Below the pieces are notes generated by a model. That model saw only the letters and a list, made by a program, of their open reading frames with translations, made no database searches and was not told where the DNA came from. From NCBI GenBank assembly GCA_963575745.1, contig CAUYUJ010001414.1:334270-398269 (forward strand): 64,000 bases of DNA, given 5' to 3'. Shown piece by piece: positions 1-64,000 of this stretch. The translations under genes and the position numbers were made by a program. This DNA is from Prorocentrum cordatum (lineage: Eukaryota; Sar; Dinophyceae; Prorocentrales; Prorocentraceae). Each line of letters begins with the position of its first letter. The stretch's first letter is position 1.

Positions 1-3000
1 CTGGCCTCTGAGATTGTGACGTTGCAAGGGGTAAGCGGGTCCCGTCCGAAATGCTGCTTCGTCTTCTCGACAAGAGTCCCGCTGTCTCGTGGTAATGGTC
101 GTTGACGTCTGCCTTCCACGGTGGTAAGCTGATGTTGTTCAGGTCCTGCTTGAATGCTGTGATGCGCTCTGGGTTCTTGAGTTTGTTAGTATCCAGTAGC
201 CCGTTCCCCTTCGAACTTCGGTGGCGCCCGATGATTTCGCCCACAACTTCAACTAGCACGGGCATGTGGTCTGTGGTCGTGTCGTAGCCGTTCTGGGCGT
301 AGTTCCTCCTCTGCTTGTTGTGCTCGTTCTTCTTTTTGGCGGTTGGCTTTTGAAAGTCTCTCAAGACAGTGCAAGCCGCGACGCACTTGAACAGGCAGGG
401 AGCCATGGCGACGTAGTCGATGCGGTTGGAGATCCCGTCCTTGTGGTATGTGTAATCGTCGCTGCTCCCGTAGTATGTGTTGACGACGTGCAGGTGGCAG
501 CTGGCGACAGACTCGTGGAATTCGTGTCCATTCTTGTCTGTCAGCTGATTTGGACCTTTCTGGCCCAACCATTGAGTGTCCTCTCCGTCCTTGTGGCTTA
601 GCTTGGCGTTCGCGTCGATGAGCAGGATCTCTGGTTTCCACGTGTCACGCATCTCCCTGAAGTGTTCCCACCAGCCGTTGATGTCCTTGGCCTTCTGGTA
701 CGGGGCGTGAGCAACGGCGATGACGTGATGGAACAAAGGAGCCTGCACGCGGACAAAGAGAATCCTGGCTGACGAGTACAGTTTTGTAAGCTGGGGCTGC
801 TTGAAGTACAGGTCTTTCCCTTTGAGCTGCCCGTGCGGTAACTCGACGTTGAGTAGTAGTGCACATCCCCAGTTGCCGTCCTGCGCATCGCTCTGGATGT
901 TGATAAAACCTTGTCCTGTCCATATGGCCTCTCTACAGCGTGTCTCCTGCAGCCCCGCGACGTGGACATGGTGGTCCAAAAGCTGGGCTCTGACTAGAGC
1001 CCCTTTACTGGATATGTCCAGGTGCAGGTCTGTGGAGGTGAAGTCGCCCACCATGGACTGAGCGTTGTACTGCGCGATGTTGAGCTTCAGCGTGCCCTTG
1101 TTGTAGCTATCTGCGGTGAGGTCGAGGATGTGGTCTGCGTCAGCCAGCTGGGGCGAGACGTGCTCCTCGAGCTGTCCATGCCTCCACGGTGGGTACGCAT
1201 GTAGGTCCTTGCCCGCAGGGTTAGCCATCCAAGCCCATTCGAGTGTGCTGGTATACCGTACTATATCGACTAGCTCTTCCGCAGGTGGTGGTGGCGCTGG
1301 TTGGAGTGCTGCATATTTTGATAGAATATCTGCTGCTTCATTCCAGGGTGCGTCTCGATGCGCATGAGTGTGCTCGAAGCTAATGTCCTTTGTGAGCTGT
1401 AATTGCTGGAATAATATGCGTGTAAACCTCGCAAGAGGGCGGTTCCTACACGATCTGATCCGCGATGTTCCAGCTGCCGCTCCCAAAGCCGCGGTGTTGT
1501 CGCCGATAATGACGATTTCCTGCTCATCGTCCTCCTGTGTACATGCGATGCCTGCCCAGAGTAGCGCTCCCAATTCGGGGCTGGTGCTGGAGGTGATGTT
1601 GTTGGCCATCTCCTCGCTGACAGACAGGGCGTGGTTGGAGTACATGTGCCTGTAGTAGGCAATGCCCTGGTCGTCTTCTCTCAGGTGTACCACTGCCCAT
1701 GCTGATGTACCAGGTGCTTTGGCATGGTAGGACGCGTCGGTGAAGTAGTAGTGCCGCTTCACAGCCGACGAAGGTCTCGAGGGAGCAAGGTGCTTCACCG
1801 CCAGCCTGGTATGCTCGTGCAGGTCGTGCTCTTCGAGGTCATAATGCCTTGTCAGCTTCTGGATGTGTTGCTGAAATTGCGTCGGTAGGAACTGTGGGGA
1901 TCCAATGTTGAGAAAGCGTCGCTGCGTGCTGTTGCTGTCTCTGCGCTGGTCGGTTTTGTGCGCTTGCCCGTGTGTTGCTGGTCTAGTTCTTTGTCGTCGT
2001 CTCCTTCTGCGCTCGCAGCGCCGGTAGTCGTCGCTGTACTCGCTGTCAGTGCTGGTGTGTTGGCTAGTGCGTTGGTTGTCTCGGGCGTCTTCCGCCGTTG
2101 TGCTCCGCCTGGTTGGAATACGGAAGGGGTGCATGGCTGAGGTTGTACGTCGTTGTGGTGCAGAGATGGATTGTTGCCGCCCCGTCGGCTGCCCGCTAGC
2201 TCCGTGGTAGCTCCTGAACGGCAGCATTGCTCGTCGGTGATGTACGTCCCTCTGGGGCTGGGGGTGCTGTCTGGCATTAGTCGTTGTGTCTGGGAGTGGT
2301 TGCTCGGTCTCCAAGTAGTCGGTAGGCTTGTAGGGCTTGGTCCCCGTCCGCGTCGTGCTCCTTTCCCGTGGGGACGGCGGCTTTTGGCAGCACTTCTCAT
2401 CGGCGTTCAAGTTGTCCGATCCAGCCCGCACGGCCTGACTGAACAGGAGCTCGTGTGATTGGGCCTGGAGCATGCTGTCACGTAGGCGATGAGATATGCC
2501 GCCAGGAGGGTCGGTTGGGTTCGGTGGTGGAAGGATAGGTAGTGCTGGCTCTGCGCGCTGCTCTTGAGGGTCTAAGTTTGGTTTGGCTGGTGTCGGTGGC
2601 GGGAGTGTAGATGGTTGCTCGTCGTTGGACCTGGTTGAGCGCCCCAGCACGACATCGCTGACACGAGAGCAAGGCATCGGCCACCCTCCCGTCGGAGGCA
2701 TGCTCTCGCGTCTTCGCACCTGCAAGGGGGAGTCAACCCGCAGCTGCTCGGGGAGAGCAGGTCCGTCCGTCGACGGCCTTGCAGAGTGAGGCGACCCCGC
2801 GCTGACACGCCAACGCAGATAGGTCCTGGTCGGTACGTTGTGTTGTTTGGTCTCGTCAGAGCATAGAGTCTGCTCTGCTGATGTGTACCGAGGCGCTGAC
2901 CTCCAAGTAGTACGCGACCTCGGACAGCTGCTGCGCTCTCGACTCGGGCACTCGCTGGCGGAGTCCAAGTCCTGCTCTTCAGGGTGTTCCGCTCCAGGGG

Positions 3001-4159
3001 GCTGAGTGCTATCTGGCCGTGCTTCGTCCTCGCAGATGCTGCTGTCCGCAAGCGCCTCGAAGGAGTTCTTGGTCAGCGTCACTCCAATGTCTGGTCGCAT
3101 CTCCACCCTGAGCGCCTGTCTTAGTAATCTTTTGCGCCTCGCCACTCTTCTTTCTCTTGCAACAGCTGTGGCGTCGTTGAGGTGCGGTTCTGCTGATGTT
3201 GGGCTGCAGCTTTTGCTGTCAAGGTATGTGTCCTGTATTTGCTCTAGCTCGTAGGCTTGTATGGGTCCATGCTGTATCTGTCGATTGTAGTCAGTGCTTG
3301 GTTGTGTCGTAGTATCTGCATTTAATTTGGCTGACGCTGGTGGCCTAGCCAGCCCTCTAGGGGTCTTTGTGCTTGCCATGTGGTCTGCTTGCGAGCCCAG
3401 GTGGCTGGAGTCGAGAGGTTGGTGGGAAAGCCAGGCTCCGTCGACTGCAAGCGTGGGGTGCTCCTCGAGTACCCGGCGCTGGGAGACCTCCAGATGTGAT
3501 AGATCTGGTAGTCTCGACCTGCTGCCTGGGTCCTCCTTCGCATGGCTGTGCTGCCTGGGCTGCGACGCCGCATAGGCCGCCGCGGCTCCCGCGAAGTGGG
3601 ATGTCGAACCAGGCGTGGCCAAGGGGTGTCGCCTTGGTCCACGCTGTTGGCACTGCGTCGGACTGCTCGAGTAGCTCTCCCACTCTTGTTGCAGTCTCAC
3701 CCTGTCGCGGTGCTGGTTGCTTGTCTGAACCCCGCTGGCAGTGGGGCTCGCGGCCTGAGGGAGTCGCTCAGGTCCGCGCTTGAAGCGCTCAGACTTGATG
3801 TCGCCGTTCTGTGGGTGGTCCCCACCCTTGCCCACAGACGCGGCGTCTAGGGAGCTGGTAATGCAGGTAGTTCGTCTGCTACGTCTTTTGAGTCGGGGCT
3901 CCCTAGTAGAGCGGTGGTGGTTTGAAACGGATGCGGCATCCCCCAGGCTCGCATCGGCTTGGACATAGCTATGTAGTGTGATGGAGGCTAGGTGCGATCG
4001 TGTGCGTGTGGCCGAAGGCCATGGGTGTGGGTCGTTGGGCGTAGGCTCGTCACCGCACGGGTCTCTGAGTCTGGGCCCGATATCCCCGATATCTTCTGGT
4101 GTAGCTGTCTGGACGCAGGTCTGGGCCAGTTGCCCCCCAGCCTGCGTGCTCCGTATCAG
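1..4159 (-). CDS. Retroelement pol: disordered region, RNase H, AP endonuclease (3'-partial)
   Basis: About 1,386 codons, open without a stop from the frameshift site to the window edge; no ATG is needed because entry is by -1 frameshifting from ORF1b. The first ~750 residues are Ser/Pro/Arg/Gln-rich and without a recognised fold. An RNase H domain follows at about 1755-1305, with the usual acidic motifs TDAS, SPELGAL, GDNTAAL and a C-terminal WNEAADIL. An endonuclease/exonuclease/phosphatase domain follows at about 1085-258, with NIAQYNAQS, LQETR, AHAPY, IDANA, NRIDYV and TDHMPV covering the Asn, Glu, Asp-x-Asn, Asp and Asp-His positions of APE-type LINE endonucleases. The stretch down to base 1 (KNPERITAFKQDL and so on) resembles the usual endonuclease-RT linker. 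RNase H ahead of the endonuclease is unusual, since LINEs normally carry it after RT. RT itself is inferred, not seen. Confidence 0.85.
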   Translation of the reverse strand, partial: MIRSTQAGGQLAQTCVQTATPEDIGDIGPRLRDPCGDEPTPNDPHPWPSATRTRSHLASITLHSYVQADASLGDAASVSNHHRSTREPRLKRRSRRTTCITSSLDAASVGKGGDHPQNGDIKSERFKRGPERLPQAASPTASGVQTSNQHRDRVRLQQEWESYSSSPTQCQQRGPRRHPLATPGSTSHFAGAAAAYAASQPRQHSHAKEDPGSRSRLPDLSHLEVSQRRVLEEHPTLAVDGAWLSHQPLDSSHLGSQADHMASTKTPRGLARPPASAKLNADTTTQPSTDYNRQIQHGPIQAYELEQIQDTYLDSKSCSPTSAEPHLNDATAVARERRVARRKRLLRQALRVEMRPDIGVTLTKNSFEALADSSICEDEARPDSTQPPGAEHPEEQDLDSASECPSRERSSCPRSRTTWRSAPRYTSAEQTLCSDETKQHNVPTRTYLRWRVSAGSPHSARPSTDGPALPEQLRVDSPLQVRRRESMPPTGGWPMPCSRVSDVVLGRSTRSNDEQPSTLPPPTPAKPNLDPQEQRAEPALPILPPPNPTDPPGGISHRLRDSMLQAQSHELLFSQAVRAGSDNLNADEKCCQKPPSPRERSTTRTGTKPYKPTDYLETEQPLPDTTTNARQHPQPQRDVHHRRAMLPFRSYHGASGQPTGRQQSISAPQRRTTSAMHPFRIPTRRSTTAEDARDNQRTSQHTSTDSEYSDDYRRCERRRRRRQRTRPATHGQAHKTDQRRDSNSTQRRFLNIGSPQFLPTQFQQHIQKLTRHYDLEEHDLHEHTRLAVKHLAPSRPSSAVKRHYYFTDASYHAKAPGTSAWAVVHLREDDQGIAYYRHMYSNHALSVSEEMANNITSSTSPELGALLWAGIACTQEDDEQEIVIIGDNTAALGAAAGTSRIRSCRNRPLARFTRILFQQLQLTKDISFEHTHAHRDAPWNEAADILSKYAALQPAPPPPAEELVDIVRYTSTLEWAWMANPAGKDLHAYPPWRHGQLEEHVSPQLADADHILDLTADSYNKGTLKLNIAQYNAQSMVGDFTSTDLHLDISSKGALVRAQLLDHHVHVAGLQETRCREAIWTGQGFINIQSDAQDGNWGCALLLNVELPHGQLKGKDLYFKQPQLTKLYSSARILFVRVQAPLFHHVIAVAHAPYQKAKDINGWWEHFREMRDTWKPEILLIDANAKLSHKDGEDTQWLGQKGPNQLTDKNGHEFHESVASCHLHVVNTYYGSSDDYTYHKDGISNRIDYVAMAPCLFKCVAACTVLRDFQKPTAKKKNEHNKQRRNYAQNGYDTTTDHMPVLVEVVGEIIGRHRSSKGNGLLDTNKLKNPERITAFKQDLNNISLPPWKADVNDHYHETAGLLSRRRSSISDGTRLPLATSQSQRP

Positions 4160-4165
4160 TTTTTT
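4113..4165 (-). promoter_or_regulatory. Programmed -1 ribosomal frameshift signal
   Basis: On the minus strand the ORF1b codons TCA AAA AAC TGA contain the slippery heptamer A AAA AAC (4165-4159) in the correct phase, followed at once by the ORF1b stop TGA (4158-4156). After an 11-nt spacer comes a hairpin (4147-4113): outer arms ACGCAGG/CCTGCGT, inner arms CTGGG/CCCAG, one bulged A and a 10-nt loop. CTGG in the loop could pair with CCAG just 3' of the stem, giving a pseudoknot. A one-base backward slip enters exactly the long open pol frame. The heptamer rule is established knowledge; function here is inferred. Confidence 0.88.
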
Positions 4166-5091
4166 GACATTCGACCCCCGTCGAGGTCGCTCTCGCCGCT
4201 CTCGATGAAGGATGCCACTCTGTCTCCTGGGTCCGCGAAGCCATCGTCCGCGTCGCAGATCCTGACCTTTTTCGGCTGGCTCCTCGCCCTCCTGGGTTCC
4301 CTTGGTTGCTTCAGGTTACCTCTGCATGGAGGTGCCGAGCTCGTCCTCTCTGGCGTGCCCAAGTGGAACCGCGGTGGTGGCAGCCGTGGCTCGTGCGGCT
4401 CGGTGGGCGTGATGTCCTCAATCGGCATCCGTGGAGGCGTGCTGGGGCAAGCCTCCTCGTCGCGGCTGAGGTCGATGAACAGCGTCGTCCTGGGAGTCTT
4501 GGCTGGCTGTGAACGCTGTTGTGGGGTCTTGTTTGGCGTGAGAGGTTTGACGGGCGGAAAAAGTATGTGTCTTGGCGTGGGCTGTTCCGTCGGGATGGGT
4601 GAGTCGGCTGGTATCGTTGGTGAGAGTGAGGCGAGGTCTGTCGGGGCTTCGTCCTCCTTCTCCTTGCGCAGGCCTTGGCGGTTCTTCATCTCTTCGTCCA
4701 GCAGGTCAGCGTCGTCGGATTCGCCAATTGGGATGCAGTCGCTGCTCGCCCGTACCTCGAGCATCCCTGAGTGCGAAAAGGAGCCGACACTGTTGTACTC
4801 CTCGATGTGCGGGCGCTTCTGAGGTGGTGGTGGAGGTAGCGGATACACTTCGGCGGATGTCCTCGGCACAAAGCTTTGGTTCTGGAAGTTGAGGCCGTCG
4901 CTCGACGAGAGGGTAGGCTCCTCTGGCGTTGGCATAGACGATGTATGGGACCTCTCTCCAAATCCCACCTCGGCCAGCTCCTCGAGGTACGGCGGTAGTT
5001 CTGGATGTGGAAGTTCGTACTGGCTAGGTAGCAGCCGAAGTACGTCTGCCTCAAGTTGCTCCCTCTGGTACGCGCCCTCCTGGTCCGCCAT
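4156..5091 (-). CDS. Retroelement ORF1b, acidic Pro/Ser-rich protein
   Basis: 311 residues from an ATG in good context (GGC ATG G) to the TGA abutting the slippery site. The protein is acidic and Pro/Ser/Thr-rich with no recognised domain. It has short charged patches such as DLSRDEEACPS and ends in GESDLDGGRMSKN. It lies in the same reading frame as ORF1a, separated by a single TGA and 30 nt, so it could be made by reinitiation or by stop readthrough; alternatively the TGA may be a point mutation in what was one gag-like ORF. Its C-terminus is the donor of the -1 frameshift into pol. Confidence 0.75.
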   Translation of the reverse strand: MADQEGAYQREQLEADVLRLLPSQYELPHPELPPYLEELAEVGFGERSHTSSMPTPEEPTLSSSDGLNFQNQSFVPRTSAEVYPLPPPPPQKRPHIEEYNSVGSFSHSGMLEVRASSDCIPIGESDDADLLDEEMKNRQGLRKEKEDEAPTDLASLSPTIPADSPIPTEQPTPRHILFPPVKPLTPNKTPQQRSQPAKTPRTTLFIDLSRDEEACPSTPPRMPIEDITPTEPHEPRLPPPRFHLGTPERTSSAPPCRGNLKQPREPRRARSQPKKVRICDADDGFADPGDRVASFIESGESDLDGGRMSKN

Positions 5092-5121
5092 GCCTTGGTC
5101 GCGCTCGCTCGTGGCTGTGTC

Positions 5122-6768
5122 TCACATGAGGTCGTCCGTCATGTCGATTAGCAGGTCCTCGTCCACTCGTCCTCCTGCTCCCCAGGCATCCCGTAGTGCA
5201 GTCTGGAGTCCTGCCGTTTGCAAATCATGTGCACGTTGGAGGTATTGTAATTGCTGCTGCCTCTGTGCTTCGTTCATATGATGGTTGTGGGCGTAGTGCT
5301 GCGCCATGGCCTGCATCTCCTGCTGGTGCTGGTGCTGCAGTGTGCTGTGGTACTGATGCGCCGCTTGGTTCTCCATCTCCTGCTGCTGCTGTAGTGCCTG
5401 GAGTTCGCTTGTGGCTGCTGCTTGTCGCTGCAGTGCCACCTCCTCCATCCTTCGGGCTTTGTCCACCGCCTCCTGGTGCTCCCCGACGCGCTCCAGATAC
5501 CTTTCCTGCTCGTGCTGCATCTCGTATGCCTTCGCCTGGATGGCTGCATGCTCCAGGTTCAGGACGACCCGCATCGCTTCGCGCTTGTTGGCTTCATCCT
5601 GATGCTCGTGGGCCATCTGCTGATAGTTCACTGCGATCCGCAGCTCCTCCTCCTTATAAGCGCTGTGACGGGCGCATCTCTCCTGGTACTCCGCCTCCAC
5701 CATCTCCTGCGTCGCCTTCTCGTTGTGCCCCTGCGCCATCTTGTACCACTGGGCCTCCTGGGTTGCCATCTCTCTCACAGCTTGCTCTTCCTGCCTGGCC
5801 TTCTGGACCTGCTGCGTGTAGATGGCTGCTCTTCTCTGGTCTTCCTTGTGCATCTCCTCGCGCAAAGTCTTCTTTTCCAACTCAATATGCATTTGCAGGT
5901 CTGCGAGCATCCCTTTGGCCCTTTCCTCCTGTGTCCTCTGGGTGCCTCTTTGTGCTTCGTATGCTTTTGCTTCCTCCTCCTCCAGCTTGGCGTTGTGGTG
6001 CCGCTTGAGTGCGTTGACCTCCCATATGTGCCACTCCTCCTGCTTGGCCAACTGCGCTTCGGTCGTGTGGTACATCTTTTGCGCGATGGTCTGCTCGTAG
6101 GCCTTCAGCTCGCTTTTGTGCTTGAACTCTGCTTGTGCTAGTAGGTCGCTTTGCTGCTGTTCTTTTTTCTGCTGCGAATCAAGCCTCTCGGTCAATCTCC
6201 TGATGGCATCTTTGATCTCGTCTGATGCTGCTGGGACTGGTCGGGGCTGCTGGGCTGGGGCTGGCTGAGCTGTGGCTGGCTGGGCCGTGGCCGGTGCCAC
6301 TGGAGCTGCCGAAGGGTCGCGCCTTCTCCTCGCGGCCGGGTGTGGCGCGCGTCCTCTGGTGGGATCATGGCTCCCATCTTCCTCAGACGATTCGTCCTTT
6401 ACTCCCGCCGACTTGGCCATTTGATCTCTGGTTTCCCTCATCAGGGTCTTGTAGACCCTGATGGTTCTGGCGGCCGTCGCCTCCTGGTCCAGCATCTTGC
6501 TGAGCCGCTTCTCCATCTCGGCATGCTCCTCCTCCAGCTTTTCCAGCGTGGCCCTGAGCTGCTTCATGCGTTCTTTGTGGGGCAGAACGAAGGAGATGTT
6601 CGTGGCGGTGATCGCCGCTTCCTGCTCGAGGCTGGTTGTGCACAAGCCGGCCAGCCTAGCACCTGCGATGTTCTCGGAGAGACGACCCAGCCTGTGGCAC
6701 TTGGTCTTGTACCACACGAACCTCATCTCTTCGTCATCTGGTGGTGCGGACCAGCTCTCGTGCTCCAT
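5122..6768 (-). CDS. Retroelement ORF1a, long coiled-coil (gag-like) protein
   Basis: 548 residues from ATG at 6768. Residues ~55-125 and ~185-520 are heptad-rich and dominated by Glu, Gln, Lys, Ala and His, predicting long coiled coils. Between them is a basic/Ala-Pro-Gln linker with repeated ATAQP/APAQ. An N-terminal segment (RFVWYKTKCHRLGRL) may be a small conserved motif. LINE ORF1 proteins are often trimeric coiled coils that bind RNA; that role is inferred. The same frame is open upstream of the ATG back to a TAG at 6991-6993, so the true start may lie further 5'. It ends CTC ATG TGA. The His/Gln-rich C-terminus comes from CAG/CAC-rich DNA. Confidence 0.8.
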   Translation of the reverse strand: MEHESWSAPPDDEEMRFVWYKTKCHRLGRLSENIAGARLAGLCTTSLEQEAAITATNISFVLPHKERMKQLRATLEKLEEEHAEMEKRLSKMLDQEATAARTIRVYKTLMRETRDQMAKSAGVKDESSEEDGSHDPTRGRAPHPAARRRRDPSAAPVAPATAQPATAQPAPAQQPRPVPAASDEIKDAIRRLTERLDSQQKKEQQQSDLLAQAEFKHKSELKAYEQTIAQKMYHTTEAQLAKQEEWHIWEVNALKRHHNAKLEEEEAKAYEAQRGTQRTQEERAKGMLADLQMHIELEKKTLREEMHKEDQRRAAIYTQQVQKARQEEQAVREMATQEAQWYKMAQGHNEKATQEMVEAEYQERCARHSAYKEEELRIAVNYQQMAHEHQDEANKREAMRVVLNLEHAAIQAKAYEMQHEQERYLERVGEHQEAVDKARRMEEVALQRQAAATSELQALQQQQEMENQAAHQYHSTLQHQHQQEMQAMAQHYAHNHHMNEAQRQQQLQYLQRAHDLQTAGLQTALRDAWGAGGRVDEDLLIDMTDDLM

Positions 6769-6990
6769 CGCGACGGCGAAGGAGACTGGCGTGATGCTGT
6801 CCAGGACTGCCTTCTGCTGGGGGCTGTACTGGTAGCTGCCGATGTGGGCTGCGGCAGGCGTGTCGAGCTGGTCCCTTCTTCTGCGCCTGCCGCTTCTCCT
6901 TCTGGCTGAGGCGCTCCTCCAGGGCGCACTGTGCTTCCAGTGCTGGTCGCTGTCGCTTTGCTGCTGGTGCTTGTGGGTCTGTGGCTGCTG

Positions 6991-7455
6991 CTACTGCTGG
7001 TGGTGGCGCTTGTGGGTCTGAGGCTGCTGCTGCTGCTGCTGCTGACTATGCTGCTGCCACTCCCAGGGCCGCCCACCAATGGCTCCGTAGTCGCCAGTCC
7101 AGTCTGCGCTGCGCTGGCGCTTCGCCTGGGCTGTGGACCCTGCTCCTGGCCACCTTTTCCCAGGGCCGCGCCGCGACGCCTCGAGGTGTGTGGTCCCTGC
7201 TCCTGACCACCTTTCCCTCGAGGCGTCGCGCTGCTGATTCCAGTTCTGCTTCATGACGTGCTGCTGGTGGCGCTGGGGTTGCTGCGCGCTGTGGTGGTTG
7301 CTGAGGATGTGCGCAGCGTCCAGCACGCGGAAGAGGGTCCTGGCGTTGGCCCTCTTTTCCCGCTGGCGCCTGTGCCAGGCGGGCTCGCCCTCTCGGGGCG
7401 TGGCGGCTCTGCGCCGCCGCGGCTGCGGCGCCGATGGCGCGCTGCGCGCGGCCAC
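6991..7455 (-). pseudogene. Upstream in-frame leader of ORF1a, cut by TAG
   Basis: An open stretch of 154 codons in the same frame as ORF1a, without an ATG at its left boundary (first codon GTG). It is Arg/Gln-rich and ends in a CAG-repeat segment (HSQQQQQQQPQTHKRHHQQ) where one CAG has become TAG. Just before that, a phrase around WSGAG / WPGAG is duplicated in tandem. Either this is the N-terminus of ORF1a in an intact relative, or merely low-complexity 5' UTR that happens to be open. Confidence 0.4.
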
Positions 7456-7505
7456 GAGCGGCGGGGGCGACCGACGAGACGACGGCCCCGCCCCTCCTCA
7501 GCCCG

Positions 7506-7590
7506 TGGCTCCTCCTCCTCCTCCTCCTCCTCCTCCTCCTCCTTCTCCTCCTCCTCCTCCTCCTCCTCCTCCTCCTCCTCCTCCTCCCCC
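7506..7590. repeat. (CTC)n microsatellite
   Basis: Near-pure CTC trinucleotides with a few CTT interruptions. Produces spurious poly-Ser, poly-Leu and poly-Arg frames. Confidence 0.95.
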
Positions 7591-8182
7591 CCTTTGGAGT
7601 AGGTCTTGCCTGTTTTCTGCTGTGGGAGGACACGCCCGACCGAAGCTCAGGGTGGATGCCTCGACCCCAATCGCGCGCGCAGCGCCAGCAGGGGGCCCGA
7701 TGGCCCACCCCGCCCAGGAGCGCACGCTTTGGCTATGTGGTCGTTTCCTTATTCATTATTTTGCCGATCGGCGCGGGCCCCAAAACCCCGCCTCCCCCCC
7801 CCGTGGAGCAGGTCTTGTCTGTCTTTTGGCGCCTGTTTCGAGCGGGTGGGGTCTCCCCCTCGATGGACACACGGCCCAACAACAGCCGCACTGGGCAGAG
7901 GTCCGGAGCCAGACCTCCCCTCCCCCTCCCCCGTTCCGCCCAATGTCGGACCGCCGAATCAGAAAACCGCTCACCATGTGGATCCGAGCGGCGGCAAGAC
8001 CCCCGATGAGTGCCGCTGCCCTGCCCTCGTTCTCGCCTTGGTGGGGCCTTGGAAGAGAGAGGCCCTCGTCGCCACGGGTCGGGTTCGCCCCGAGATGCTG
8101 AGCCGAGCGCATCCCGCGAGAGAGGTCCCGGGAGAGGAGGGGCATCGTGAGGGGCAGCCTTAGGGCCCGATGGGCTCGGGGT
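7591..8182. other. No gene recognised
   Basis: GC-rich. A phrase near 7757-7775 (GCCGATCGGCGCGGGCCC) recurs at 27119-27136, each preceded by a T-rich run, marking another short dispersed repeat. A second phrase (GGAG[T/C]AGGTCTTG) occurs at 7597 and 7805. Confidence 0.5.
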
Positions 8183-8310
8183 TAAGTCGGGCGTGTCCCT
8201 CTGCAGGAGGAAGATTCAAAGATAGTCCAAAACTGGTCTGGGGACGATTTTCCCTGTATTGTTTTGTCCTTTTTTGTTGTTCGTGTCGGCCTCTGGAGGG
8301 CGGGCTTCGT
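8183..8310 (+). mobile_element. Family A TIR element, copy 1 (right end decayed)
   Basis: Left end TAAGTCGGGCGTGTCCCTCT followed by GCAGGAGGA, then the family core AGTCTGGGGACGA and a T-rich interior. The right inverted end is only loosely kept near 8290-8310. Confidence 0.6.
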
Positions 8311-8329
8311 CGGGGGCGGCCCACAGGGG

Positions 8330-8560
8330 AGTGAGGACGGGGGGGGGGTTTATGTGGGGGAGGGGGGGGGGCGGGTCCGGACCCCCCCCTTCAAGGGGGG
8401 GGGGAGGACGGACGGGGGGGTCGGACCCCCCCCCCTGAAGGGGGGGGGTCGGACGGGGAGGGGGGGGGAGGGGTCGAAAATCTCACCCCCCCCTTTACAT
8501 GGGGGGAGGGGGGGGTGTTCTGCGAGCACCCCCCCCTTTTCAATTACAGGGTGATTCAGT
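8330..8560. repeat. G-run / C-run palindromic cluster
   Basis: Alternating runs of 7-10 G and 7-9 C, with repeated phrases GGTCGGAC and CCTTCAAGG / CCTGAAGG in inverted orientation. It can fold as hairpins or G-quadruplexes and is probably the remains of one or two G/C-ended TIR elements. Confidence 0.6.
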
Positions 8561-9602
8561 GGCGCGCTTTCCTTCTCAGGTTCCCCCCCCCCTCTCGCGC
8601 CAGCCCTTCGTGTGCGCCGCCAACACTGGCCTCTTCGGCTGCCCTGGCTGGCTGACGACGCCTCCGCCGGGTCCCGAGAATATGCACCACCACCACCACC
8701 ACCACCACCTCCATTCCCCCTCCCTCCTCTACCCTCCTCCTCCCCTCCTTTTCGGTGCTGGTGTATATTTGTTGGCCCCGCAATTATATTTACGCAGGAC
8801 GAAAGATTTTCCCTCGAGGTGCACATGGCGATGATGAAGTGAAAGTTAATAACCGAACCCCCTTCCCCCGTAGAATCTCAACGCGGGTGGGCTCCAGGGT
8901 CCGCGGATCCGATTTCTTCCGGTTCCCCCTTTTTCGAATACTACAGATTTAAATAAAATGGGTAGCAATCGGATCCGCCGTAAAAAAAGAAATAAGACCG
9001 AACACGGATCCAGCAAATCTGAAATCGGATCCGCACGGACGGAAATCGGATCCGCCGAGACAGACGCCAAGCCAAAGCCACACTTGGCTCCGCGCGAACT
9101 GCATGGGAACCGACGGCGATCATCTCATACGCGTCTGCTCAAGACTTCAAGCCGTCGTTCCGGGCCCAAGCGGAAAGACTCTTCGTCCTGGGGATGTACA
9201 GTGAAAACGTATAGTAAGGACGGGTGATAAGGACTCGAGACCCTTGGAGGCCGAGGTTTGGATTTGTTGGGCGGCGGCCTGAGAGGCTGGCCAGGGGAAA
9301 CGGCAAAGGACGTGGCCGCAGAGGCAAGGACACAAGGGCACCCTAGAAAAGGCGCGCGCCCTCACTGTGCGCGCTGACTGTATCTCCCAAGGCTCCACGG
9401 CGCCGTTCCTTGCTTCAATAACCTCCCCCAGCCTCCCCGCCTGCGGGCGCCCCCGACCCGCGGGCCTCGGGGCCCTCGCGGACGCGCCCCGGGGGCGGAA
9501 CAATGGCCTGGCCGCGGATGGAAGAAGCCACGGGCCCGAGGGCCGAGGGCCGAGGGCCGGAAAGGGGCGATGGTCGGGGGAAACAATTCCGGAGCTCTCG
9601 GA
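8561..9602. other. No gene; short CAC and ATCGGATCCG repeats
   Basis: Contains (CAC)8 near 8684 and, at 8960-9055, four irregularly spaced copies of AATCGGATCCG / ATCCGATTT-type words in both orientations. Nothing coding is supported. Confidence 0.5.
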
Positions 9603-9759
9603 GGTGGATAGACCTCCTGCCCTGACACGTCGATTAGTGAATTGGCCGTTTTCGGTTCGCGAGAGGGCGTCGCGGCCGTCATTTTGCGGGTCCACGTCCG
9701 TCGGTTTCGGTCCTAGGCCGTTTTCACTAAAGGGAAGTTAAGGGAGGTTTGTCCACCGC
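9603..9759 (+). mobile_element. Family F TIR element, copy 1
   Basis: About 157 bp. Ends GGTGGATAGACCTCC and GGAGGTTTGTCCACC are inverted. Interior CTGACACGTCGATTAG and GGCCGTTTTCGG is shared with copies at 12240-12615 and 24419-24560. Confidence 0.85.
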
Positions 9760-9769
9760 TGAAGCACCC

Positions 9770-9880
9770 CCCCTCCCCCCAACCTCAATGTTGGCACGCG
9801 CGGGGGAGACTGCGGCCGAAGTGCATCTCATCAGACCCACCGCCAACTTTGAACACTGGGGGGGGGGAGCCGTTGGCAGA
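9770..9880 (+). mobile_element. Family P repeat, copy 1
   Basis: Core GACTGCGG[C/T]CGAAGTGCA and ACCCACCGCCAAC recurs in reverse orientation at 55470-55580, there nested in a family O element. Confidence 0.65.
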
Positions 9881-9957
9881 TGGATGTGGCATCATGAGTG
9901 TTCGCTAATGTGTTCCGAGGCCTGAATGGTCGGGGCAGTCATCCTGCACACTAGGCA

Positions 9958-10072
9958 CCACGGCGTCACCCCCGAGGAGGTGAGCGACAGCTACCACGCC
10001 ACACGGCACAGCGGCGTCACCCCAGAGGAGGTGATCGACAGCTACGATACCGCATGGCACAGGGCCCCGGGA
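9958..10072 (+). repeat. 51-bp tandem duplication
   Basis: Two 51-bp units (core GGCGTCACCCC[C]GAGGAGGTGA) plus a partial third. Since 51 is a multiple of three, the plus frame reads twice H-x-GVTPEEV-x-DSY. Coding cannot be excluded, but no gene context is visible. Confidence 0.7.
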
Positions 10073-10437
10073 TCCTCGCAGATCGATCGGGGTCGAGACA
10101 GCTTTGGGCACGCGCCAGCATGAGGGCTGGCACATCGTGCCTGGATCATCCACACGACTCGGCATGCCAACTATCTATATGCTAGGAGGATTGAGGCTGG
10201 AGGGGCGAGGTTCGAGCTTCCACGTTGGATTGTCGAGGTGCTCATCATCGTTAGACTTGCTGCAGGATGGCGATTCGCACACGTGCTGGGGCGGGGGGGG
10301 GCAGCGTCGCGCAGTGACGAATATCATACATGGGTTGCAGGCTTGCTCAGGGGCGCCGCCGTCGTCAGCGAGACTCGTGGATCGTCCTCTCCCGAGAGCT
10401 GCCCCTGGAGGCCGAAGCAGAGGTGATGGGCCTAGGA

Positions 10438-10535
10438 CGAGGAGGAGGAGGAGGAGGACGAGGAGGAGGAGGAGGAGGAGGAGGAGGACCCCCTCCCCCT
10501 CTTACTTCTGGTGGTGGTGGTGGTGGTGGAAGACA
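10438..10535. repeat. (GGA)n and (GGT)n microsatellite
   Basis: GGA tract to about 10490, then a CCT and a GGT stretch. Confidence 0.9.
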
Positions 10536-10694
10536 AGCCCATCAAGAGGGGCGCGCGAGGCGCCTCACTGCGGCCCGCGCCCCGTCGCCCGCCCCCCCCC
10601 CCCTGGCACAGGCCCAGGCCGCCGCGGGCCAGACGGGTCCCGAGGAGAGTGGGCCCCAGGCCCTAGGCTCTCCCCCGGGGTCAATCCTTCACGC

Positions 10695-11000
10695 CCTCCT
10701 CCTCGCTCCTCTTTGCTCCCCCTCCTCCTCCTCCTCCTCCTCCTCCTCCTCCTCCTCCTCCTCCTCCTCCTGCTCCTACTCCTCCTACTCTTACTCCTCC
10801 TCCTTCTCCTCCTCCTCCTCCTCCTCCTCGCTCCTCCTCCTCCTCGCTCCTCCTCGCTCCTCGCTCCTCCTCCTCCTCGCTCCTCCCCCTCCTCCTCCTC
10901 GCTCCTCCTCGCTCCTCGCTCCTCCTCCTCGCTCCTCCTCGCCCCATTGGTCCTCCTCGCCTCCTCGCTACTCCTCGCTCATCCTCGCTCCCCCTCGTCC
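10695..11000. repeat. (CTC)n / GCTCCTC microsatellite
   Basis: About 300 bp of CTC grading into longer words GCTCCTC and GCTCCTCCT. Open frames here are low-complexity artefacts. Confidence 0.9.
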
Positions 11001-11426
11001 TTGACGTGGGTGCTTCGCGCAATGAATTACGGGTGCTTCTCCTGCCCTCCAGCTCGGAGGCCTGAGAGGCGACGCCACCACCTCCAGCGGGGCCACCGCC
11101 AGCGAGCGGGGTCCAGGATGCCTCCCCGAGCTATGGAGAGAGTCAGGGGTGGTCTCCAGCGAGAGTAGGAGGGACCACAGCGCCAGGACGTAGTTGGCCC
11201 CAGAGTCGGCATGGCCGTGTTTGCACGGTTTTCGAGAAGGTGTCTTGAAAGTGGGAACGGGGTAAAGAGCACGGCGACCAGAAAGGCAAGACACGGCTCC
11301 AGGATGGGAACCGGAACCGGAAGCGGCAAACACCAAGTCGAGACGGAACCGACACGCAATCGGCGACGGGACCGGCAACAACAAGGGCAACACGGAACCG
11401 GTAAACAGCGGCGCTGTCGTTTCTCA

Positions 11427-11588
11427 GAGCGTGAATTACCTATCCCGCTTTCGCTTCCAGGCAAGACCAAGCCATACCACGCGCCTCCTCGTCAAGCGGC
11501 CTGATCAGTACAGGCCGCAGTTTGGCATCGTTTGGTATCTCTTGGAAGCGAGGGTGGTCAAAAGCGAGGGAGGTTTGTTTTCCCCCTA
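11427..11588 (+). mobile_element. Family B TIR element, copy 1
   Basis: About 162 bp, near-identical to copies at 31939-32102 and 60310-60472. Starts GAGCGTGAATTACCTA, ends GGAGGTTTGTTTTCCCCCTA. The subterminal CGCTTTCGCTTCCAGG is inverted as CTTGGAAGCG...AAAAGCGAGG. Confidence 0.9.
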
Positions 11589-11684
11589 TTCCAGGGCCCA
11601 CTCAGCGCCAGGATGACCGTCTTTGGCGCCTCGACCCGGCCAGGGCCAGCGCGACCCCCCGCACGCTGGCCAGCAGCCCTCGCG

Positions 11685-11855
11685 TCAAGTCGGGCCCGTG
11701 TCCCTCCACAGGAGGAATGTTCGAAGTATCCAGAAATAGTCTGGGGACGAGTGTTTGACTATGTTTGGATATTTTGTTTGTATGTTGGCCGTTTTGTTTT
11801 TCAGTTTTTAAAGGAGCTCGTCCAAAATCCGCCTGTAGGGGGACATGCCCGACCT
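11685..11855 (+). mobile_element. Family A TIR element, copy 2, with 10-bp target duplication
   Basis: 171 bp. Left end TCAAGTCGGGCCCGTGTCCC, right end GGGGGACATGCCCGACCT (inverted). Flanked by the direct repeat AGCCCTCGCG at 11675-11684 and 11856-11865. Interior carries AGTCTGGGGACGA then a T-rich stretch. Confidence 0.92.
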
Positions 11856-11882
11856 AGCCCTCGCGGCCTCTGGTGCGTGCAA

Positions 11883-12008
11883 GACTCATATCCATATCCA
11901 GTGCCTCTTGGACTTTTTTGGAAGCGGCGCCACAAGGCCGAGGCGCACTGGATATGGATAAAAATCGAGCCTCTAGGGGGCAAATGTATCCATATCCAGT
12001 GCGCCTCG
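11883..12008. repeat. Inverted/direct TATCCATATCCAGTGC repeats
   Basis: TATCCATATCCAGTGC occurs at about 11888 and 11989, and inverted (GCACTGGATATGGATA) at about 11948. The first two bound a ~78-bp TIR unit. Confidence 0.75.
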
Positions 12009-12239
12009 GGTTTCTTGGGAAGGGAGCCCGAAACTCCATACTGCAGTGGATACAGACAGAAGTATTGCCCGCATCTGGCTCCCCCGGGAGGGTACGCGGG
12101 CGCGCCGGGAGGGCCGCAGCTCCCGCTCGCATGCGGGCGGAGGCGTGCAGGGCTCGCGCCGCGATCCGCGGGCCCGCGCCGCCTCCACACTTGCCCGCTG
12201 TGCGTCGCTTGCTGTCGGCGCGCGTGCCTTGTGCTCGCA

Positions 12240-12615
12240 GGTTGGTAGACCTCCTGCCCTCAGAAGGCGAAAACTCACCCCCACCCCCAGTCCCGACGCC
12301 CATCCCCTCACCGGCGATTCAAGGGGCCGGGACTGGGCGCGGGGGTGGGTTTTCTCCATTCTTGGACCCCGAAAACCCACCCCCACCCCCAGTCCCGACT
12401 CCTTGAATCGCAGGTTCGGGGGTGGAGTCGGGACTGGGGGTGGGGGTAGGTTTTCGCTTTCTCATACCCTGACACGTCGATTAGCGAATTGGCCGTTTTC
12501 GGTTTGCGAGAGGGCGTCGCGGCCGTCATTTTTGCGGGTCCAGGTCCGTCGGTTTCGGTCCTGGGCCGCTTTCAATAGAAAGGGTGGTTTACGAAAGGGA
12601 GGTTTGTCCACCGCC
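12240..12615 (+). mobile_element. Family F TIR element, copy 2, split by a nested element
   Basis: Left part ends ...CTCCTGCCCT at 12260; the rest resumes with CCCTGACACGTCGATTAG at 12467. The missing junction is intact in copy 1, so 12261-12466 is an insertion. Confidence 0.85.
12261..12466. mobile_element. Family S TIR element nested in family F
   Basis: About 206 bp. Inverted ends GGCGAAAACTCACCCCCACC and its counterpart ending GGTAGGTTTTCGC; CCCT is present on both sides as a possible 4-bp duplication. An internal phrase CCCCCAGTCCCGAC is repeated in both orientations. Confidence 0.8.
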
Positions 12616-12741
12616 GATATGCGATCTGGCGCCGGCCAGGCATGCAAGCAGCAGGCCGGCATGCCATGCACGTCCGAGGTGGTGAGACAAGGCGTGGCTG
12701 CCATCCAGGGAGGCGCTCCGCGCAGCAAGCACTGTACGTCA

Positions 12742-13275
12742 CAACGACACAAGAAGGAGGAGGAGGAGGCGGAGGAGGAGGAGGAGGCGGAGGAGGAGGA
12801 GGAGGCGGAGGAGGAGGAGGAGGAAGAGGAGGAGAAGGAGGAGGAGGACGAGGAGGACTGTGCCGCCCAAGCGTGCGTTACTCCTCGCCCCAAAGAGGGT
12901 TTGTAAATCTTCGTGGAGGCCGAGCGCTTACGGGCACCGCCGCCGGCCCCCGCCGGCAGGCGGCTGCGTGGGCGACCTGGCGCGGTGGCTGGGCCGAGGC
13001 TGGCCTGTTCTTCGTCGGCGTTGTCGTCGTCGGCGTCGTCGTCAGTGGAGGAGGAGGACGCGGAGGAGGAGGAGGAGGAAGAGGAGCAGGAGGGATTTTG
13101 ATGCTGTTGGTGATGATGATGGGTGGCGGGTGATGGGCGGAGATGATCGTGATCACGATGATGCTGCTGATGATGATGGTGATTGTGATGATGAGGAGGA
13201 GGCGGCGGCGGAGGCAAAGGCAAGGGGAGGAGGAGGAGGAGGAGGAGGAGGAGGAGGAGGAGGAGGAGGAGGAGG
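12742..13275. repeat. (GAG)n clusters with GAT/GAC-rich gap
   Basis: Pure GAG/GGA at 12742-12860, 13045-13095 and 13215-13275. Between them ATGATG-rich sequence and a GC-rich patch at 12890-13010 in which no gene is supported. Confidence 0.85.
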
Positions 13276-13467
13276 ATGGGTGACGACGTTGCTGATGATG
13301 ATGTGGAGGAGAACTGGGATTGGGAGGAAGAAGAGGGAGAACTGAGTAACTTCAACATGTGTCAACGATGATGCTGCACCGCACCCTCCTGTCCCGAGTC
13401 TTATCCTCAGAAGTCCCTACAAGCCTACCTGGCGAGATCCCCGTTTTGAGAGGAACTGCACTGCAAC

Positions 13468-13770
13468 AGGAGGAGGAGGAAGAGGAGGAGGAGGAGGAGG
13501 AGGAGGAGGAGGAGGAGGAGGAGGGGATGAGGAGAGGGAGGAGGAGGAGGGGGAGGCGCAGGAGGAGGAGGAGGAGGAGGAGGAGCAGGAGGAGGAGGAG
13601 GAGGAGGAAGAGGAGGAGGAGGAGGAGGAGGAGGAGAGGAGGAGGAGGAGGAGGAGGGAGGAAGAGGAGGAGGGAGGAGGAGGAGGAGGAGGAGGAGGAG
13701 GAGGAGGAGAGGAGGAGGAGGAAGAGGAGGAGAGGAGGAGGAGGAGGAGGAGGAGGAGGGAGGAGGAGGA
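13468..13770. repeat. (GGA)n microsatellite
   Basis: About 300 bp of GGA/GAG with isolated CGCAGG interruptions. Confidence 0.95.
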
Positions 13771-13978
13771 GTTCCCGCCAATTCGACATGAGCCTGCAGC
13801 GAGCTGGCCCTGGAGATGGGTGTCCGCTGACCCCCCCTTACGGTGCCCGACGGCGGGCGGCTCCCCCTCGGCCCGCACGCCGATCCACCTCCGCCCCCCT
13901 GCGAGGGGCAGCTCCGGAGGTGGACGGGAGGCTGGGCCGGCGGTGCGGGACGACGGGGGGCGGGAGGCGGGAAGCAGA

Positions 13979-14145
13979 AGAGGAGGAGGAGGAGGAGGAG
14001 GAGGAGGAGGAGGAGGAGGAGGAGGAGGCGGAGAGGGAGGAGGAGGAGCAGGAGAGGAGGAGGAGGAGGAGGAGGAAGAGGAGGAGGAGGAGGAGGAGGA
14101 GGAGGAGGAGGAGGAGGAGGAGGAGGAGGAGGAGGAGCAGGAGAG
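13979..14145. repeat. (GAG)n microsatellite
   Basis: GAG tract about 90 bp upstream of the ATG at 14237. Confidence 0.95.
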
Positions 14146-14236
14146 GAAGCCCCTGTGGCTCAGGCGTCTGCCTGAGGAGGGGCCATTCGCTTGCACTTGC
14201 GAGCCGCTGTTCTCCCCCCTTGCCCCCCGCGCCGCC

Positions 14237-15175
14237 ATGGTCTCAGCAGCCAGGCTCCATTGGATCATCCAGGAGCTAGCGAATGGCCGCCAAGGTGCTG
14301 TCAAACTGCGCAGCCACAGCGACAAGCTGATCATGCAGATCTGCCTGTTCCCCGTCTGGGAGCCGACTATGCGGAACAGCCTCATGATAAGTTTGCTCCA
14401 CATGGTGCAGCTGGACATCGACAGCGCTAGTATCGTGGACCACGGGCACAAAAACTCCAAAGGCGAGTCCCACATCCGTCTTGTCGTGAAGCCCCTTCCG
14501 GTTTTCTTCGGAGGCTTCTCTGATACGCCGCCGGACATTTCTGCGGCGCAGGAGGGCTCCGAGCGCCAGACGCACGCCGAGTCCATCGGGCCAGTCCTGG
14601 CGCACGAGAAGGATGAGTCGTCCAGCGTGCAGCTTCCTGGTGAAGGTGGCGCGACTGGCTCGGGCTCTGCGGCGATGGAGAGCGAACCCTGTGCCAAGGC
14701 GGAGATTGATATCGATGTGGTGAGGCCCCAGCGGCACGGAAAGGCCATTGTTCTTCAGCAGCACGGCGAGAAGCACACATTCGTTCCAGGCATGGCCGCG
14801 CGCCTTGTTGGCCTCGAGGCTAGGCCGCTGCTAAATGGTCGCGAAGGCACCCTGAGCTTCTACGATGGCGCTGCTGACCGCTGGGCCTTTAAGACTGGTG
14901 CGGAGGCCATTCGTGTCAAGGCATCTTGTCTTGAGCCTATCGGCTCCCATGCGAAAAAGTCTCTCGGCATGGCGTTCCAAAAGGCCGCCTTCGAGTGCCA
15001 ACATGTGGACCCAGTTGCTAACGACCAGGTGTTCCAGATATTGCACGACCTCGCTGCTCAAGAAGGGCAGCCTGGGGTGGCCGCTGTCTTCCCATCGTTG
15101 CTCAGCGACAAGACAGCCTTCGACAAGATGTACTGCCACGCGGCCGCCAGGAGCCCTGAGACCGTCTACCAGTGA
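14237..15175 (+). CDS. Dinoflagellate protein with an NGR-type small domain (gene or 5' exon)
   Basis: 312 codons from an ATG in an ideal context (GCCGCCATGG). Residues ~1-95 carry hydrophobic segments around IIQELANGRQGAVKL and LMISLLHMVQLDID, then an acidic linker. Residues ~185-235 match a small module common in dinoflagellate and other algal proteins (GLEARPLLNGREGTLSFYD ... DRWAFK ... IRVKASCLEP), often next to ankyrin or MYND domains; its function is not known to me. The C-terminus is helical. The end is ambiguous: TGA at 15173, or a 5' splice site, since GTGAGT begins at 15172. Low-complexity GAG frames continue upstream and are not included. The LINE at 15534 lies in its 3' UTR or first intron, antisense. 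Confidence 0.7.
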   Translation: MVSAARLHWIIQELANGRQGAVKLRSHSDKLIMQICLFPVWEPTMRNSLMISLLHMVQLDIDSASIVDHGHKNSKGESHIRLVVKPLPVFFGGFSDTPPDISAAQEGSERQTHAESIGPVLAHEKDESSSVQLPGEGGATGSGSAAMESEPCAKAEIDIDVVRPQRHGKAIVLQQHGEKHTFVPGMAARLVGLEARPLLNGREGTLSFYDGAADRWAFKTGAEAIRVKASCLEPIGSHAKKSLGMAFQKAAFECQHVDPVANDQVFQILHDLAAQEGQPGVAAVFPSLLSDKTAFDKMYCHAAARSPETVYQ

Positions 15176-15517
15176 GTGGCGCTTAGCTGCATTCTTGGTG
15201 CGCCCAGTGCATCCGTTCTTATGCCCCCATGCGCCATTCCTTGCGCCCCGCGTCGTCCGTTGGGTTGCGCTTCTCGTCATGGCTGCTGGCGCCCCCATGT
15301 ATGTTGGGGTTGCGCTTCCCGTCTAAGGTCCTGGTTTCATGTGCCACTCGATCCTTCGGGCGAGTGCAGTGTTGCCAGGTCTTGCGGGCGAGATTCGGCT
15401 GCGTCTCTCGTGCGCGTCGCTGCTCTCCTCGTCCCCCGCTACACTTGCCGCCATTCTCACCGCTGACGCATGCATGCGTGGACACCTCAGACGTTAACCC
15501 TCAGGGCTGTGGGAAGA

Positions 15518-15533
15518 AGCAGGAGAGGAGGAG
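15518..15533. repeat. LINE target-site duplication, 3' side
   Basis: AGCAGGAGAGGAGGAG, identical to 21805-21820. Confidence 0.92.
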
Positions 15534-15597
15534 TAATTCTAATTCTAATTCTATCTGAAGCGTCATCCTCCTCTAGGGAGGTCGCTTAAACACCAAC
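15534..15597 (-). other. LINE 3' UTR and (GAATTA)3 tail
   Basis: Only ~60 nt separate the last stop from the end. It contains a small hairpin (CCTCC-CTAGA-GGAGG) and ends GATAGAATTAGAATTAGAATTA. Short terminal repeats in place of poly(A) are known in several LINE clades. Confidence 0.85.
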
Positions 15598-16420
15598 TCA
15601 CACATCAGGGAAACGGGTGCCCGACTTCGGGGGAAGCCCGCGGGAGATCCTCGACAAAACCTCCTTCCCAGTGGACGAGGGCCGATCACAAGCCCTGCTC
15701 AGAATGCGAGGGGGGTTCACTGTGCAAAAACCACCGCATGCCTCGCAAAACAAAACCCCTCGAAACGCGGCCAACCGATGCGTGGGCGAACAAAACTCCG
15801 ACATTGGGTGGTCCAGGGGTGTTCCACACCCCTGAACAGCAGCCAGATCATCAGGCGGCGGATCTTCCACCCCTGAGGCCTGGGCGACGCGAGGAGGAAG
15901 ACGCGGAATCCGCTGCTGCAGTTCACAGCGAGGCTTGCAGGGATCAGGCCAAAAATCCGCCAGCTTGCCCTTCAAAGGGAAGCCCCGCGCACATCGAGAA
16001 CACTTGAGAGACGCCGAACGCACCTCGGGAGAGTGACCACTATCGCGCAAGCGACACAACCTCTCAGCGCAACTGGTCTGTTGTCCGCGCTGCCGCCTAG
16101 GAACCCGTCCCGAAGTCTCACGACCTCCCGAGAAAAGCACCTCACGCTGGACCGCCAACAACCGCGACAAAACATCAAACGCAAGTTCGTCGGCCCGACG
16201 GGCTCGGTCAACAAAATCCTCGGGGATCTGGGCCCTGTCAGCAGCAGCATCGGCAAAGAAATCAGCAGCCTTGTTCAAATACACTTCTACATCACTCATG
16301 AACATATTTTGGCGTTGGGCCTGGGTCGAATGCGATTTCGTCCACAACACTTGGATAGATACCCCTCTAGCGAACATGACATCATGAAATTGCACCCAAA
16401 GATCCAGCATCGAAGACCCA
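15598..16420 (-). pseudogene. LINE RNase H C-terminal half and Cys-rich tail
   Basis: Continues the frame of the upstream ORF after an in-frame TAA (16423-16425). It starts with the last RNase H strands: LWTKSHST and NKAADFFADAAAD carry the His and final Asp. A Cys-rich tail follows, with CSRCARGF and HRLAAFRGVLFCEACGGF, a His/Cys pattern that may bind zinc and ends the polyprotein about 60 nt before the element end. Confidence 0.8.
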
Positions 16421-16422
16421 CG

Positions 16423-17658
16423 TTAGTCACGCAAGGGGCGACGTGACCCTGGAACTACCCGCAAATAATCACAGTACACGCGACAATGCCCCGTAGTACG
16501 ACGTGCCAGCATAATGAGAGCAAACAACTCCGCACAAGGAGAGGGCTGCTTCTTGGTAGGGAGGGTGCCCATGAGGAGGGAGTCGAAGAGGCCAGATGAA
16601 CCTAAGTGGACACACGCCCAGCCACAGCGGCGAAGCCGCCAGTCCTTAGTGAACTTCCCCCCAGATCCATCTATTCCCCACACTCCTCCATCGATCACAC
16701 CTCCTCCGATCAGTCGGCCCCACTCCCACACCTGCGAAACAGGCGGAGGCAAATGGCCACACGTGAGGGCCTTCGGGACCAAGCCTCGAAACCACAAACA
16801 CGAAAGCTCAGGCTCCGCTAAAACCCGATCGCGCAAACAATCGGTGCGATCCAAGACCGCATCAGGCACAGGCCGATTGCAGGAGCAGTCCCAAAAGCGA
16901 TGGAAAGGGGTCTCTGCTGAGGCCCCGCAGCGTGCACAGGTTCCACCTGAACTCGAGCGGTATCCCGCATCGTAAAGTCTGGACTCCGTCCAGTAGCCAC
17001 CAGCGACAAGATTACGCACCATTCCTGCAGCCTCCGCCTCACCATTCCTTTCCTGATGACGTAACATACGATACAGCACAGTAAAATCAACTCCTCCTTC
17101 CACCCCTGTACCCATATAATGACCCGCTGCCGCTTGCCACGAAAGCGACTGGCATGCATCAAACAAAAGGTCCCAAAGATGGGCAGGGAAATCTGCATCA
17201 GTCACCCGCAATGTAACTGTACCAACACGCCAGCAGACTGGAGGAACAGGATCCCATCGCAAATCAAGTAGCACCGCAAGCGTAGCCGCAATCGGACCTC
17301 GCACGACTTGCCAACGGTACTGAGTGCACTCGAATTTAGCCAACACCTGCTTCCACACACGGGCCACACGCATACGTTGTTTATGTTCCATCCCACTCCA
17401 CGCTGACGCAAAGGCATTGAGTTGTTCGTACCGCAACCTAAACTGGGGGTCATCCTTAGCAGGGCTAACCAAACTCAGAACGGTAGTCGTACAGGACCCA
17501 GGACGCCACCAACCAGAACACGTAGCGGCCTGACTCTTCATGCTTTGGACCTGCGACGGCGAAAGACCCAAAACTTCATGGCCCCAGGATCCAACCGCCA
17601 ACACCGCAGGCTTATAGAGCTTCCTAGCTCTGCCGACTAAACGAGTCAGACACCTCAC
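16423..17658 (-). pseudogene. LINE post-RT region: Cys-rich motif and RNase H N-terminal half
   Basis: 411 codons in the -1 frame relative to the RT ORF; the first codon is GTG, so it is a continuation and not an independent gene. CARCGASAETPFHRFWDCSC resembles the zinc-binding segment that follows RT in many LINEs. RNase H begins near GVWGIDGSGG (first Asp), with CAELFALIML (Glu) and YCDYL (third Asp). The TAA after PLRD cuts the domain before its last catalytic residue, so this copy cannot make complete RNase H without readthrough. Confidence 0.82.
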
Positions 17659-18704
17659 TTCGCAGCTTTCTTATACGCAACGGCACGTCGCTGTCTCAAC
17701 TTACTCACACAACGTCGACGCCCTGCAGTAGTCATGACCCCCAGGTCGCGCACCGCTTCCCCAACTCGAATAGGAAGCTGTGCAGCGCGGAAACAACCCT
17801 CAAGATGATCTTGCAAAGCTCGATCTGAACACACGAAAGTACTCTTACTGGAAATTGTAGTGCCAGCTTGCTCAAGCTGATGACTCAAATGAACTGCGGC
17901 TGGCACGATGCGCGAGACAATATCACTCCAAGAACCCTGCTGCGTCTGGGTAATGTCATCGACGTACGCCAGAGTGACAACAGGAACATACTGGGCGTGT
18001 GCGAAATCCAACAGATCGTACAAGTAGATTTTAACCCAAGGCATAGATTGCACACACCCAGGAAGCACCCCACAACCAGTGGGCATCACGTCGGACACGA
18101 AGCCGTTGACCTCCAAAATACGCGGGGCCTCATGCATCAAGATACCTAAATACAGCAAGTGAACGGGATAAGACATCTGCAAGGCGAATCCAGCCAGGCG
18201 GAGAGGGTCCACCGTATCAAAAAACTTACTGAGGCCCCAGTACAGCCCAACCGAAAGCTCCCCAAGATATCTAGCAGTCTCATGGCCGATCTCTCGCAAC
18301 AGCGCGGCCTGCAACGCCGAAGAGCCCCTAGCCGCGGTACCCCAAAAGTTTTCACGCTCCCGAGACCACTCATCAATGTCACGGCCTCGCGCACGACAAT
18401 AGACCCGATGCAACGACGGGCATTTGCAAACAGGGCGCTCCGCATCAGCCGCCTTAGGTAACAGAGCGATGATACCCATCATCACCTGCGTGGGCCACAT
18501 CATACAAGATTCGCACTGATTGAGGAGATCCGCGTAGGCCCCAACAGCAGCCCCAGGGAGGGACGCCACAATCCGCGGAGGCCAACAGTCAATGCCCACA
18601 GCAGTGTCAGCCTTGAACATCCGCGCAGCTCTGGACACCGCGCAGGGGGTCAACGGCTCGAGATCACCAACGGCCGCCAGAGCCATACGGCGAACCACAT
18701 CCAA
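17655..18704 (-). pseudogene. LINE reverse transcriptase
   Basis: 349 codons. The catalytic LAYVDD box is at 17955-17966. Motif A reads WGLSKFFDTVDP; the aspartate usually found where this G stands (D-L-S-K-x-F-D) is missing, so the enzyme should be inactive. Motif B is altered too: GVLPGCVQS in place of the usual P-Q-G-x-x-L/P-S. The TAVGIDCWPPRI segment is a normal fingers motif. Polymerises cDNA from nicked target DNA in active relatives. The first codons sit in a frame shifted from the linker upstream. Confidence 0.88.
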
Positions 18705-18720
18705 AACTCCCGAGAGGGCC

Positions 18721-19360
18721 TCACGCTGCTCCAGGAGCAGTCCAAAATGCGCTCCAAAAGTCCTGCCGATACTGCATCATTTCCTCGGGCAATTGCTTCA
18801 CCTTCGAGGGAGTAACCAAATGCTCGAGGTCAGCCCCCTGATCATATTTGAGCCAAGAGTGAACCCTCTTGGCACCACGCGGCAAGGCCTTAAGAAGCCA
18901 CTGCTTCATCTTCTCCTTAGACAGAGCGCGAGCCTCATTCCAAGCCTGGCCGACCGCGTGAGCGACCGCATCACTAAGAATATTCAGTCCATCGACCGAC
19001 GACGGGACGGCGGCCAGCTGAGCTATCCACCACTCGACGGGGCGCACAAGCCCAGGGAGGCAATGCGCGTGGACTTGACCCGACAAAACGTGCAACACAC
19101 GACCAGCCCAATGCATATTATCCCAAGACTTCCGAGCCTTACACAGACGATACCCCCACAAGGTCTGAGAAACATGAGCCCAGAAACACAGCGTAGGGGA
19201 TTGGAAACTCTGACCACAGAAACCTCTACGTCCAATCTTGGCACGTCGAAAACTCGGGTAACCTCCACGCACACTACTCTCGCAAGGCAACAACTGCATC
19301 GCACAAGCGCGAGAGAGAAACATCAATTCGGTAGCTCGGCTCCAAATACGGTGCTGACGA
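18721..19360 (-). pseudogene. LINE endonuclease-RT linker
   Basis: About 200 codons joining endonuclease and RT; no named domain. It includes DFWSAFW, a Trp-rich end typical of the region before RT. It follows the endonuclease frame through a CT-repeat slip near 19360 and is left by a +1 shift near 18745. Confidence 0.65.
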
Positions 19361-20270
19361 GAGAGAGAGCAGGAGAAATATGATCATGAACACGGGGTAA
19401 GAAGTTATCTTCAAAATAAAACGGAACCTCCAAGTCACCATCGTCTGACACCTGCGCCAACCAAACTTCCCAGGGTAAATCAGGACCAGCACAATCAGGA
19501 AAAGGAGGAGGTTTGACACGCTTCCACAACGTCTGTTCAACCGCCCCATGGTCCAACGAAACCTTCAAACACGCATGTGTCTTAAATGGTGACGGTGTAT
19601 ACTTAGATACTCGCACGTAGCTGGCAATATCCTCCGAAGCGACCACGTAATCGATCAGGGAGCCGCGCCCCTGCGTGCAGGTGAACTCCACCAGCGACGG
19701 GACCAGCACTCGCCCTCGCGCAAGTCGTGGGAAGCCCGAAAGATCGAGATCACCAGCTGAGACATTGAAATCGCCCATCAAAATCCACGGAACCGACGAC
19801 GTTCCCAGAAACTCCGAGACACCTCGCAATCTGTTCACATTCTCTCCACAGACTCCCAGGCCCGACACCAAATAAACAACGCCCACAGCGATCACCGCTT
19901 TTTTGGTGCGTAACTCAAGGAACATCCAATGGCTTCCAGAGCCATGGTCCTGCACTGGACCGTCTAAATGCAAAAAACGTTGAAACGACAATCCCCGAGA
20001 CACTACGGCCCCCACCCCACCATGGGTTCCACCCCCTGGGGAGGGCGTAGCAGGAATGAAATGGGGTCGCCATTTCAGCTGGTGCGCTCGCCTCTTCGCC
20101 AGTTTCACCCGATCACAATCCAGGTGATGCTCGGCGAAGAAGAAACCGTCACAACTGGCTCGCACGCTGGAAGCGAACGAGACGGCAACCTCGTTCCACG
20201 AGGTGATATTACAGAAAAGGAAATCGATACTGGTGGCCGCCTCGCGACCACCAGTGTGCCTGTTAAAAAC
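19361..20270 (-). pseudogene. LINE AP-type endonuclease
   Basis: Endonuclease/exonuclease/phosphatase fold that nicks target DNA to prime reverse transcription. Visible motifs: FCNITSWN (Asn), FFAEHH (Glu), GGVGAVVS, WILMGDFNVS (Asp-x-Asn), SLIDYVVAS (Asp) and a terminal THACL (His). It follows ORF1 in the -1 frame; there is no ATG at its start, so in intact relatives it is probably fused to ORF1 or reached by frameshifting. Confidence 0.85.
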
Positions 20271-21601
20271 GGGCTTGCGCAACAGGGGGCCTCACCATCA
20301 GCAGCCGCCGCCGCCTCACGTAGTCCGTCGTCGACACCATCTGCAGGGACAGGGACTTGGGCCACGCCGCCGGCAGGGACCGCCTGCTGAAGCACTCTGC
20401 CAAAACTCGAGGCCGTGTCCTCGCGGATAGTTCGCAGCCGCTTGACCGCTTTGCAATTGGCGGACTTGACCAAGAGCTTCTCCATGCGATCCTGCTGTGT
20501 AGCTTCGAGGGGCCCTTCACGTGCCCGCTTGCGCAGAGACTCCAACTCATCACGCTGAGCATCACCATACTCTGAAGCCATCTCGGAATCGGCGTCGTCC
20601 TCCTTGACCGCGCTGACGTAGATCCGCTGGAGCTCCTGCCAGAACTCCAGCCGCTGACGATGCTCCGCACACCAGCGCGCCAGACCCTCTTCATCAAGCT
20701 GAGCCAGATTAGGAGGCTGAAGCACCGCCTGCGGCGCACCCGCGCCAGCCGCCACGCCGCCATCCACGCCAGCGGCACGGGCGCCCACGGGGGCAGCAGG
20801 CGCAGCGCCTCCTCGACCGCCGCCGCCTGCGACAGGAGGAGCGCCCGCCGCGCCGCCAGCGCCACCGCCAGGAGCAACCCCAGCGCCGCCAGCAGCACCA
20901 GCGCCACGCGCCGCGCCAGCCGCCATAGCCGCCTGCGCTTCGTACAGAGCGCGAGCGGCCTCGCCTCGAACACGGTCCTCCCCCTCACGCTGTAGGCGTC
21001 GGAAGTCAGCCTCCACGAAGCCATCCTTCGCCAACGTAGCCTCACGCAGCAGGACCTGTTTGGCTTGCAGCACCTGCAGCGCCTCACGATGTTGCGTCTC
21101 AGCAGCATGAAGAGCTTCCCGATGGCGAACCACAGCCGCCAGCCGAGCTTCCACGTCGCCCTGAGCAATTCGTTCAGCTCGCGACTGCACCTCGACCTCC
21201 TTCGCCAGGGCAGTACGCTTCGCAGCCACGAGCTTCTCCATCTCGTTCTCAGTGGCAGGTTCAGGCGGGGGAGCAGGTGGCGCGCGCGGCTCCGCCGCGG
21301 CCGCCGCGCCAAGCTCCCCGAGCGCCCCTGCCAAGTGCGGGTACTTGGCCGCCAGCCACTCGAGATCGCCAGCAGCATCACGGCCACCAGCGTCCTTAGC
21401 AGCAGGCTCTCCGACGTCAAGATAGCAGCCGCCGCACTTACTGCAACTCCAGTTGCCATACTTGTCGAACTCCCAGTGCCCACAGGCACCGCACACTGAG
21501 TAGGTATCTCGACGCTGGGCTTCACGACCCCATGCGCCGCCGTAGCCACGCTTGCGACCTCCGCGCCCTTGGTGCCAGGGGGCACGCGACCGCCACGACA
21601 T
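20265..21601 (-). CDS. LINE ORF1: zinc ribbon plus coiled coil
   Basis: Starts at ATG 21601, ~180 nt after the spliced leader. Basic N-terminus, then a zinc ribbon CGACGHWEF...NWSCSKCG (Cys 37, 40, 53, 56). Residues ~125-220 form a coiled coil; ~235-290 is a Gly/Ala linker; a second helical region follows to ~400. Probably an RNA-binding gag-like part. The frame nominally runs on to 20105, but beyond about 20265 the homologous reading continues in the -1 frame as endonuclease, so the last ~53 residues are out-of-frame. Confidence 0.75.
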
Positions 21602-21783
21602 GACCTGCTAGCGGGGGCCCAACTCCCGCAGTGAAGGCCAACACACACTGAAGCGGGGGCCCAACTCCCGCGGATGAGGCCAGAAACAGGTGCAGGCGCC
21701 CAACTCCTGCAGTGAAGGCGAAGAACTCCGAGATCTGGCCGCGGACTAGCGGTATCCGTTTTGGCCCCAAGGGAACCAGGCAT
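21602..21783 (-). repeat. LINE 5' UTR with three ~42-bp tandem repeats
   Basis: Three imperfect copies (about 21611-21730) with core CGGGAGTTGGGC[G/C]CCCGC on the minus strand, each able to fold as a small hairpin. An ATG directly after the spliced leader (21783) opens a different frame and overlaps ORF1; it is probably an upstream ATG without a product. Confidence 0.8.
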
Positions 21784-21805
21784 CTTGAGCCAAAATGGCT
21801 ACGGA
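21784..21805 (-). other. Dinoflagellate spliced-leader (DinoSL) sequence
   Basis: The minus strand reads CCGTAGCCATTTTGG followed by CTCAAG, matching the conserved 22-nt DinoSL in full, with T at its variable first position. That T also overlaps the target duplication. DinoSL is added by trans-splicing to mRNA 5' ends, so its presence in genomic DNA marks a reverse-transcribed, trans-spliced RNA. Confidence 0.96.
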
Positions 21806-22800
21806 GCAGGAGAGGAGGAGGAGGAGGAGGAGGAGGAGGAGGAGCGGAGGAGGAGGAGGAGGAGGAGGAGGAGGAGGAGGAGGAGGAGGAGGAGGAGAGG
21901 AGGAGGAGGGGAGGAGGAGGAGGAGGAGGAGGAGGAGGAGGAGGAGGAGGAGGAGGAGGAGGGGAGGAGGAGGAGGAGGAGGAGAGGAGGAGGAGAGGAG
22001 GAGGAGGAGGAGGAGGAGGAGGAGGAGGAGGAGGAGGAGGAGGAGGAGGAGGAGGAGGAGGAGGAGGAGAGGAGGAGGAGGAGGAGGAGGAGGAGGAGGA
22101 GGAGGAGGAGGAGGAGGAGGAGGAGGAGGAGGAGGAGGAGGAGGAGGAGGAGGAGGAGGAGGAGGAGGAGAGGAGGAGGAGGAGGCGGAGGAGGAGAGGA
22201 GGAGGAGGAGGCAGGAGGAGGAGGAGGAGGAGGAGGAGGAGGAGGAGGAGGAGGAGGAGGAGGAGGAGGAGGAGGAGGAGGAGGAGGAGGAGGAGGAGGA
22301 GGAGGAGGAGGAGGAGGAGGAGGAGGAGGAGGAGGAGGAGGAGGAGGAGGAGGAGGAGGAGGAGGGAGGAGGAGGAGGAGGAGGAGGAGGAGGAGGAGGA
22401 GGAGGAGGAGGCGGAGGAGGAGAGGAGGAGGAGGAGGAGGAGGAGGAGGAGAGGAGGAGGAGGAGGAGGAGGAGGAGGAGGAGGAGGAGGAGGAGGGAGG
22501 AGGAGGAGGAGGAGGAGGAGGAGGAGGAGAGGAGGAGGAGAGGAGGAGGAGGAGGAGGGGAGGAGGAGGAGGAGGAGGAGGAGGAGGAGGAGGAGGAGGG
22601 AGGAGGAGGAGGAGGAGGAGGAGGAGGAGGAGGAGGAGGAGGAGGAGAGGGAGAGGGAGGAGGAGGAGGAGGAGGAGGAGCAGGAGAAACGCAACAAGCT
22701 CGGCCTGACTATCTGACCAACGTAAAATGGAGGAGGAGGAGGAAGAGGAGGAGGAGGAGGAAGAGGAAGAGGAAGAGGAAGAGGAGGAGGTTAGAGGGGA
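21806..22800. repeat. (GGA)n tract of ~1 kb, including LINE target duplication
   Basis: Almost pure GGA/GAG for about 980 bp, with the 5' side target duplication at 21805-21820. Every frame is open on both strands (poly-Glu, poly-Arg, poly-Gly / poly-Ser, poly-Leu, poly-Pro); none is a gene. Confidence 0.97.
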
Positions 22801-24060
22801 AGAACGTGGAGCAGCACAGGGAGGAATTTGATGGGTCCACATTGAAGCGCGTGACTCGCGCTTCTTTGCGCAGGCGATTTCTGTTCAGGATTGTGCGTCA
22901 TGTACCCGCTGGCTGCTTGAGTCTCACTCGTGTACCAAGCGCAGGGGATTGCAGCTCGCAACCCTTCTATAATCATGCCAATCTGCCTGCGCCGGAGGCT
23001 TTTCAGTTCGTGCCGACAGAAATGCAGAGTGATGAGGGAGGAAGAGGAAGGAGGGCGCGAAGGGGAGGAGGGAAGGGCGCGAAGGGGAGGAGGGAGAGGA
23101 TCAGGGGGAGGAAAGCCGCGCGATGGGATAAGGGAGGGGAGGAATGAGGACGCGAAGGGGAGGGCGCGACGGGAAATGCAGGGTCGGGGCGCGAAGGGGA
23201 CGAAGCAGAGGAGGGTAAGGCAGGGGGCAACTCCCGTGCACGCCGGCGCTGCGCGGCCGCGCGCTGTGGCACCAGCCTGGGCTCCCAGACGCAGACGCCC
23301 CCAGAGGCCATAGCCGCCTTCCGAGGTTGGCCCAACATGTTCTGGACAGCGCACGCACGCTTGACTATCCATGTCGCGAGGGCTTTATTTCTATGTATAC
23401 ATATATACACCTTGAGGTGGAACAGTACTAGAAATCCGTGATCCCTGAAGATAGCGGAATCCTCGCCTTCGGCTTCGGCGTCGAGCGTCGCGTCCCCCTG
23501 CAATTTGGCGCCCCTCCTTCCCCCCTTCTTACCCCTTCCGACGCCGTCGTCGCAGCATTCTCCTCCTCGTGCTTCCTCAGAATCCTCTGTCTTGTTCCGT
23601 TCGTTCCCCTCCCCTCATCTGCTTCCTAACCATAATCCTCCTTCTCTCCATCCCTCCTTTCCTCCTCGTCCCTCCTTCCTCTCTCTCCTCCCCCCCGCCC
23701 CTCCTCCCTCCATCTTCGCCCCTCCCTCCTAGCTCCCACCCTTCCCCCCTCCCTGCTCGCTCCCACCGCGTCCACACAACCCTCGTCTCCCCCCTCCCTC
23801 CCACCCCCCCTCGCGCAGCGCCCGCCCACGCGCGCCTGCGCGCGCACCGCGCGTGCGCGAGCTCCGCCGCCCCGAGAGGTGGCCCGCCGCCGCCGACGCT
23901 CGCCGTCGACGGCTTCGCCCTGCCCCCCGGCGAGGAGACCCCGCACGACCCCCCCGCGCCTCGCTGCCCTGCCTCCGTGGCGCCGGCCTGCCGCCCTTGC
24001 CGCGCCACCGCCGCCCTTCGCCGGCGGCGCCCGCGGCGGCGCCGCCGCCGCCGCCGTCGG
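22801..24060. other. No gene recognised; AG-rich and CCT-rich segments
   Basis: 23036-23220 holds GGAAGGGCGCGAAGGGGAGG-like repeats. 23385-23410 is AT-rich with the palindrome TGTATACATATATACA. 23640-23770 is CCT-rich. 23820-24060 is very GC-rich and could hide an exon, but no frame is convincing. Confidence 0.4.
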
Positions 24061-24074
24061 CTCCGCTCTCCCCG

Positions 24075-24252
24075 TCCTCCTCCTCGTCCTCCTCCTCCTC
24101 CTCGCTCCTCCTCGCTCCTCCTCCTCCTCCTCCTCCTCATCCTCCTCCTCCTCCTCCTCCTCCTCTCTCCTCCTCCTCCCCTCCCTCCTCCTCCTCCTCT
24201 CCCTCTCTCCTCCCTCTCCTCCTCCTCCTCCTCCTCCTCCTCCTCCTCCGCT
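24075..24252. repeat. (TCC)n microsatellite
   Basis: TCC/CTC tract with CGC and CAT interruptions. Confidence 0.93.
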
Positions 24253-24418
24253 CTCCCCCGAGGTCCTGCCCGAGCCGGCTCGAAGAGTGGCGCAGGGAGG
24301 CGGGGTTTCCGGGGCGCCTGTCGCGATGTTCTCCGGCATGTCTTGTCGCACCGTCGGGTCTCGGGGTCGTCTTCACCGCCTGAATGTGTACTTGTCTCGC
24401 ATTGCATGTGTCTCGGGG

Positions 24419-24560
24419 GTGGACGGACCTCCTACCGTGACACGTCGATTAAGGAATTGGCCGTTTTCGCGGCCGTCATTTTTGCGGGTGGTCCGTCGGT
24501 TTCGGCCCCAGGCCGTTTTGGCTAAGGGGAGGTCTACTGAAGGGAGGTTTGTCCAGCGCC
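24419..24560 (+). mobile_element. Family F TIR element, copy 3
   Basis: Ends GGTGGACGGACCTCC and GGAGGTTTGTCCAGC; interior TGACACGTCGATTAAG and GGTCCGTCGGTTTCGG. It lacks the GCGAGAGGGCGT segment of copies 1 and 2. Confidence 0.85.
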
Positions 24561-25019
24561 GAGTGTCCAGACACGCCAGAATCCAGAGGCCACGGCCTCG
24601 CCCACCTGGCCTGGGCTAGACCCACACGCTTGTCCGCAGCGGTGGTCGTTCGTTCGTTCGTCGCCGCCGCCGCCGCCTCCGTCGTCGCCGTCGGCGTCTT
24701 CTGTGTCCGCGGCGCTGGCCGTCGCCGTCGGCGTCGGCGCGCCCAGGCGCTCTCCCCGCGGGAGCGAGGGGATCTCGAGGGGGTCGGGGGCGTCCAAAAG
24801 AAGGGTTAGGACGTTCTCGTCGCCGAAGGGGGACGGGCCGAGAAGTTCTCGCGCTGGCCCGTCGAGGTTTTCTGGCCGCGGGATGCCTTGTGGCAGCTGC
24901 GTCTCGTCGAGAGCGTTCTGGGGGTGCCCAGATTGCCCCGAACGGCCGCTTCAGGCCCGAGTTGTAGGCCGAAAGCCACCGTGCGTCGAATAGGGGCGTG
25001 CAGGGACCAACCAAAGAGC

Positions 25020-25379
25020 TGTTTTTTTAATTTGATTTGCTCATTGTTTGGTTGTCCGTTTTGTTTTTCGTTTTAGTTATGTTGTGTTTTTGTTTGTGCT
25101 TGGAGCATGTTCGGATGTTATGCATGTTTTGTTGGCGCGTTTTTATGTTTCGTTTAGTGTCGTTCATAATCCAAGGTTATGCTTCATTTTTCGCTTTGTT
25201 CGATCTATTCATTGCGCGTTCCGTTTAGTTGTCGTCTCTGTTTCGCGCCAACATTGCTTTGATATGTTTTGACTGCGCTTGATAGGATTGCAATTTCATG
25301 CTTGATGTTTCGTTTCGGTGTTCGTTTTGTTGTTGTTGCTGTTTTTCGTGTCCGGTGCGGAACCTTCGAGAACGGAGGC
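25020..25379. other. T-rich, low-GC segment
   Basis: A sharp change to TTTTGTTT/TTCGTTT-rich sequence for ~350 bp, flanking the satellite. No gene seen. Confidence 0.6.
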
Positions 25380-26475
25380 TCAGATGGCGCCGAAGACCAG
25401 ACGGGCGCCGAGAATCAAGTGGCACCGACGACGAAAGGAGAGCCGAAAACAAAGGGGGCGCCAGACACCAGAGGGGCGCCGAAAACCAAAAGGGCGTCGA
25501 ACACCGACGAGGCGCCGAAAACCAAAAGGGCGCGGAAAACCAACAAGGACGCAAAACCAAAGTGGCCCCGAAAAGCAAAGGAACACCGAAAATCGAACGG
25601 CCGCCGAAGACCAAAGAGGCGCCGAAATCCAAGGGGGGCCCGTAAATAAATGGAAAGCCGAAAAGCAGGCGGCCGCCGAAAACCAAAGATGCGCCGAAAT
25701 CCAAGGGGCGCCGACAACCAAAGCGGCGCCGAAAACCAAAGGGGCGCCGAAAACCAAACGGGCGCCGAACATCAAAGTGGCGCCGACAACTAAAAGGGGC
25801 CCGAAAATCAAGGGGATGCCGAAATCCAAAGAGGCACCGAAAATCAAAACGTTGCCGAAAACCAAGTGGGCGCCGAACGCCAGAAACCAAAGGGAGTCGA
25901 AACCAGAGGTGCGCCGAGCGCCGAAAACCAAAGGGTGTCGAAAACCAGAGGGGCGCCGAACACCAAAAGGACGCCAAAAAGCAAACGACTCCCGACATCC
26001 AAAGGGGCGCCGAAAACTAACGGGGCGCCGAAACCAGAGGGGCGCCGAAAACCAAAGAGGCGCCGAAGACCAAAGGGGCGCCGAAAACCAAAAGGGCGCC
26101 GAACACCGACGAGGCGCCGAAAATCAAAAGGGTGCCGAACACAGACGGGGACGGGGCGCTGACAACCAACGGAGCGGCGAAAACAAAAGGGTGCCGAAAA
26201 CCAGAAGAGGGGTGCCGAACTCCAAAGGGGTGCCGAAAACCAAAATGGCGCCGATAACCAAAGGGGTGCTGAAAACCAAGTGGGCGTCGAACGCCTGAAA
26301 CCAAAGGGAGTCGAAACAAGAGGTGCGCCAAGCGCCGAAAACCAAAGGGTGTCGAAAACCAGAGGGGCGCCGAACACCAAAAGGACGCCAAAAAGCAAAC
26401 GGCCCCCGACATCCAAAGGGGCGCCGAAACCAGAGGGGCGCCGAAAACCAAAGGGGCGCCGAAGACCAAGCTTTC
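25380..26475. repeat. 18-bp satellite, ~60 units
   Basis: Unit GGGGCGCCGAAAACCAAA and variants. Since the unit is six codons, open frames occur on both strands (GAPKTK repeats on plus, FGFRRP repeats on minus); these are not treated as genes. A higher-order duplication copies ~160 bp: 25857-26015 and 26270-26430. Confidence 0.93.
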
Positions 26476-26609
26476 TTCCGTTTTTAGTTTGTTTTCGCAT
26501 AAGTTTTGACCGGCGCCTTTTTGGCGTTCAGCCTTCATTTCTGTGGAGACATAGCATAGCGCAGGTGGCAGGCCAGAAGCTGTTTGCTCATGGCCCCACG
26601 GGGGGGGGG

Positions 26610-26627
26610 GGGGGAACGAGCCTTAAC
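26610..26627. repeat. Poly-G run
   Basis: About 14 consecutive G. Confidence 0.9.
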
Positions 26628-26809
26628 CAGCACCTCGCCCCTTGCCCGCGCCCGGGCACTGTAGCCGTCGCCGCAGCCCTGGTTTGTTGTTCGTGTCGTC
26701 TGTTCTTTGCTCTGTGTCTTCGCCCTGCTAAGTTCACGCCCCAGGCAGAACCTTGCTACTCGCCTACGCCCGGGTCCCAGGATCCAGCCAATGCCGCCCC
26801 GGCCCCAGC

Positions 26810-26995
26810 CATGGTGACATGTCTTCGTTTCGCGATTCGTTTTGTTTCCAGTGCGGTCTGCGAACTTCGTTTCGTTGTGCGTTTCGCTGTCTCGCTGAGT
26901 GACGGCTTCGTTTCGCGTTTCGTTTCTCGTTTGTGTTTGGCACCCGTTTCGATCCAACGGCCGGTTCCGTGTCGTGTTTCGTTATGAACGCCAGC
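26810..26995. repeat. TTTCG-rich tract
   Basis: Irregular TTTCGTTTCG / GTTTCGC words, similar in flavour to the T-rich side of the satellite at 25020-25379. Confidence 0.6.
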
Positions 26996-26999
26996 GCGC

Positions 27000-27654
27000 G
27001 TTAAACATCGTTGTCGTCGGTCCTTGGGGGCGTGCGGACATCAAGACCGTGGGGGGCATGACGTCTTGCTGATTTCATGGCCCCCTCTTCTTGTGATCCG
27101 TCTCTTCTTTGTTGTTTTGCCGATCGGCGCGGGCCCGAGGGGGGGAGGAGGGCCGAGGTTCGAGGGGAGGCGGAGCGAGGCTCGAGGTGGTGCCGACAAG
27201 TGCGCGAGGCTCGAGGGGATGACGGTCGAGGATGGAGTATGTCAGGCGTTTTGGTGGGCTGTTCTGTGCTTTCGGCAGGGGCCTGTGGAGGCCGTTGTGG
27301 GAGGCCCCTTGAAGTCTGGAAGAAGCACACGCGGCGGGCGCCAACGCCGAGGCAGCGATCGTGCCCGATTCTCCGGCACTTGGGGGCGAGGGGGCGGGGT
27401 CAGCGGCGCGTCCCTCCTACAGCCAAGGCGCTGAAGTGAGGACCACGGTGGACCCAGGAGGGGGCTCCGTCTCTCTGGCCGCTTCTCATGTTCACCACAA
27501 GCACACCCGCAGAAGCACGGGCAGATGCGACAGCGATGGGCAGTTTAGCGAGCGGGAGCGGAGATAATATAATACTCGGAAAAAGAAACCTCATCATAAC
27601 AATCTGGATAATCATAATGACACTACGAAGCAACTTAGCAATAATAACTTGAGC
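27000..27654. other. No gene recognised
   Basis: Holds a second copy of the GCCGATCGGCGCGGGCCC repeat (27119), a GAGG-rich patch and, at 27566-27655, an AT-rich stretch with AATAATATAATAC and repeated ATAAT words. Confidence 0.4.
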
Positions 27655-27805
27655 AGAAATTGTCGGAGCTCCGGGCTGATCTCTTGTATCGTCGCTGGAC
27701 ATCTCTCCGTGGCGCGCTCCTCGCGCCAGGGGCGGCACCAGAAGCGCCGCCAGGACGGCCCCAGCGCCGAAGAAATCCGCGCGGAGCTTCCAGAGTTTAC
27801 GTTTG
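27655..27805 (+). mobile_element. Family K palindromic element, copy 1
   Basis: GGCGCGCTCCTCGCGCCAGG core flanked by inverted GCGCGGA-type arms; related to copies at 36797, 47751, 48978, 54375, 58100 and 61459. Confidence 0.65.
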
Positions 27806-28040
27806 TGCAGTTTTCCTTCCTGAAGTATCGATTAGCCGATCCCCATGCCCATCGCTCCATGGGATCTCAGCCCCACCATCACCCCCCAGATATGCACCTC
27901 GAAATCCGAAGGGAGCAATCTTATATTCCCATTCAGTGGCTGAATCGGCCAGTGGGGGCCAGACCACGCCAGTAGGGATCGAGGCATCAGTTCAAAAATG
28001 CTCATCCTACGAGGGGTGCAAAGAACACGGCCCTGGAGTC

Positions 28041-28173
28041 AGGGCTCGACCTAAACAGTATATCGTGGACCGTTTTCGTTTTGATTTCATTGTGCATCAA
28101 TCCCAGAACAAAGACAGAACGAGGGAAAACGAAAACATAGCGAAAACGGAAAACGCTGTTCAGGTCGAGCCTT
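28041..28173. mobile_element. Family T TIR element
   Basis: 133 bp. Left AGGGCTCGACCTAAACAG, right CTGTTCAGGTCGAGCCTT inverted; subterminal GTTTTCG / CGAAAAC also inverted. GGAGTC occurs on both sides (28035-28040 and 28179-28184) as a possible target duplication. Confidence 0.8.
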
Positions 28174-28472
28174 GCTGGGAGTCGCGTGCCGCGCGCCAGT
28201 CGGTGTGCTGCCTGCTGCGCGACTCCGACGTCGTGGACGTCATCCCGAGCTCCCGAGGCCCCGCCCTCGCAGACGCCCCCCCGCCCTCGAGCTGCTTCTG
28301 CTGCCCGTCGCCTGGGCGCCCCAGCAGTCGCGCGCCGTCGGGTGCCTTTTGGGGGATCGCAGAGGGAGGGTCCTCCCAAGGTGGGGCTGGGGAACGGGCC
28401 CAGCTGGATGCTCCCGTTTATGGCGCCTCCTTCTTCCAGGGCCCGCCCGGAGCGATCTGCACTCCGACCTTA

Positions 28473-28647
28473 TTGGGCGCCGCGTAATGGGGGGGTCATA
28501 AATGGGGGAGTGGCGAGCGTGGTCCGAAAAGGTACCCAAACGGTACCTAAACGAGCCCCCTGGGGCTCTGGAGGGGCCCGAAAGGGGCACGAAAGGGGAC
28601 CTTTTCTGACCCCCCCATTTGTGACCCCCCCATTAAGCCACGCCCAA
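28473..28647 (+). mobile_element. Family E TIR element, copy 1
   Basis: About 175 bp. Left TTGGGCGCCGCGTAATGGGG and right end CCCCATTAAGCCACGCCCAA are inverted over ~38 bp. Copy 2 is at 43422-43606. Confidence 0.88.
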
Positions 28648-28732
28648 CACCTCTGCCCCAGCCCCAGCTCTGTTCCCCCCCCCGCTGCTTGCCTCCGCCG
28701 CTGCCCCGCCGCGCTGCCCCTCTCTCCTCCTC

Positions 28733-28826
28733 GTCCTCCTCCTCCTCCTCCTCGTCCTCCTCCTCCTCCTCCTCCTCGTCCTCGTCCTCGTCCTCCTCCT
28801 CCTCGTCGTCCTCCTCCTCCTCCTCC
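28733..28826. repeat. (CTC)n / CGTCCTC microsatellite
   Basis: Pyrimidine tract that ends TCCTCCAG, i.e. a possible polypyrimidine tract and 3' splice site for the frame downstream. Confidence 0.85.
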
Positions 28827-28828
28827 AG

Positions 28829-30003
28829 ATCATCGGGGCGACGACGAGCACGACGCCGAGGCTGCAGCTGCTGCGGAGGCGCTCGGCCTGGCGATGGACC
28901 TCGACAGCTCGGGCGCGCTGGAAGACGGCCTCCTGGGCGCGCTGGGCTTCGGCGCCGAGGCTGCTGCTGCTGGGGAGGCGGGCAGCTCGCTGGCGGTCGT
29001 CGACGGCTCGGACGCGCTGGACGTCGACACCGAGGGCGCGCCGGGCGACACCGAGCACGACGCGGAGGCTGCAGCTGCGGGGGCGGCGGGCGGCCTCATG
29101 GCGGGCGTCGACGGCTCGGACGCGCTGGACGTCGACCTCGAGGGCGCGCTGGGCGACACCGAGCACGACGCGGAGGGCCAGGGCGAGGGCGCGCTGGGCG
29201 GCGCCGTGCACGATGGATGGGCGGCTCCTGCTGGGGCGGCGAGCGGCGCGGCGGCGGCCTTCCTCGGCTCGGAGGCGCTGGGCGTCGACCGCGTGGGCGC
29301 GCGGGGCGACACCGAGCACGACGCCGAGGCGGCTGCTGCGGGGGCGGCGAGCGACTCGGCTGCGGCCGTCGACGCCTCGGGCGCGCTGGACGGCAACGCC
29401 GCGACGGCGCTGGGCTCGCTGGGCTTCGCCGAGCGCGTCGCCCGTCTCCTGGCGGCGGCTGGCGCGCGAGAGCAGCAGGCCCCAGGCGCGGCCGCCCCCA
29501 GCCTGGGCGAGCGCGACGGCGCCAGCGCCTCGGCCGCGCTGGAGGGCAGCGGGCGCGGCGCCGAGGCGGCCGCAGAGGGGGCGGTGCGTGGGCCGACTGC
29601 CACGTACCCCCCTCGGCGCCACGGGCACGCCTGGGAAAGAGTCCCCGCCCTCGGCGATTGGCCAGGGCCCTGGGATCCTCGGGCCGCACCGAGCGTTCGA
29701 GGGCAAGGACGTGGACACGGCGGCGCCTTCGACGACCGCGTGGCCGCGCTGGACGGCGGCCGCCGCGCCCCGCTGGGCGACCTCGAGCACGACGCCGAGG
29801 CTGCTGCTGCTGGTGCATCGCCGCGGGCGGCTCGAGCCAGCGCCGACTCCGTGGAGTCGAAGGCGGGCGCGGAGGCCAGGGCAGCCGAGTTCAAGAAGCT
29901 CGTCGCGCAGCTCGGCGGCGGGCGGCAGGCGCGGAGGACGCGAGCCCCTTCGACCAGTTCTTGCTCCTCATCTGAGGAGGCGGGCCAGGCGGCCGAACCC
30001 TGA
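28829..30003 (+). CDS. Possible exon: Ala/Asp-rich repeat protein
   Basis: The plus frame entered after TCCTCCAG at 28828 runs ~390 codons to TGA 30001. It consists of imperfect ~35-residue repeats around EHDAEAAAAG and DGSDALDVD, with C-terminal helix AEFKKLVAQLGGG. GC-rich third positions and acidic, repeat-structured composition fit coding DNA. However, both minus-strand frames across this segment are also open, as expected for repetitive GC-rich DNA. Upstream, 28174-28260 (ESRAARQSVCCLLRDSDVVDV) might be another exon, interrupted by the family E element. No homology is recognised; this may be a minisatellite and not a gene. Confidence 0.3.
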
Positions 30004-30177
30004 CCTCAGGGCTCGTCTTCTTCTTCTTCCCCTCCAGATCAACGCCTCTCGCAACGCACACAACGCACCTGGACTGGCTCGAGGTCCCCGCGGGCGCTGG
30101 CTCGGGCCTCCGACGCGCCGCGCGGCGCGAAGCAGTCGAGGCGCAGCGAGCGGCACAGGCAGGGACTGGGGGGGGGG

Positions 30178-30262
30178 CGAGGAGGAGGAGGAGGAGGACG
30201 ATGAGGAGGAGCGAGGAGGAGGAGGAGGAGGACGGAGGAGGAGGAGGAGGAGAGGAGACGAC
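30178..30262. repeat. (GGA)n microsatellite
   Basis: GGA/GAG tract. Confidence 0.9.
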
Positions 30263-30524
30263 GACTCTGACAAAACGTGGGCCACCCTCGCCTGCCGCAC
30301 GTCCTCGAGGTCGCCGCCCTCCACCCGGGCGGCCGCCGGGAAAGGGGCCCGCTGCGGGCGGCCCCGCGCCCCTCGAGGAGAGACGCTCTCGAGCGACGCG
30401 CGCCCGGCCAGGCCCGGCCCGCGGGCGCGCCCGGCGGCGCGGCCCGGGGCGCGCCACACGTCGGGGGCGGCAAGCGAACGATCATTATCATCGCGCCGTG
30501 GTTTTTTTGCTCCAGGAGCTTTCA

Positions 30525-30680
30525 GGAGGAAAGAAACACGCAGACACAATGAATCGTCGATTCCCCAGAAAATCTAGGAAAACATGGGAAGTGGGGGGGA
30601 AGGCAGAAACCCAGAAACTATTTGAAAATATGGGGGATATTTTAATTGTGTGTATTTATTTGTGCGTCCTGGGGCCCCTT
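30525..30680 (+). mobile_element. Family C element, copy 1
   Basis: About 156 bp: starts GGAGGAAAGAAACACGCAGA, interior GGGAAGTGGGGGGGAAGGCA and AACCCAGAAA, ends TGTGCGTCCTGGGGCCCC. Weak inverted ends ACACA.../...TGTGT. Confidence 0.85.
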
Positions 30681-30790
30681 CAAGTTTAAAGGAGCGAGCT
30701 TTGACTCACGGCATCCGCGCGCGCCGGCGGATACTTCCTGAGCGCGCTGGATAACCTTATTTGCCTGAGCCCCCCTTGCGCACTCGTTCC

Positions 30791-30969
30791 GGGGAGCGAT
30801 GACTAGGGGGCGGTGGATATCATGGCGTGGGCCATGATATCTCCCCAGATTTCGTGGGGCCTCTTCTCATTTCATTACATCCCTGGCCCCCCCGCTGGGC
30901 CGCGCACATGCCGCCGGTCATGATTTGCACCCCCCCTTCTTGGACCCCCCCCTCTTGGCCGCTCCCGAT
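30791..30969 (+). mobile_element. Family D TIR element, copy 1
   Basis: GATGACTAGGGGG start, internal hairpin ATATCATGGCGTGGGCCATGATAT, then GGGCCGCGCACATGCCGCC and end CTCTTGGCCGCTCCCGA. Copies at 36164, 37895 and 61650. Confidence 0.85.
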
Positions 30970-31149
30970 TTCGAGGCTCAGGTCGGGCCTGCAAGGGTGG
31001 AAAAACCATCCCGACCCCGACAATGCGCGTTTACTAAACAGCCCTGGGCGTTTACGAAACAGCCCTGCCCTGTTCGGTTCCTTCCATGAGTGCGTTCGCT
31101 GAACGGGTTCGCTTGTCGGGGTGCTTATTAAAGGGTGGATTTTCTGCTC

Positions 31150-31290
31150 CTTATACAGGGGGAATGTCCAAAAACAGTAAAACAATAATAGGGGGACGAT
31201 GTTGTGACTATTCTTGGCTCTTTGGGGATATGTTCTGACTACGTTTGCTTTCTCGCCCGACTCCACCTGTAGGGGGACATGTCCGACCTA
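31150..31290 (+). mobile_element. Family A TIR element, copy 3
   Basis: Right end CTGTAGGGGGACATGTCCGA is intact; the left end has decayed to CTCCTTATACAGGGGGAA. Confidence 0.75.
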
Positions 31291-31298
31291 GTTCTATG

Positions 31299-31465
31299 CC
31301 TCCTGGATGGGGTCGGAGTCGATGGGGACGGAGGATCGAGCCGCATCGCCGATGCATCGACGATGCGGCTCGATGTGGAGACCGTGTTTCCCCACGCTGG
31401 CGTCGCCGATGTATTTGCGACGTCGGCGCGATACCTCGACCTCATTTAGGAGGCCCCCATCTGGG
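31299..31465 (+). mobile_element. Family I palindromic element, copy 1
   Basis: GGATGGGGTCGGAGTCGATG then GCCGCATCGCCGATGCATCG and inverted GATGCGGC words. Other copies: 32590-32660 (partial), 37325-37490 (decayed), 55150-55387, 62888-63256. Confidence 0.65.
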
Positions 31466-31938
31466 AGGCTTCTAGCCGTTCGAACAGAAGGAGGGGCCCC
31501 AACCACGACCAGGTCGATTTCTGGAGGGTCCCTCGTGGGCGATCCCCCCGACCTCGACATGGGCACTATGCTTGTGGTTGTGGTCTGTTTGGCCGTCCTG
31601 GGGCGCCACGTCGACCTCGACCGGAGGTGAGCCGGTGTCGCTCTCCCGACGACCGCCCGCATGCACAAGGCACCCCCCCGGGTGTGTCCCTCGACGCTTG
31701 TTGTGGTCGCCTGCTGTCCCCGCATAAGCGCCAGCTCTCTTCCTGCGAATCGCGATCAAGACTAGAAAGAAGAACGACCAGCAGATGCATGAACATGAGC
31801 TCGGCGTCACCCTAACATACTAATGCTATGTGTGCGTCTCCCCGTCCTCAGGGGCGACGCGCGCACCCAGAAGTCTTTTAGTAGGTGCGTCATGGTGGGC
31901 GCTTTCTGGCCGCACCGCTCGGGAAACGACATACTTCA
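31466..31938. other. No gene recognised
   Basis: Mixed sequence without repeats or coding frame that I can support. Confidence 0.4.
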
Positions 31939-32102
31939 GAGCGTGAATTACCTACCCCGGTTTCGCTTCCAGGCAAAACCAAGCCATACCACGCGCCTCC
32001 TCGTCAAGCGGCCTGACCAGTACAGGCTGCAATTTGGCATCGTTTGGTATCTCTTGGAAGCGAGGGTGGTCAAAAGCGAGGTAGGTTTGTTCCCCCCCTA
32101 AT
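31939..32102 (+). mobile_element. Family B TIR element, copy 2
   Basis: Near-identical to copy 1 (11427). ATACT lies on both sides (31931 and 32101), possibly a target duplication. Confidence 0.9.
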
Positions 32103-33080
32103 ACTACCAGATGGGTCTAGCAGATGTTCTGGTCGGACGCGCCGTTCCAGGGAGGGCATGCCGTATGCTTCTGTGCGTCTCATAAACTCCTGCGGAGCTC
32201 CGCGCCCGTGTCGTGGGTCGGCGCCTGGGCACGCCCGCGCCGCTGCAGGGCACCCCGTGAATCTGAGGAAACGTGGGGCGCCCCAAAAAGGGCCTCGCCT
32301 TGGAGGATAGAAGGAGCCGACACCTCTTCTGCGGCGGATGGTCGGCGGAAGGCCGAAGTGAAACGAGGCCGCCCCCGCTGGCGGAAGCCTGCGGGGGGGC
32401 GGCGGAAGGCGGCAGAAATGACATATGCACCCCCAAGAGGTGGAAGCGTTTTTTGGCACTGGGTTTCCGGAATCTGCCACGCGTGCGTTTGCGCTGTTAT
32501 GTCCTCCGCGTCTGCGCCAGGGCGCGGCCGCGCGCGCGCGCGCGATCGCGAGGCCCCCCAGAGGGGGTCGGAGGATTTTTGCAGAGTTGCCAATGCATCG
32601 GCGATGCGGCGCGGTCCGGCGACCCCGTCTGCTCGGACCCCGTCGATCAGGCCTTCGATGTGCACGCGCAGAAGAAGGAAGGGCCGCCTTCTACGACCTC
32701 GGCGCATAATTCGGCTGCCCGCGCAGGGTCGCGCGTAATTGAGCACCCAGCCCGCGTGGGCCAACGCGTATGGTTCCTCTTTCAAGGTGCGCAAGACCCT
32801 CCTGGTCTGGCATGTCTGCGCCTATTGTGCGGTATGTGTAGCGCCTCTTGCTCTTGCGCTCCCGAATGAGTTCAAGACCCCTTGGATCTTCCATTGCAGC
32901 CAGGCGGCTCCGCGGTGCATGCGCGTGTAGATTCCAGCCTCTCTTCCTCCTCGTCGGTCTTTCCACTGTTGCTCTTTCGCCGCCTCTCGGTTCGCATGGC
33001 TCTTGAGCACAATGGCGCGCTGGGAACGCCGCCCTGGGCGCGCGCGACAGATAAGAGAACGCAGCCTTTTTTGCTGCGGG
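32103..33080. other. No gene recognised
   Basis: GC-rich; includes a GCGCGCGCGCGC run near 32530 and family I words near 32590-32660. No coding frame is supported. Confidence 0.4.
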
Positions 33081-33084
33081 TCCC

Positions 33085-33190
33085 GTTCCCGTCAACATCC
33101 AGCTGCCTGCGGCAAGTCCCGCTGCCGTGCCAGCCAGCCTGTTGGGTGACGACTAGTCGAGGGGGCGCGGGAGGCCGGCACGCGTGACGC
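33085..33190 (+). mobile_element. Family Q repeat, copy 1
   Basis: GCTGCCTGCGGCAAGTCCCG ... GACTAGTCGAGGGG ... GGAGGCCGGCACGCGTG; a diverged copy is at 46562-46680. Confidence 0.65.
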
Positions 33191-33599
33191 TCCAGGCCTC
33201 TTGAGAGGATTGATTGGGCCGCTTGTGGGGGCTCTTCGGGGGTTTTGTTCCAATCATCGTCACCACATACGGTCGGCACGGGGAGGGTACCCGAATGTCT
33301 TTCGTGTTTGCTGGATTTGTTGTCAAGCCTGGGGGGAGGTTGCCCTCGAATGTTCCTCACGCTGGCCGGCGGAGGTTCTCATGTTTTTCGGGTTTGTTTT
33401 TTTGTCCCGGGTCCGGCCATGCCCCATCCCTTCGGGTTACCATCGTGATATCCACACTTCGGAGCTGTGAATCATGCGCCGCCCAGCGAGGCCTCGCCGA
33501 CGGCGCGTCGCCGCTGCCCGCGCCGCGCACGCCGCCGCCGTCCGCCGCGGCGGCGCCGCCGAGCCCGAGCCCGAGGCGCCGGCCCTCCTGGAGGGCGAA

Positions 33600-33858
33600 G
33601 CGCCGACGTTGACGACGACGTCGCATGACGACGATGGCGCACGACGACGCACGACGACGGCGACGTCGACGGCGACGACGACGATGACGGCGACGACGAC
33701 GACGACGCACGACGACGCACGACGGCGACGGCGACGACGCACGACGACGACGTTGACGGCGACGCACGACGACGACGTTCACATTGACGACGACGACGTC
33801 GACGACGGCGATTGCGACGGCGACGGCGACCCCGACGGCGACCACGACGACGGGCCTG
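33600..33858. repeat. (GAC)n microsatellite
   Basis: GACGAC/GCACGACGACG tract. Followed by (GA)n at 33945-33962. Confidence 0.92.
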
Positions 33859-34289
33859 CAAGTCGGACGGTCCGGGTGATCAAAGCAGCAAGCCTCGTTC
33901 GAGGACATCCCGGAACACATCGGTCATCAGAACAATGATAGAAAGAGAGAGAGAGAGAGAGACAAACAGAGAGCGGCGCGAATTAACGCCCCCCCCGTCG
34001 GAGCCCGAACAATTGTTTTTGGCACGTGTGTTCAGGTGCTCCGATCGTTCATGTCTTCGACGCGGTTCCCTGGCGAATGCGTGTACTGCCCGCCCCCGGT
34101 GCCAGGTGTGCAATGTATGGATGTTTTTCCATACGCGGTCGCCAGAAGTCCCGGCGTTGTCCCCAAAGCGGGAGTTACATTGAGTTCGGCGGCGATCCCA
34201 CGGCCAAGCAAGGGCCCCCACAGGCCGAAACCGGCCAAGGATCCCCCGCTGGAGGCTTTGTTCTTTCCGAAGGATTTATGCGACAAGTC

Positions 34290-34567
34290 CGCCTCTCCTC
34301 CTCGTCCTCCTCTCCTCCTCTCTCCTCCTCTTCTTCCTCCTCCTCCTCCTCCTCCTCCTCCTCCTCCGTTCCCTCCTCCTCCTCCTCCGCCTCCTCCTCT
34401 TCTTCGTTTTCCTCCTCCTTCTCCTCCTCCTCTTCCTCCTCCTCCTCCTTTTCCTCCTCCTCCTCTCTCCTCCTCCTCCTCCTCCTCCCTCCTCCTCCTC
34501 CTCCTCCCCTCCCCCTCCTCCTCCTCCTCCTCCTCCTCCTCCTCCTCCTCCTCCTCCTCCTCCCCCT
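34290..34567. repeat. (TCC)n microsatellite
   Basis: TCC tract with CTT interruptions. Confidence 0.95.
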
Positions 34568-34791
34568 CCTCGGGTCGCCCACGTCCCCAGGGGAAACACC
34601 GTGCGCCCCCCGCCTTGTTAGTCTGGAAAAGCGCGAGAGCACGTCGGGGTCCGCCTGCGCCGAGGGCAGGGCGAGGCAGGGGAGCCGCGCGCCGCGAGAG
34701 CCGCAGCCTCCGACGTCGCGGCGCCGCAGTCGCGGACGGACGAGCGGGGCTGCCACGCCTGCGAGACAAGGGCCGACCTCCGCGCGCAACA

Positions 34792-35104
34792 GCGACGACG
34801 ACGACGCACGACGACGGCGGCGACGGCGAGGACGACGACGACGACGACGCGCGACGGCGACGACGACGAGGCACGACGACGACGAGGACGAGGACGACGA
34901 TGCGCAACGACGATGACGACGACCACGACGACGACCACGACGACGACGACGACTACGAGGACGACGATGCGCAACGACGATGACGACGACCACGACGACG
35001 ACGACGACGATGCGCAACGACGATGAGGACGACCATGATGACGACATCTCACGACGACGACGGCGACGACGACGACGACCACGACGACGACCACGACGAC
35101 CAGG

Positions 35105-35140
<36 letters not shown>

Positions 35141-35300
35141 GCGGCGACGACCAGGACGCACAACGACGACGACGACGACGGCGACGATGACGACTACCAC
35201 AACGACGACGAAGAAGACGCGCAACGACGACGACGACGAAGGCGACGACCAGGACGACGACGACGCACGACGCACGACGACGACGACGACGTTGACGAGT
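34792..35300. repeat. (GAC)n microsatellite, ~0.5 kb
   Basis: GACGAC with ATGCGCAACGACGATGA higher-order words repeated at 34900, 34968 and 35009. The 34568-34791 gap before it is GC-rich and unassigned. Confidence 0.93.
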
Positions 35301-35384
35301 CTTTCGCGGAGTTCTCGGCTCCGCGCCCGGGGGGGTCACTGGCGAGGGTGCCTCGGTATCAGGGGGTTACCTTGGCGGTCTGGG

Positions 35385-36000
35385 GAGGTTAAGGAGGAGG
35401 AGGGGGAGGAGGAGGAGATGAACGAGGAGGAGGAGGAGGAGGAGGAGGAGGAGGAGGAGGAGGAAGGGGCAAGGAGCAAGGAGCAAGGAGCAAGGATCAA
35501 AGAGCAATAGCATGGAGGAGGAGGAGGGTGGGGGAGGGGGATGAGGAATGAGCAAGGAGCAAGGAGTGAGGAGCAAGGAGCAAGGATCAAGGAGCAACTG
35601 GCAAGGAACAAGGAGGAGGAGGAGAAGAGGAGAAGAGGAGAGGAGGAGAAGAGGAGACGAGGAGACGAGGAGAAGAGGAGAAGAGAAGACGAAAAGAACA
35701 GGAGGAGGACGAGGAGGAGGAGGAGGAGGAGAAGGAGGAGGACGAGGACGAGGACGAGGAGGAGGAGGACGAAGAGGACGAGGAGGACGAGGAGGACGAG
35801 GACGAGGAGGACGATGAGGAGGAGGAGGAGGGCGGATGAGGAGGAGGAGGAGGAGAAGGAGGAGGAGGAGGAGGAGGAGGAGGAGGAAGGGCGGAGGAGG
35901 AGGAGGAGCAGGAGGAGGAGGAGGGCGGAGGAGGAGGAGGGATGAGCAAGGAGGAAGGAGGAAGGAGGAGGAGGAAGGAGGAGGGGGAGGAGGAGCAAAT
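35385..36000. repeat. (GGA)n tract with GAGCAAG minisatellite
   Basis: GGA repeats enclosing, at 35467-35610, repeats of GAGCAAG / GGAGCAAGGATCAA. Confidence 0.93.
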
Positions 36001-36131
36001 TTTGGGCCGTCGGAGCCGTCTTGGCCCGTCGAGGTGCGGTGGCGCTGTCATGGGCTGGCCTCTTTGGCCGTCTGAGAGCCGCTTTCGGCGGAAGTTCGGG
36101 CCCGGCCAGGGGACGCGTGGAGGCCGTTTCG

Positions 36132-36163
36132 GGCCGTCCCCGGGTTCGGCGGGACGCCATGCT
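36132..36163. repeat. 32-bp direct repeat, left copy
   Basis: Begins GGCCGTCCCCGGGTTCGGCG, ends ACGCCATGCT; identical to 36343-36374 on the other side of a family D element. Confidence 0.9.
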
Positions 36164-36342
36164 TCGGGGGCGGAAAAGAGGGGGGTGATGACTAGGGGGG
36201 TGGATATCATGGCGGGGGCCATGATATTTCCCCAGATTTCATGGCGCCTCTTCTTATTCCATTACGTCCCTGGCCCCCCCGCTGGGCCGCGCACATGCCG
36301 CCGGCCATGATTTGCACCCCCTCTCTTGGACACCCCCCTCTT
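36164..36342 (+). mobile_element. Family D TIR element, copy 2, between 32-bp direct repeats
   Basis: 179 bp between the repeats. AAGAGGGGGGTGATGACTAG at the left; CCCCCCTCTT at the right is its inverse. Internal hairpin ATATCATGGCGGGGGCCATG. Confidence 0.88.
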
Positions 36343-36374
36343 GGCCGTCCCCGGGTTCGGCGGGACGCCATGCT
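36343..36374. repeat. 32-bp direct repeat, right copy
   Basis: Identical to 36132-36163. Its first bases (GGCCGTCCCCG) also match the family D right end, so the two may be parts of tandem elements and not a true target duplication. Confidence 0.88.
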
Positions 36375-36417
36375 GGGCGCCGCGAGGCCGGCTACATTTC
36401 GAGACTGACGATTATCG

Positions 36418-36575
36418 GGAGGGAAAAAACACACACAGGCTACACAGACACGAAGAATCGTCGACCCCCAGGCACGTATGAGAAATATGGGGAGTGGGGG
36501 GGAAGACAAAAACCCAGAAAATATCAGGAGTCGGGGTATTTGTGTGTATTTATTTGCGTGTCCTTGGGTCCCTTC
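36418..36575 (+). mobile_element. Family C element, copy 2
   Basis: GAGGGAAAAAACACACACAG start, GGGGGGGAAGACAAAAACCC middle, TGTGTGTATTTATTTGCGTG end. Confidence 0.85.
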
Positions 36576-36796
36576 ATAGTATAGGTCGACCATGCCAGAT
36601 CGAGGGTACCCTCGTGACCTGAGCTTCGCGATCCATGCCTTCTTACATTCCTATGGCAATGTGCCCCTCGAAAGGGTCTCGTGTCCCCTCGCGTGTCCTC
36701 TCCAATCAACCCCGGCTGTAGGGCGTTTGAGCCAAAATTCCATGCGTGTTCGTGCGTTCGAGACAACACTCGTGCTTCCCGGTTGGACAAGTGCGG

Positions 36797-36985
36797 GACG
36801 AGCAATGACAAGCATGAAAATATTGGAGGTCCGCGCGGACTTCTCGGATCGGCGCTGGGCCCCCTCCTTGGCGCGCAGAGCGCGCCAGGGGCGGCGCCGG
36901 AGGCGTCGCCAGGGGGACTCAGCGCGGATCCGAGAGATCCGCGCGGACCTCGGAGTTTTTATGCTTATGTCATTGGTTGTTCCTC
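36797..36985 (+). mobile_element. Family K palindromic element, copy 2
   Basis: Left GCAATGACAAGCATGAAAA and GGAGGTCCGCGCGGA; right end TCCGCGCGGACCTC ... ATGCTTATGTCATTGGTTG is inverted. Centre GGCGCGCAGAGCGCGCCAGG. Confidence 0.82.
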
Positions 36986-37175
36986 GATCGCAGGGCCAAG
37001 TCCCGAGCACAGCGTCCCCGCTCCAGCACCGACGGCCTGCAGGCCCTGCCGGGTGTTGGCCCACGCAGCGGGGGTGGCCGCCACCCCGCGGGAGTTGTAC
37101 GCCCCTGCGGGTCGCTCCACGGGTGGCTCTCCCTCCTCTTGGGGGCTCCCGCCACGCGGGCGCGCGTCTCTAGGC

Positions 37176-37316
37176 TCACGTCGGGCATGTCCATCTACAG
37201 GAAGAGTGTTCAAAAGTAGATGGTTCTACTAGTTTTGATTATGTTTGCATGTTTCGATTCTTGTCTGACTGTTTCCAATTTTTCTGTCAAAATCCGCCAC
37301 GCCCGACCCGACTCGA
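37176..37316 (+). mobile_element. Family A TIR element, copy 4, with 8-bp target duplication
   Basis: 141 bp. Left TCACGTCGGGCATGTCC; right ATCCGCCACGCCCGAC. CTCTAGGC is present at 37168-37175 and 37317-37324. Confidence 0.85.
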
Positions 37317-37519
37317 CTCTAGGCCTCTCAGATGGGGTCCACGTAGAGGGAGTCGGAGGATGGCGTCGCATCGAGGCACCGACGAGACGGCTCAATGCGG
37401 AGCCCGATTTTCTGTCCAAGCAACGTGACTTCGCCCTTGGATCCCTTCCGATCCCGGCGCCCCCACTCCGCAGGACCCCATCTTTGAACCACCGTCGAAG
37501 AAGAATAAAGCACATCAGC

Positions 37520-37545
37520 GTCAGCTTTTGGCGCGGAGCGCCAAA
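37520..37545. repeat. Hairpin CTTTTGGCGC/GCGCCAAAAG
   Basis: 10-bp perfect arms with a 3-base loop. Confidence 0.8.
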
Positions 37546-37551
37546 AGTTTA

Positions 37552-37712
37552 CAGTCGGGGCGCTGAAGAAGGAACCTTTTTCGTTGGGGAGGGGCTCCGT
37601 GTTCCTTAATTCATTCGCAGCTTGCCTTGGATGTTCCTTAGGTTTTCGATACGGAGTCGAAGGTCAACTCATGGAAAAGAGGGGCCGCGTTCCTTATTTA
37701 GGGTTCCTTAGG
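37552..37712 (+). mobile_element. Family R element, copy 1
   Basis: CAGTCGGGGCGCTGAAGAAGG start, GGAGGGGCTCCGTGTTCCTT, end TATTTAGGGTTCCTTAGGTC; copy 2 at 60473-60632. AAGGAAC / GTTCCTT words are inverted. Confidence 0.85.
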
Positions 37713-37894
37713 TCTGTATGTTTGCGCGTTTATGTTCCTCTTCTACGCCGGGCCCTCGAGGCCTCGGGTGCCCTCTCTCTCGCCTTTCCTCCCCCCCCCC
37801 CCGCCACCAGGCCGGCCCCCGCGGCCGAGCCGCCGGACTTTGGCGGGGCGCGGGGCGGGGCGGCGGGGGCCGCCGAGGGGGGGAGGATCGGGGG

Positions 37895-38085
37895 CGGAAG
37901 AGAGGGGGGTGATGACTAGGGGGGGGTGGATCTCATGGCGTGGGCCATGATATTTCCCCAGATTTCAGGGCGCCTCTTCTCGTTTCATGACGTCCCTGGC
38001 CCCCCCGCTGGGCCGCGCACATGCCGCCGGTCATGATTTGCACCCCCCCCTCTTGGACGCCCCCCTCTTGGCCGCTCCCGATGGG
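37895..38085 (+). mobile_element. Family D TIR element, copy 3
   Basis: GGGGGCGGAAGAGAGGGGGG to CCCCCCTCTTGGCCGCTCCC; inner hairpin TCATGGCGTGGGCCATGA. Confidence 0.87.
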
Positions 38086-38149
38086 GAGGCGGACGCCCGG
38101 GCGTCGATCAGTGGGTGGGGGGGGATTTCGGGGGTGACGAAAGGATCCT

Positions 38150-38268
38150 GGCATCGCTCGGGCGCGTGCCCTCTTTTCTCGGCGAGGACCGTCGAGGACC
38201 CTCCTGGACCATCGAGCAGGCAAAAAGCACGCACGAAACCGAAAAATGCACGGGGAACGACGGCAAGA
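38150..38268 (+). mobile_element. Family L TIR element, copy 2
   Basis: GGCATCGCTCGGGCGCGTGC start; interior GCACGCACGAAACCGAAAAA; right end decayed. Confidence 0.75.
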
Positions 38269-38269
38269 C

Positions 38270-39525
38270 GGTTCGCCCTGGGGGAAGCGGGTCCTGAGGT
38301 GACTGAGCGGGTCCTGAGGTTTTCTCGCCGTGCTCGAGGTCTCGGGGGCCCTCCACGGGCCCTGGGACTGTCAGAAACAGGCTCAGGAGGAAGAGATCTC
38401 GTCCTGGGGGAGGGCCCCGGGGTCCAGGACCCGTTTCCCTCAGGACCAATTTCCCATGCTATAGAAGGTGCACCTTTCGTGTTTCTTAGGGGCCCTGACG
38501 GGGGCCCTCTGGGGCCCACGAGGGGTCGCCCCCCCCCACGTATCGCCCCCCCCCCCCCCCTTCCCACGAAGCAACGCCCAAGACAGAGACGTGCGCGGGT
38601 TGTGAGCAAGAAGTCACGGCAGGAAGTTTCTAGCCGTTTTCGGCCTCTCTGGGGTCAGTCGCCCCCGGGACCGTCGAGAAACGACCGTTCGTTGGGGAAG
38701 GGCGGCTACGTCTAGGGAGCCCGTAGTAACACAAGTCAAGAATGTTTGGGAAGGCAGCGTGTGGATGCGGACCCCGACCTTCCAGGCGTGTTGAATCGTA
38801 GATTGCATTCGAATTCCAGCCGAGATTTCGAGCAGTCCTGATAGGTCCTGCATGGCTGGATAGCTAGGGAGGGGGAGAGGAAGAGGAGGAAGAGGAGGAG
38901 GAGGGAATCGAGGATCGAGGGTCAAGGTTTGGGGGTTTCCAGCTGCTGCTGGCGGGGCCTCCAGGGGACTCCACGAGGCATCCTGGGTCCTCCGCAGAAA
39001 ACCTGGTTGGGGGAGGAGGAGGAGATTGAAGATTGGAGATTGGAGATTGGAGGATGAGGATGAGCAGCTGCGATGGGAGAAGGAGGGAGGAAGGAGTCAA
39101 GTATGGGATCGACTACAGAATGGATTCACCGCAAGCGTGGTCTTCTCTCAGAATCCGCGCACACTGCGAAGAATCTCGTGAAGTTGGGCACTCTCGACGA
39201 GAGCATTACAGTCAAAAACCCTAATATGGACGCGCGACTTTGCTCAGGGTACCCTTGCGTCCTTGCTCTTCCTTGCTCTTGCCTCCTTGAGGTGTTCGTC
39301 GTCCGCCGCCCCAGAAATCCCTACTTAGGCTTCCAAGGGTCTTGCGTCCTTACCGCGCGTCCTTATTAGGTTTTTTGATTGCAATTCTGGGGGAACTGAA
39401 TTCTGCAGTCGATCCCCAACTCGGGGGAGGGGAGGAGCAGGGGGGATAGTGGGAGCAGGAGGGAGGGGGTGGGGGGCACGCGCCAGCACGATGCTTTCTC
39501 GCCCAGGCCAGGGTACCCAAAAAAA
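38270..39525. other. No gene recognised
   Basis: Contains runs of 8-13 C near 38528-38560, a GGA patch at 38869-38905 and (GATTGGA)n at 39024-39052. Confidence 0.4.
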
Positions 39526-39529
39526 GGGG

Positions 39530-39625
39530 GGGAGGAGGAGGAGGAGGAGGAGGAGGAGGAGGAGGAGGAGGAGGAGAAAGGGGAGGGGGAGGGGGAGGGG
39601 GAAGGGGAGGAGGAGGCTCCTGGGG
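39530..39625. repeat. (GGA)n microsatellite
   Basis: GGA then GGGGGA words. Confidence 0.92.
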
Positions 39626-39724
39626 GCTGATCCTTTCTCTCTCTCTCTGAATTCTTTGCATGCTGCTCCCTTTTTATCTGGTACCCTTTGTACAGGCTGG
39701 TCTTGTACAGCCCTCATTGAGCGA

Positions 39725-39954
39725 GCGAGGACGACGACGAAGACGACGACGACGACGACGCGACGACGACGACGACGACGACGACCACGACGACGACGAC
39801 GACGACGACGACGACAGCGGCGCCGGCGGCGTCGGGCCAATTACGACGACGACGACGGCAGCGGCGGCGGCGGCGGCGACGACGGCGCCGGAACCGTCTC
39901 CTTCGGGCAACGACGATGATGTCGACGACGACGACGACGACGTTGACGACGACG

Positions 39955-39994
<40 letters not shown>

Positions 39995-40195
39995 AGACTG
40001 CATCGGCGTCGGCGACGGCGACGGCGACGACGACGCGCACAGGCCCCCCCCCTGACGGCGACGGCGACGGCGACGACGACGGCGACGGCGACGGCGCCGA
40101 CGGCGACGGCGACGGCGAGGGTGAGGGCGACGGCGACGGCGACGACGGAGACGGCGACGGCGAAGGCAACCGGCGACGGCAACGACGACGACGCA
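39725..40195. repeat. (GAC)n / (GGCGAC)n tract, ~0.47 kb
   Basis: GACGAC grading to GGCGACGGCGAC. Confidence 0.93.
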
Positions 40196-41360
40196 CGGGG
40201 AGGGGGGCCAAGTTCGAATCTTCAAGTGTCTCAAGGAGGGGGGGGCCCCGCCCCCGGTTCGAACCGCCATCCCTTTGCAACTCGGGGGGGAGGGGCGGGA
40301 CGCCCCCCCCGTTCGACCCCCCCCTCTTTGTGACTCCCGCCAGTTCGACTGCCCCCTAGTTCGGATTCCCCCTTTGGTTCTAACCCCCACGCCCCCGGGG
40401 GGGGGGGCGCGATTGGGGAGGCCCGTGTCCACGGCTCCCCCTTTCCCCCCCCCCTCCCCCCGGGTTCTCCGCGGGCGCTCAATGTTTTGGGGGTGCGGGG
40501 GGGCCCTGATGCCAACGTGTCAAGGTATTTGTCCCCAGCAAGGGTCCACGAAAAACATGTTCTCAGAGTTGCGTAGTTACTAGCCGCCCTTCCTGCAGTG
40601 TGGTGGAGGGATCCTGGTCTGTCTTGAGCAGCTTTAGCGCCTTCTGCGCTCGAGACCCACGGAGGCACACACACACACACACACACACTTACTTTACCTC
40701 GTTCGCTTCAAGTCAGAAGCCCCCTCCCCATCCCCCCCGCCCTCGGAGGATAGCACAGCAGCACCACCACCAGGGGTGCCGCCTCCGGCGAGGTGGTCCG
40801 CGATGCCCCCCCCCCCCCCCCGACCCCGGGACCGAACGTGGCGCCTCGAGCGAGGAGGGGACAGCCCGTGCCCCCGCGAGGATCTCCCCCGGCTCCGCCG
40901 AGCTGGTGGTGGTGCTTCGCTTTCCCTCCCCGCCGGCCCCCCCCCCCCCGCTCTCTCCCCTGCGCTCCGCCACTCGGCTCCTCGCTCCGGCCCTGCGCCC
41001 CTCCGCTCGCGCGCTCCTCGCTGGCTATGGCCCCCCCCTCCTCGCCCGCCTCTCGCCCGGCGAACCGCCTCCCTCTCGATGCTGGACGCTCCTCCTCGAC
41101 ACTCGGCGCTCCTTCTTCTTCTCTCACTGGTCCGAAGCATACCCTTGCCCTGTGTGGGCCTGGGTGGAAATGGCCGTCTGCTGGACTGGGCGCTTGCCAT
41201 GCGCCCGATCAGCCAGCCGCGCGCTCGGTGTTTCAGCATCCGCGCGTCAGGGCGCAAGGACACGCTGAACGGTTTGCTGTTCGATTGCAGCGACATGCCA
41301 TGGTTTGCGTCAGGGACGTCTGGGGGCATCGGGGGTGTCCGCGGGGTTTGGAACAGCATT
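40196..41360. other. No gene recognised; G/C runs and (CA)n
   Basis: 40215-40460 has G-run/C-run pairs similar to 8330-8560. (AC)n at 40671-40690. 40745-41200 is C-rich and GC-rich with open frames on both strands but no recognisable product. Confidence 0.4.
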
Positions 41361-41405
41361 GGAGTGGTGGTGCCTGTACCTTTTGGGGACAGGCACCACC
41401 ACTCC
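41361..41405. repeat. 17-bp perfect hairpin
   Basis: GGAGTGGTGGTGCCTGT pairs perfectly with ACAGGCACCACCACTCC around an 11-base loop. Confidence 0.9.
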
Positions 41406-42004
41406 TTTGCTTTTGGGCCTGCCCGCAGGAACGTCGTTGCAATCTCACGTTCCCCTGGGGGCCGCTGCGGCGGCGTTCGGGAGCGCTCTTGGGGGTCCGC
41501 GCGTGCGCCCGAGAGCGATCTCGACCAAACGCCACCTCGACTAGGTACGGGAACGTGTCCGGGGGCACCATCAACGCGCGTCGTCGACTGTGCCCCCCGA
41601 CGCGTGCCCAGACCTAGCTGGGGTGACGCCAGGCGGGTTTTCCAGGGAATAGCCCCTGGCGACCGCCTGGCGTTCGGGGCCCCAGGCGTTTGGGGCGAGC
41701 GCAGGATTGCAGCGGCGCCCGCCCAGGACACCCAGGGCGCATTTTGCGCGTCGAGCCCCAAACGCTTGATTGTGCGCCTTCGTTGGCGCACCCCCGAACG
41801 AGTTATTGTAGCCCGAGGGCGACCAATGCGTGGTCGGCCACTCTGCCGATTGGAACGCGCGCGCCTTCGGTGCCAGCGGATGCGTGGAGAAGACAGCGTC
41901 CTGTAATGTTCCATGGGCCGTCGCATCTGCACTTGCGCAACGGCGCGTCGCTCCCCCCGCGCTTTGCCACCCCGCCTGGGTAAAGGGTACGGGTATATTT
42001 CGCG
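41406..42004. other. No gene recognised
   Basis: Several short inverted phrases (for example GCGTTCGGGG and CCCCGAACG) but no defined element. Confidence 0.35.
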
Positions 42005-42110
42005 CCTCCCCCTCCTCCTCCCCCTCCTCCTCCGTCTCCTCCTCCTCCTCCTCCTCCTCCTCCTCCTCCTCCTCCTCCTCCTCCTCCTCCCCCTCCTCCC
42101 GCCTCCTCCT
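42005..42110. repeat. (CTC)n microsatellite
   Basis: CTC/TCC tract with CCCC interruptions. Confidence 0.93.
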
Positions 42111-43421
42111 CGCCTTCCTTCTCCCTGACATGTTGCGTCGCCCCCCCCCCCCCCCTCCTCGCCTCCCCCCTCCTCGCCTCCGCGCCGCCGCCGCCGCAAC
42201 AATCGCGGTGCCCTCTCCTGGGCCACGTCCGCCCAAGATCCGACGACCCCAGCCCCCCCCCCCCCCCCGGGCTCCCTCCCGAGCCGCTCGTCTGGCGGGT
42301 CCCGTCGCGGCGACGAGAGGGCCTCCGGGAGGCCGAGAAACGGACTCCGGGCGGTGGGGGGATCACCGTTGCTTGGGCTGGCCCTCCTCCGATGCCCCCC
42401 CCCTCCCGGCCTATAGAGATCCGGCGCTTCAAAAAATGGAGCAGGCAGGGTTTGGCCTTTTCGGCGTCGGGGGGTCCCCGTCGGGCCGCGGGGGTGTCAA
42501 ACGACAATTCTGGACGACAAGCCGGCCGTGGGGAAGTGGTCCAGGCTTCCGGAAAAAGTGGAGCAGCCGGGCGTCCGGGAGGGTCCATCGATCCGATCAA
42601 TCCGATTGATTTTCGATCGCGGCTATGGCCGGCCCGATCCGATGTTTGCACGGCGCTGTGGTGCACCATGGTGCAGCCGATCCGATTCGACGCCTCGATG
42701 TTTAATCCGTGCCAGTGCAGCCCGATCCGATGCTCATTCCCTGAGATTGGACGCTCGCGAGAAACCACTTCCAGAGCTCTGGACCCCATGTTTGTTGGCA
42801 ATTTTTCCAGCCAGATCGATTCGTGGGGGCCCCAGAACGTGGCCAAAACCGCCCGGCTCGAAAAGGTTGAGACGCCGGGACCTCAGGATCTCAGGGCATC
42901 GAGCTGCTCCAATGTTTCTCGGCTCGCTGCTCGCTTCGGGTTGACACAGAAGGGGGTCCAGCGACAAGGGGGTGATGCAATAGATTTGGTGTAATAGATG
43001 CGTGGGGTGCATCATATGTTTGGGGCGTGCACTATCATTCCGGGGCGCCAGTGTATGCTGCTGGAGTTTCGCGTGCCATGCACTATTTGCACTACGGTGC
43101 AGCACAACTCGCCGGCGGCGCAGCATACTTGCAGATGATGTACACTTGCCCCAGATCTAGTGCCCCCCCCCCCCTCTGCAGCTGGACCCCCCTTTGGGTC
43201 CCCCAGATGGCTGGCCGATCCTGCCTCCCCGCAGCCCCGCCGGGCCCCCCGAGGCCCCCGGGAGCTGGGCGGCTGGCCCGCGGCCGTGGTGGCCTGGGCG
43301 CGCGCCCACGCGCTCGCCGTGCGCCGCGCGGAAAGGGCCGCCGGCGGCCGCCGACGCCGCGGGCGCGGGCGACGTGGTTCGTGGTGGGCGCGGCGCCCGG
43401 AGATCCAACGCATTGAAAGAA
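42111..43421. other. No gene recognised
   Basis: GC-rich to 42560, then 42590-42780 has scattered CGATCCGAT words. 43220-43420 is very GC-rich and could contain an exon, but no frame is distinctive. Confidence 0.35.
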
Positions 43422-43606
43422 TTGGGCGCTGCGTAATGCGGGGATCGTAGGGATCGTAAATGGGGGGGCGGCGAGTGTGGTCCGAAAAGGTACCCAAATG
43501 GTACCGAAACGAGCCCCCTGGGGCTCTGGAGGGGCCCGAAAGGGGCACGAAAGGGGACCTTTTCTGACCCCCCCATTTGTGACCCCCCCATTAAGCCACG
43601 CCCAAA
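43422..43606 (+). mobile_element. Family E TIR element, copy 2
   Basis: Starts TTGGGCGCTGCGTAATGCGG, contains GGCTCTGGAGGGGCCCGAAA, ends CCATTAAGCCACGCCCAA; near-identical to 28473-28647. Confidence 0.9.
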
Positions 43607-43974
43607 AGAGTCAGAACGGAGGTGTTTCACAGTTCTCGGCCTCCAGGGGCCCACCCTGGGCCCCAGGACCGTTGAAGGAGGGCGCAGGATGACGAGGCTG
43701 TCCGGGGGAATGGGTCCAGCGTGCCGGGGGCCCCGCATTGGAAAAGTGGCAGCATCGGATCTCTGTGTGGTCGTGGTGGGCGTCCTTGGGATCCTGGCGT
43801 CTCACGTTTCTCGAGCCGGGCGTTTTCGGGCGAGGTCGGCCCCAGGTGCCCGCGCAGATCCGATCCCGTCGAAGCATGGCCCCGAACGAGTGGGTCTAAG
43901 GCTCCTGAGATGAGTTGTCGCGGTGTCTTCATGTTTCGCGCCGTCGGCTCCCAGGGGTGGTCGGTGCCACGGTG

Positions 43975-44160
43975 GTCGGCGTGGTCGTCGCGGTCGTCGT
44001 CGTGGCGGGCAGGGTCGGCGTCGTGGTCGGCGTGGTCGGCGCGGCCGCCGCCGTCGTTGTGGTCGACGTGGTCAGCGTTGTCGTCTTCTTGGTCGTCCTG
44101 GTGGGAGTCGCCGCCGCTGGCGCCGTCGATTCCGCGGCCGCCGCCGTCGTCTCTGCGAGG
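43975..44160. repeat. GTCGTCGTG-rich tract
   Basis: Irregular GTC/GTG/GCC trinucleotides, a degenerate relative of the GAC tracts. Confidence 0.7.
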
Positions 44161-44689
44161 ATCTGTGAGCTCTGCCCCTGCCGGGTTCCCATCGATGCTG
44201 GAGTATCGGGCACCCCTGTGGGGATCCACCGGTCCACCCTTGCCTTCAGACGTCTTTCATGCTCTGAGCCCTCGGTGGCGTCTCATGACTTTGATCTGCA
44301 GGGTTAGGACTCGGGTGCGGTTGCCAAGTCGCCGCCCTCGCCGTCGCTGCCTCCTCGAACTTGCATCGAGGGTCGAGGTGTGTTGGATATTCTCGGCCGT
44401 TCGCAGGTCCTCGGGGAGCCTCCGCGGCGGCACCCGCCGCGCCGCCGACGGCGTCGTCGTCGCCCCCGCCGCTGCCATGCCGCCTCTAGCATCGATCGAG
44501 GATCCATCTGGAGGCCCACGGAGGTCGGGCCGGATGGGCCCCAGGAGGAGTCTGGTCAACTGGTCGTGAGCGGATATCTTGCGTTGCATTTTCGGGGGAC
44601 CTCGCCGGTCCACCAAATTTGTGTCTTTTCTTGTGCCCGACGCGGGCTCGATGCGGACTCGGTGCGAATTTGGCATGGATTCAACACGG

Positions 44690-44752
44690 ATTCCAATCGG
44701 ATTCGACACGGATCCGACACGGATTCGTCACGGATTCGACACGGATAGGGCC
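44690..44752. repeat. 12-bp tandem repeat
   Basis: GATTCGACACGG in five imperfect copies. Confidence 0.88.
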
Positions 44753-44862
44753 GCGACAGGACAGCCAAGGTTCCCCGAGGATTCAACATGAGACATTTTG
44801 CCAGTAGGTGCCAATTTCGCTGGCCCCTCCGATCTTGCCCAGGCTGATCCTGGGGTCTGTGC

Positions 44863-45009
44863 TAAGTCGGGTCTGCCCCTCCACAGGAGGAACATTCAGA
44901 GATAGTCCAGAAATAGTACGGGGACGATTTGTGGGATATTGTGGAGTAGTCTTAGTATTTCAGCCATTCCTCCTCCAAAATCCCCCTGTAGGGGGACAGG
45001 CCCGACCTA
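44863..45009 (+). mobile_element. Family A TIR element, copy 5
   Basis: 147 bp. TAAGTCGGGTCTGCCCCTCC ... GGGGGACAGGCCCGACCTA; core AGTACGGGGACGATTTG. Confidence 0.88.
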
Positions 45010-45134
45010 AGGCTTGCGTCGCGCGCCCTCATGGGCCTTGCGCCCCGGAGGGCCGCGAGGCCGAGGTTCTGGGAGGCTGTTTCCTTTGGTCACGGTGTTC
45101 TTCCTTCGGCGTTGCTTGCTCTGCTTGATGTAAG

Positions 45135-45235
45135 GAGGAGGAGGAGGAGGAGGAGGAGGAGGAGGAGGTGGAGGAGGAGAAGGAGGAGGAGGAGGAGGAA
45201 GAGGAGGATGAGGAGGAGGAGAAGGGGAAGGGAGG
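45135..45235. repeat. (GGA)n microsatellite
   Basis: GGA tract between two family A copies. Confidence 0.92.
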
Positions 45236-45358
45236 GGTGGGAGGGACGCAGAAGGCAGGAGCGGAGAGGACGGGGGCACTGGCAACTCCGAAACTGGCGT
45301 CGTCTCGTAAGTACCGAGCCGAACTCGTGAGTCGCTCGCGTGCGCAGTTCGGCCTACA

Positions 45359-45502
45359 ATCGTGCATGTCCCTCTGCAGACGGAGTAGGCCAGAGTGGTT
45401 GACAAGTGGTACGGTGACGATTTGTCATGCTCATCTGTCTATGTTTGACTATTTCGTTTTTGTCTTACAGAATCCGTCTGTAGGAGGACCTGCCCGACCT
45501 AA
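45359..45502 (+). mobile_element. Family A TIR element, copy 6
   Basis: ATCGTGCATGTCCCTCTGCA ... CTGTAGGAGGACCTGCCCGA; core GGTACGGTGACGATTTG. Confidence 0.82.
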
Positions 45503-46561
45503 GCGTAATTAGGAATTTCGGCTCAAGCCGCAGTCAACAACATCACGTAGTCTGGTGACCACCTGGCAGCTCTACCCACGGCGCTGCATAACTTTCCTCA
45601 TTTATCGACGTGTCCAATGTCGCCGCGGCCCACCGATGCAGTTTGTATGCTTCCTTGACGGTTACGCTTGTGGCCCGCCCGCCTGGGCTCGTAGACTCCG
45701 TGGGGCGCATCCGCTACGCCTCAAATTTTGTGAAGGCAGATACGCACAATCATCGCAACAAGGTCCTCGTGTAATCGTGGCCAGACCGGGAGCACTTCTG
45801 CAATCCTTAGGTTGATGGGCAGGAACGTCGTAGAAATGGACAGCAATGTCGAACATGTGATCAATCTATGCTGTAACGTGCTGAGTGCGATGTTGTTTGT
45901 ATGTTTCCTTGTGGCTGAAGCGGCACCAGCAAGTGCGATTGAGTGGGCATGCAGTGGCATGGAATCGCTTGTATGTGTATGCGTGGATTGTTTCCGCTTC
46001 CTAGACTTGAGCCCCTTGGCACGGCACCGCATGCACAATACAAGTGAAAAACGCTCAAAGAGGACGATTCAACGTTTGCTTGCGTGTGATGATCCACCAT
46101 CAACCACGATGGGATGCAGCCCATGCAATGTGATTGACGCATTGTTGTCAGTGTCGCAATCATGTCGTCTCACTCCCCGTGCTGCACCTCATTTCTCATT
46201 GCTGGCAGTTCCCATCATAAGCATCATTTTCGCCTCTCACCACAAACCAGCCACTTGCATAATGTACTATCATGGCGACGCCTTGGCCATGCACATGGCT
46301 AGCCACGCCTATTTGCATTAGGGTTTGTTTGCGAGATATCCTCGAACAGCATGGAGGGTTCTTCCTTACTGGGGATCTCTAGGATCCATCCGATGGATCC
46401 TTGCTAAATGCTGTCCAGGATGTAGCACGAATCACCTCATCCTGGGGTCTGGTCACCTCTTGGTTCGAAAAATCAACGTCGCTACTCTCATTGATCCGGA
46501 GGTCTTGGCTTGGTTGATGTGTCTATGTGTGTACGTTCATCGCTTTTACAGCCGAGGTCGG
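45503..46561. other. Low-GC, repeat-poor segment without a recognised gene
   Basis: Composition is distinctly nearer to 50% GC than its surroundings. A 169-codon plus frame (45812-46321) begins MMGRNVVEMDSNVEHVINL and contains hydrophobic patches, but overlaps open antisense frames and matches nothing known to me. A near-perfect palindrome AGGATCCATCCGATGGATCCT lies at about 46380-46401. Confidence 0.4.
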
Positions 46562-46680
46562 GTGGAGGAAGTTGATGCCTGTATCAAGTTGCCTGCGGTA
46601 AGTCCCGCCACCATGCCAGCCCTACCACCTTGTGCGGCGATTATTCGAGGGGCCCACAGGAGGCCGCAACGCGTGGAACC
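46562..46680 (+). mobile_element. Family Q repeat, copy 2
   Basis: GTTGCCTGCGGTAAGTCCCG ... TTATTCGAGGGG ... GGAGGCCGCAACGCGTGG, parallel to 33085-33190. Confidence 0.65.
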
Positions 46681-47181
46681 TCGTCCCCAGAGGCATGGGC
46701 GAGCTGTCATATGTGACGCGATGTTTCGCGTCGTGCCTGTTTCTTCAAGAAAGGCTGTAATGGCTTGGAGGATGAGGATAAGGAGGAGTTGGAGTTGAGG
46801 TTGTGGCGGACGATGGGGATGAAACGCATGATCACATGATGATGCGATCAAATGACGATGTTGATGCCCATGGATCTGTTGTGTGCTGTTGGTGAATATG
46901 ATGGTGACGGTGATGAGGAGAAGGAGGAGGAGGAGGCGGAGGAGGAGGAGGAGGAAGGGGACGGGCGTCGCGTCTCGAGCTGCAGGGGATGCCCGAGGAG
47001 GTGAGGACGAGCGGGCGCTAACTCGGCGGGGCACACGCGCGGCTCCCGCGCGCGCCTCCACCTGGCAGACGGGGGGGCGGCGGCGGCGGCCCCGTGCCCC
47101 CCCCCCCCCCCCCCGAGGCGGGGGGCGGCCGCGGCGGGCGGCGCCCGGCAAGCGCGCGCCCGAGGCGCCGCGCCTCCCGCC

Positions 47182-47262
47182 ATGGCGTGCCCCGCCGGCG
47201 CCGTGGAGGAGCTGGCGCAGCTGCTGCGGGCGGCGCACGCGCCCGGGCCGCAGATGGCGGAG
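47182..47262 (+). CDS. Importin-beta family receptor, exon 1
   Basis: ATG at 47182 in a strong context (CCCGCCATGG). Encodes MACPAGAVEELAQLL ... GPQMAE, the first helix of an importin-beta N-terminal HEAT repeat. Splicing after GAG at 47262 (intron starts GCCTGC) to exon 2 at 52699 gives the smooth reading M-A-E-A-A-E-R-L. Such proteins carry cargo through nuclear pores and bind Ran-GTP with their N-terminal repeats. The candidate donor is GC, a form known in dinoflagellates. The last bases of the exon and the donor fall in a 34-bp direct repeat copied at 47425, so the splice site exists twice. Confidence 0.72.
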
Positions 47263-47291
47263 GCCTGCCCGGGGCGGCGCCCAGAGACGGG
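47258..47291. repeat. 34-bp direct repeat, copy 1 (spans exon 1 donor)
   Basis: Starts CGGAGGCCTGCCCGGGGCGG; identical to 47425-47458. The last ~24 bp occur a third time at 47904-47927. Confidence 0.93.
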
Positions 47292-47294
47292 CTC

Positions 47295-47419
47295 GGCATC
47301 GCTCGGACGTGTGCATTTTTCCTTCGGCGAGGGCCCTCGAGGAGCATGCTTGAGGATTTGGCGAAACGCCCACGCACGGAACCGAAAAAAACACAGGGAA
47401 TGGACGTCCGAGCGATGCC
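47295..47419. mobile_element. Family L TIR element, copy 1
   Basis: 125 bp. GGCATCGCTCGGACGTGTGC at left; ACGTCCGAGCGATGCC at right is inverted. Interior GCACGGAACCGAAAAAAACA. It lies between the 34-bp direct repeats. Confidence 0.9.
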
Positions 47420-47424
47420 CAGGA

Positions 47425-47458
47425 CGGAGGCCTGCCCGGGGCGGCGCCCAGAGACGGG
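47425..47458. repeat. 34-bp direct repeat, copy 2
   Basis: Identical to 47258-47291, so it carries a second candidate splice donor. Confidence 0.93.
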
Positions 47459-47533
47459 GGGGATCGAAGAAGAATCGGGGGCCCCCAAACGGGGTGGTGA
47501 CCACACCGTGTGGCGAGTCGATGGGGAGTCGGG

Positions 47534-47681
47534 GTCACCACGCGGTTTTGGGATTTGGGTCGTTCTCCGAGGGTGTCTCGGGTGACTGGAGCCTCCAGGG
47601 TCCCAAAACCGTGTGGTGACGGACCGTGCGGTGAGGTCTCTTGGGGTTCCGAGGTCACCGCACGGTCTGTCACCGCACGGT
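47534..47681. mobile_element. Family M palindromic elements
   Basis: GTCACCACGCGGTTTTGGGA and its inverse (one mismatch) bound 47534-47620. Adjacent ACCGTGCGGTGA at 47623 pairs with TCACCGCACGGT at 47655, repeated at 47670. Confidence 0.8.
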
Positions 47682-47750
47682 CTTGGGATCCCCAAAAGAA
47701 GAAGAAGAAGAAGAAGAAGCAGAAGAAGAAACAAAACAAGAAGAAGAAAA

Positions 47751-47890
47751 GTATAAGCATAAACTGTTGGCGCTCCGCGCGGATTTCTGGCGCCGCCCTT
47801 GGCGCGCTCCGCGCGCCAGGGATGGGGGGCCCGGCGCAGAGCCAAGAAGTCCGCGCGGAGCGCGACGAGGTTCATGTTTATGCCGTGTGT
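47751..47890 (+). mobile_element. Family K palindromic element, copy 3
   Basis: GTATAAGCATAAACTG and GGCGCTCCGCGCGGA at left; GTCCGCGCGGAGCGC ... CATGTTTATGCC at right. Preceded by a (GAA)n tract at 47698-47748. Confidence 0.82.
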
Positions 47891-48210
47891 TTCTCCTTCT
47901 ATGCCGGGGCGGCGCCCAGAGACGGGGGGGGAGGACGGCCGGGGGCGTCGAGGGGGGAGGGAAGGCGCTGCCGCCATCGGGGGCGTCGGAGGTGGGAGGG
48001 GGGAGAAAGACTCAGATGGCTCTCGGAGGGCTTCTGGGCTCGGGGTGCCTTTTCTGGCAGCTGCGCCCCGCCGAGGGCTTCAGGGAGGCGCCCGGATGGC
48101 CCCGAAGGGCCGCCAGAGAGGCCCGAGCCGCCGCCCGAGGACCGCCCGGCGTCGAAGAGGCCCAGGGTGTGTGTGGATGTCATGGGCGCCTCTTGGCCCC
48201 CCTCACCTCT

Positions 48211-48372
48211 CAGGAGGGGAAAAAACACACAGACACAATTAATCATCGATTCCCCAGAAAATATAGGAAACTATGGGAAATGGGGGGAAGACAAAAACCC
48301 AGAAAAAATTGGAAAATTTGGGGAATCCTTTTATTTGTGTGTATTTATTTGTGTGTCCCAGGACCCCTTTAT
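48211..48372 (+). mobile_element. Family C element, copy 3
   Basis: GGAGGGGAAAAAACACACAG to TGTGTGTCCCAGGACCCC. Confidence 0.9.
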
Positions 48373-48689
48373 TCTCGTGCACCCGAGCAGGGTCCAGCTC
48401 GATGCGGCCGACGCGATGCGGTGTCGGTTTCGGCCAGCCCGCTCCGATCCAGCTCCTGTGATCGGTCGGTGCCGCTGCGGTCCGATGGTTGCGCGGCGTC
48501 GTCGTGCCTCCTGGCGGGGCTGACCTGGTTCGATTTCGACACTCTCGCATTGCGATGTTCCAAAAGGCGTTGGCCTGGATCACCAGGAGATGTTGCGAGC
48601 ACCAGGGAAGCATCGAGACCGGACGGGTGTTGGGCCCTCGGAGGCGATGCTCGTTCGGCACCTCGCCAGTGTATCGGGCGGACACTGTT

Positions 48690-48756
48690 TCGGTACTTTC
48701 CAGTGTGCTCGAAACTATTTCTCGGATGTAGTCCTTGAGTGCGATGGGAACAATCC
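48690..48756 (+). repeat. Family N repeat, copy 1
   Basis: GTGTGCTCGAAACTATTTCT and GTCCTTGAGTGCGATGGGAA; matches 54890-54960. Confidence 0.7.
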
Positions 48757-48913
48757 TGGAGGGGAAAAACACACAGACACAATTAATCGCCGATTCCTAT
48801 GAAAATATGGGAAAATATGGGAAGTGGGGGGAAGACAGAAACCCAGAAAATATAGGAACATATGGGGGATACTTTTATTTGTGATTATTTATTTGTGTGT
48901 CCTGGGGCCTCTT
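48757..48913 (+). mobile_element. Family C element, copy 4
   Basis: GGAGGGGAAAAACACACAGA to TGTGTGTCCTGGGGCC; only ~385 bp from copy 3, same orientation. Confidence 0.9.
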
Positions 48914-48977
48914 AACCAATTATCGATTTGGCGCCGGCGGAGGCCTGGCGTCCGTGGACGTCTCCTTCGCACACAGA

Positions 48978-49115
48978 CTGACGGAGGCCCGCGCTTTGCT
49001 AGATCGGCGCTGGGCCCCGCCCGGCAGCGCCTCGCCGCCGCCCATGGCGCGCTCGGCGCGCCAGGGGGGGCCAGCACAGATCCGCGAAGCCCGCGCGGAC
49101 CTGCGACAGTTGATT
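48978..49115 (+). mobile_element. Family K palindromic element, copy 4
   Basis: Arms GAGGCCCGCGC / GCCCGCGCGGAC around GGCGCGCTCGGCGCGCCAGG. Confidence 0.65.
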
Positions 49116-49444
49116 CCTCACCCGACCGGCTGGGACTGTTATCAATGAAGGGAAACGATCAAAAAAACAAACTTTCTGGGGCGGACGATTAAAACAATGG
49201 TTTCGCGGGCCTCCTCGCCCCCGCAATAGCGGGGGGGCAGGGCAGGCTGACGGGGGGCTGACAATTCCGGACTTGCTTTGCACACTCGGCAGACCGCGAC
49301 CGCCAGGCCACCAGGAGCGCGGTGCCTCCCGGGCGTTCCGCCTCGCGTCTTCGGCGAGTGACGACGGCATACCGCGGCCGCCAGGCCCCAGGCGGCCCGT
49401 GGATCCCTGGGGATCCCGCCTCGCGTTCTCGGGCGGGGATCCTC

Positions 49445-49678
<234 letters not shown>

Positions 49679-50155
49679 GAAGCCCAACCTCGGGCTCCCG
49701 CGGCCGATCGGGACGCTTCGGCCCCCCCCTCCGAGCGCTCTCGGCGAGGCGAGAAGCTGCGGGGAGGCACCCTCCCAGGGCCGGAGAGCCCGCAGGGAGC
49801 CAGCAGGAAAGCGGGGGGCTCGCTCCGAGCAGAAGTAGTCACGGTGCCTCGTTCTTCTTCTGCTCCTGCCCTGTCCGAATTTCATGGGCAACGTTTGGGG
49901 GGGACAAGCTCCGGGGGGGATCGCATGGTCCCCCGATCGCGCATGAATCGCCGGGGGCCTGATGGCCCGACCCGTGCAGGAGCGTGCGGATCCGCTATGG
50001 TCGGGAGCTGGGCGCCAATCCATCCACGATGTGTGTGCCGCCGATTCCAGCCCGATGCTTCCCCCCCCCCCTCCGAGCCCGTCCCCCCCCCCCCCCCAGC
50101 CTAACTTTGCCTCTCCTGCTTCGGAGGCTTCCGGGAGCGGGGTGAGGCCTAGGGT
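49679..50155. other. Intronic sequence, no gene recognised
   Basis: GC-rich, with C-runs near 50060-50097. Confidence 0.4.
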
Positions 50156-50311
50156 TAATGCGGGCGTGGTTCTCTACAGGAGGAGTATGCAACCATAGTA
50201 AAAAAAATGTCAGGGGACGATGTTTCGATTATTGCTGTTAATGTTTAAGCTTTTGCTTAACATTTTCTTATTCGTCGTCCAAAATGCCCCTGTAGAGGGA
50301 CCTACGCCTGG
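50156..50311 (+). mobile_element. Family A TIR element, copy 7
   Basis: TAATGCGGGCGTGGTTCTCT ... CCTGTAGAGGGACCTACGCC; core GTCAGGGGACGATG. Confidence 0.82.
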
Positions 50312-50419
50312 GGGGGTCTGCAGATCGTGGCCGGTGCCATGCCGGCCCTCCGGCGCCATGGCCCCAGCACGCCCCTTGGCCCTCCCCCCCTCGTCCCCGC
50401 ACGTGCCTCTAGGCCAGGG

Positions 50420-51180
50420 TGCCCCACCCCCCTCCCTCCCTCCTCCTCCTCCCGCCCTCCCTCCCTCCTCCCTCCCTCCTCCTCCCTCCTCCTCCCTCCT
50501 CCTCCCTCCTCCCTCCTCCTCCTCCCTCCTCTCCCTCCTCCCCTCCCCTCCTCCTTCCCTCCCCCCTTCCTCCTCCCTCCCTCCTGCTCTCCTCCGCCCT
50601 TCCTCCTCTTCCTCCTGCCTCCCTCCCCTCCGCCGTCCTCCCTCCCTCCTCCCTCTCCCTGTCCCCTCCCTCCTCCTCGTCCTCCTCCCTCCCTCCTTGT
50701 CCTCCTCCTCCCTCCTCCCTCTGGCGCCTCGGGGGCAGCGGCTCAGGGGCAACGGCGGAGGTGGGGTGGGTGGGGGGGCGGGCCCTGGCGGGGGCTCGCA
50801 GGGGAGGCGCGGGGGGGGGGGGGCGCGGACCTCCGAGGGGGAGGGAGGGGGGGGGGAGGGAGGAGGGAGGAGGGGAGGAGGAGGAGGAGGAGGAGAGGAG
50901 GAGAGGAGGAGGAGGAGGAGGAGGAGGAGGAGGAGGAGGAGGAGGAGGAGGAGGAGGAGGAGGAGGAGGAGGAGGAGGAGGAGGAGGAGGGAGGTAGGGA
51001 GGGTGGGAGGAGGGAGGGAGGGAGGGAGAGAGAGGGAGGGGGGGAGGGCGGGGAGGGGAGGGGAGGGGAGGGGAGGGGGGGGGGGAGGGGAGGGGAGGGG
51101 AGGGGGGGGAGGGGGGAGGGGGGGGGGAGGAGGGGAGGGGGGGGGAAGGGGGGGGGAGGGGAGGGGGGATGGGGGGCAGG
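50420..51180. repeat. (CCT)n then (GGA)n/(GGGGA)n tracts
   Basis: Pyrimidine-rich on plus at 50420-50720; purine-rich at 50850-51180. The two arms are partly complementary and could pair. No gene. Confidence 0.9.
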
Positions 51181-51249
51181 GGGGGGGATGGGGGAGGGGA
51201 CAAGCTAGGTGCGTTCGCGTCATATCTGATGTCCTACTCCTCCCTCCCA

Positions 51250-51620
51250 TCCCTTACCATGGGTAGACCATTCCATTCGCCCAGTCGGATGTGGAGCAGG
51301 GCAATGATTCCGAGAGGGTGCGCGATGCATGGTAGAGCACGGCGTCGTAGCAGGGCGTAGAAGAGCACGGCAGAGCGTAGTATGTCAGAGCATGGCGTGG
51401 CGTTGCGTAGTGAATAATTGCATCATAAAATGCATCGCACAGAGGCACATAACAGAAAATGGCATAGGACGGCTTTGAAGATCAAAGCGTTGCAGGGCAT
51501 AGCATGGCGTGGCACGGTGTTGTCAAGCACTGCAAATCCTAGCATTGCAGCTGAAGACAAGGCATCGCATAGCGGAACACCACATAGAGTTGCATTGCAT
51601 TGCATGCCGTGGCGTGGCGC
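51250..51620. repeat. Irregular GCATTGCAT / GTAGAGCACGGC repeats
   Basis: Short degenerate words (GGCGTGGCGTTGCG, GCATGGCGTGGC, ATTGCATTGCATTGCATG). Confidence 0.65.
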
Positions 51621-51647
51621 TGGAAATAATGACGCCAGCGTCGCAGC

Positions 51648-51806
51648 GAGAGCACGATTCGGAACGAGCGGAAGCGTGGATATGAGGCCATGGCTGCAGC
51701 GGGAACACGATTCGGAACGAGCGGAAGCCCGGAAACGAGGCCAGCGCTGCAGCGGGAGCACGATTCGAAAGAAGCGGAAGCCCGAACTTGAGGCCAGCGC
51801 TTCAAC
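51648..51806. repeat. 53-bp minisatellite, three units
   Basis: Units start GAGCACGATTCGGAACGAGC. The unit is not a multiple of three, so it is not a protein repeat. Confidence 0.92.
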
Positions 51807-51959
51807 GAAAGCAACATGTTGAAACAAACACCCATGCGAAAACCGAATTCCCGGGAATCCTATGTGTAAAAAAATGCGCGGAGGGGGGGCGAACATCTCC
51901 CAGGCGTCATCAGAAGAGAGGGAGAGCAGTGTTCACATTGTCATACTGTGTAACTGTGG

Positions 51960-52320
51960 GAGGGAATGGGGAGGGGGAAGGAGGGGGGGGGGAGGGGGGG
52001 GAGGGAGGGGGGGGGGAGGGAGGAGTAGTCGGAGGAGGGAGTGGGGGAGGGAGGAGGAGGGGAGGAGGGAGGAGGGAGGGAGGAGGGAGGAGGGAGGGGA
52101 GGAGGGAGGGAGGGAGCAGGGATGGGGGGAGGAAGGAGGAGGATAGGAAGAGGAGGAGGAGAGGAGAGGAGGAGGAGAGGAGGAGGAGGAAGAGGAGGAG
52201 GGAGGAGGAAGAGGAGGAGGAGGAGGAGGAGGGAGGGAAGATGAGGGAGGGAGGAAGCGAGGGAGGGAGGGAGGAAGCGAGGGAGGGAGGAGGCAGCAGG
52301 AGGCGAGTGAGCTTGAGAAG
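51960..52320. repeat. GGGA/GGAGGGA tract
   Basis: Purine tract with GGAGGGAGG words. Confidence 0.93.
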
Positions 52321-52411
52321 AGGCAGGACACATGCTTCTCTTCCTCCTGGCCCGCCTGCCCCTCCCCCTCCTCATCCTCCTTCTCCCCCTCCATTCTCTG
52401 CCCTCTGTCCT

Positions 52412-52549
52412 GAAGTCGGGCCTGTCCCTCTACAGGAGGAATAAGCAAGAATAGTCCGGGGACGAGTTTTTGTGCCTATTTTTGAATATGTTTGACTATG
52501 TCTTATCTTTCGCCCGACATCCGCCTGCAGGGGGACATGCCCGACCTGG
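52412..52549 (+). mobile_element. Family A TIR element, copy 8, with 9-bp target duplication
   Basis: 138 bp. GAAGTCGGGCCTGTCCCTCT ... GGGGGACATGCCCGACCTGG; CTCTGTCCT at 52403-52411 and 52550-52558. It lies ~150 bp before exon 2. Confidence 0.93.
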
Positions 52550-52698
52550 CTCTGTCCTCCATCCTCTTCGTCCATCCTCTTCCTCTCCTCTTCCTCTCCC
52601 TCTTCTACCCTCCATCCTCTTCCATCCTCCATCCTCCACCCTCCATCCTATTCTCGTCTATCCTCCACCCTCTTCCTCTTCGCCCCCTCCGAGCCGAG

Positions 52699-52842
52699 GC
52701 GGCCGAGCGGCTCCGCTCCGGCGAGGCGCGGCAGGGCTTCGGGCCCGCGCTGCTGCAGCTCGTGGGCAGCGCGGCCGCAGGCCCCGAGATCCGGCAGGCC
52801 GCGGCGCTGTACTTCAAGAACTTCGTGCTGCGGTGCTCCGAG
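52699..52842 (+). CDS. Importin-beta family receptor, exon 2
   Basis: 48 codons beginning AAERLRSGEARQGFGPALLQ after a pyrimidine-rich stretch ending CCGAG. LLQLVGS and IRQAAALYFKNFVLR are the hallmark of the importin-beta N-terminal domain (IBN_N), helix pair one to two. The 3' limit is uncertain: reading is convincing to RCSE at 52842 (next bases GATTTC, a possible GA donor); beyond DFW it runs into a CCT tract. A short piece of protein (~10-20 residues) between this and exon 3 seems to be missing or lies in an unrecognised small exon. Confidence 0.85.
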
Positions 52843-52854
52843 GATTTCTGGCCA

Positions 52855-52950
52855 CATCCACCTCCTCCTCCTCCTCCTCCTCCTCCTCCTCCTCCTCCTC
52901 CTCCTCCTCCCCCTCCTCCTCCTCCTCCTCCTCCTCTCCTCCTCCTCCTC
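52855..52950. repeat. (CCT)n microsatellite
   Basis: Immediately follows exon 2. Confidence 0.95.
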
Positions 52951-53134
52951 GTACTCCAGATTTCGTAATAAAAGGGAGGGGGTCTGGACCCTCCGAACAA
53001 GCCATTTCAGACCTCCCCCGTGGGAGAACCCTCCAAACATCGTCCCCAGACCCCCCCAGGCCCTCCAAGATAGCCTGGAAGAGACCCCCCCCCGAAGTGA
53101 GACCCCCCTCCCTTTATTACGAAATCTGAGGTAC
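52951..53134. mobile_element. Family U TIR element
   Basis: About 184 bp. GTACTCCAGATTTCGTAATA at left and TATTACGAAATCTGAGGTAC at right are inverted; AAAGGGAGGGGGTCT continues the arm, giving ~32 bp. Confidence 0.88.
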
Positions 53135-53147
53135 GGGTACAGCCGAA

Positions 53148-53317
53148 GACCGATTTCTGACCACGTCCACCTCTGGATCCTCGACTCTATGACAGGCCCT
53201 CGGGGGTGGCAGTGGGCAGCTTTTCCTTCCCCTGGGGCGGGGAAGCTGCCCACCTCCACCGCTGGAAACCGCTTTTCGCAGGGCACCTCGGGAAGTGGGT
53301 GTGGTCAGAAATCGGTC
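53148..53317. mobile_element. Family V TIR element
   Basis: GACCGATTTCTGACCAC at 53148 is perfectly inverted at 53301-53317. An inner hairpin GTGGGCAGCTT / AAGCTGCCCAC lies midway. Confidence 0.87.
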
Positions 53318-54224
53318 TCCTATACAGCCAGGACCCCAGGTAAGGGGACCCGGTTAGTGGTAGGGCCCCGGAGCCCCTAAATTGGGCTGCATTCTTCAAC
53401 CAGGTTTGCCGTAGCCGGTGCTTTTTCGGGTGACGGCAGTTCCTGTCAGTGGAACGGGCGGGGGGGCGTCCCCCAGTACACATCACCAAACCAGGTCCCA
53501 CTAAAGCCAGTTCTGCCAACGCCCGAGAGGTACTGCCCTCCCTTCGTTCTCTCCTCTCACGGCCTCCGGGGAGGCCCTCGTCGCCACCGCTGCATTCGCC
53601 TGGGAGTTCTGGTCGGAGCGCACCCCAGGAGAGGTCTGGGGAGTGGCGGTATCGGTACCGTTGGGGTTCCCCAGGTGTTGGCTGGCCGAGGCCTCGGGTG
53701 CGACCGAAAGGGGCAGAGACGGAATGGTCAGGGGAGGAACAGATGCCGATGCCCGATGCCGCCCCTCAGATTTGGGCGCCGCATGTTTTTTCACGCCGGG
53801 CGTCGTCGCCCGTTGCCTGGCTCATAGGCAAGCACAAACCGATCCGGCCCGAGACATGCTGCAGAAGGGTTGGGTCCCAGGTTTCGATCGTGAGATCTTA
53901 CGAAGTTTCGGGTCTTCCGAAAGGGAGAATGCACGAAGAGGAAGAATACACACACCTCAACTCTCGGAGTGCCGCGCAGATTCTTCGGCTGGATCTACAT
54001 CGAAATCTTCGTGAGAACGCATCTCAAGGGCGTTCGCGGTGCGGTCGGTTCGGCTGTGTCGCAGTCGTTTGCGTGCGGTCGGTTCGGTTCGATTCGCACG
54101 GTTGTTGTGTCGTGTCCGCCTCGTTGAGCCCCTCTAAGTGGCTTGCGGCCTCCCGGTTTCTCTGGGCTTCGGTTTCGTGGTTGGTTCGGTCGGTTTTCGA
54201 CCATGCTGTCGCCGTGGACCACCT
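53318..54224. other. Intronic sequence, no gene recognised
   Basis: No clear repeat or coding frame. Confidence 0.4.
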
Positions 54225-54350
54225 GGCATCGCTCGGGCGCGTGCATTTTTTCTCGGCGAGAACCCTCGAGGACCATCCTGGACCACCGAGCAACGAAAGA
54301 ACACGCACGACACCGAAACATGCACGGGAAATGGACGTCCGAGCGACGGC
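54225..54350 (+). mobile_element. Family L TIR element, copy 3
   Basis: GGCATCGCTCGGGCGCGTGC ... AAATGGACGTCCGAGCGACG; inverted ends. Confidence 0.85.
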
Positions 54351-54374
54351 GAGTGGCAGACAGGGGCCCAAGAT

Positions 54375-54512
54375 CGACACCTGCCCAGAGTTCCGCGCGG
54401 ACGGCCCGAGTGGGCACCCGGTGGCCGCGGCGCCGCCTCCGGCCCGCTCCGCGCGCCGAGGGAGGACGGTCCAGCGCCGACCCCAGGAACCCGCGCGGGC
54501 CTTCGCAAGCTG
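54375..54512 (+). mobile_element. Family K element, copy 5
   Basis: GTTCCGCGCGGAC ... CGCTCCGCGCGCCGAGG ... AACCCGCGCGGGCC; decayed. Confidence 0.55.
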
Positions 54513-54579
54513 ATGTGAGTCTCGGTGCTTCGTCTCCTGGAACTATGATGTTCCAACCTATTCTATCGCGGGCCTAAAG

Positions 54580-54765
54580 GTTGACACCAACACCAATATC
54601 GGCGGTGTGCCTCCACCGAGGGAAGAATACCCAGATACCGGTGATGGTGGCAATAGTCTGGCTTCCAAGGTGACCGAAATACTACCACCAACACCGAAAT
54701 CTAGGATCATCTTCCCCCCGTGGAGGCAAACCCCTGTGTTGGTGTTGGTGCCCATTTCCAGGCCT
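54580..54765. mobile_element. Family O TIR element, copy 1
   Basis: Left ACCAACACCAATATCGGCGG then TGTGCCTCCAC; right GTGGAGGCAAACCCCTG then TGTTGGTGTTGGTGCCC, inverted. Interior GGTGATGGTGGCAATAG. Confidence 0.85.
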
Positions 54766-54889
54766 CCAACTTTAGCTTTGATCACCAGAGAGAATTTCGA
54801 GCGCCAGAAGAGCATCCAAAAACTCTAGGAGTTTCACGTGTCGGGCCCTGGGAGACACTCGTCCGACACTGTTTCGACACTCTTTCGAC

Positions 54890-54960
54890 ACTTTTCCGGG
54901 TGCTCGGAATTATTTCTGGGATGTGGTCCTTAAGTACGATGGGAGCAACATAATCTTGGA
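54890..54960 (+). repeat. Family N repeat, copy 2
   Basis: GGTGCTCGGAATTATTTCTG and GTCCTTAAGTACGATGGGAG, parallel to 48690-48756. Confidence 0.7.
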
Positions 54961-55149
54961 GCAACAGCAGGTCCTGTCCATTGTGAACCGGCTTCGGTGC
55001 CGGTGTCGCCACAGACGCCGTCCGCTCGAGAGACAAGCAGCGCCTCCTTGCCCGGCAGCGGCCGCCACCGTCTGCTTTGGACAGCACTGCTGTTGGGCAG
55101 CGCTCTCGACGCGGGACAGTGTCGGAGGCCACGAGGTTGAAGCCATCTA

Positions 55150-55387
55150 GGCCTCCTAGATGGGGTCGGGGTAGATGGGGTCGGAGGATCGCGCCGCATC
55201 GCCGATGCATCCACGATGCATCGGCGATGCGGCTCGATGTGGGGCCCAATTTTCTCCGCGCCGACGTCGTGGATGCACCGCCGACGTCGCCAGTGCATGG
55301 CCGATGCATCGGCGATGCATCGGCGATGTATCGGCGACGCGGCGCGATCCTCCGACCCCATCTACTCGGATCCCATCTAGGAGGCCT
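55150..55387. mobile_element. Family I palindromic TIR element, copy 2
   Basis: Arms GGCCTCCTAGATGGG and AGATGGGGTCGGAGGATCGC are inverted over ~48 bp; the centre holds repeats of GATGCATCGGCGATGC. Confidence 0.9.
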
Positions 55388-55389
55388 CT

Positions 55390-55745
55390 AAGCCAGCACC
55401 GGTAGCGGCGGTGTGCCTCCACCAAGGGAAGACAGAGCCAGGCCTCGAGCATTCCTGCCGCAGTCGTCGGCCGATTCCCCCCCAATGATCAGTGTTGGCG
55501 GTGGGTTGAACGAGCTGCACTTCGACCGCAGTCTTCCCCGCGCGTGTCAACTTTGAATTTTGGGAGGCGGCGGAGAGTCCACTAATTGTTTCCGTCTACC
55601 GTCCCGATCCCGGTGATGGTGGTGATAGCCGGGCTTCTTCGGTGGCCGAAGCACGACCACCAGGACCAGCATCTGGGGTCATCTTCTCCTGGCCAAGGCA
55701 GCTCCCTGTCTTGGTGTAGGTACCCATGTCTAGGCCTCTCGAATC
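55390..55745. mobile_element. Family O element, copy 2, split by family P
   Basis: GCGGTGTGCCTCCACCAAGG at left; GGTGATGGTGGTGATAGCCG resumes at 55613. The ~185-bp gap holds the family P copy. Confidence 0.75.
55470..55580 (-). mobile_element. Family P repeat, copy 2
   Basis: Reverse complement of 9770-9880: shares ACGCGCGGGG[A/G]AGACTGCGG and AACCCACCGCCAAC. Confidence 0.7.
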
Positions 55746-55839
55746 ATACATCTTGAACCGCCTGGGGGATCGCCAAGGCGGTGGTTACGGATGAATCAGA
55801 ACTTGGCGTCGTATTTTGTATGTTCCCATCTCCGTCCCA

Positions 55840-55872
55840 AGGTCCCTCCCAGGGTCCCTCCCAGGGCCCATC
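55840..55872. repeat. GTCCCTCCCAGG tandem repeat
   Basis: Three imperfect 12-bp units. Confidence 0.8.
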
Positions 55873-56255
55873 CTGGCTTGTTTGTCGACGCGGATCTTGC
55901 CGCGGTGACGAGAAGCCTCCAGGAGGTCCAGACGATGTGAAGAACGCACGGGAGGGCCGCCGTTGCCTCGACTGACCCTCCCCCAATGATGGGCGTGCGG
56001 CCCACTTGTCCCGCACTGGTTGCCAGGGGTTGATTGGACAGCTGGCCCTTTTTGATTATATGCAATCAGCGCGCCCGCGCGCAGTGTTCGCGAAGCTTTT
56101 CCGCGGCTTTGGCGATTTTGCCGGAGCGCCCCACGGGTCGGCCGTGGGCTCAGCGGCATCCGCGCATGGCTGCCTGGTGCAGAGATAAGCGAAGGTAATG
56201 CAACCGAATTGGGCTTAACAGCCCTGACACCACGATCCCATGATTGATGACACTT

Positions 56256-56322
56256 AAGTCGTGGTCGTCGTCGTCGTCGTCGACGGCGCCTTCGTCGTCG
56301 TCGTCGTCGTCGTCGGCGTCAT

Positions 56323-56355
<33 letters not shown>

Positions 56356-56420
56356 CCCAGCGTCGACGGCGCCCTCGTCGTCGTCGTCGTCGTCGTCCCC
56401 AGCGTCGTCGTCGTCATCGT
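56256..56420. repeat. (GTC)n / (GGC)n microsatellite
   Basis: GTCGTC blocks around a GGCGGC block, directly upstream of exon 3. Confidence 0.93.
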
Positions 56421-56434
56421 GGGCGCGCCGAGAG

Positions 56435-56569
56435 GCCAGCGCGATGGCCCATGTGGACCGCGAGCCGATCCGGCGCGCGCTGGTGCCGCTCATGGCCTCC
56501 GCCCCGAAGCCCGTGCGCGCCGCGTTGGGCGCGGCCCTGGAGGAGCTAGTGGCGGTCGACTTCCCGACG
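56435..56569 (+). CDS. Importin-beta family receptor, exon 3
   Basis: About 45 codons: AHVDREPIRRALVPLM, PVRAALGAALEELVAVDFPT. In importin-7/8 and CAS/CSE1-type receptors the corresponding segment runs D-R-x-x-I-(K/R) ... L-M ... P-x-x-(I/V)-R ... D-(F/Y)-P, so this is the next HEAT repeat. The 5' limit is approximate (acceptor candidates at GCCGAG 56434 or CCCCAG 56401). The 3' limit ACG|GACTTC is chosen because joining to GACTGG of exon 4 gives DFPTDWPTL, the family pattern; this implies a GA donor, or ambiguity over the shared GAC. Left unspliced, the frame stops at 56584. Confidence 0.78.
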
Positions 56570-56584
56570 GACTTCGGGCAATAA

Positions 56585-57090
56585 AGAGCGGCACGAGCTC
56601 GGAAAAGGCAGTTCGGCTTTTCAAATGTCTTCCTCGGTTTTCGGCAGTTTCACATATTCGGGATGCTTTCCGGCGTTCCGGGGGGGGCCCGGATCGTCCC
56701 GAACGGCCGCCAGAGGCTCGATTGACCCGAAAGCCACCAGCAAACGAGGGGGGGGGGCCTCCTCAGAAGGCTCGGAAAGCCGAAGACACGGACAACTTTT
56801 GAGAGGGCGCGCGGGTTGTTTGAGAATCCCTCTGGTTCCATCCAGCAGGGTGCGCGGCGAGGTCAGAGTTTCTGGGTTCGGGGCAGTTTTCGGGCCCCAC
56901 GTCTGTAACGGAGACGGGGGTGGATCCCGGGGGGTTTGGGGACCGCTTTGGAGTGGAGCTGCCGTCCACCCCCTCTCCTGACCGATGGCCTGGGGTCCTT
57001 CCTAACCCATTCGGACCCTCTGGCCGCCTCTGAGCTGAGCATCGGTCAGGATGTGTTCGTGGAACTTCGAGGGACGAGGGTGGGACTCAG
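56585..57090. other. Intronic sequence, nothing recognised
   Basis: No repeat family or coding frame that I can support. Confidence 0.4.
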
Positions 57091-57252
57091 TCAGGAGGGA
57101 AAGAAACACACAGACACAATTCATCGGCGATTCCCCAGAAAATGTAGGAACATCTGGGAAGTGGGGGGGAAGACAAAAGCCCAGAAGGTGTGGGAAAATA
57201 TGGGGAATCTTTTTGTTTCTGTGTATTTGTTTGTGTGTCCCAGGGCCCCTTG
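57091..57252 (+). mobile_element. Family C element, copy 5
   Basis: GGAGGGAAAGAAACACACAG to TGTGTGTCCCAGGGCCCC. Confidence 0.9.
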
Positions 57253-58099
57253 CGACACGGAGAACTCGCGACGGACGGCTTCGAGCCCTCGGCGGCCCCC
57301 GGGGGCCGGGGGCCCTCGCCTGGCCGTGGGGCCGTCAAGAGACCAAGCTAGGCGGGAGGGGACGCCGGTCCTGTGGAAGTGGTAGGCGAACATTTTTGGG
57401 TTCTGAGCAGTTCGTGGTATGACTATAAGAATGCCGGGACGGTCGGTCCCTGCTCAATTTCGGACTCCCAGATCCCCATCGTTTTCTAGCGCCTCCCTAT
57501 CTCGAGAGCCGATGTGCTTCTGCTGTGCGCTGCTGCTCTTCGGGAGGGCCCGGGCCCAATCGACTGCATCCGCTTGCCTGCTTCATGTTCTGACCTACTT
57601 CTGCCCGCCGACGCGCGTGGCAAACATCACGACGTGGCGTGTCCCGGTTTCTGGGCCGAGGCTCTGCGTATAACCAGGCGGTCGGGGGGCCCTCCGCTCC
57701 GAGTGTCGCTCTCCGCCTGTCCATGGGAGGAGCGCCTCGGAGCCGCGTGGGGGGCCGTCCTGGGCCCGTCGTGGGCCTACGACACGTAAGAGTGGCCTTT
57801 CGCCGGAGTGACCTTCGGTGCGGGCCCAGTGGGGTACCCCGATCACCGATTGCGATGCGACAGGTGCGTCTCGCGCGCTCGTTTTTGGCCCCCCCCCGCG
57901 GCCCCCCAAAGAGCCGCGCACCAAAGGTCACTCTTACCCAGGGTCACTCTTGCGTGCAGTCGAGTGGGGAGAACGCGGGAACACCTTGGAAGCTGCATGG
58001 GTTTGACTCGGTGGTTTGACTCGTGGGGCCGCAGTCGGGGTCCTCCTGGGCCCGCACGGGGCCGCCACCACCAGTTCCTTATCGAAGGAGGAGAGACGC
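57253..58099. other. Intronic sequence, nothing recognised
   Basis: GTGGCCTTTCGCCGGAGTGACCTTCGGTG near 57790 and a related phrase near 57924 (AAAGGTCACTCTTACCCAGG) hint at one more inverted element, not delimited. Confidence 0.4.
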
Positions 58100-58240
58100 C
58101 AAAGCAGAAACTCTTGGCGCTCGTCGCGGATTGCTTTGGATCCTCGCGGAGTTCTTGGATCCGCCCCTGGCGCGCTCCGCGCGCCAGGGAGAGGCGGGTC
58201 CCGCGCGGACCCAAGACGTCCGCGCGGAGCGCCCAGAAGT
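58100..58240 (+). mobile_element. Family K element, copy 6
   Basis: CTTGGCGCTCGTCGCGGA ... GGCGCGCTCCGCGCGCCAGG ... GTCCGCGCGGAGCGCCCAG. Confidence 0.78.
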
Positions 58241-58313
58241 CCGTGCCCGTGGCGCTGTCGTTCTCCTCCCCCGCAGCTCCCGGTTCCTCGAGGGACCGCG
58301 CCTCGAGTTTCTC

Positions 58314-58461
58314 CCCTGACCTTCCAGATAGCTATTTTTTAGCACTGGAGACCTAAAAACCTAAAACACTAAACGAAACAGCCTAAAACCAAGTTGTAGA
58401 ATAGCTCTGGGATAGGTTTTTGCGTCGCGTGCTATTTTTTAGCCCTCCTAGAAGGTCAGGG
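58314..58461. mobile_element. Family G TIR element, copy 1
   Basis: 148 bp. CCCTGACCTTCCAGATAGCT ... AGCCCTCCTAGAAGGTCAGG inverted; AT-rich interior AAAACACTAAACGAAACAGC. Confidence 0.92.
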
Positions 58462-58599
58462 TCCCCGCCCTCCCGCCCCGCGCAGCGGTGCCGCGCGCCG
58501 CGAGAGCCCGCACGGCGCAGCGCGCCGCCGGGGACGCCCCCGCGACGCGCCGAATGGCGTTCCCGGCCTGCCGAGCGGGCGCTCCCGGGGTCCGCGCAG

Positions 58600-58764
58600 G
58601 CCTCTTCCTCCTCCTCCTCCTCCCCCCCCCTCCTCCTCCCCCCTCCTCCTCCTCCTCCTCCTCCTCCTCCTCCCCCTCCTCCTCCTCCTCCTCTCCTCCT
58701 CCTCCTCCTCCTCCTCCTCCTCCTCCTCCTCCTCCTCCTCCTCCTCCCCCTCCTCCTCCTCTGC
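58600..58764. repeat. (CTC)n microsatellite
   Basis: CTC/CCT tract ending CTGCAG at the start of the tandem duplication. Confidence 0.95.
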
Positions 58765-59512
58765 AGGCAGCCGGTTTCGGCCCCGCCGCCGGGCCCATTC
58801 CTCGATACATGGGCGCCTCCGGCGCTGGGAGGCGCCAGGAAAATCAGCTACGTGAGCTGATTCTCAACCCCCCCCTTTGCTATCCCCCCGTTTCGCCCGA
58901 CCCGACTGGCGGCCTGGCGGCGCCTCCGGCGTCGCCCCCTCCGTAGACGCGCTGACGGTGTGTTGGCTGACGGCGAAATATAGGGTACAAACATTGCAGG
59001 AAGGCGTGGCTCGTGGCCAGACCAATTGCAGGAACGCGTGGGGCTCGGGCCGAACGACGGGGGGGGGATTGGGAGGGGGGGGGAAACGAAATCTGCTGCA
59101 GGCAGCCGGTTTCGGCCCCGCCGCCGGGCCCATTCCTCGATGCATGGGCGCCTCCGGCGCCGGGAGGCGCCGGGAAAATCAGCTACGTGAGCTGATTCCC
59201 TGACCTTCCAGGAGGGCTAAAAAATAGCACGCGCCGTAAAAACCTAGCCCAGAGCTATTCTACGTCTTGGTTTTAGGCTGTTTCGTTTAGTGTTTTAGGT
59301 TTTTAGGACTCCAGTGCTAAAAAATAGCTCTCTGGAAGGTCAGGGTTCCCGACCCCCCCCCCTTTCGCCCGACCCGGCTGGCGGCCTGGCGGCGCCTCCG
59401 GCGTCTGCCCCCTCCGTAGACGCGCTGACGGTGTGTTGGCTGACGGCGAAGTGGGAAGCAAACATTGCAGGAAGGCGTGGCTCGTGGCCAGACCAATTGC
59501 AGGAGCGCGTGG
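58765..59512 (+). repeat. ~331-bp tandem duplication
   Basis: Block a (GCAGCCGGTTTCGGCCCCGC ... AAAATCAGCTACGTGAGCTG) at 58765-58865 and 59096-59196; block b (GGCGGCCTGGCGGCGCCTCC ... CCAGACCAATTGCAGGA) at 58893-59041 and 59366-59512. The second unit contains a family G insertion absent from the first. Confidence 0.93.
59197..59345. mobile_element. Family G TIR element, copy 2, inserted in the duplicated unit
   Basis: 149 bp, CCCTGACCTTCCAGGAGGGC ... CTCTGGAAGGTCAGGG, inverted orientation relative to copy 1. The corresponding place in the first unit (58866-58892) lacks it. Confidence 0.94.
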
Positions 59513-59612
59513 TCCATGTTTTCCTGCACCTCGCGGTGTCGTTCTCGTTCGATGCCTGCGGAGCTAGTTGAGATGTGGGAAACGGCGCCGCGTGATCTCC
59601 TACGTTTTGTCA

Positions 59613-59845
59613 GAGCCCCGAATCATCAGGGGTAATTCGGTTCAGGGCTAACTCGGGTTCGTTTTCGGAATTCCGAACCCGAGCTACCCTGGACCCGAGT
59701 TACCCCGGATAATGCGGGCGTCCAGAGCCCCACCATCATCAGGGGCAACTCGGGTCAGGGCTTAACTCGGGCTCCTCCTTCGGGAACCCAAGCCCGAGTT
59801 ACCCCGGACCCGAGTTACCCCGGATAACTCGGGCGCCCGATTTTG
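59613..59845. repeat. ~117-bp tandem duplication of a palindromic unit
   Basis: Two units, each AGAGCCCC...ATCATCAGGGG ... then a CTAACTCGGG / CCCGAG(C/T)TA inverted pair and GACCCGAGTTACCCCGGATA. Confidence 0.9.
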
Positions 59846-59909
59846 CTCTGCGAGAGCCCGGTGTCACAAAAACAGGAGTTCCAACCGCACCGTGCCCAGA
59901 TGGTCTGGT

Positions 59910-60095
59910 ACCGGAGATTTTCGGTAGCGATTTCGACGCACCCCGAATTTCGGTAGCGACCGGATCTTCGTTTGAGGGCGTTGAAATAGCGGATTTCAGA
60001 ACGGTCTGATACCGGTATTGGGCGCTACATTTCGGTATTTCGGTAGCGACCGATCGCTGCGGAGCGCTACCGGAAATTTTCGGTAGCGGACCATC
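59910..60095. repeat. TTTCGGTAGCGA repeats with inverted ends
   Basis: Five scattered copies of TTTCGGTAGCG in a segment bounded by TACCGGAGATTTTCGGTAGC and its approximate inverse. Confidence 0.75.
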
Positions 60096-60309
60096 AGGGT
60101 GAGCCGAGCCCGCCGTCGGCGCGGCCTCGGCCCCCGGAAGCGCTCTCCGCGCGCCAGCGGGGGGGGGGGGAAGGGCAGCGCCGGCGCCCCAGGAGCCCGC
60201 GGACTCTCCAGGGGTTCTGCTCCTCCCGCGGGGGTGTCTCGCATCATGCAGGGACAGGAAACACAGACAGTGAATCGGCGATGTCTGGGAGAATGTGAGG
60301 AATACATCG

Positions 60310-60472
60310 GAGCGTGAATTACCTACCCCGCTTTCGCTTCCAGGCAACACCAAGCCATACCACGCGCCTCCTCGTCAAGCGGCCTGACCAGTACAGGCCG
60401 CAATTTTGCATCGCTTGGTATCTCTTGGAAGCGAGGGTGGTCAAAAGCGAGGTAGGTTTGTTTTCCCCCTAA
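60310..60472 (+). mobile_element. Family B TIR element, copy 3 (nested)
   Basis: GAGCGTGAATTACCTACCCC to GGTTTGTTTTCCCCCTA. Confidence 0.92.
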
Positions 60473-60632
60473 TGCAGTCGGGGCCCTGAAGAAGGAACTT
60501 TTTTCGTTGGGGAGGGGCTCCGTGTTCCTTAAGTGTTTCACGGCTCGCCTCGTATGTTTTTTATCGGAGATCGAAGTTTAACCCATGGAAAAAAGCGGCC
60601 TCGTTCCTTATTTAGGGTTCCTTAGGTCAACG
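60473..60632 (+). mobile_element. Family R element, copy 2 (nested)
   Basis: CAGTCGGGGCCCTGAAGAAGG to TATTTAGGGTTCCTTAGGTC; matches 37552-37712. Confidence 0.88.
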
Positions 60633-60875
60633 CCCCCACTGTATGGCACGTGGGGGGAAGACAGAAACCCAGAACATATGAGAATGATGTGGCAATCCTG
60701 GGATTGATGTGTACTTGTTTGTGTGCCCCTGCGCCCCCTCGTTGCATGCACCGCGCCGCAGTGGCGTATCCCGAGGCGTCGTCGGCCCTCGGCCCAGGAA
60801 CCCAGACCCCCCCCGAGTCGTGACAAACATCACGACGGTAGGTTCCTCCAGATGTTCGGCCTCTGGGGGCCCCTA

Positions 60876-61007
60876 CCCTGACCTTCCAGAGTGCCAACAA
60901 AATAGCACTCCAGACCTATAAACCTATCTGGGCTGCCTCAAACCTCGACAGGAATTAGGACGTCGATGTCCTGGTGCAATTTTTGTTGCTCTCCTGGAAG
61001 GTCAGGG
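60876..61007. mobile_element. Family G TIR element, copy 3
   Basis: CCCTGACCTTCCAGAGTGCC ... CTCCTGGAAGGTCAGGG; interior diverged. Confidence 0.87.
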
Positions 61008-61458
61008 TACCGGGCCTCGGGGCCGTCAAGAAACGGTACAGGACGACAAATCGGTCCCGGGGAATGGGTCGGGACCTTTCGGGGTCGACGTCATGACAAA
61101 AATCATGACGTCGGGGGTCTGGGAATGGTGTGCGGTGCACGGCGTTCCGGTCTTCGCGTCCGAAGAACTATAGGCACCGTGCCGCGCTGGAGCGGCGCCT
61201 GAAGGGAGTGCTTGCGTGAGCGACGGAAGAGCACGTGTCCACTGCGCGGACATTGGAGCGTAAGTTGCCCGCGTACGGTCGCGCGTGAGAGCTTCCGTTC
61301 ACCACCCAATCTGCCACGCTGGCGGCCTGAGACAGCCACCGCGTAAGCTCGCTGTGTCGTCTCGCGTAAGGCCCGTTTCTTTTAATATGGTTGACCTGGT
61401 ACAGTACATGAGCCCCGTTCTCGTGTTCACGCCGGCTCTTAATCAGGGAACACAGGAC
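61008..61458. other. Intronic sequence, nothing recognised
   Basis: Contains a small inverted pair CGTCATGAC ... ATCATGACG near 61088-61110. Confidence 0.4.
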
Positions 61459-61617
61459 GACGTAAGCATACATTTTCGGAGGTCTGCGCGGATTTCACGG
61501 ATCGGTGCTGGACCCCCCTCCTTGGCGCGAGGAGCACGCCAGGGGCGGCGTCTCAGGCGCCGCCAGGGGGGCCCAGCGCCGATCCGAGAATCCGCGCCGA
61601 GCGATGTTATTCAGTTT
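61459..61617 (+). mobile_element. Family K palindromic element, copy 7
   Basis: GTAAGCATACATTTTCGGAG and GCGCGGATTTCACGGATCGG; right end GATCCGAGAATCCGCGC. Confidence 0.8.
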
Positions 61618-61649
61618 TCCCCCTTCCTAGTTTGTACCGACTCTTATCG

Positions 61650-61850
61650 GGTGCGGCAAAGAGGGGGCTGATGACTAGGGCGGGGGATATCATGGCGGGG
61701 GCCATGATTACTATTTCCCCAGATTTCATGGTGCCTCTTCTTGTTTCATTGCGTCCCTGGTCCCCCCCCCTCTGGGGCCGCGCACATGCCGCCAGCCATG
61801 ATTTGCCCCCCCCTCTTGGATGCCCCCCTCTTGGCCGCCCCCGACCTTTT
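61650..61850 (+). mobile_element. Family D TIR element, copy 4, at the exon 4 acceptor
   Basis: GCGGCAAAGAGGGGGCTGAT ... GGCCGCGCACATGCCGCC ... CCCCTCTTGGCCGCCCCCGA; ends only ~12 bp before the exon 4 splice site and contributes its pyrimidine tract. Confidence 0.87.
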
Positions 61851-61860
61851 TCGCTCCCAG

Positions 61861-61909
61861 GACTGGCCGACCCTGGTGGACGAGCTCGTGCAGACCCTCC
61901 GGCCCGCCC
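61861..61909 (+). CDS. Importin-beta family receptor, exon 4 (3' limit uncertain)
   Basis: Acceptor CTTTTTCGCTCCCAG|GACTGG. Encodes DWPTLVDELVQTLRPA, the W-P-x-L-x-x-x-L segment that follows D-F-P in importin-7/8- and CAS-type receptors, in frame with exon 3. A GGA microsatellite follows at once, so the donor is not placed. Further exons are expected beyond; none is recognised before the window end. Confidence 0.75.
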
Positions 61910-62065
61910 GGGGAGGGAGGAGGGAGGAGGGAGGAGGAGGACGAGGGAGGAGGGAGGAGGGAGGAGGAGGAGGGAGGAGGGAGGAGGGAGGAGGGAGGAG
62001 GGAGGAGGGAGGAGGGAGGAGGCAGGAGGCAGGAGGGAGGAGGAGCGGAGGAGGAGGAGGAAGGG
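61910..62065. repeat. GGAGGGA / GGA microsatellite
   Basis: Immediately follows exon 4. Confidence 0.93.
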
Positions 62066-62070
62066 GGAGG

Positions 62071-62426
62071 ACACCAGTGTCCTCCGACCCCCGGGTCGGC
62101 GCGCACCACCGCCCCCTCCCCGCATGGCAGGCAGGGCGTTCCGAGGGCACCCCATGAGGTCCCAGACTCGTCAGCAAACCCAGACCCCCTCGCGTTGTGG
62201 TCACGGGCGTAACTACGAATAACATAATGACTAGGCACGTGTGGATCCATCCCCGCATCGCAGATCCGTCAGCTTCTGAAGCCCGATGTGCATGTCAACG
62301 GCAAGCACCTTACCCCCAAAGCTTCGGCAATCCACGACAGACTTCGCATGTGTGCGATGAACAAGTACGGCTACACCTGCGCTCTTGTACTCAGCAAGGT
62401 GGGGTATACACCAGTGTCCTCCGACC
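62071..62426. repeat. 19-bp direct repeats 337 bp apart
   Basis: ACACCAGTGTCCTCCGACC at 62071-62089 and 62408-62426. The second lies inside the endonuclease relic. Confidence 0.8.
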
Positions 62427-62590
62427 AACTCGTTGTCCGCTGTCTGCGCCCTCGTTTCAGTCAGGCACACAGCATCCCACGACGTGTAATCCAATTTTGC
62501 TAACAAGTCAGCTTGCTAGCCATGGGTATGTACAAAAGCACTATTAAAGAACAGCTCGAACATGAAAGTGTTATCCAATTCGTTACAATC
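62231..62590 (-). pseudogene. LINE AP-endonuclease N-terminal relic
   Basis: The minus frame reads LLAKLDYTSWDAVCLTETRA then VGGHWC and SAGVAVLVHR, FGGKVLAVDM: the Glu motif and following strands of a LINE endonuclease. The same frame upstream (FNSAFVHTHG) is cut by TAG at 62516-62518. The rest of the element is missing. The sequence is unlike both other LINEs in the window, so it is a third lineage. Confidence 0.72.
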
Positions 62591-62749
62591 ACCCCTCATG
62601 TCAATGAATTCTGTGCCGTCTCTGCTTGCCCGCGATCGGTGCTGTCCCCAGGCTGTCCCGGAGGATGCCTTGGACTTGCTCTTGCCTTCCTCCTGCCTCT
62701 CTCCCTTCCCCTTCCCCCTCAATTGGACCTTTTTTGTGACCTCTGGGAC

Positions 62750-62800
62750 CCTCCTCCTCCTCCTCCTCCTCCTCCTCCTCCTCCTCCTCCTCCTCCTCCC
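62750..62800. repeat. (CTC)n microsatellite
   Basis: CTCCTC tract ending CCCCGACGTCATG. Confidence 0.93.
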
Positions 62801-62887
62801 CGACGTCATGTTTTCTTTGTTGTTACGTCCAGGAGGTCTCAGCCAGCTCCCCGGGACCGGCTGTTCGTCCCGAGTCGTTCTTGCGTG

Positions 62888-63256
62888 ATGGGATCGGAGT
62901 AGATGGGGTCGGAGGATCGCGCCGCGTCGCCGATGCTCAAGAGGATAAAAAAAACGCCCCTACCCTGGTTTACGAGGCGCTGTGCGCCGAAACTCCTGTG
63001 GGCAGACAGGGTAAACCCTGCGTGATGTGCCGCGTCCTGGCGGCTCTAGGCTTTGGGGGTTCCCAGGAGGTTTACAGACCATGCACTTGCAACCCAGGGT
63101 AGGGTCGTTTTTTTCATCCCTCAGATGCATCGACGATGCGGCCAGATGCGGAGACCGATCTGCTTCGCGTCGACGCCGCCGACGTGTCGCCAAAGTCGGC
63201 GGTGCATCGGCGATGCGGCGCGATCCTCCGACCCCGTCTATCTTCTCAGACCCCAT
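62888..63256. mobile_element. Family I element, copy 3, split by family J
   Basis: GGGATCGGAGTAGATGGGGT ... inverted GCGGCGCGATCCTCCGACCC; the outer arms are ~300 bp apart because of the nested insertion. Confidence 0.85.
62937..63123. mobile_element. Family J TIR element nested in family I, 5-bp target duplication
   Basis: 187 bp. GATAAAAAAAACGCCCCTAC at left; GTAGGGTCGTTTTTTTCATC at right, inverted. GATGC at 62932-62936 and 63124-63128. Confidence 0.87.
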
Positions 63257-63534
63257 GTCCAGGATCTACCAGCCTGGGACATATCCCTATCCCCATGCTG
63301 GGCACCTCCTCATCACGATGCCAATCTTCGGGATTCCCTTGTTTTTGGAGGGCGAATCCCTGAGATTGTCATCGCCTTTTGGCTTGTCAATCTTGAGGAT
63401 AGGGATACCTTTCGAGGCTGGTGACAGGAGGCCTCCAGCGAGGGCCCCCGGGGCCCGGCGGATGCCTCCCAGAGGCCGAGACGAGCCCCCCCCAGGTGCC
63501 TCTGCCCTGCCACATGTCGCTCTCCAGAGCGCTC

Positions 63535-63642
63535 CTCCTCCCCTCCTCCTCCTCCTCCTCCTCCTCCTCCTCCTCCTCCTCCTCCTCCTCCTCCTCCCCC
63601 TCCCCCTCCTCCTCCTCCTCCTCCTCCTCCTCCTCCTCCTCG
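63535..63642. repeat. (CTC)n microsatellite
   Basis: CTC tract with two CCCC interruptions. Confidence 0.95.
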
Positions 63643-63732
63643 AGAGCGATATCGCTCTTAAGGAGCTCTCGAGAGCTCTTCAGAGCTTCCCTGCCCCACA
63701 TCGCTCTTCAGAGCTCTTGGGAGCTCCGCAGT
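63643..63732. repeat. Cluster of GAGCTC/GAGCGATATCGCTC palindromes
   Basis: GAGCGATATCGCTC, GAGCTCTCGAGAGCTC, then CTCTTCAGAGCTT and AGAGCTCTTGGGAGCTC in tight succession. Confidence 0.85.
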
Positions 63733-63946
63733 CTGAATGCACCTCTCCCTTCTCCCTTGAGAGTCAGCCTGGCAGGAGCCCGTTTCTTTATTGCTTGGGG
63801 CATGACAGGCGTCATGGCCCCCGCTCCCCCCCCCCTCCTACGACGTAGCGCTCACCCCCCCAGTGCGCTCCGGGCACTGCCGCTGTGCGCATTGGGATCC
63901 GTGTAGGTGTCCGCGTAGGAATCCGCATAGGTGTCTGGTCCGCAGG

Positions 63947-64000
63947 CGTCGTCGTCGTCGTCGTCGTCGTCCGTCGTCCGTCGTCCGTCGTCCGTCGTCC
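63947..64000. repeat. (GTC)n / CGTCCGT microsatellite
   Basis: Runs off the window end. Confidence 0.93.

Follow-up and report, generated by a model that had tools for sequence, protein, structure and literature searches.

The window, as we call the whole 64-kb stretch of DNA analysed here, contains a 6,271-bp LINE on the minus strand (21804→15534) whose first bases are the host's trans-spliced leader DinoSL, and relatives in the same 4.13-Gb genome also start with DinoSL. The replicating RNA of this LINE is very probably trans-spliced to the host leader like a host mRNA, and repeatedly so. It seems that such LINEs use host-processed RNA as the template for their own copying and renew the front end at each jump. 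A LINE needs a complete 5′ end, and normally also a promoter, restored at each jump. Here the host leader would restore the 5′ end with host parts, which may spare the need for a promoter.

Structure of the element

The element starts with a perfect 21-nt DinoSL, CCGTAGCCATTTTGGCTCAAG, recovered by pattern search. With up to 3 mismatches allowed, this was the sole DinoSL match in the 64 kb, and 100 shuffles gave none. The 3′ end is GAATTAGAATTAGAATTA, i.e. (GAATTA)3, and the whole lies between exact copies of the 16-bp repeat CTCCTCCTCTCCTGCT (Table 1). The initial annotation had described the duplications, the 6,271-bp minus-strand element and both of its termini, and its coordinates were confirmed. 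The T preceding CCGTAG can be read either as the last base of the repeat or as base 1 of a 22-nt leader.

Table 1. Features of the window element and its borders, listed from the 5′ side of the element
Feature	Position in window	Strand	Basis or remark
(CCT)n tract (GGA on + strand), target DNA	21803..22686	-	tandem repeat row; directly upstream of element
Target duplication, upstream copy, 16 bp	21805..21820	-	exact match to 15518-15533
DinoSL, 21 nt, perfect, element's first bases	21784..21804	-	pattern search
5′UTR hairpin CCGC-TAGTCC-GCGG	21739..21752	-	script over fetched 5′ ends
ORF1-like frame, CxxC motifs (by eye)	20105..21601	-	ORF list
Endonuclease, Exo_endo_phos PF03372	19323..20282	-	E 9.5e-07, above cut-off
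ORF2 piece, endonuclease-to-reverse transcriptase interval	18721..19326	-	ORF list; no Pfam match above cut-off
Reverse transcriptase piece	17655..18704	-	no own Pfam match; homologous to L121, P0001
C-terminal ORF2 pieces (16423-17658 and 15598-16410)	15598..17658	-	zf-RVT E 0.0077, below cut-off
3′ terminal (GAATTA)3	15534..15551	-	sequence
Target duplication, downstream copy, 16 bp	15518..15533	-	exact match to 21805-21820

By its predicted PF03372 domain the element belongs to the LINEs (non-LTR retrotransposons) of the apurinic-endonuclease type. The reverse transcriptase expected of this class is indicated by homology, as the corresponding piece matches L121, which itself matches RVT_1 above the cut-off, and gave 58 % against P0001, which matches RVT_1 below the cut-off. 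No Pfam match to RNase H, the domain that would mark an I-like LINE, was found in the C-terminal pieces, where an RNase-H-like reading was made by eye only. The ORF1-like frame has relatives in all 17 copies from L022 to L038 (tblastn), and a readable GAATTA-type tail like that of the window element was present in 21 of the 22 3′-end pieces inspected. GAATTA-type 3′ ends are common to the copies, and five relatives are 5′-truncated, one of them edged by N. The DinoSL at the 5′ border and the ladders of relict leaders described below place the element among DinoSL-tagged retrocopies; its source is a LINE, and it does not count as a DinoSL-tagged host retrogene.

Target duplications and insertion sites

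Taken alone, the window repeat is moderate evidence, because it partly resembles (CCT)n and has a third exact occurrence at 14047. By chance, at least 16 exact bases arose in 953 of 200,000 random draws of position pairs when the left side was CCT-rich, and in 13,431 of 200,000 when both sides were. We take the flanks of the relatives to settle that the target duplications are real. The comparison covered 15 of the 18 copies examined (L002 and L007 were masked by N, and the 3′ end of L010 was not found at the expected place). Flank scores of at least 15 were reached by 14 of the 15 copies, several of them through periodic CCT matches, vs 30 % of 210 mispaired flank pairs, and the remaining copy scored 0. 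The duplications of the window element (L001), L004, L005, L025 and L028 have letters beyond the plain CCT repeat. L025 sits in non-repeat DNA and has the 16-bp duplication GCCATCGGAGAGCACC on both sides, outside the leader. The 14 copies, L025 among them, have target duplications of variable length, as expected of a LINE. Insertions favour (CCT)n tracts. For the site of this copy in non-repeat DNA (C18369), no uninterrupted paralogue was found among the 40 listed of 280 candidates; both flanks were recovered, overlapping by the 16-bp duplication, and the other 38 matches listed cover the right flank only.

The trypanosome LINEs SLACS and CZAR target SL RNA genes, and the leader could by the same token be target DNA, if the element had landed in an SL RNA gene or in an older DinoSL relict. 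We regard this as practically negligible, since the leader is constant while the flanks vary from copy to copy. An element of the SLACS type would lie inside the SL with the leader in its flank, whereas here the leader forms the 5′ border of the inserted DNA in several LINE families. The explanation was rejected because the duplications end outside the leader, including those of the C18369 copy. The border position claimed in the initial annotation is exact in the window and recurs in relatives, L025 among them, and many genomic copies do start at DinoSL beside a duplication where both flanks were read.

The leader and its relicts in related copies

With a query that included the leader, and was biased for that reason, all 30 loci had DinoSL at their 5′ edge (L012 partly masked). 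When the leader was removed from the query, DinoSL lay upstream in all 27 newly fetched copies (of 40 places listed), one of which has a leader plus a relict. Of 48 places matched by a pattern in which 19 of the 21 leader bases were left free, 47 had the leader, and the single exception reads as a chance match. Conserved sequence in the place of DinoSL, which the initial annotation had named as counter-evidence, was found in none of the 5′-complete copies examined (the 27 fetched and the 48 pattern places).

The same leader precedes unlike UTRs and bodies, and one 5′UTR precedes several unlike bodies; the comparisons of unlike bodies, of first bases and relicts and of hairpins were made without L025, missed by the script owing to a 1-nt deletion. 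The leader joins at one base per UTR type, with few exceptions. The junction of L027 lies 38 nt downstream of the usual one of its family, directly after GTCCGCAG, and this type was found at 9 places vs 109 with the usual junction; L027 could alternatively be a 38-nt deletion with AG at both ends. Most window-family copies are without the first base of the leader, a point against the trans-splicing reading: T is present in 7 of 28 readable copies, whereas two other groups have it in 25 of 27 and in 27 of 30 copies. As L016 and L017 share identical 5′ flanks, and likewise L018 and L020, the six B-type copies may represent four insertions. L116-L118 were fetched and left out of the analysis.

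A short hairpin about 35 nt beyond the leader junction is common to several families; four pairs at 93 nt in L052, without the letters of the hairpin motif, were set aside as chance. A stable 5′ RNA fold was rejected, as the first 115 nt of the window element fold slightly worse than shuffles (z 1.08). For known 5′ ribozymes, Rfam gave no match at gathering scores anywhere in the window, and none between 21400 and 21830 at E values of 1 or below. The suggestion that the family needs no conserved 5′ terminus of its own holds in part: the same UTR before unlike bodies agrees with it, while the fixed junction base of each UTR type and the recurrent hairpin speak against it.

Ladders of relicts are frequent in the genome: we counted 14,218 exact leaders, 1,202 of them with a relict and 167 with at least two relicts. 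L047 is a LINE with both leader and relict. The same arrangement occurs on L114 and L122-L124, which have LINE-type 5′ ends, and on the candidate LINEs L125, L127, L128 and L132. In L114 the outer leader is perfect and the relict mutated. The search for tandem relict leaders was therefore positive for L047 and further LINE-type 5′ ends, and together with the many copies starting at DinoSL this supports the proposal that the replicating transcript would be trans-spliced. Relict ladders could be used for counting rounds of retrotransposition, and leader-starting LINEs offer a test of the promoter role of relict leaders.

Other SL loci were sampled by taking the first 30 places with an exact SL in contig order and searching Pfam with one frame each. 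WD40 was found in L068, a host-gene copy with the same leader, and KOW just above the cut-off in L046; matches of L040 and L064 were below the cut-off and 26 loci had no family at E 0.01. The window proteins had no tblastn match in these 30 loci, where 1.5 kb downstream seldom reaches a LINE endonuclease.

The leader might have been captured once and now be a fixed, inherited 5′ end, serving as a promoter or translation element and copied without new trans-splicing. A promoter role of relict DinoSL has been proposed for host retrogenes (PMC6050394, accessible text), and mutations in the leader and in the 40 UTR bases that follow it are similarly rare and similarly private, with private-to-shared ratios of 8:1 and 8:2 in 33 of 34 UTR-A copies (L012 masked), so that leader and UTR are not distinguished. 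Relicts are also absent from 36 of 40 listed UTR-A-type places and present in 4, in a list ranked in their favour. However, LINE-type copies do carry leader plus relict, once with only the relict mutated, a second junction follows another AG, and host-gene copies such as L068 bear the same leader. Were the start within the relict or behind it, adjoining UTR bases would moreover be lost; they are kept in 46 of the 47 leader-bearing pattern places and in the window. We consider single capture quite improbable.

Alternatively, the copies might be dead ends, all derived from a small number of source genes that have ordinary acceptors, the SL-bearing copies never being templates. Most copies have a single leader, and host mRNA retrocopies are often dead on arrival (PMC12014239, accessible text), but some SL-bearing copies must have served as templates, given the copies with leader plus relict. 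No leaderless UTR-A copy was among the 27 fetched copies or, save the one chance match, the 48 pattern places. This explanation seems unlikely, although less so than single capture.

In the cycle of repeated trans-splicing that we propose, a genomic LINE copy would be transcribed from a start upstream of the relict, and the host spliceosome would splice DinoSL onto the transcript at an AG of its 5′ end. The LINE endonuclease and reverse transcriptase would copy this RNA into a new site, starting at the GAATTA-repeat 3′ end and reaching as far as the leader, and the site would often lie in a (CCT)n tract or next to one. Such tracts and the terminal AG of the relict may rebuild the next splice acceptor, and the tract upstream of the window element is a possible polypyrimidine tract. 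Because tract and AG would be reused, the same leader/UTR junction would usually be rebuilt without growth, while splicing at the relict's internal TAG instead would add one 15-nt relict. A bolder version, which we find somewhat less probable than its opposite, would be that these LINEs no longer have a promoter or 5′ terminus of their own and insert downstream of CCT tracts, that these tracts acting as polypyrimidine tracts, the leader's AG, read-through transcription by the host and trans-splicing rebuild a capped full-length 5′ end in each cycle, and that the same machinery is a main source of the genome's SL-tagged retrocopies.

Comparison with known systems

Slamovits & Keeling, cited in PMC6050394, are said to have described DinoSL-tagged retrogenes of dinoflagellates in 2008. 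Our literature searches returned such retrogenes and no report of the LINE case. In the accessible text of PMC6050394 and PMC12014239 the retrogenes have a new leader followed by the 15-nt relict CCATTTTGGCTCAAG, and relicts also occur in tandem. Like them, the LINEs are retrocopies of RNA headed by DinoSL in the genome and show 15-nt relicts; the window LINE differs by its target duplications and CCT target. The retrogenes are copies of host mRNA, and the accessible part of PMC6050394 leaves their maker open and favours LTR elements, whereas here the LINE encodes the enzyme. A LINE-type enzyme is a likely maker of dinoflagellate retrogenes.

The trypanosomatid elements ingi/L1Tc with Pr77 are likewise LINEs in trans-splicing hosts, but have their own promoter and unspliced RNA (PMC8190864, accessible text), unlike the trans-spliced LINE RNA proposed here. 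A preference for repeated DNA is shared with site-specific and microsatellite-targeting non-LTR elements; those in the accessible text of PMC4640811 have a restriction-like endonuclease, whereas PF03372 and a host leader as the 5′ end are found here. DinoSL on non-host RNA is also seen in endogenous viral elements of DinoRNAV, where 6 of 26 integrated RdRp frames have DinoSL no more than 500 bp away. DinoRNAV is a virus whose integration is attributed to other elements in the accessible part of PMC10235124, while the element described here is a self-copying retrotransposon.

The spliced leader at the 5′ edge of the LINE

The initial annotation had described a 6,271-bp minus-strand element, with DinoSL as its first and (GAATTA)3 as its last bases, lying inside exact 16-bp repeats, and all of this was seen in the sequence. 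A pattern search found a perfect DinoSL, the spliced leader that the host joins to its own mRNAs, at the opening of the element; it was the sole match in the 64 kb with up to three mismatches, and 100 shuffles gave none. We take the element to be a LINE from its coding content. It encodes an endonuclease of the apurinic type (PF03372, E 9.5e-07, above cut-off). The reverse-transcriptase piece had no Pfam match of its own; it matched L121 (tblastn against 6 kb, E 1.4e-16), a copy of another family in which RVT_1 scores above cut-off, and resembled at 58 % one database protein with RVT_1 below cut-off. Several frames are broken in the window copy (L001; other L numbers are further loci of the same assembly), and stop-free frames of more than 1,000 codons were present in six of the eight copies examined. 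In all of L001-L008 an ATG abutting the leader opens a frame that is stop-free for at least 509 codons and overlaps the ORF1-like frame (431-500 codons) in a different phase.

Coordinates of the features in the window
Feature	Position	Strand	Size
LINE	21804→15534	minus	6,271 bp
DinoSL	21784-21804		21 nt
5′UTR hairpin	21739-21752		4-bp stem
3′ flank	15490-15533		

Counting the copies that start at DinoSL had been proposed as a check. The 194 bases after the leader, with the leader itself excluded, were used as a query, and 40 of 338 candidates were listed. Thirteen were already known (seven window-type, six B-type) and all have the leader; three bases are masked in L012, one of the known leader-bearing copies. 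The remaining 27 were fetched and all carry the leader. In 26 of them it lies directly against the UTR, with 0-3 substitutions, and in L114 it is followed by a 15-nt relict of an older leader. A genome-wide pattern, with only two of the 21 leader bases fixed, recovered 48 places. The leader stands at 47 of these, perfect in 35 and with 1-3 substitutions in 12; the remaining place lacks it and was taken as a chance match. The reversed-pattern control gave 2 places. Five 5′-truncated copies were inspected, and none of the four junctions that could be read shows the leader. The T that opens the 22-nt leader was seen in 7 of 28 readable copies of the window family (L009-L038), compared with 27 of 30 in L039-L068 and 25 of 27 in L089-L115; this difference counts against the trans-splicing reading.

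Target duplications and insertion sites

The 16-bp repeat of the window has a partly CCT-like sequence, and exact matches of 16 bases or more also arose by chance, in 0.5 % of random draws when the right side was unrestricted and in 6.7 % when it was CCT-rich. The duplication was therefore judged on relatives from the 4.13-Gb assembly containing the window; out of 1,549 first-look candidates there, 25 were scored. The duplication score was at least 15 in 14 of 15 copies with both flanks, several of these being periodic CCT matches, versus 30 % of 210 mispaired flank pairs; L006 scored 0. The duplications of five copies (L001, L004, L005, L025 and L028) contain letters beyond the plain repeat. 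We regard the copy on contig C18369 (L025/L082) as decisive: it is inserted in non-repeat DNA, and its duplication, GCCATCGGAGAGCACC, stands on both sides, followed by T and a leader missing one T. Its empty site was not found among 40 scored of 280 candidates. Between the duplication and CCGTAG there are eight T in L004 and GA in L005, which look as if they were untemplated or cap-derived additions at the 5′ junction. Two pairs have identical 5′ flanks on one contig, L018/L020 (C17589, 6,149 bp apart) and L016/L017 (C6025, about 47 kb apart), which suggests copies duplicated at the DNA level.

Taking exact DinoSL places as they follow one another along the contigs, we characterised the 60 nt upstream of the first 30, and found 14 CCT-rich, 7 GGA-rich and 9 neither. 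The LINE-type UTR hairpin was present behind eight of the 30 leaders, all in the CCT class, at 34-35 nt; in L047 it lies at 50 nt (35 plus the 15-nt relict). This small, non-random sample suggests that LINE 5′ ends form a sizeable share of the leaders of the genome. The hairpin keeps a fixed distance after the leader (window, L030-L039, L043, L045, L047, L055, L061, L065 and L067), with TAGTCC, TGGTCC or TGAGCC as loop and stems changed on both sides (CCGC/GCGG, CCTC/GAGG, CCCT/AGGG); one pair is broken in L037. The 5′ end of the window copy as a whole was no more stable than shuffles. As three of the four readable truncated copies also adjoin CCT, the CCT preference is probably a property of the endonuclease. 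From its 3′ flank, CTCCTCCTCTCCTGCTTCTTCCCACAG, the pre-insertion site in the window would have resembled a polypyrimidine tract followed by AG. Two of the loci resemble copies of host genes: L046, at a CCT site, has a KOW match, and L068, with WD40, has no repeat beside it. Other DinoSL copies adjoin GGA-rich DNA (L041, L048, L051, L053, L054, L056, L058, L126-L128 and L131), some with relicts, and their orientation is opposite to that of the window family.

Unlike bodies, shifting junctions and relict leaders

The same leader precedes different UTRs in families B, C and D, and the DNA downstream of the UTR divides copies with UTR-A into four or more clusters. RVT_1 identifies the body behind L089 (L121) as a LINE; the body behind L114 (L120) had no Pfam match and displayed endonuclease similarity only (34 % across 62 residues; E 4.7e-08, against 6 kb). 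The leader junction comes after an AG and can shift. In family C it is usually TTCGAAACC (109 exact places), but in L027 it lies 38 nt further downstream, after GTCCGCAG. This second junction occurs at nine places; the eight besides L027, known by the junction alone and some of them in other UTR families, comprise four with a single leader, three with leader and one relict, and one with leader and three relicts.

Retrogenes tagged with DinoSL and bearing tandem relicts are established (PMC12014239, PMC6050394). The initial annotation had suggested looking for tandem relict leaders in multi-generation LINE copies, and L047 has leader plus relict, with a downstream frame matching PF03372 at 3.3e-08. 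A query designed to find relicts recovered leader plus relict in 4 of 40 listed places (L114, L122-L124); all four have a perfect outer leader, and only L114 has a mutated relict. By coordinates, contig C390 has leader, relict and UTR-C, and C9025 has leader, two relicts and a third (three letters unseen) before UTR-C. On these genomic copies we consider it shown that the leader is part of the inserted DNA, that leader-bearing RNAs served as templates and that some templates had a leader already. Unlike bodies behind one leader, the shifting AG junction and the copies with leader plus relict argue that the LINE transcript is probably trans-spliced, as had been inferred from the window alone.

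In the mechanism we propose, transcription would enter from upstream and the CCT tract would serve as the polypyrimidine tract; splicing at the terminal CAAG of a relict would rebuild the junction unchanged, and use of its internal TAG would leave the 15-nt relict behind. The idea of a relict DinoSL acting as promoter (PMC6050394, section 7) requires transcription to begin within or downstream of the relict, which is unlikely as the usual route for these LINEs because the UTR adjoining the leader is kept in their copies. Single-leader copies may possibly have been made from unseen sources. Private and shared variants stood at 8:1 for the leader and 8:2 for the 40 bases that follow, from which the leader could not be told apart, and at 6:24 further on.

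LINEs of trypanosomes differ in having their own promoter and an unspliced RNA (PMC8190864). In the partly accessible literature on spliced leaders and LINE/non-LTR retrotransposons, most subscription journals being outside the search, we found no report of a LINE starting with DinoSL. Such an element is expected in hindsight because these hosts trans-splice their mRNAs, and it has real consequences for the upkeep by a LINE of its own 5′ end.

Genome-wide, exact leaders number 14,218, with a relict behind 1,202 and at least two relicts behind 167 (reversed controls 0), and these totals take in retrocopies of host origin and perhaps SL RNA genes. By a different method, 496 and 244 putative DinoSL were reported for two Symbiodinium assemblies (PMC8045281). 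At L132 (G000:C20655 near 85700) the leader is followed by three relict leaders in series, which implies that a leader was added four times or more.
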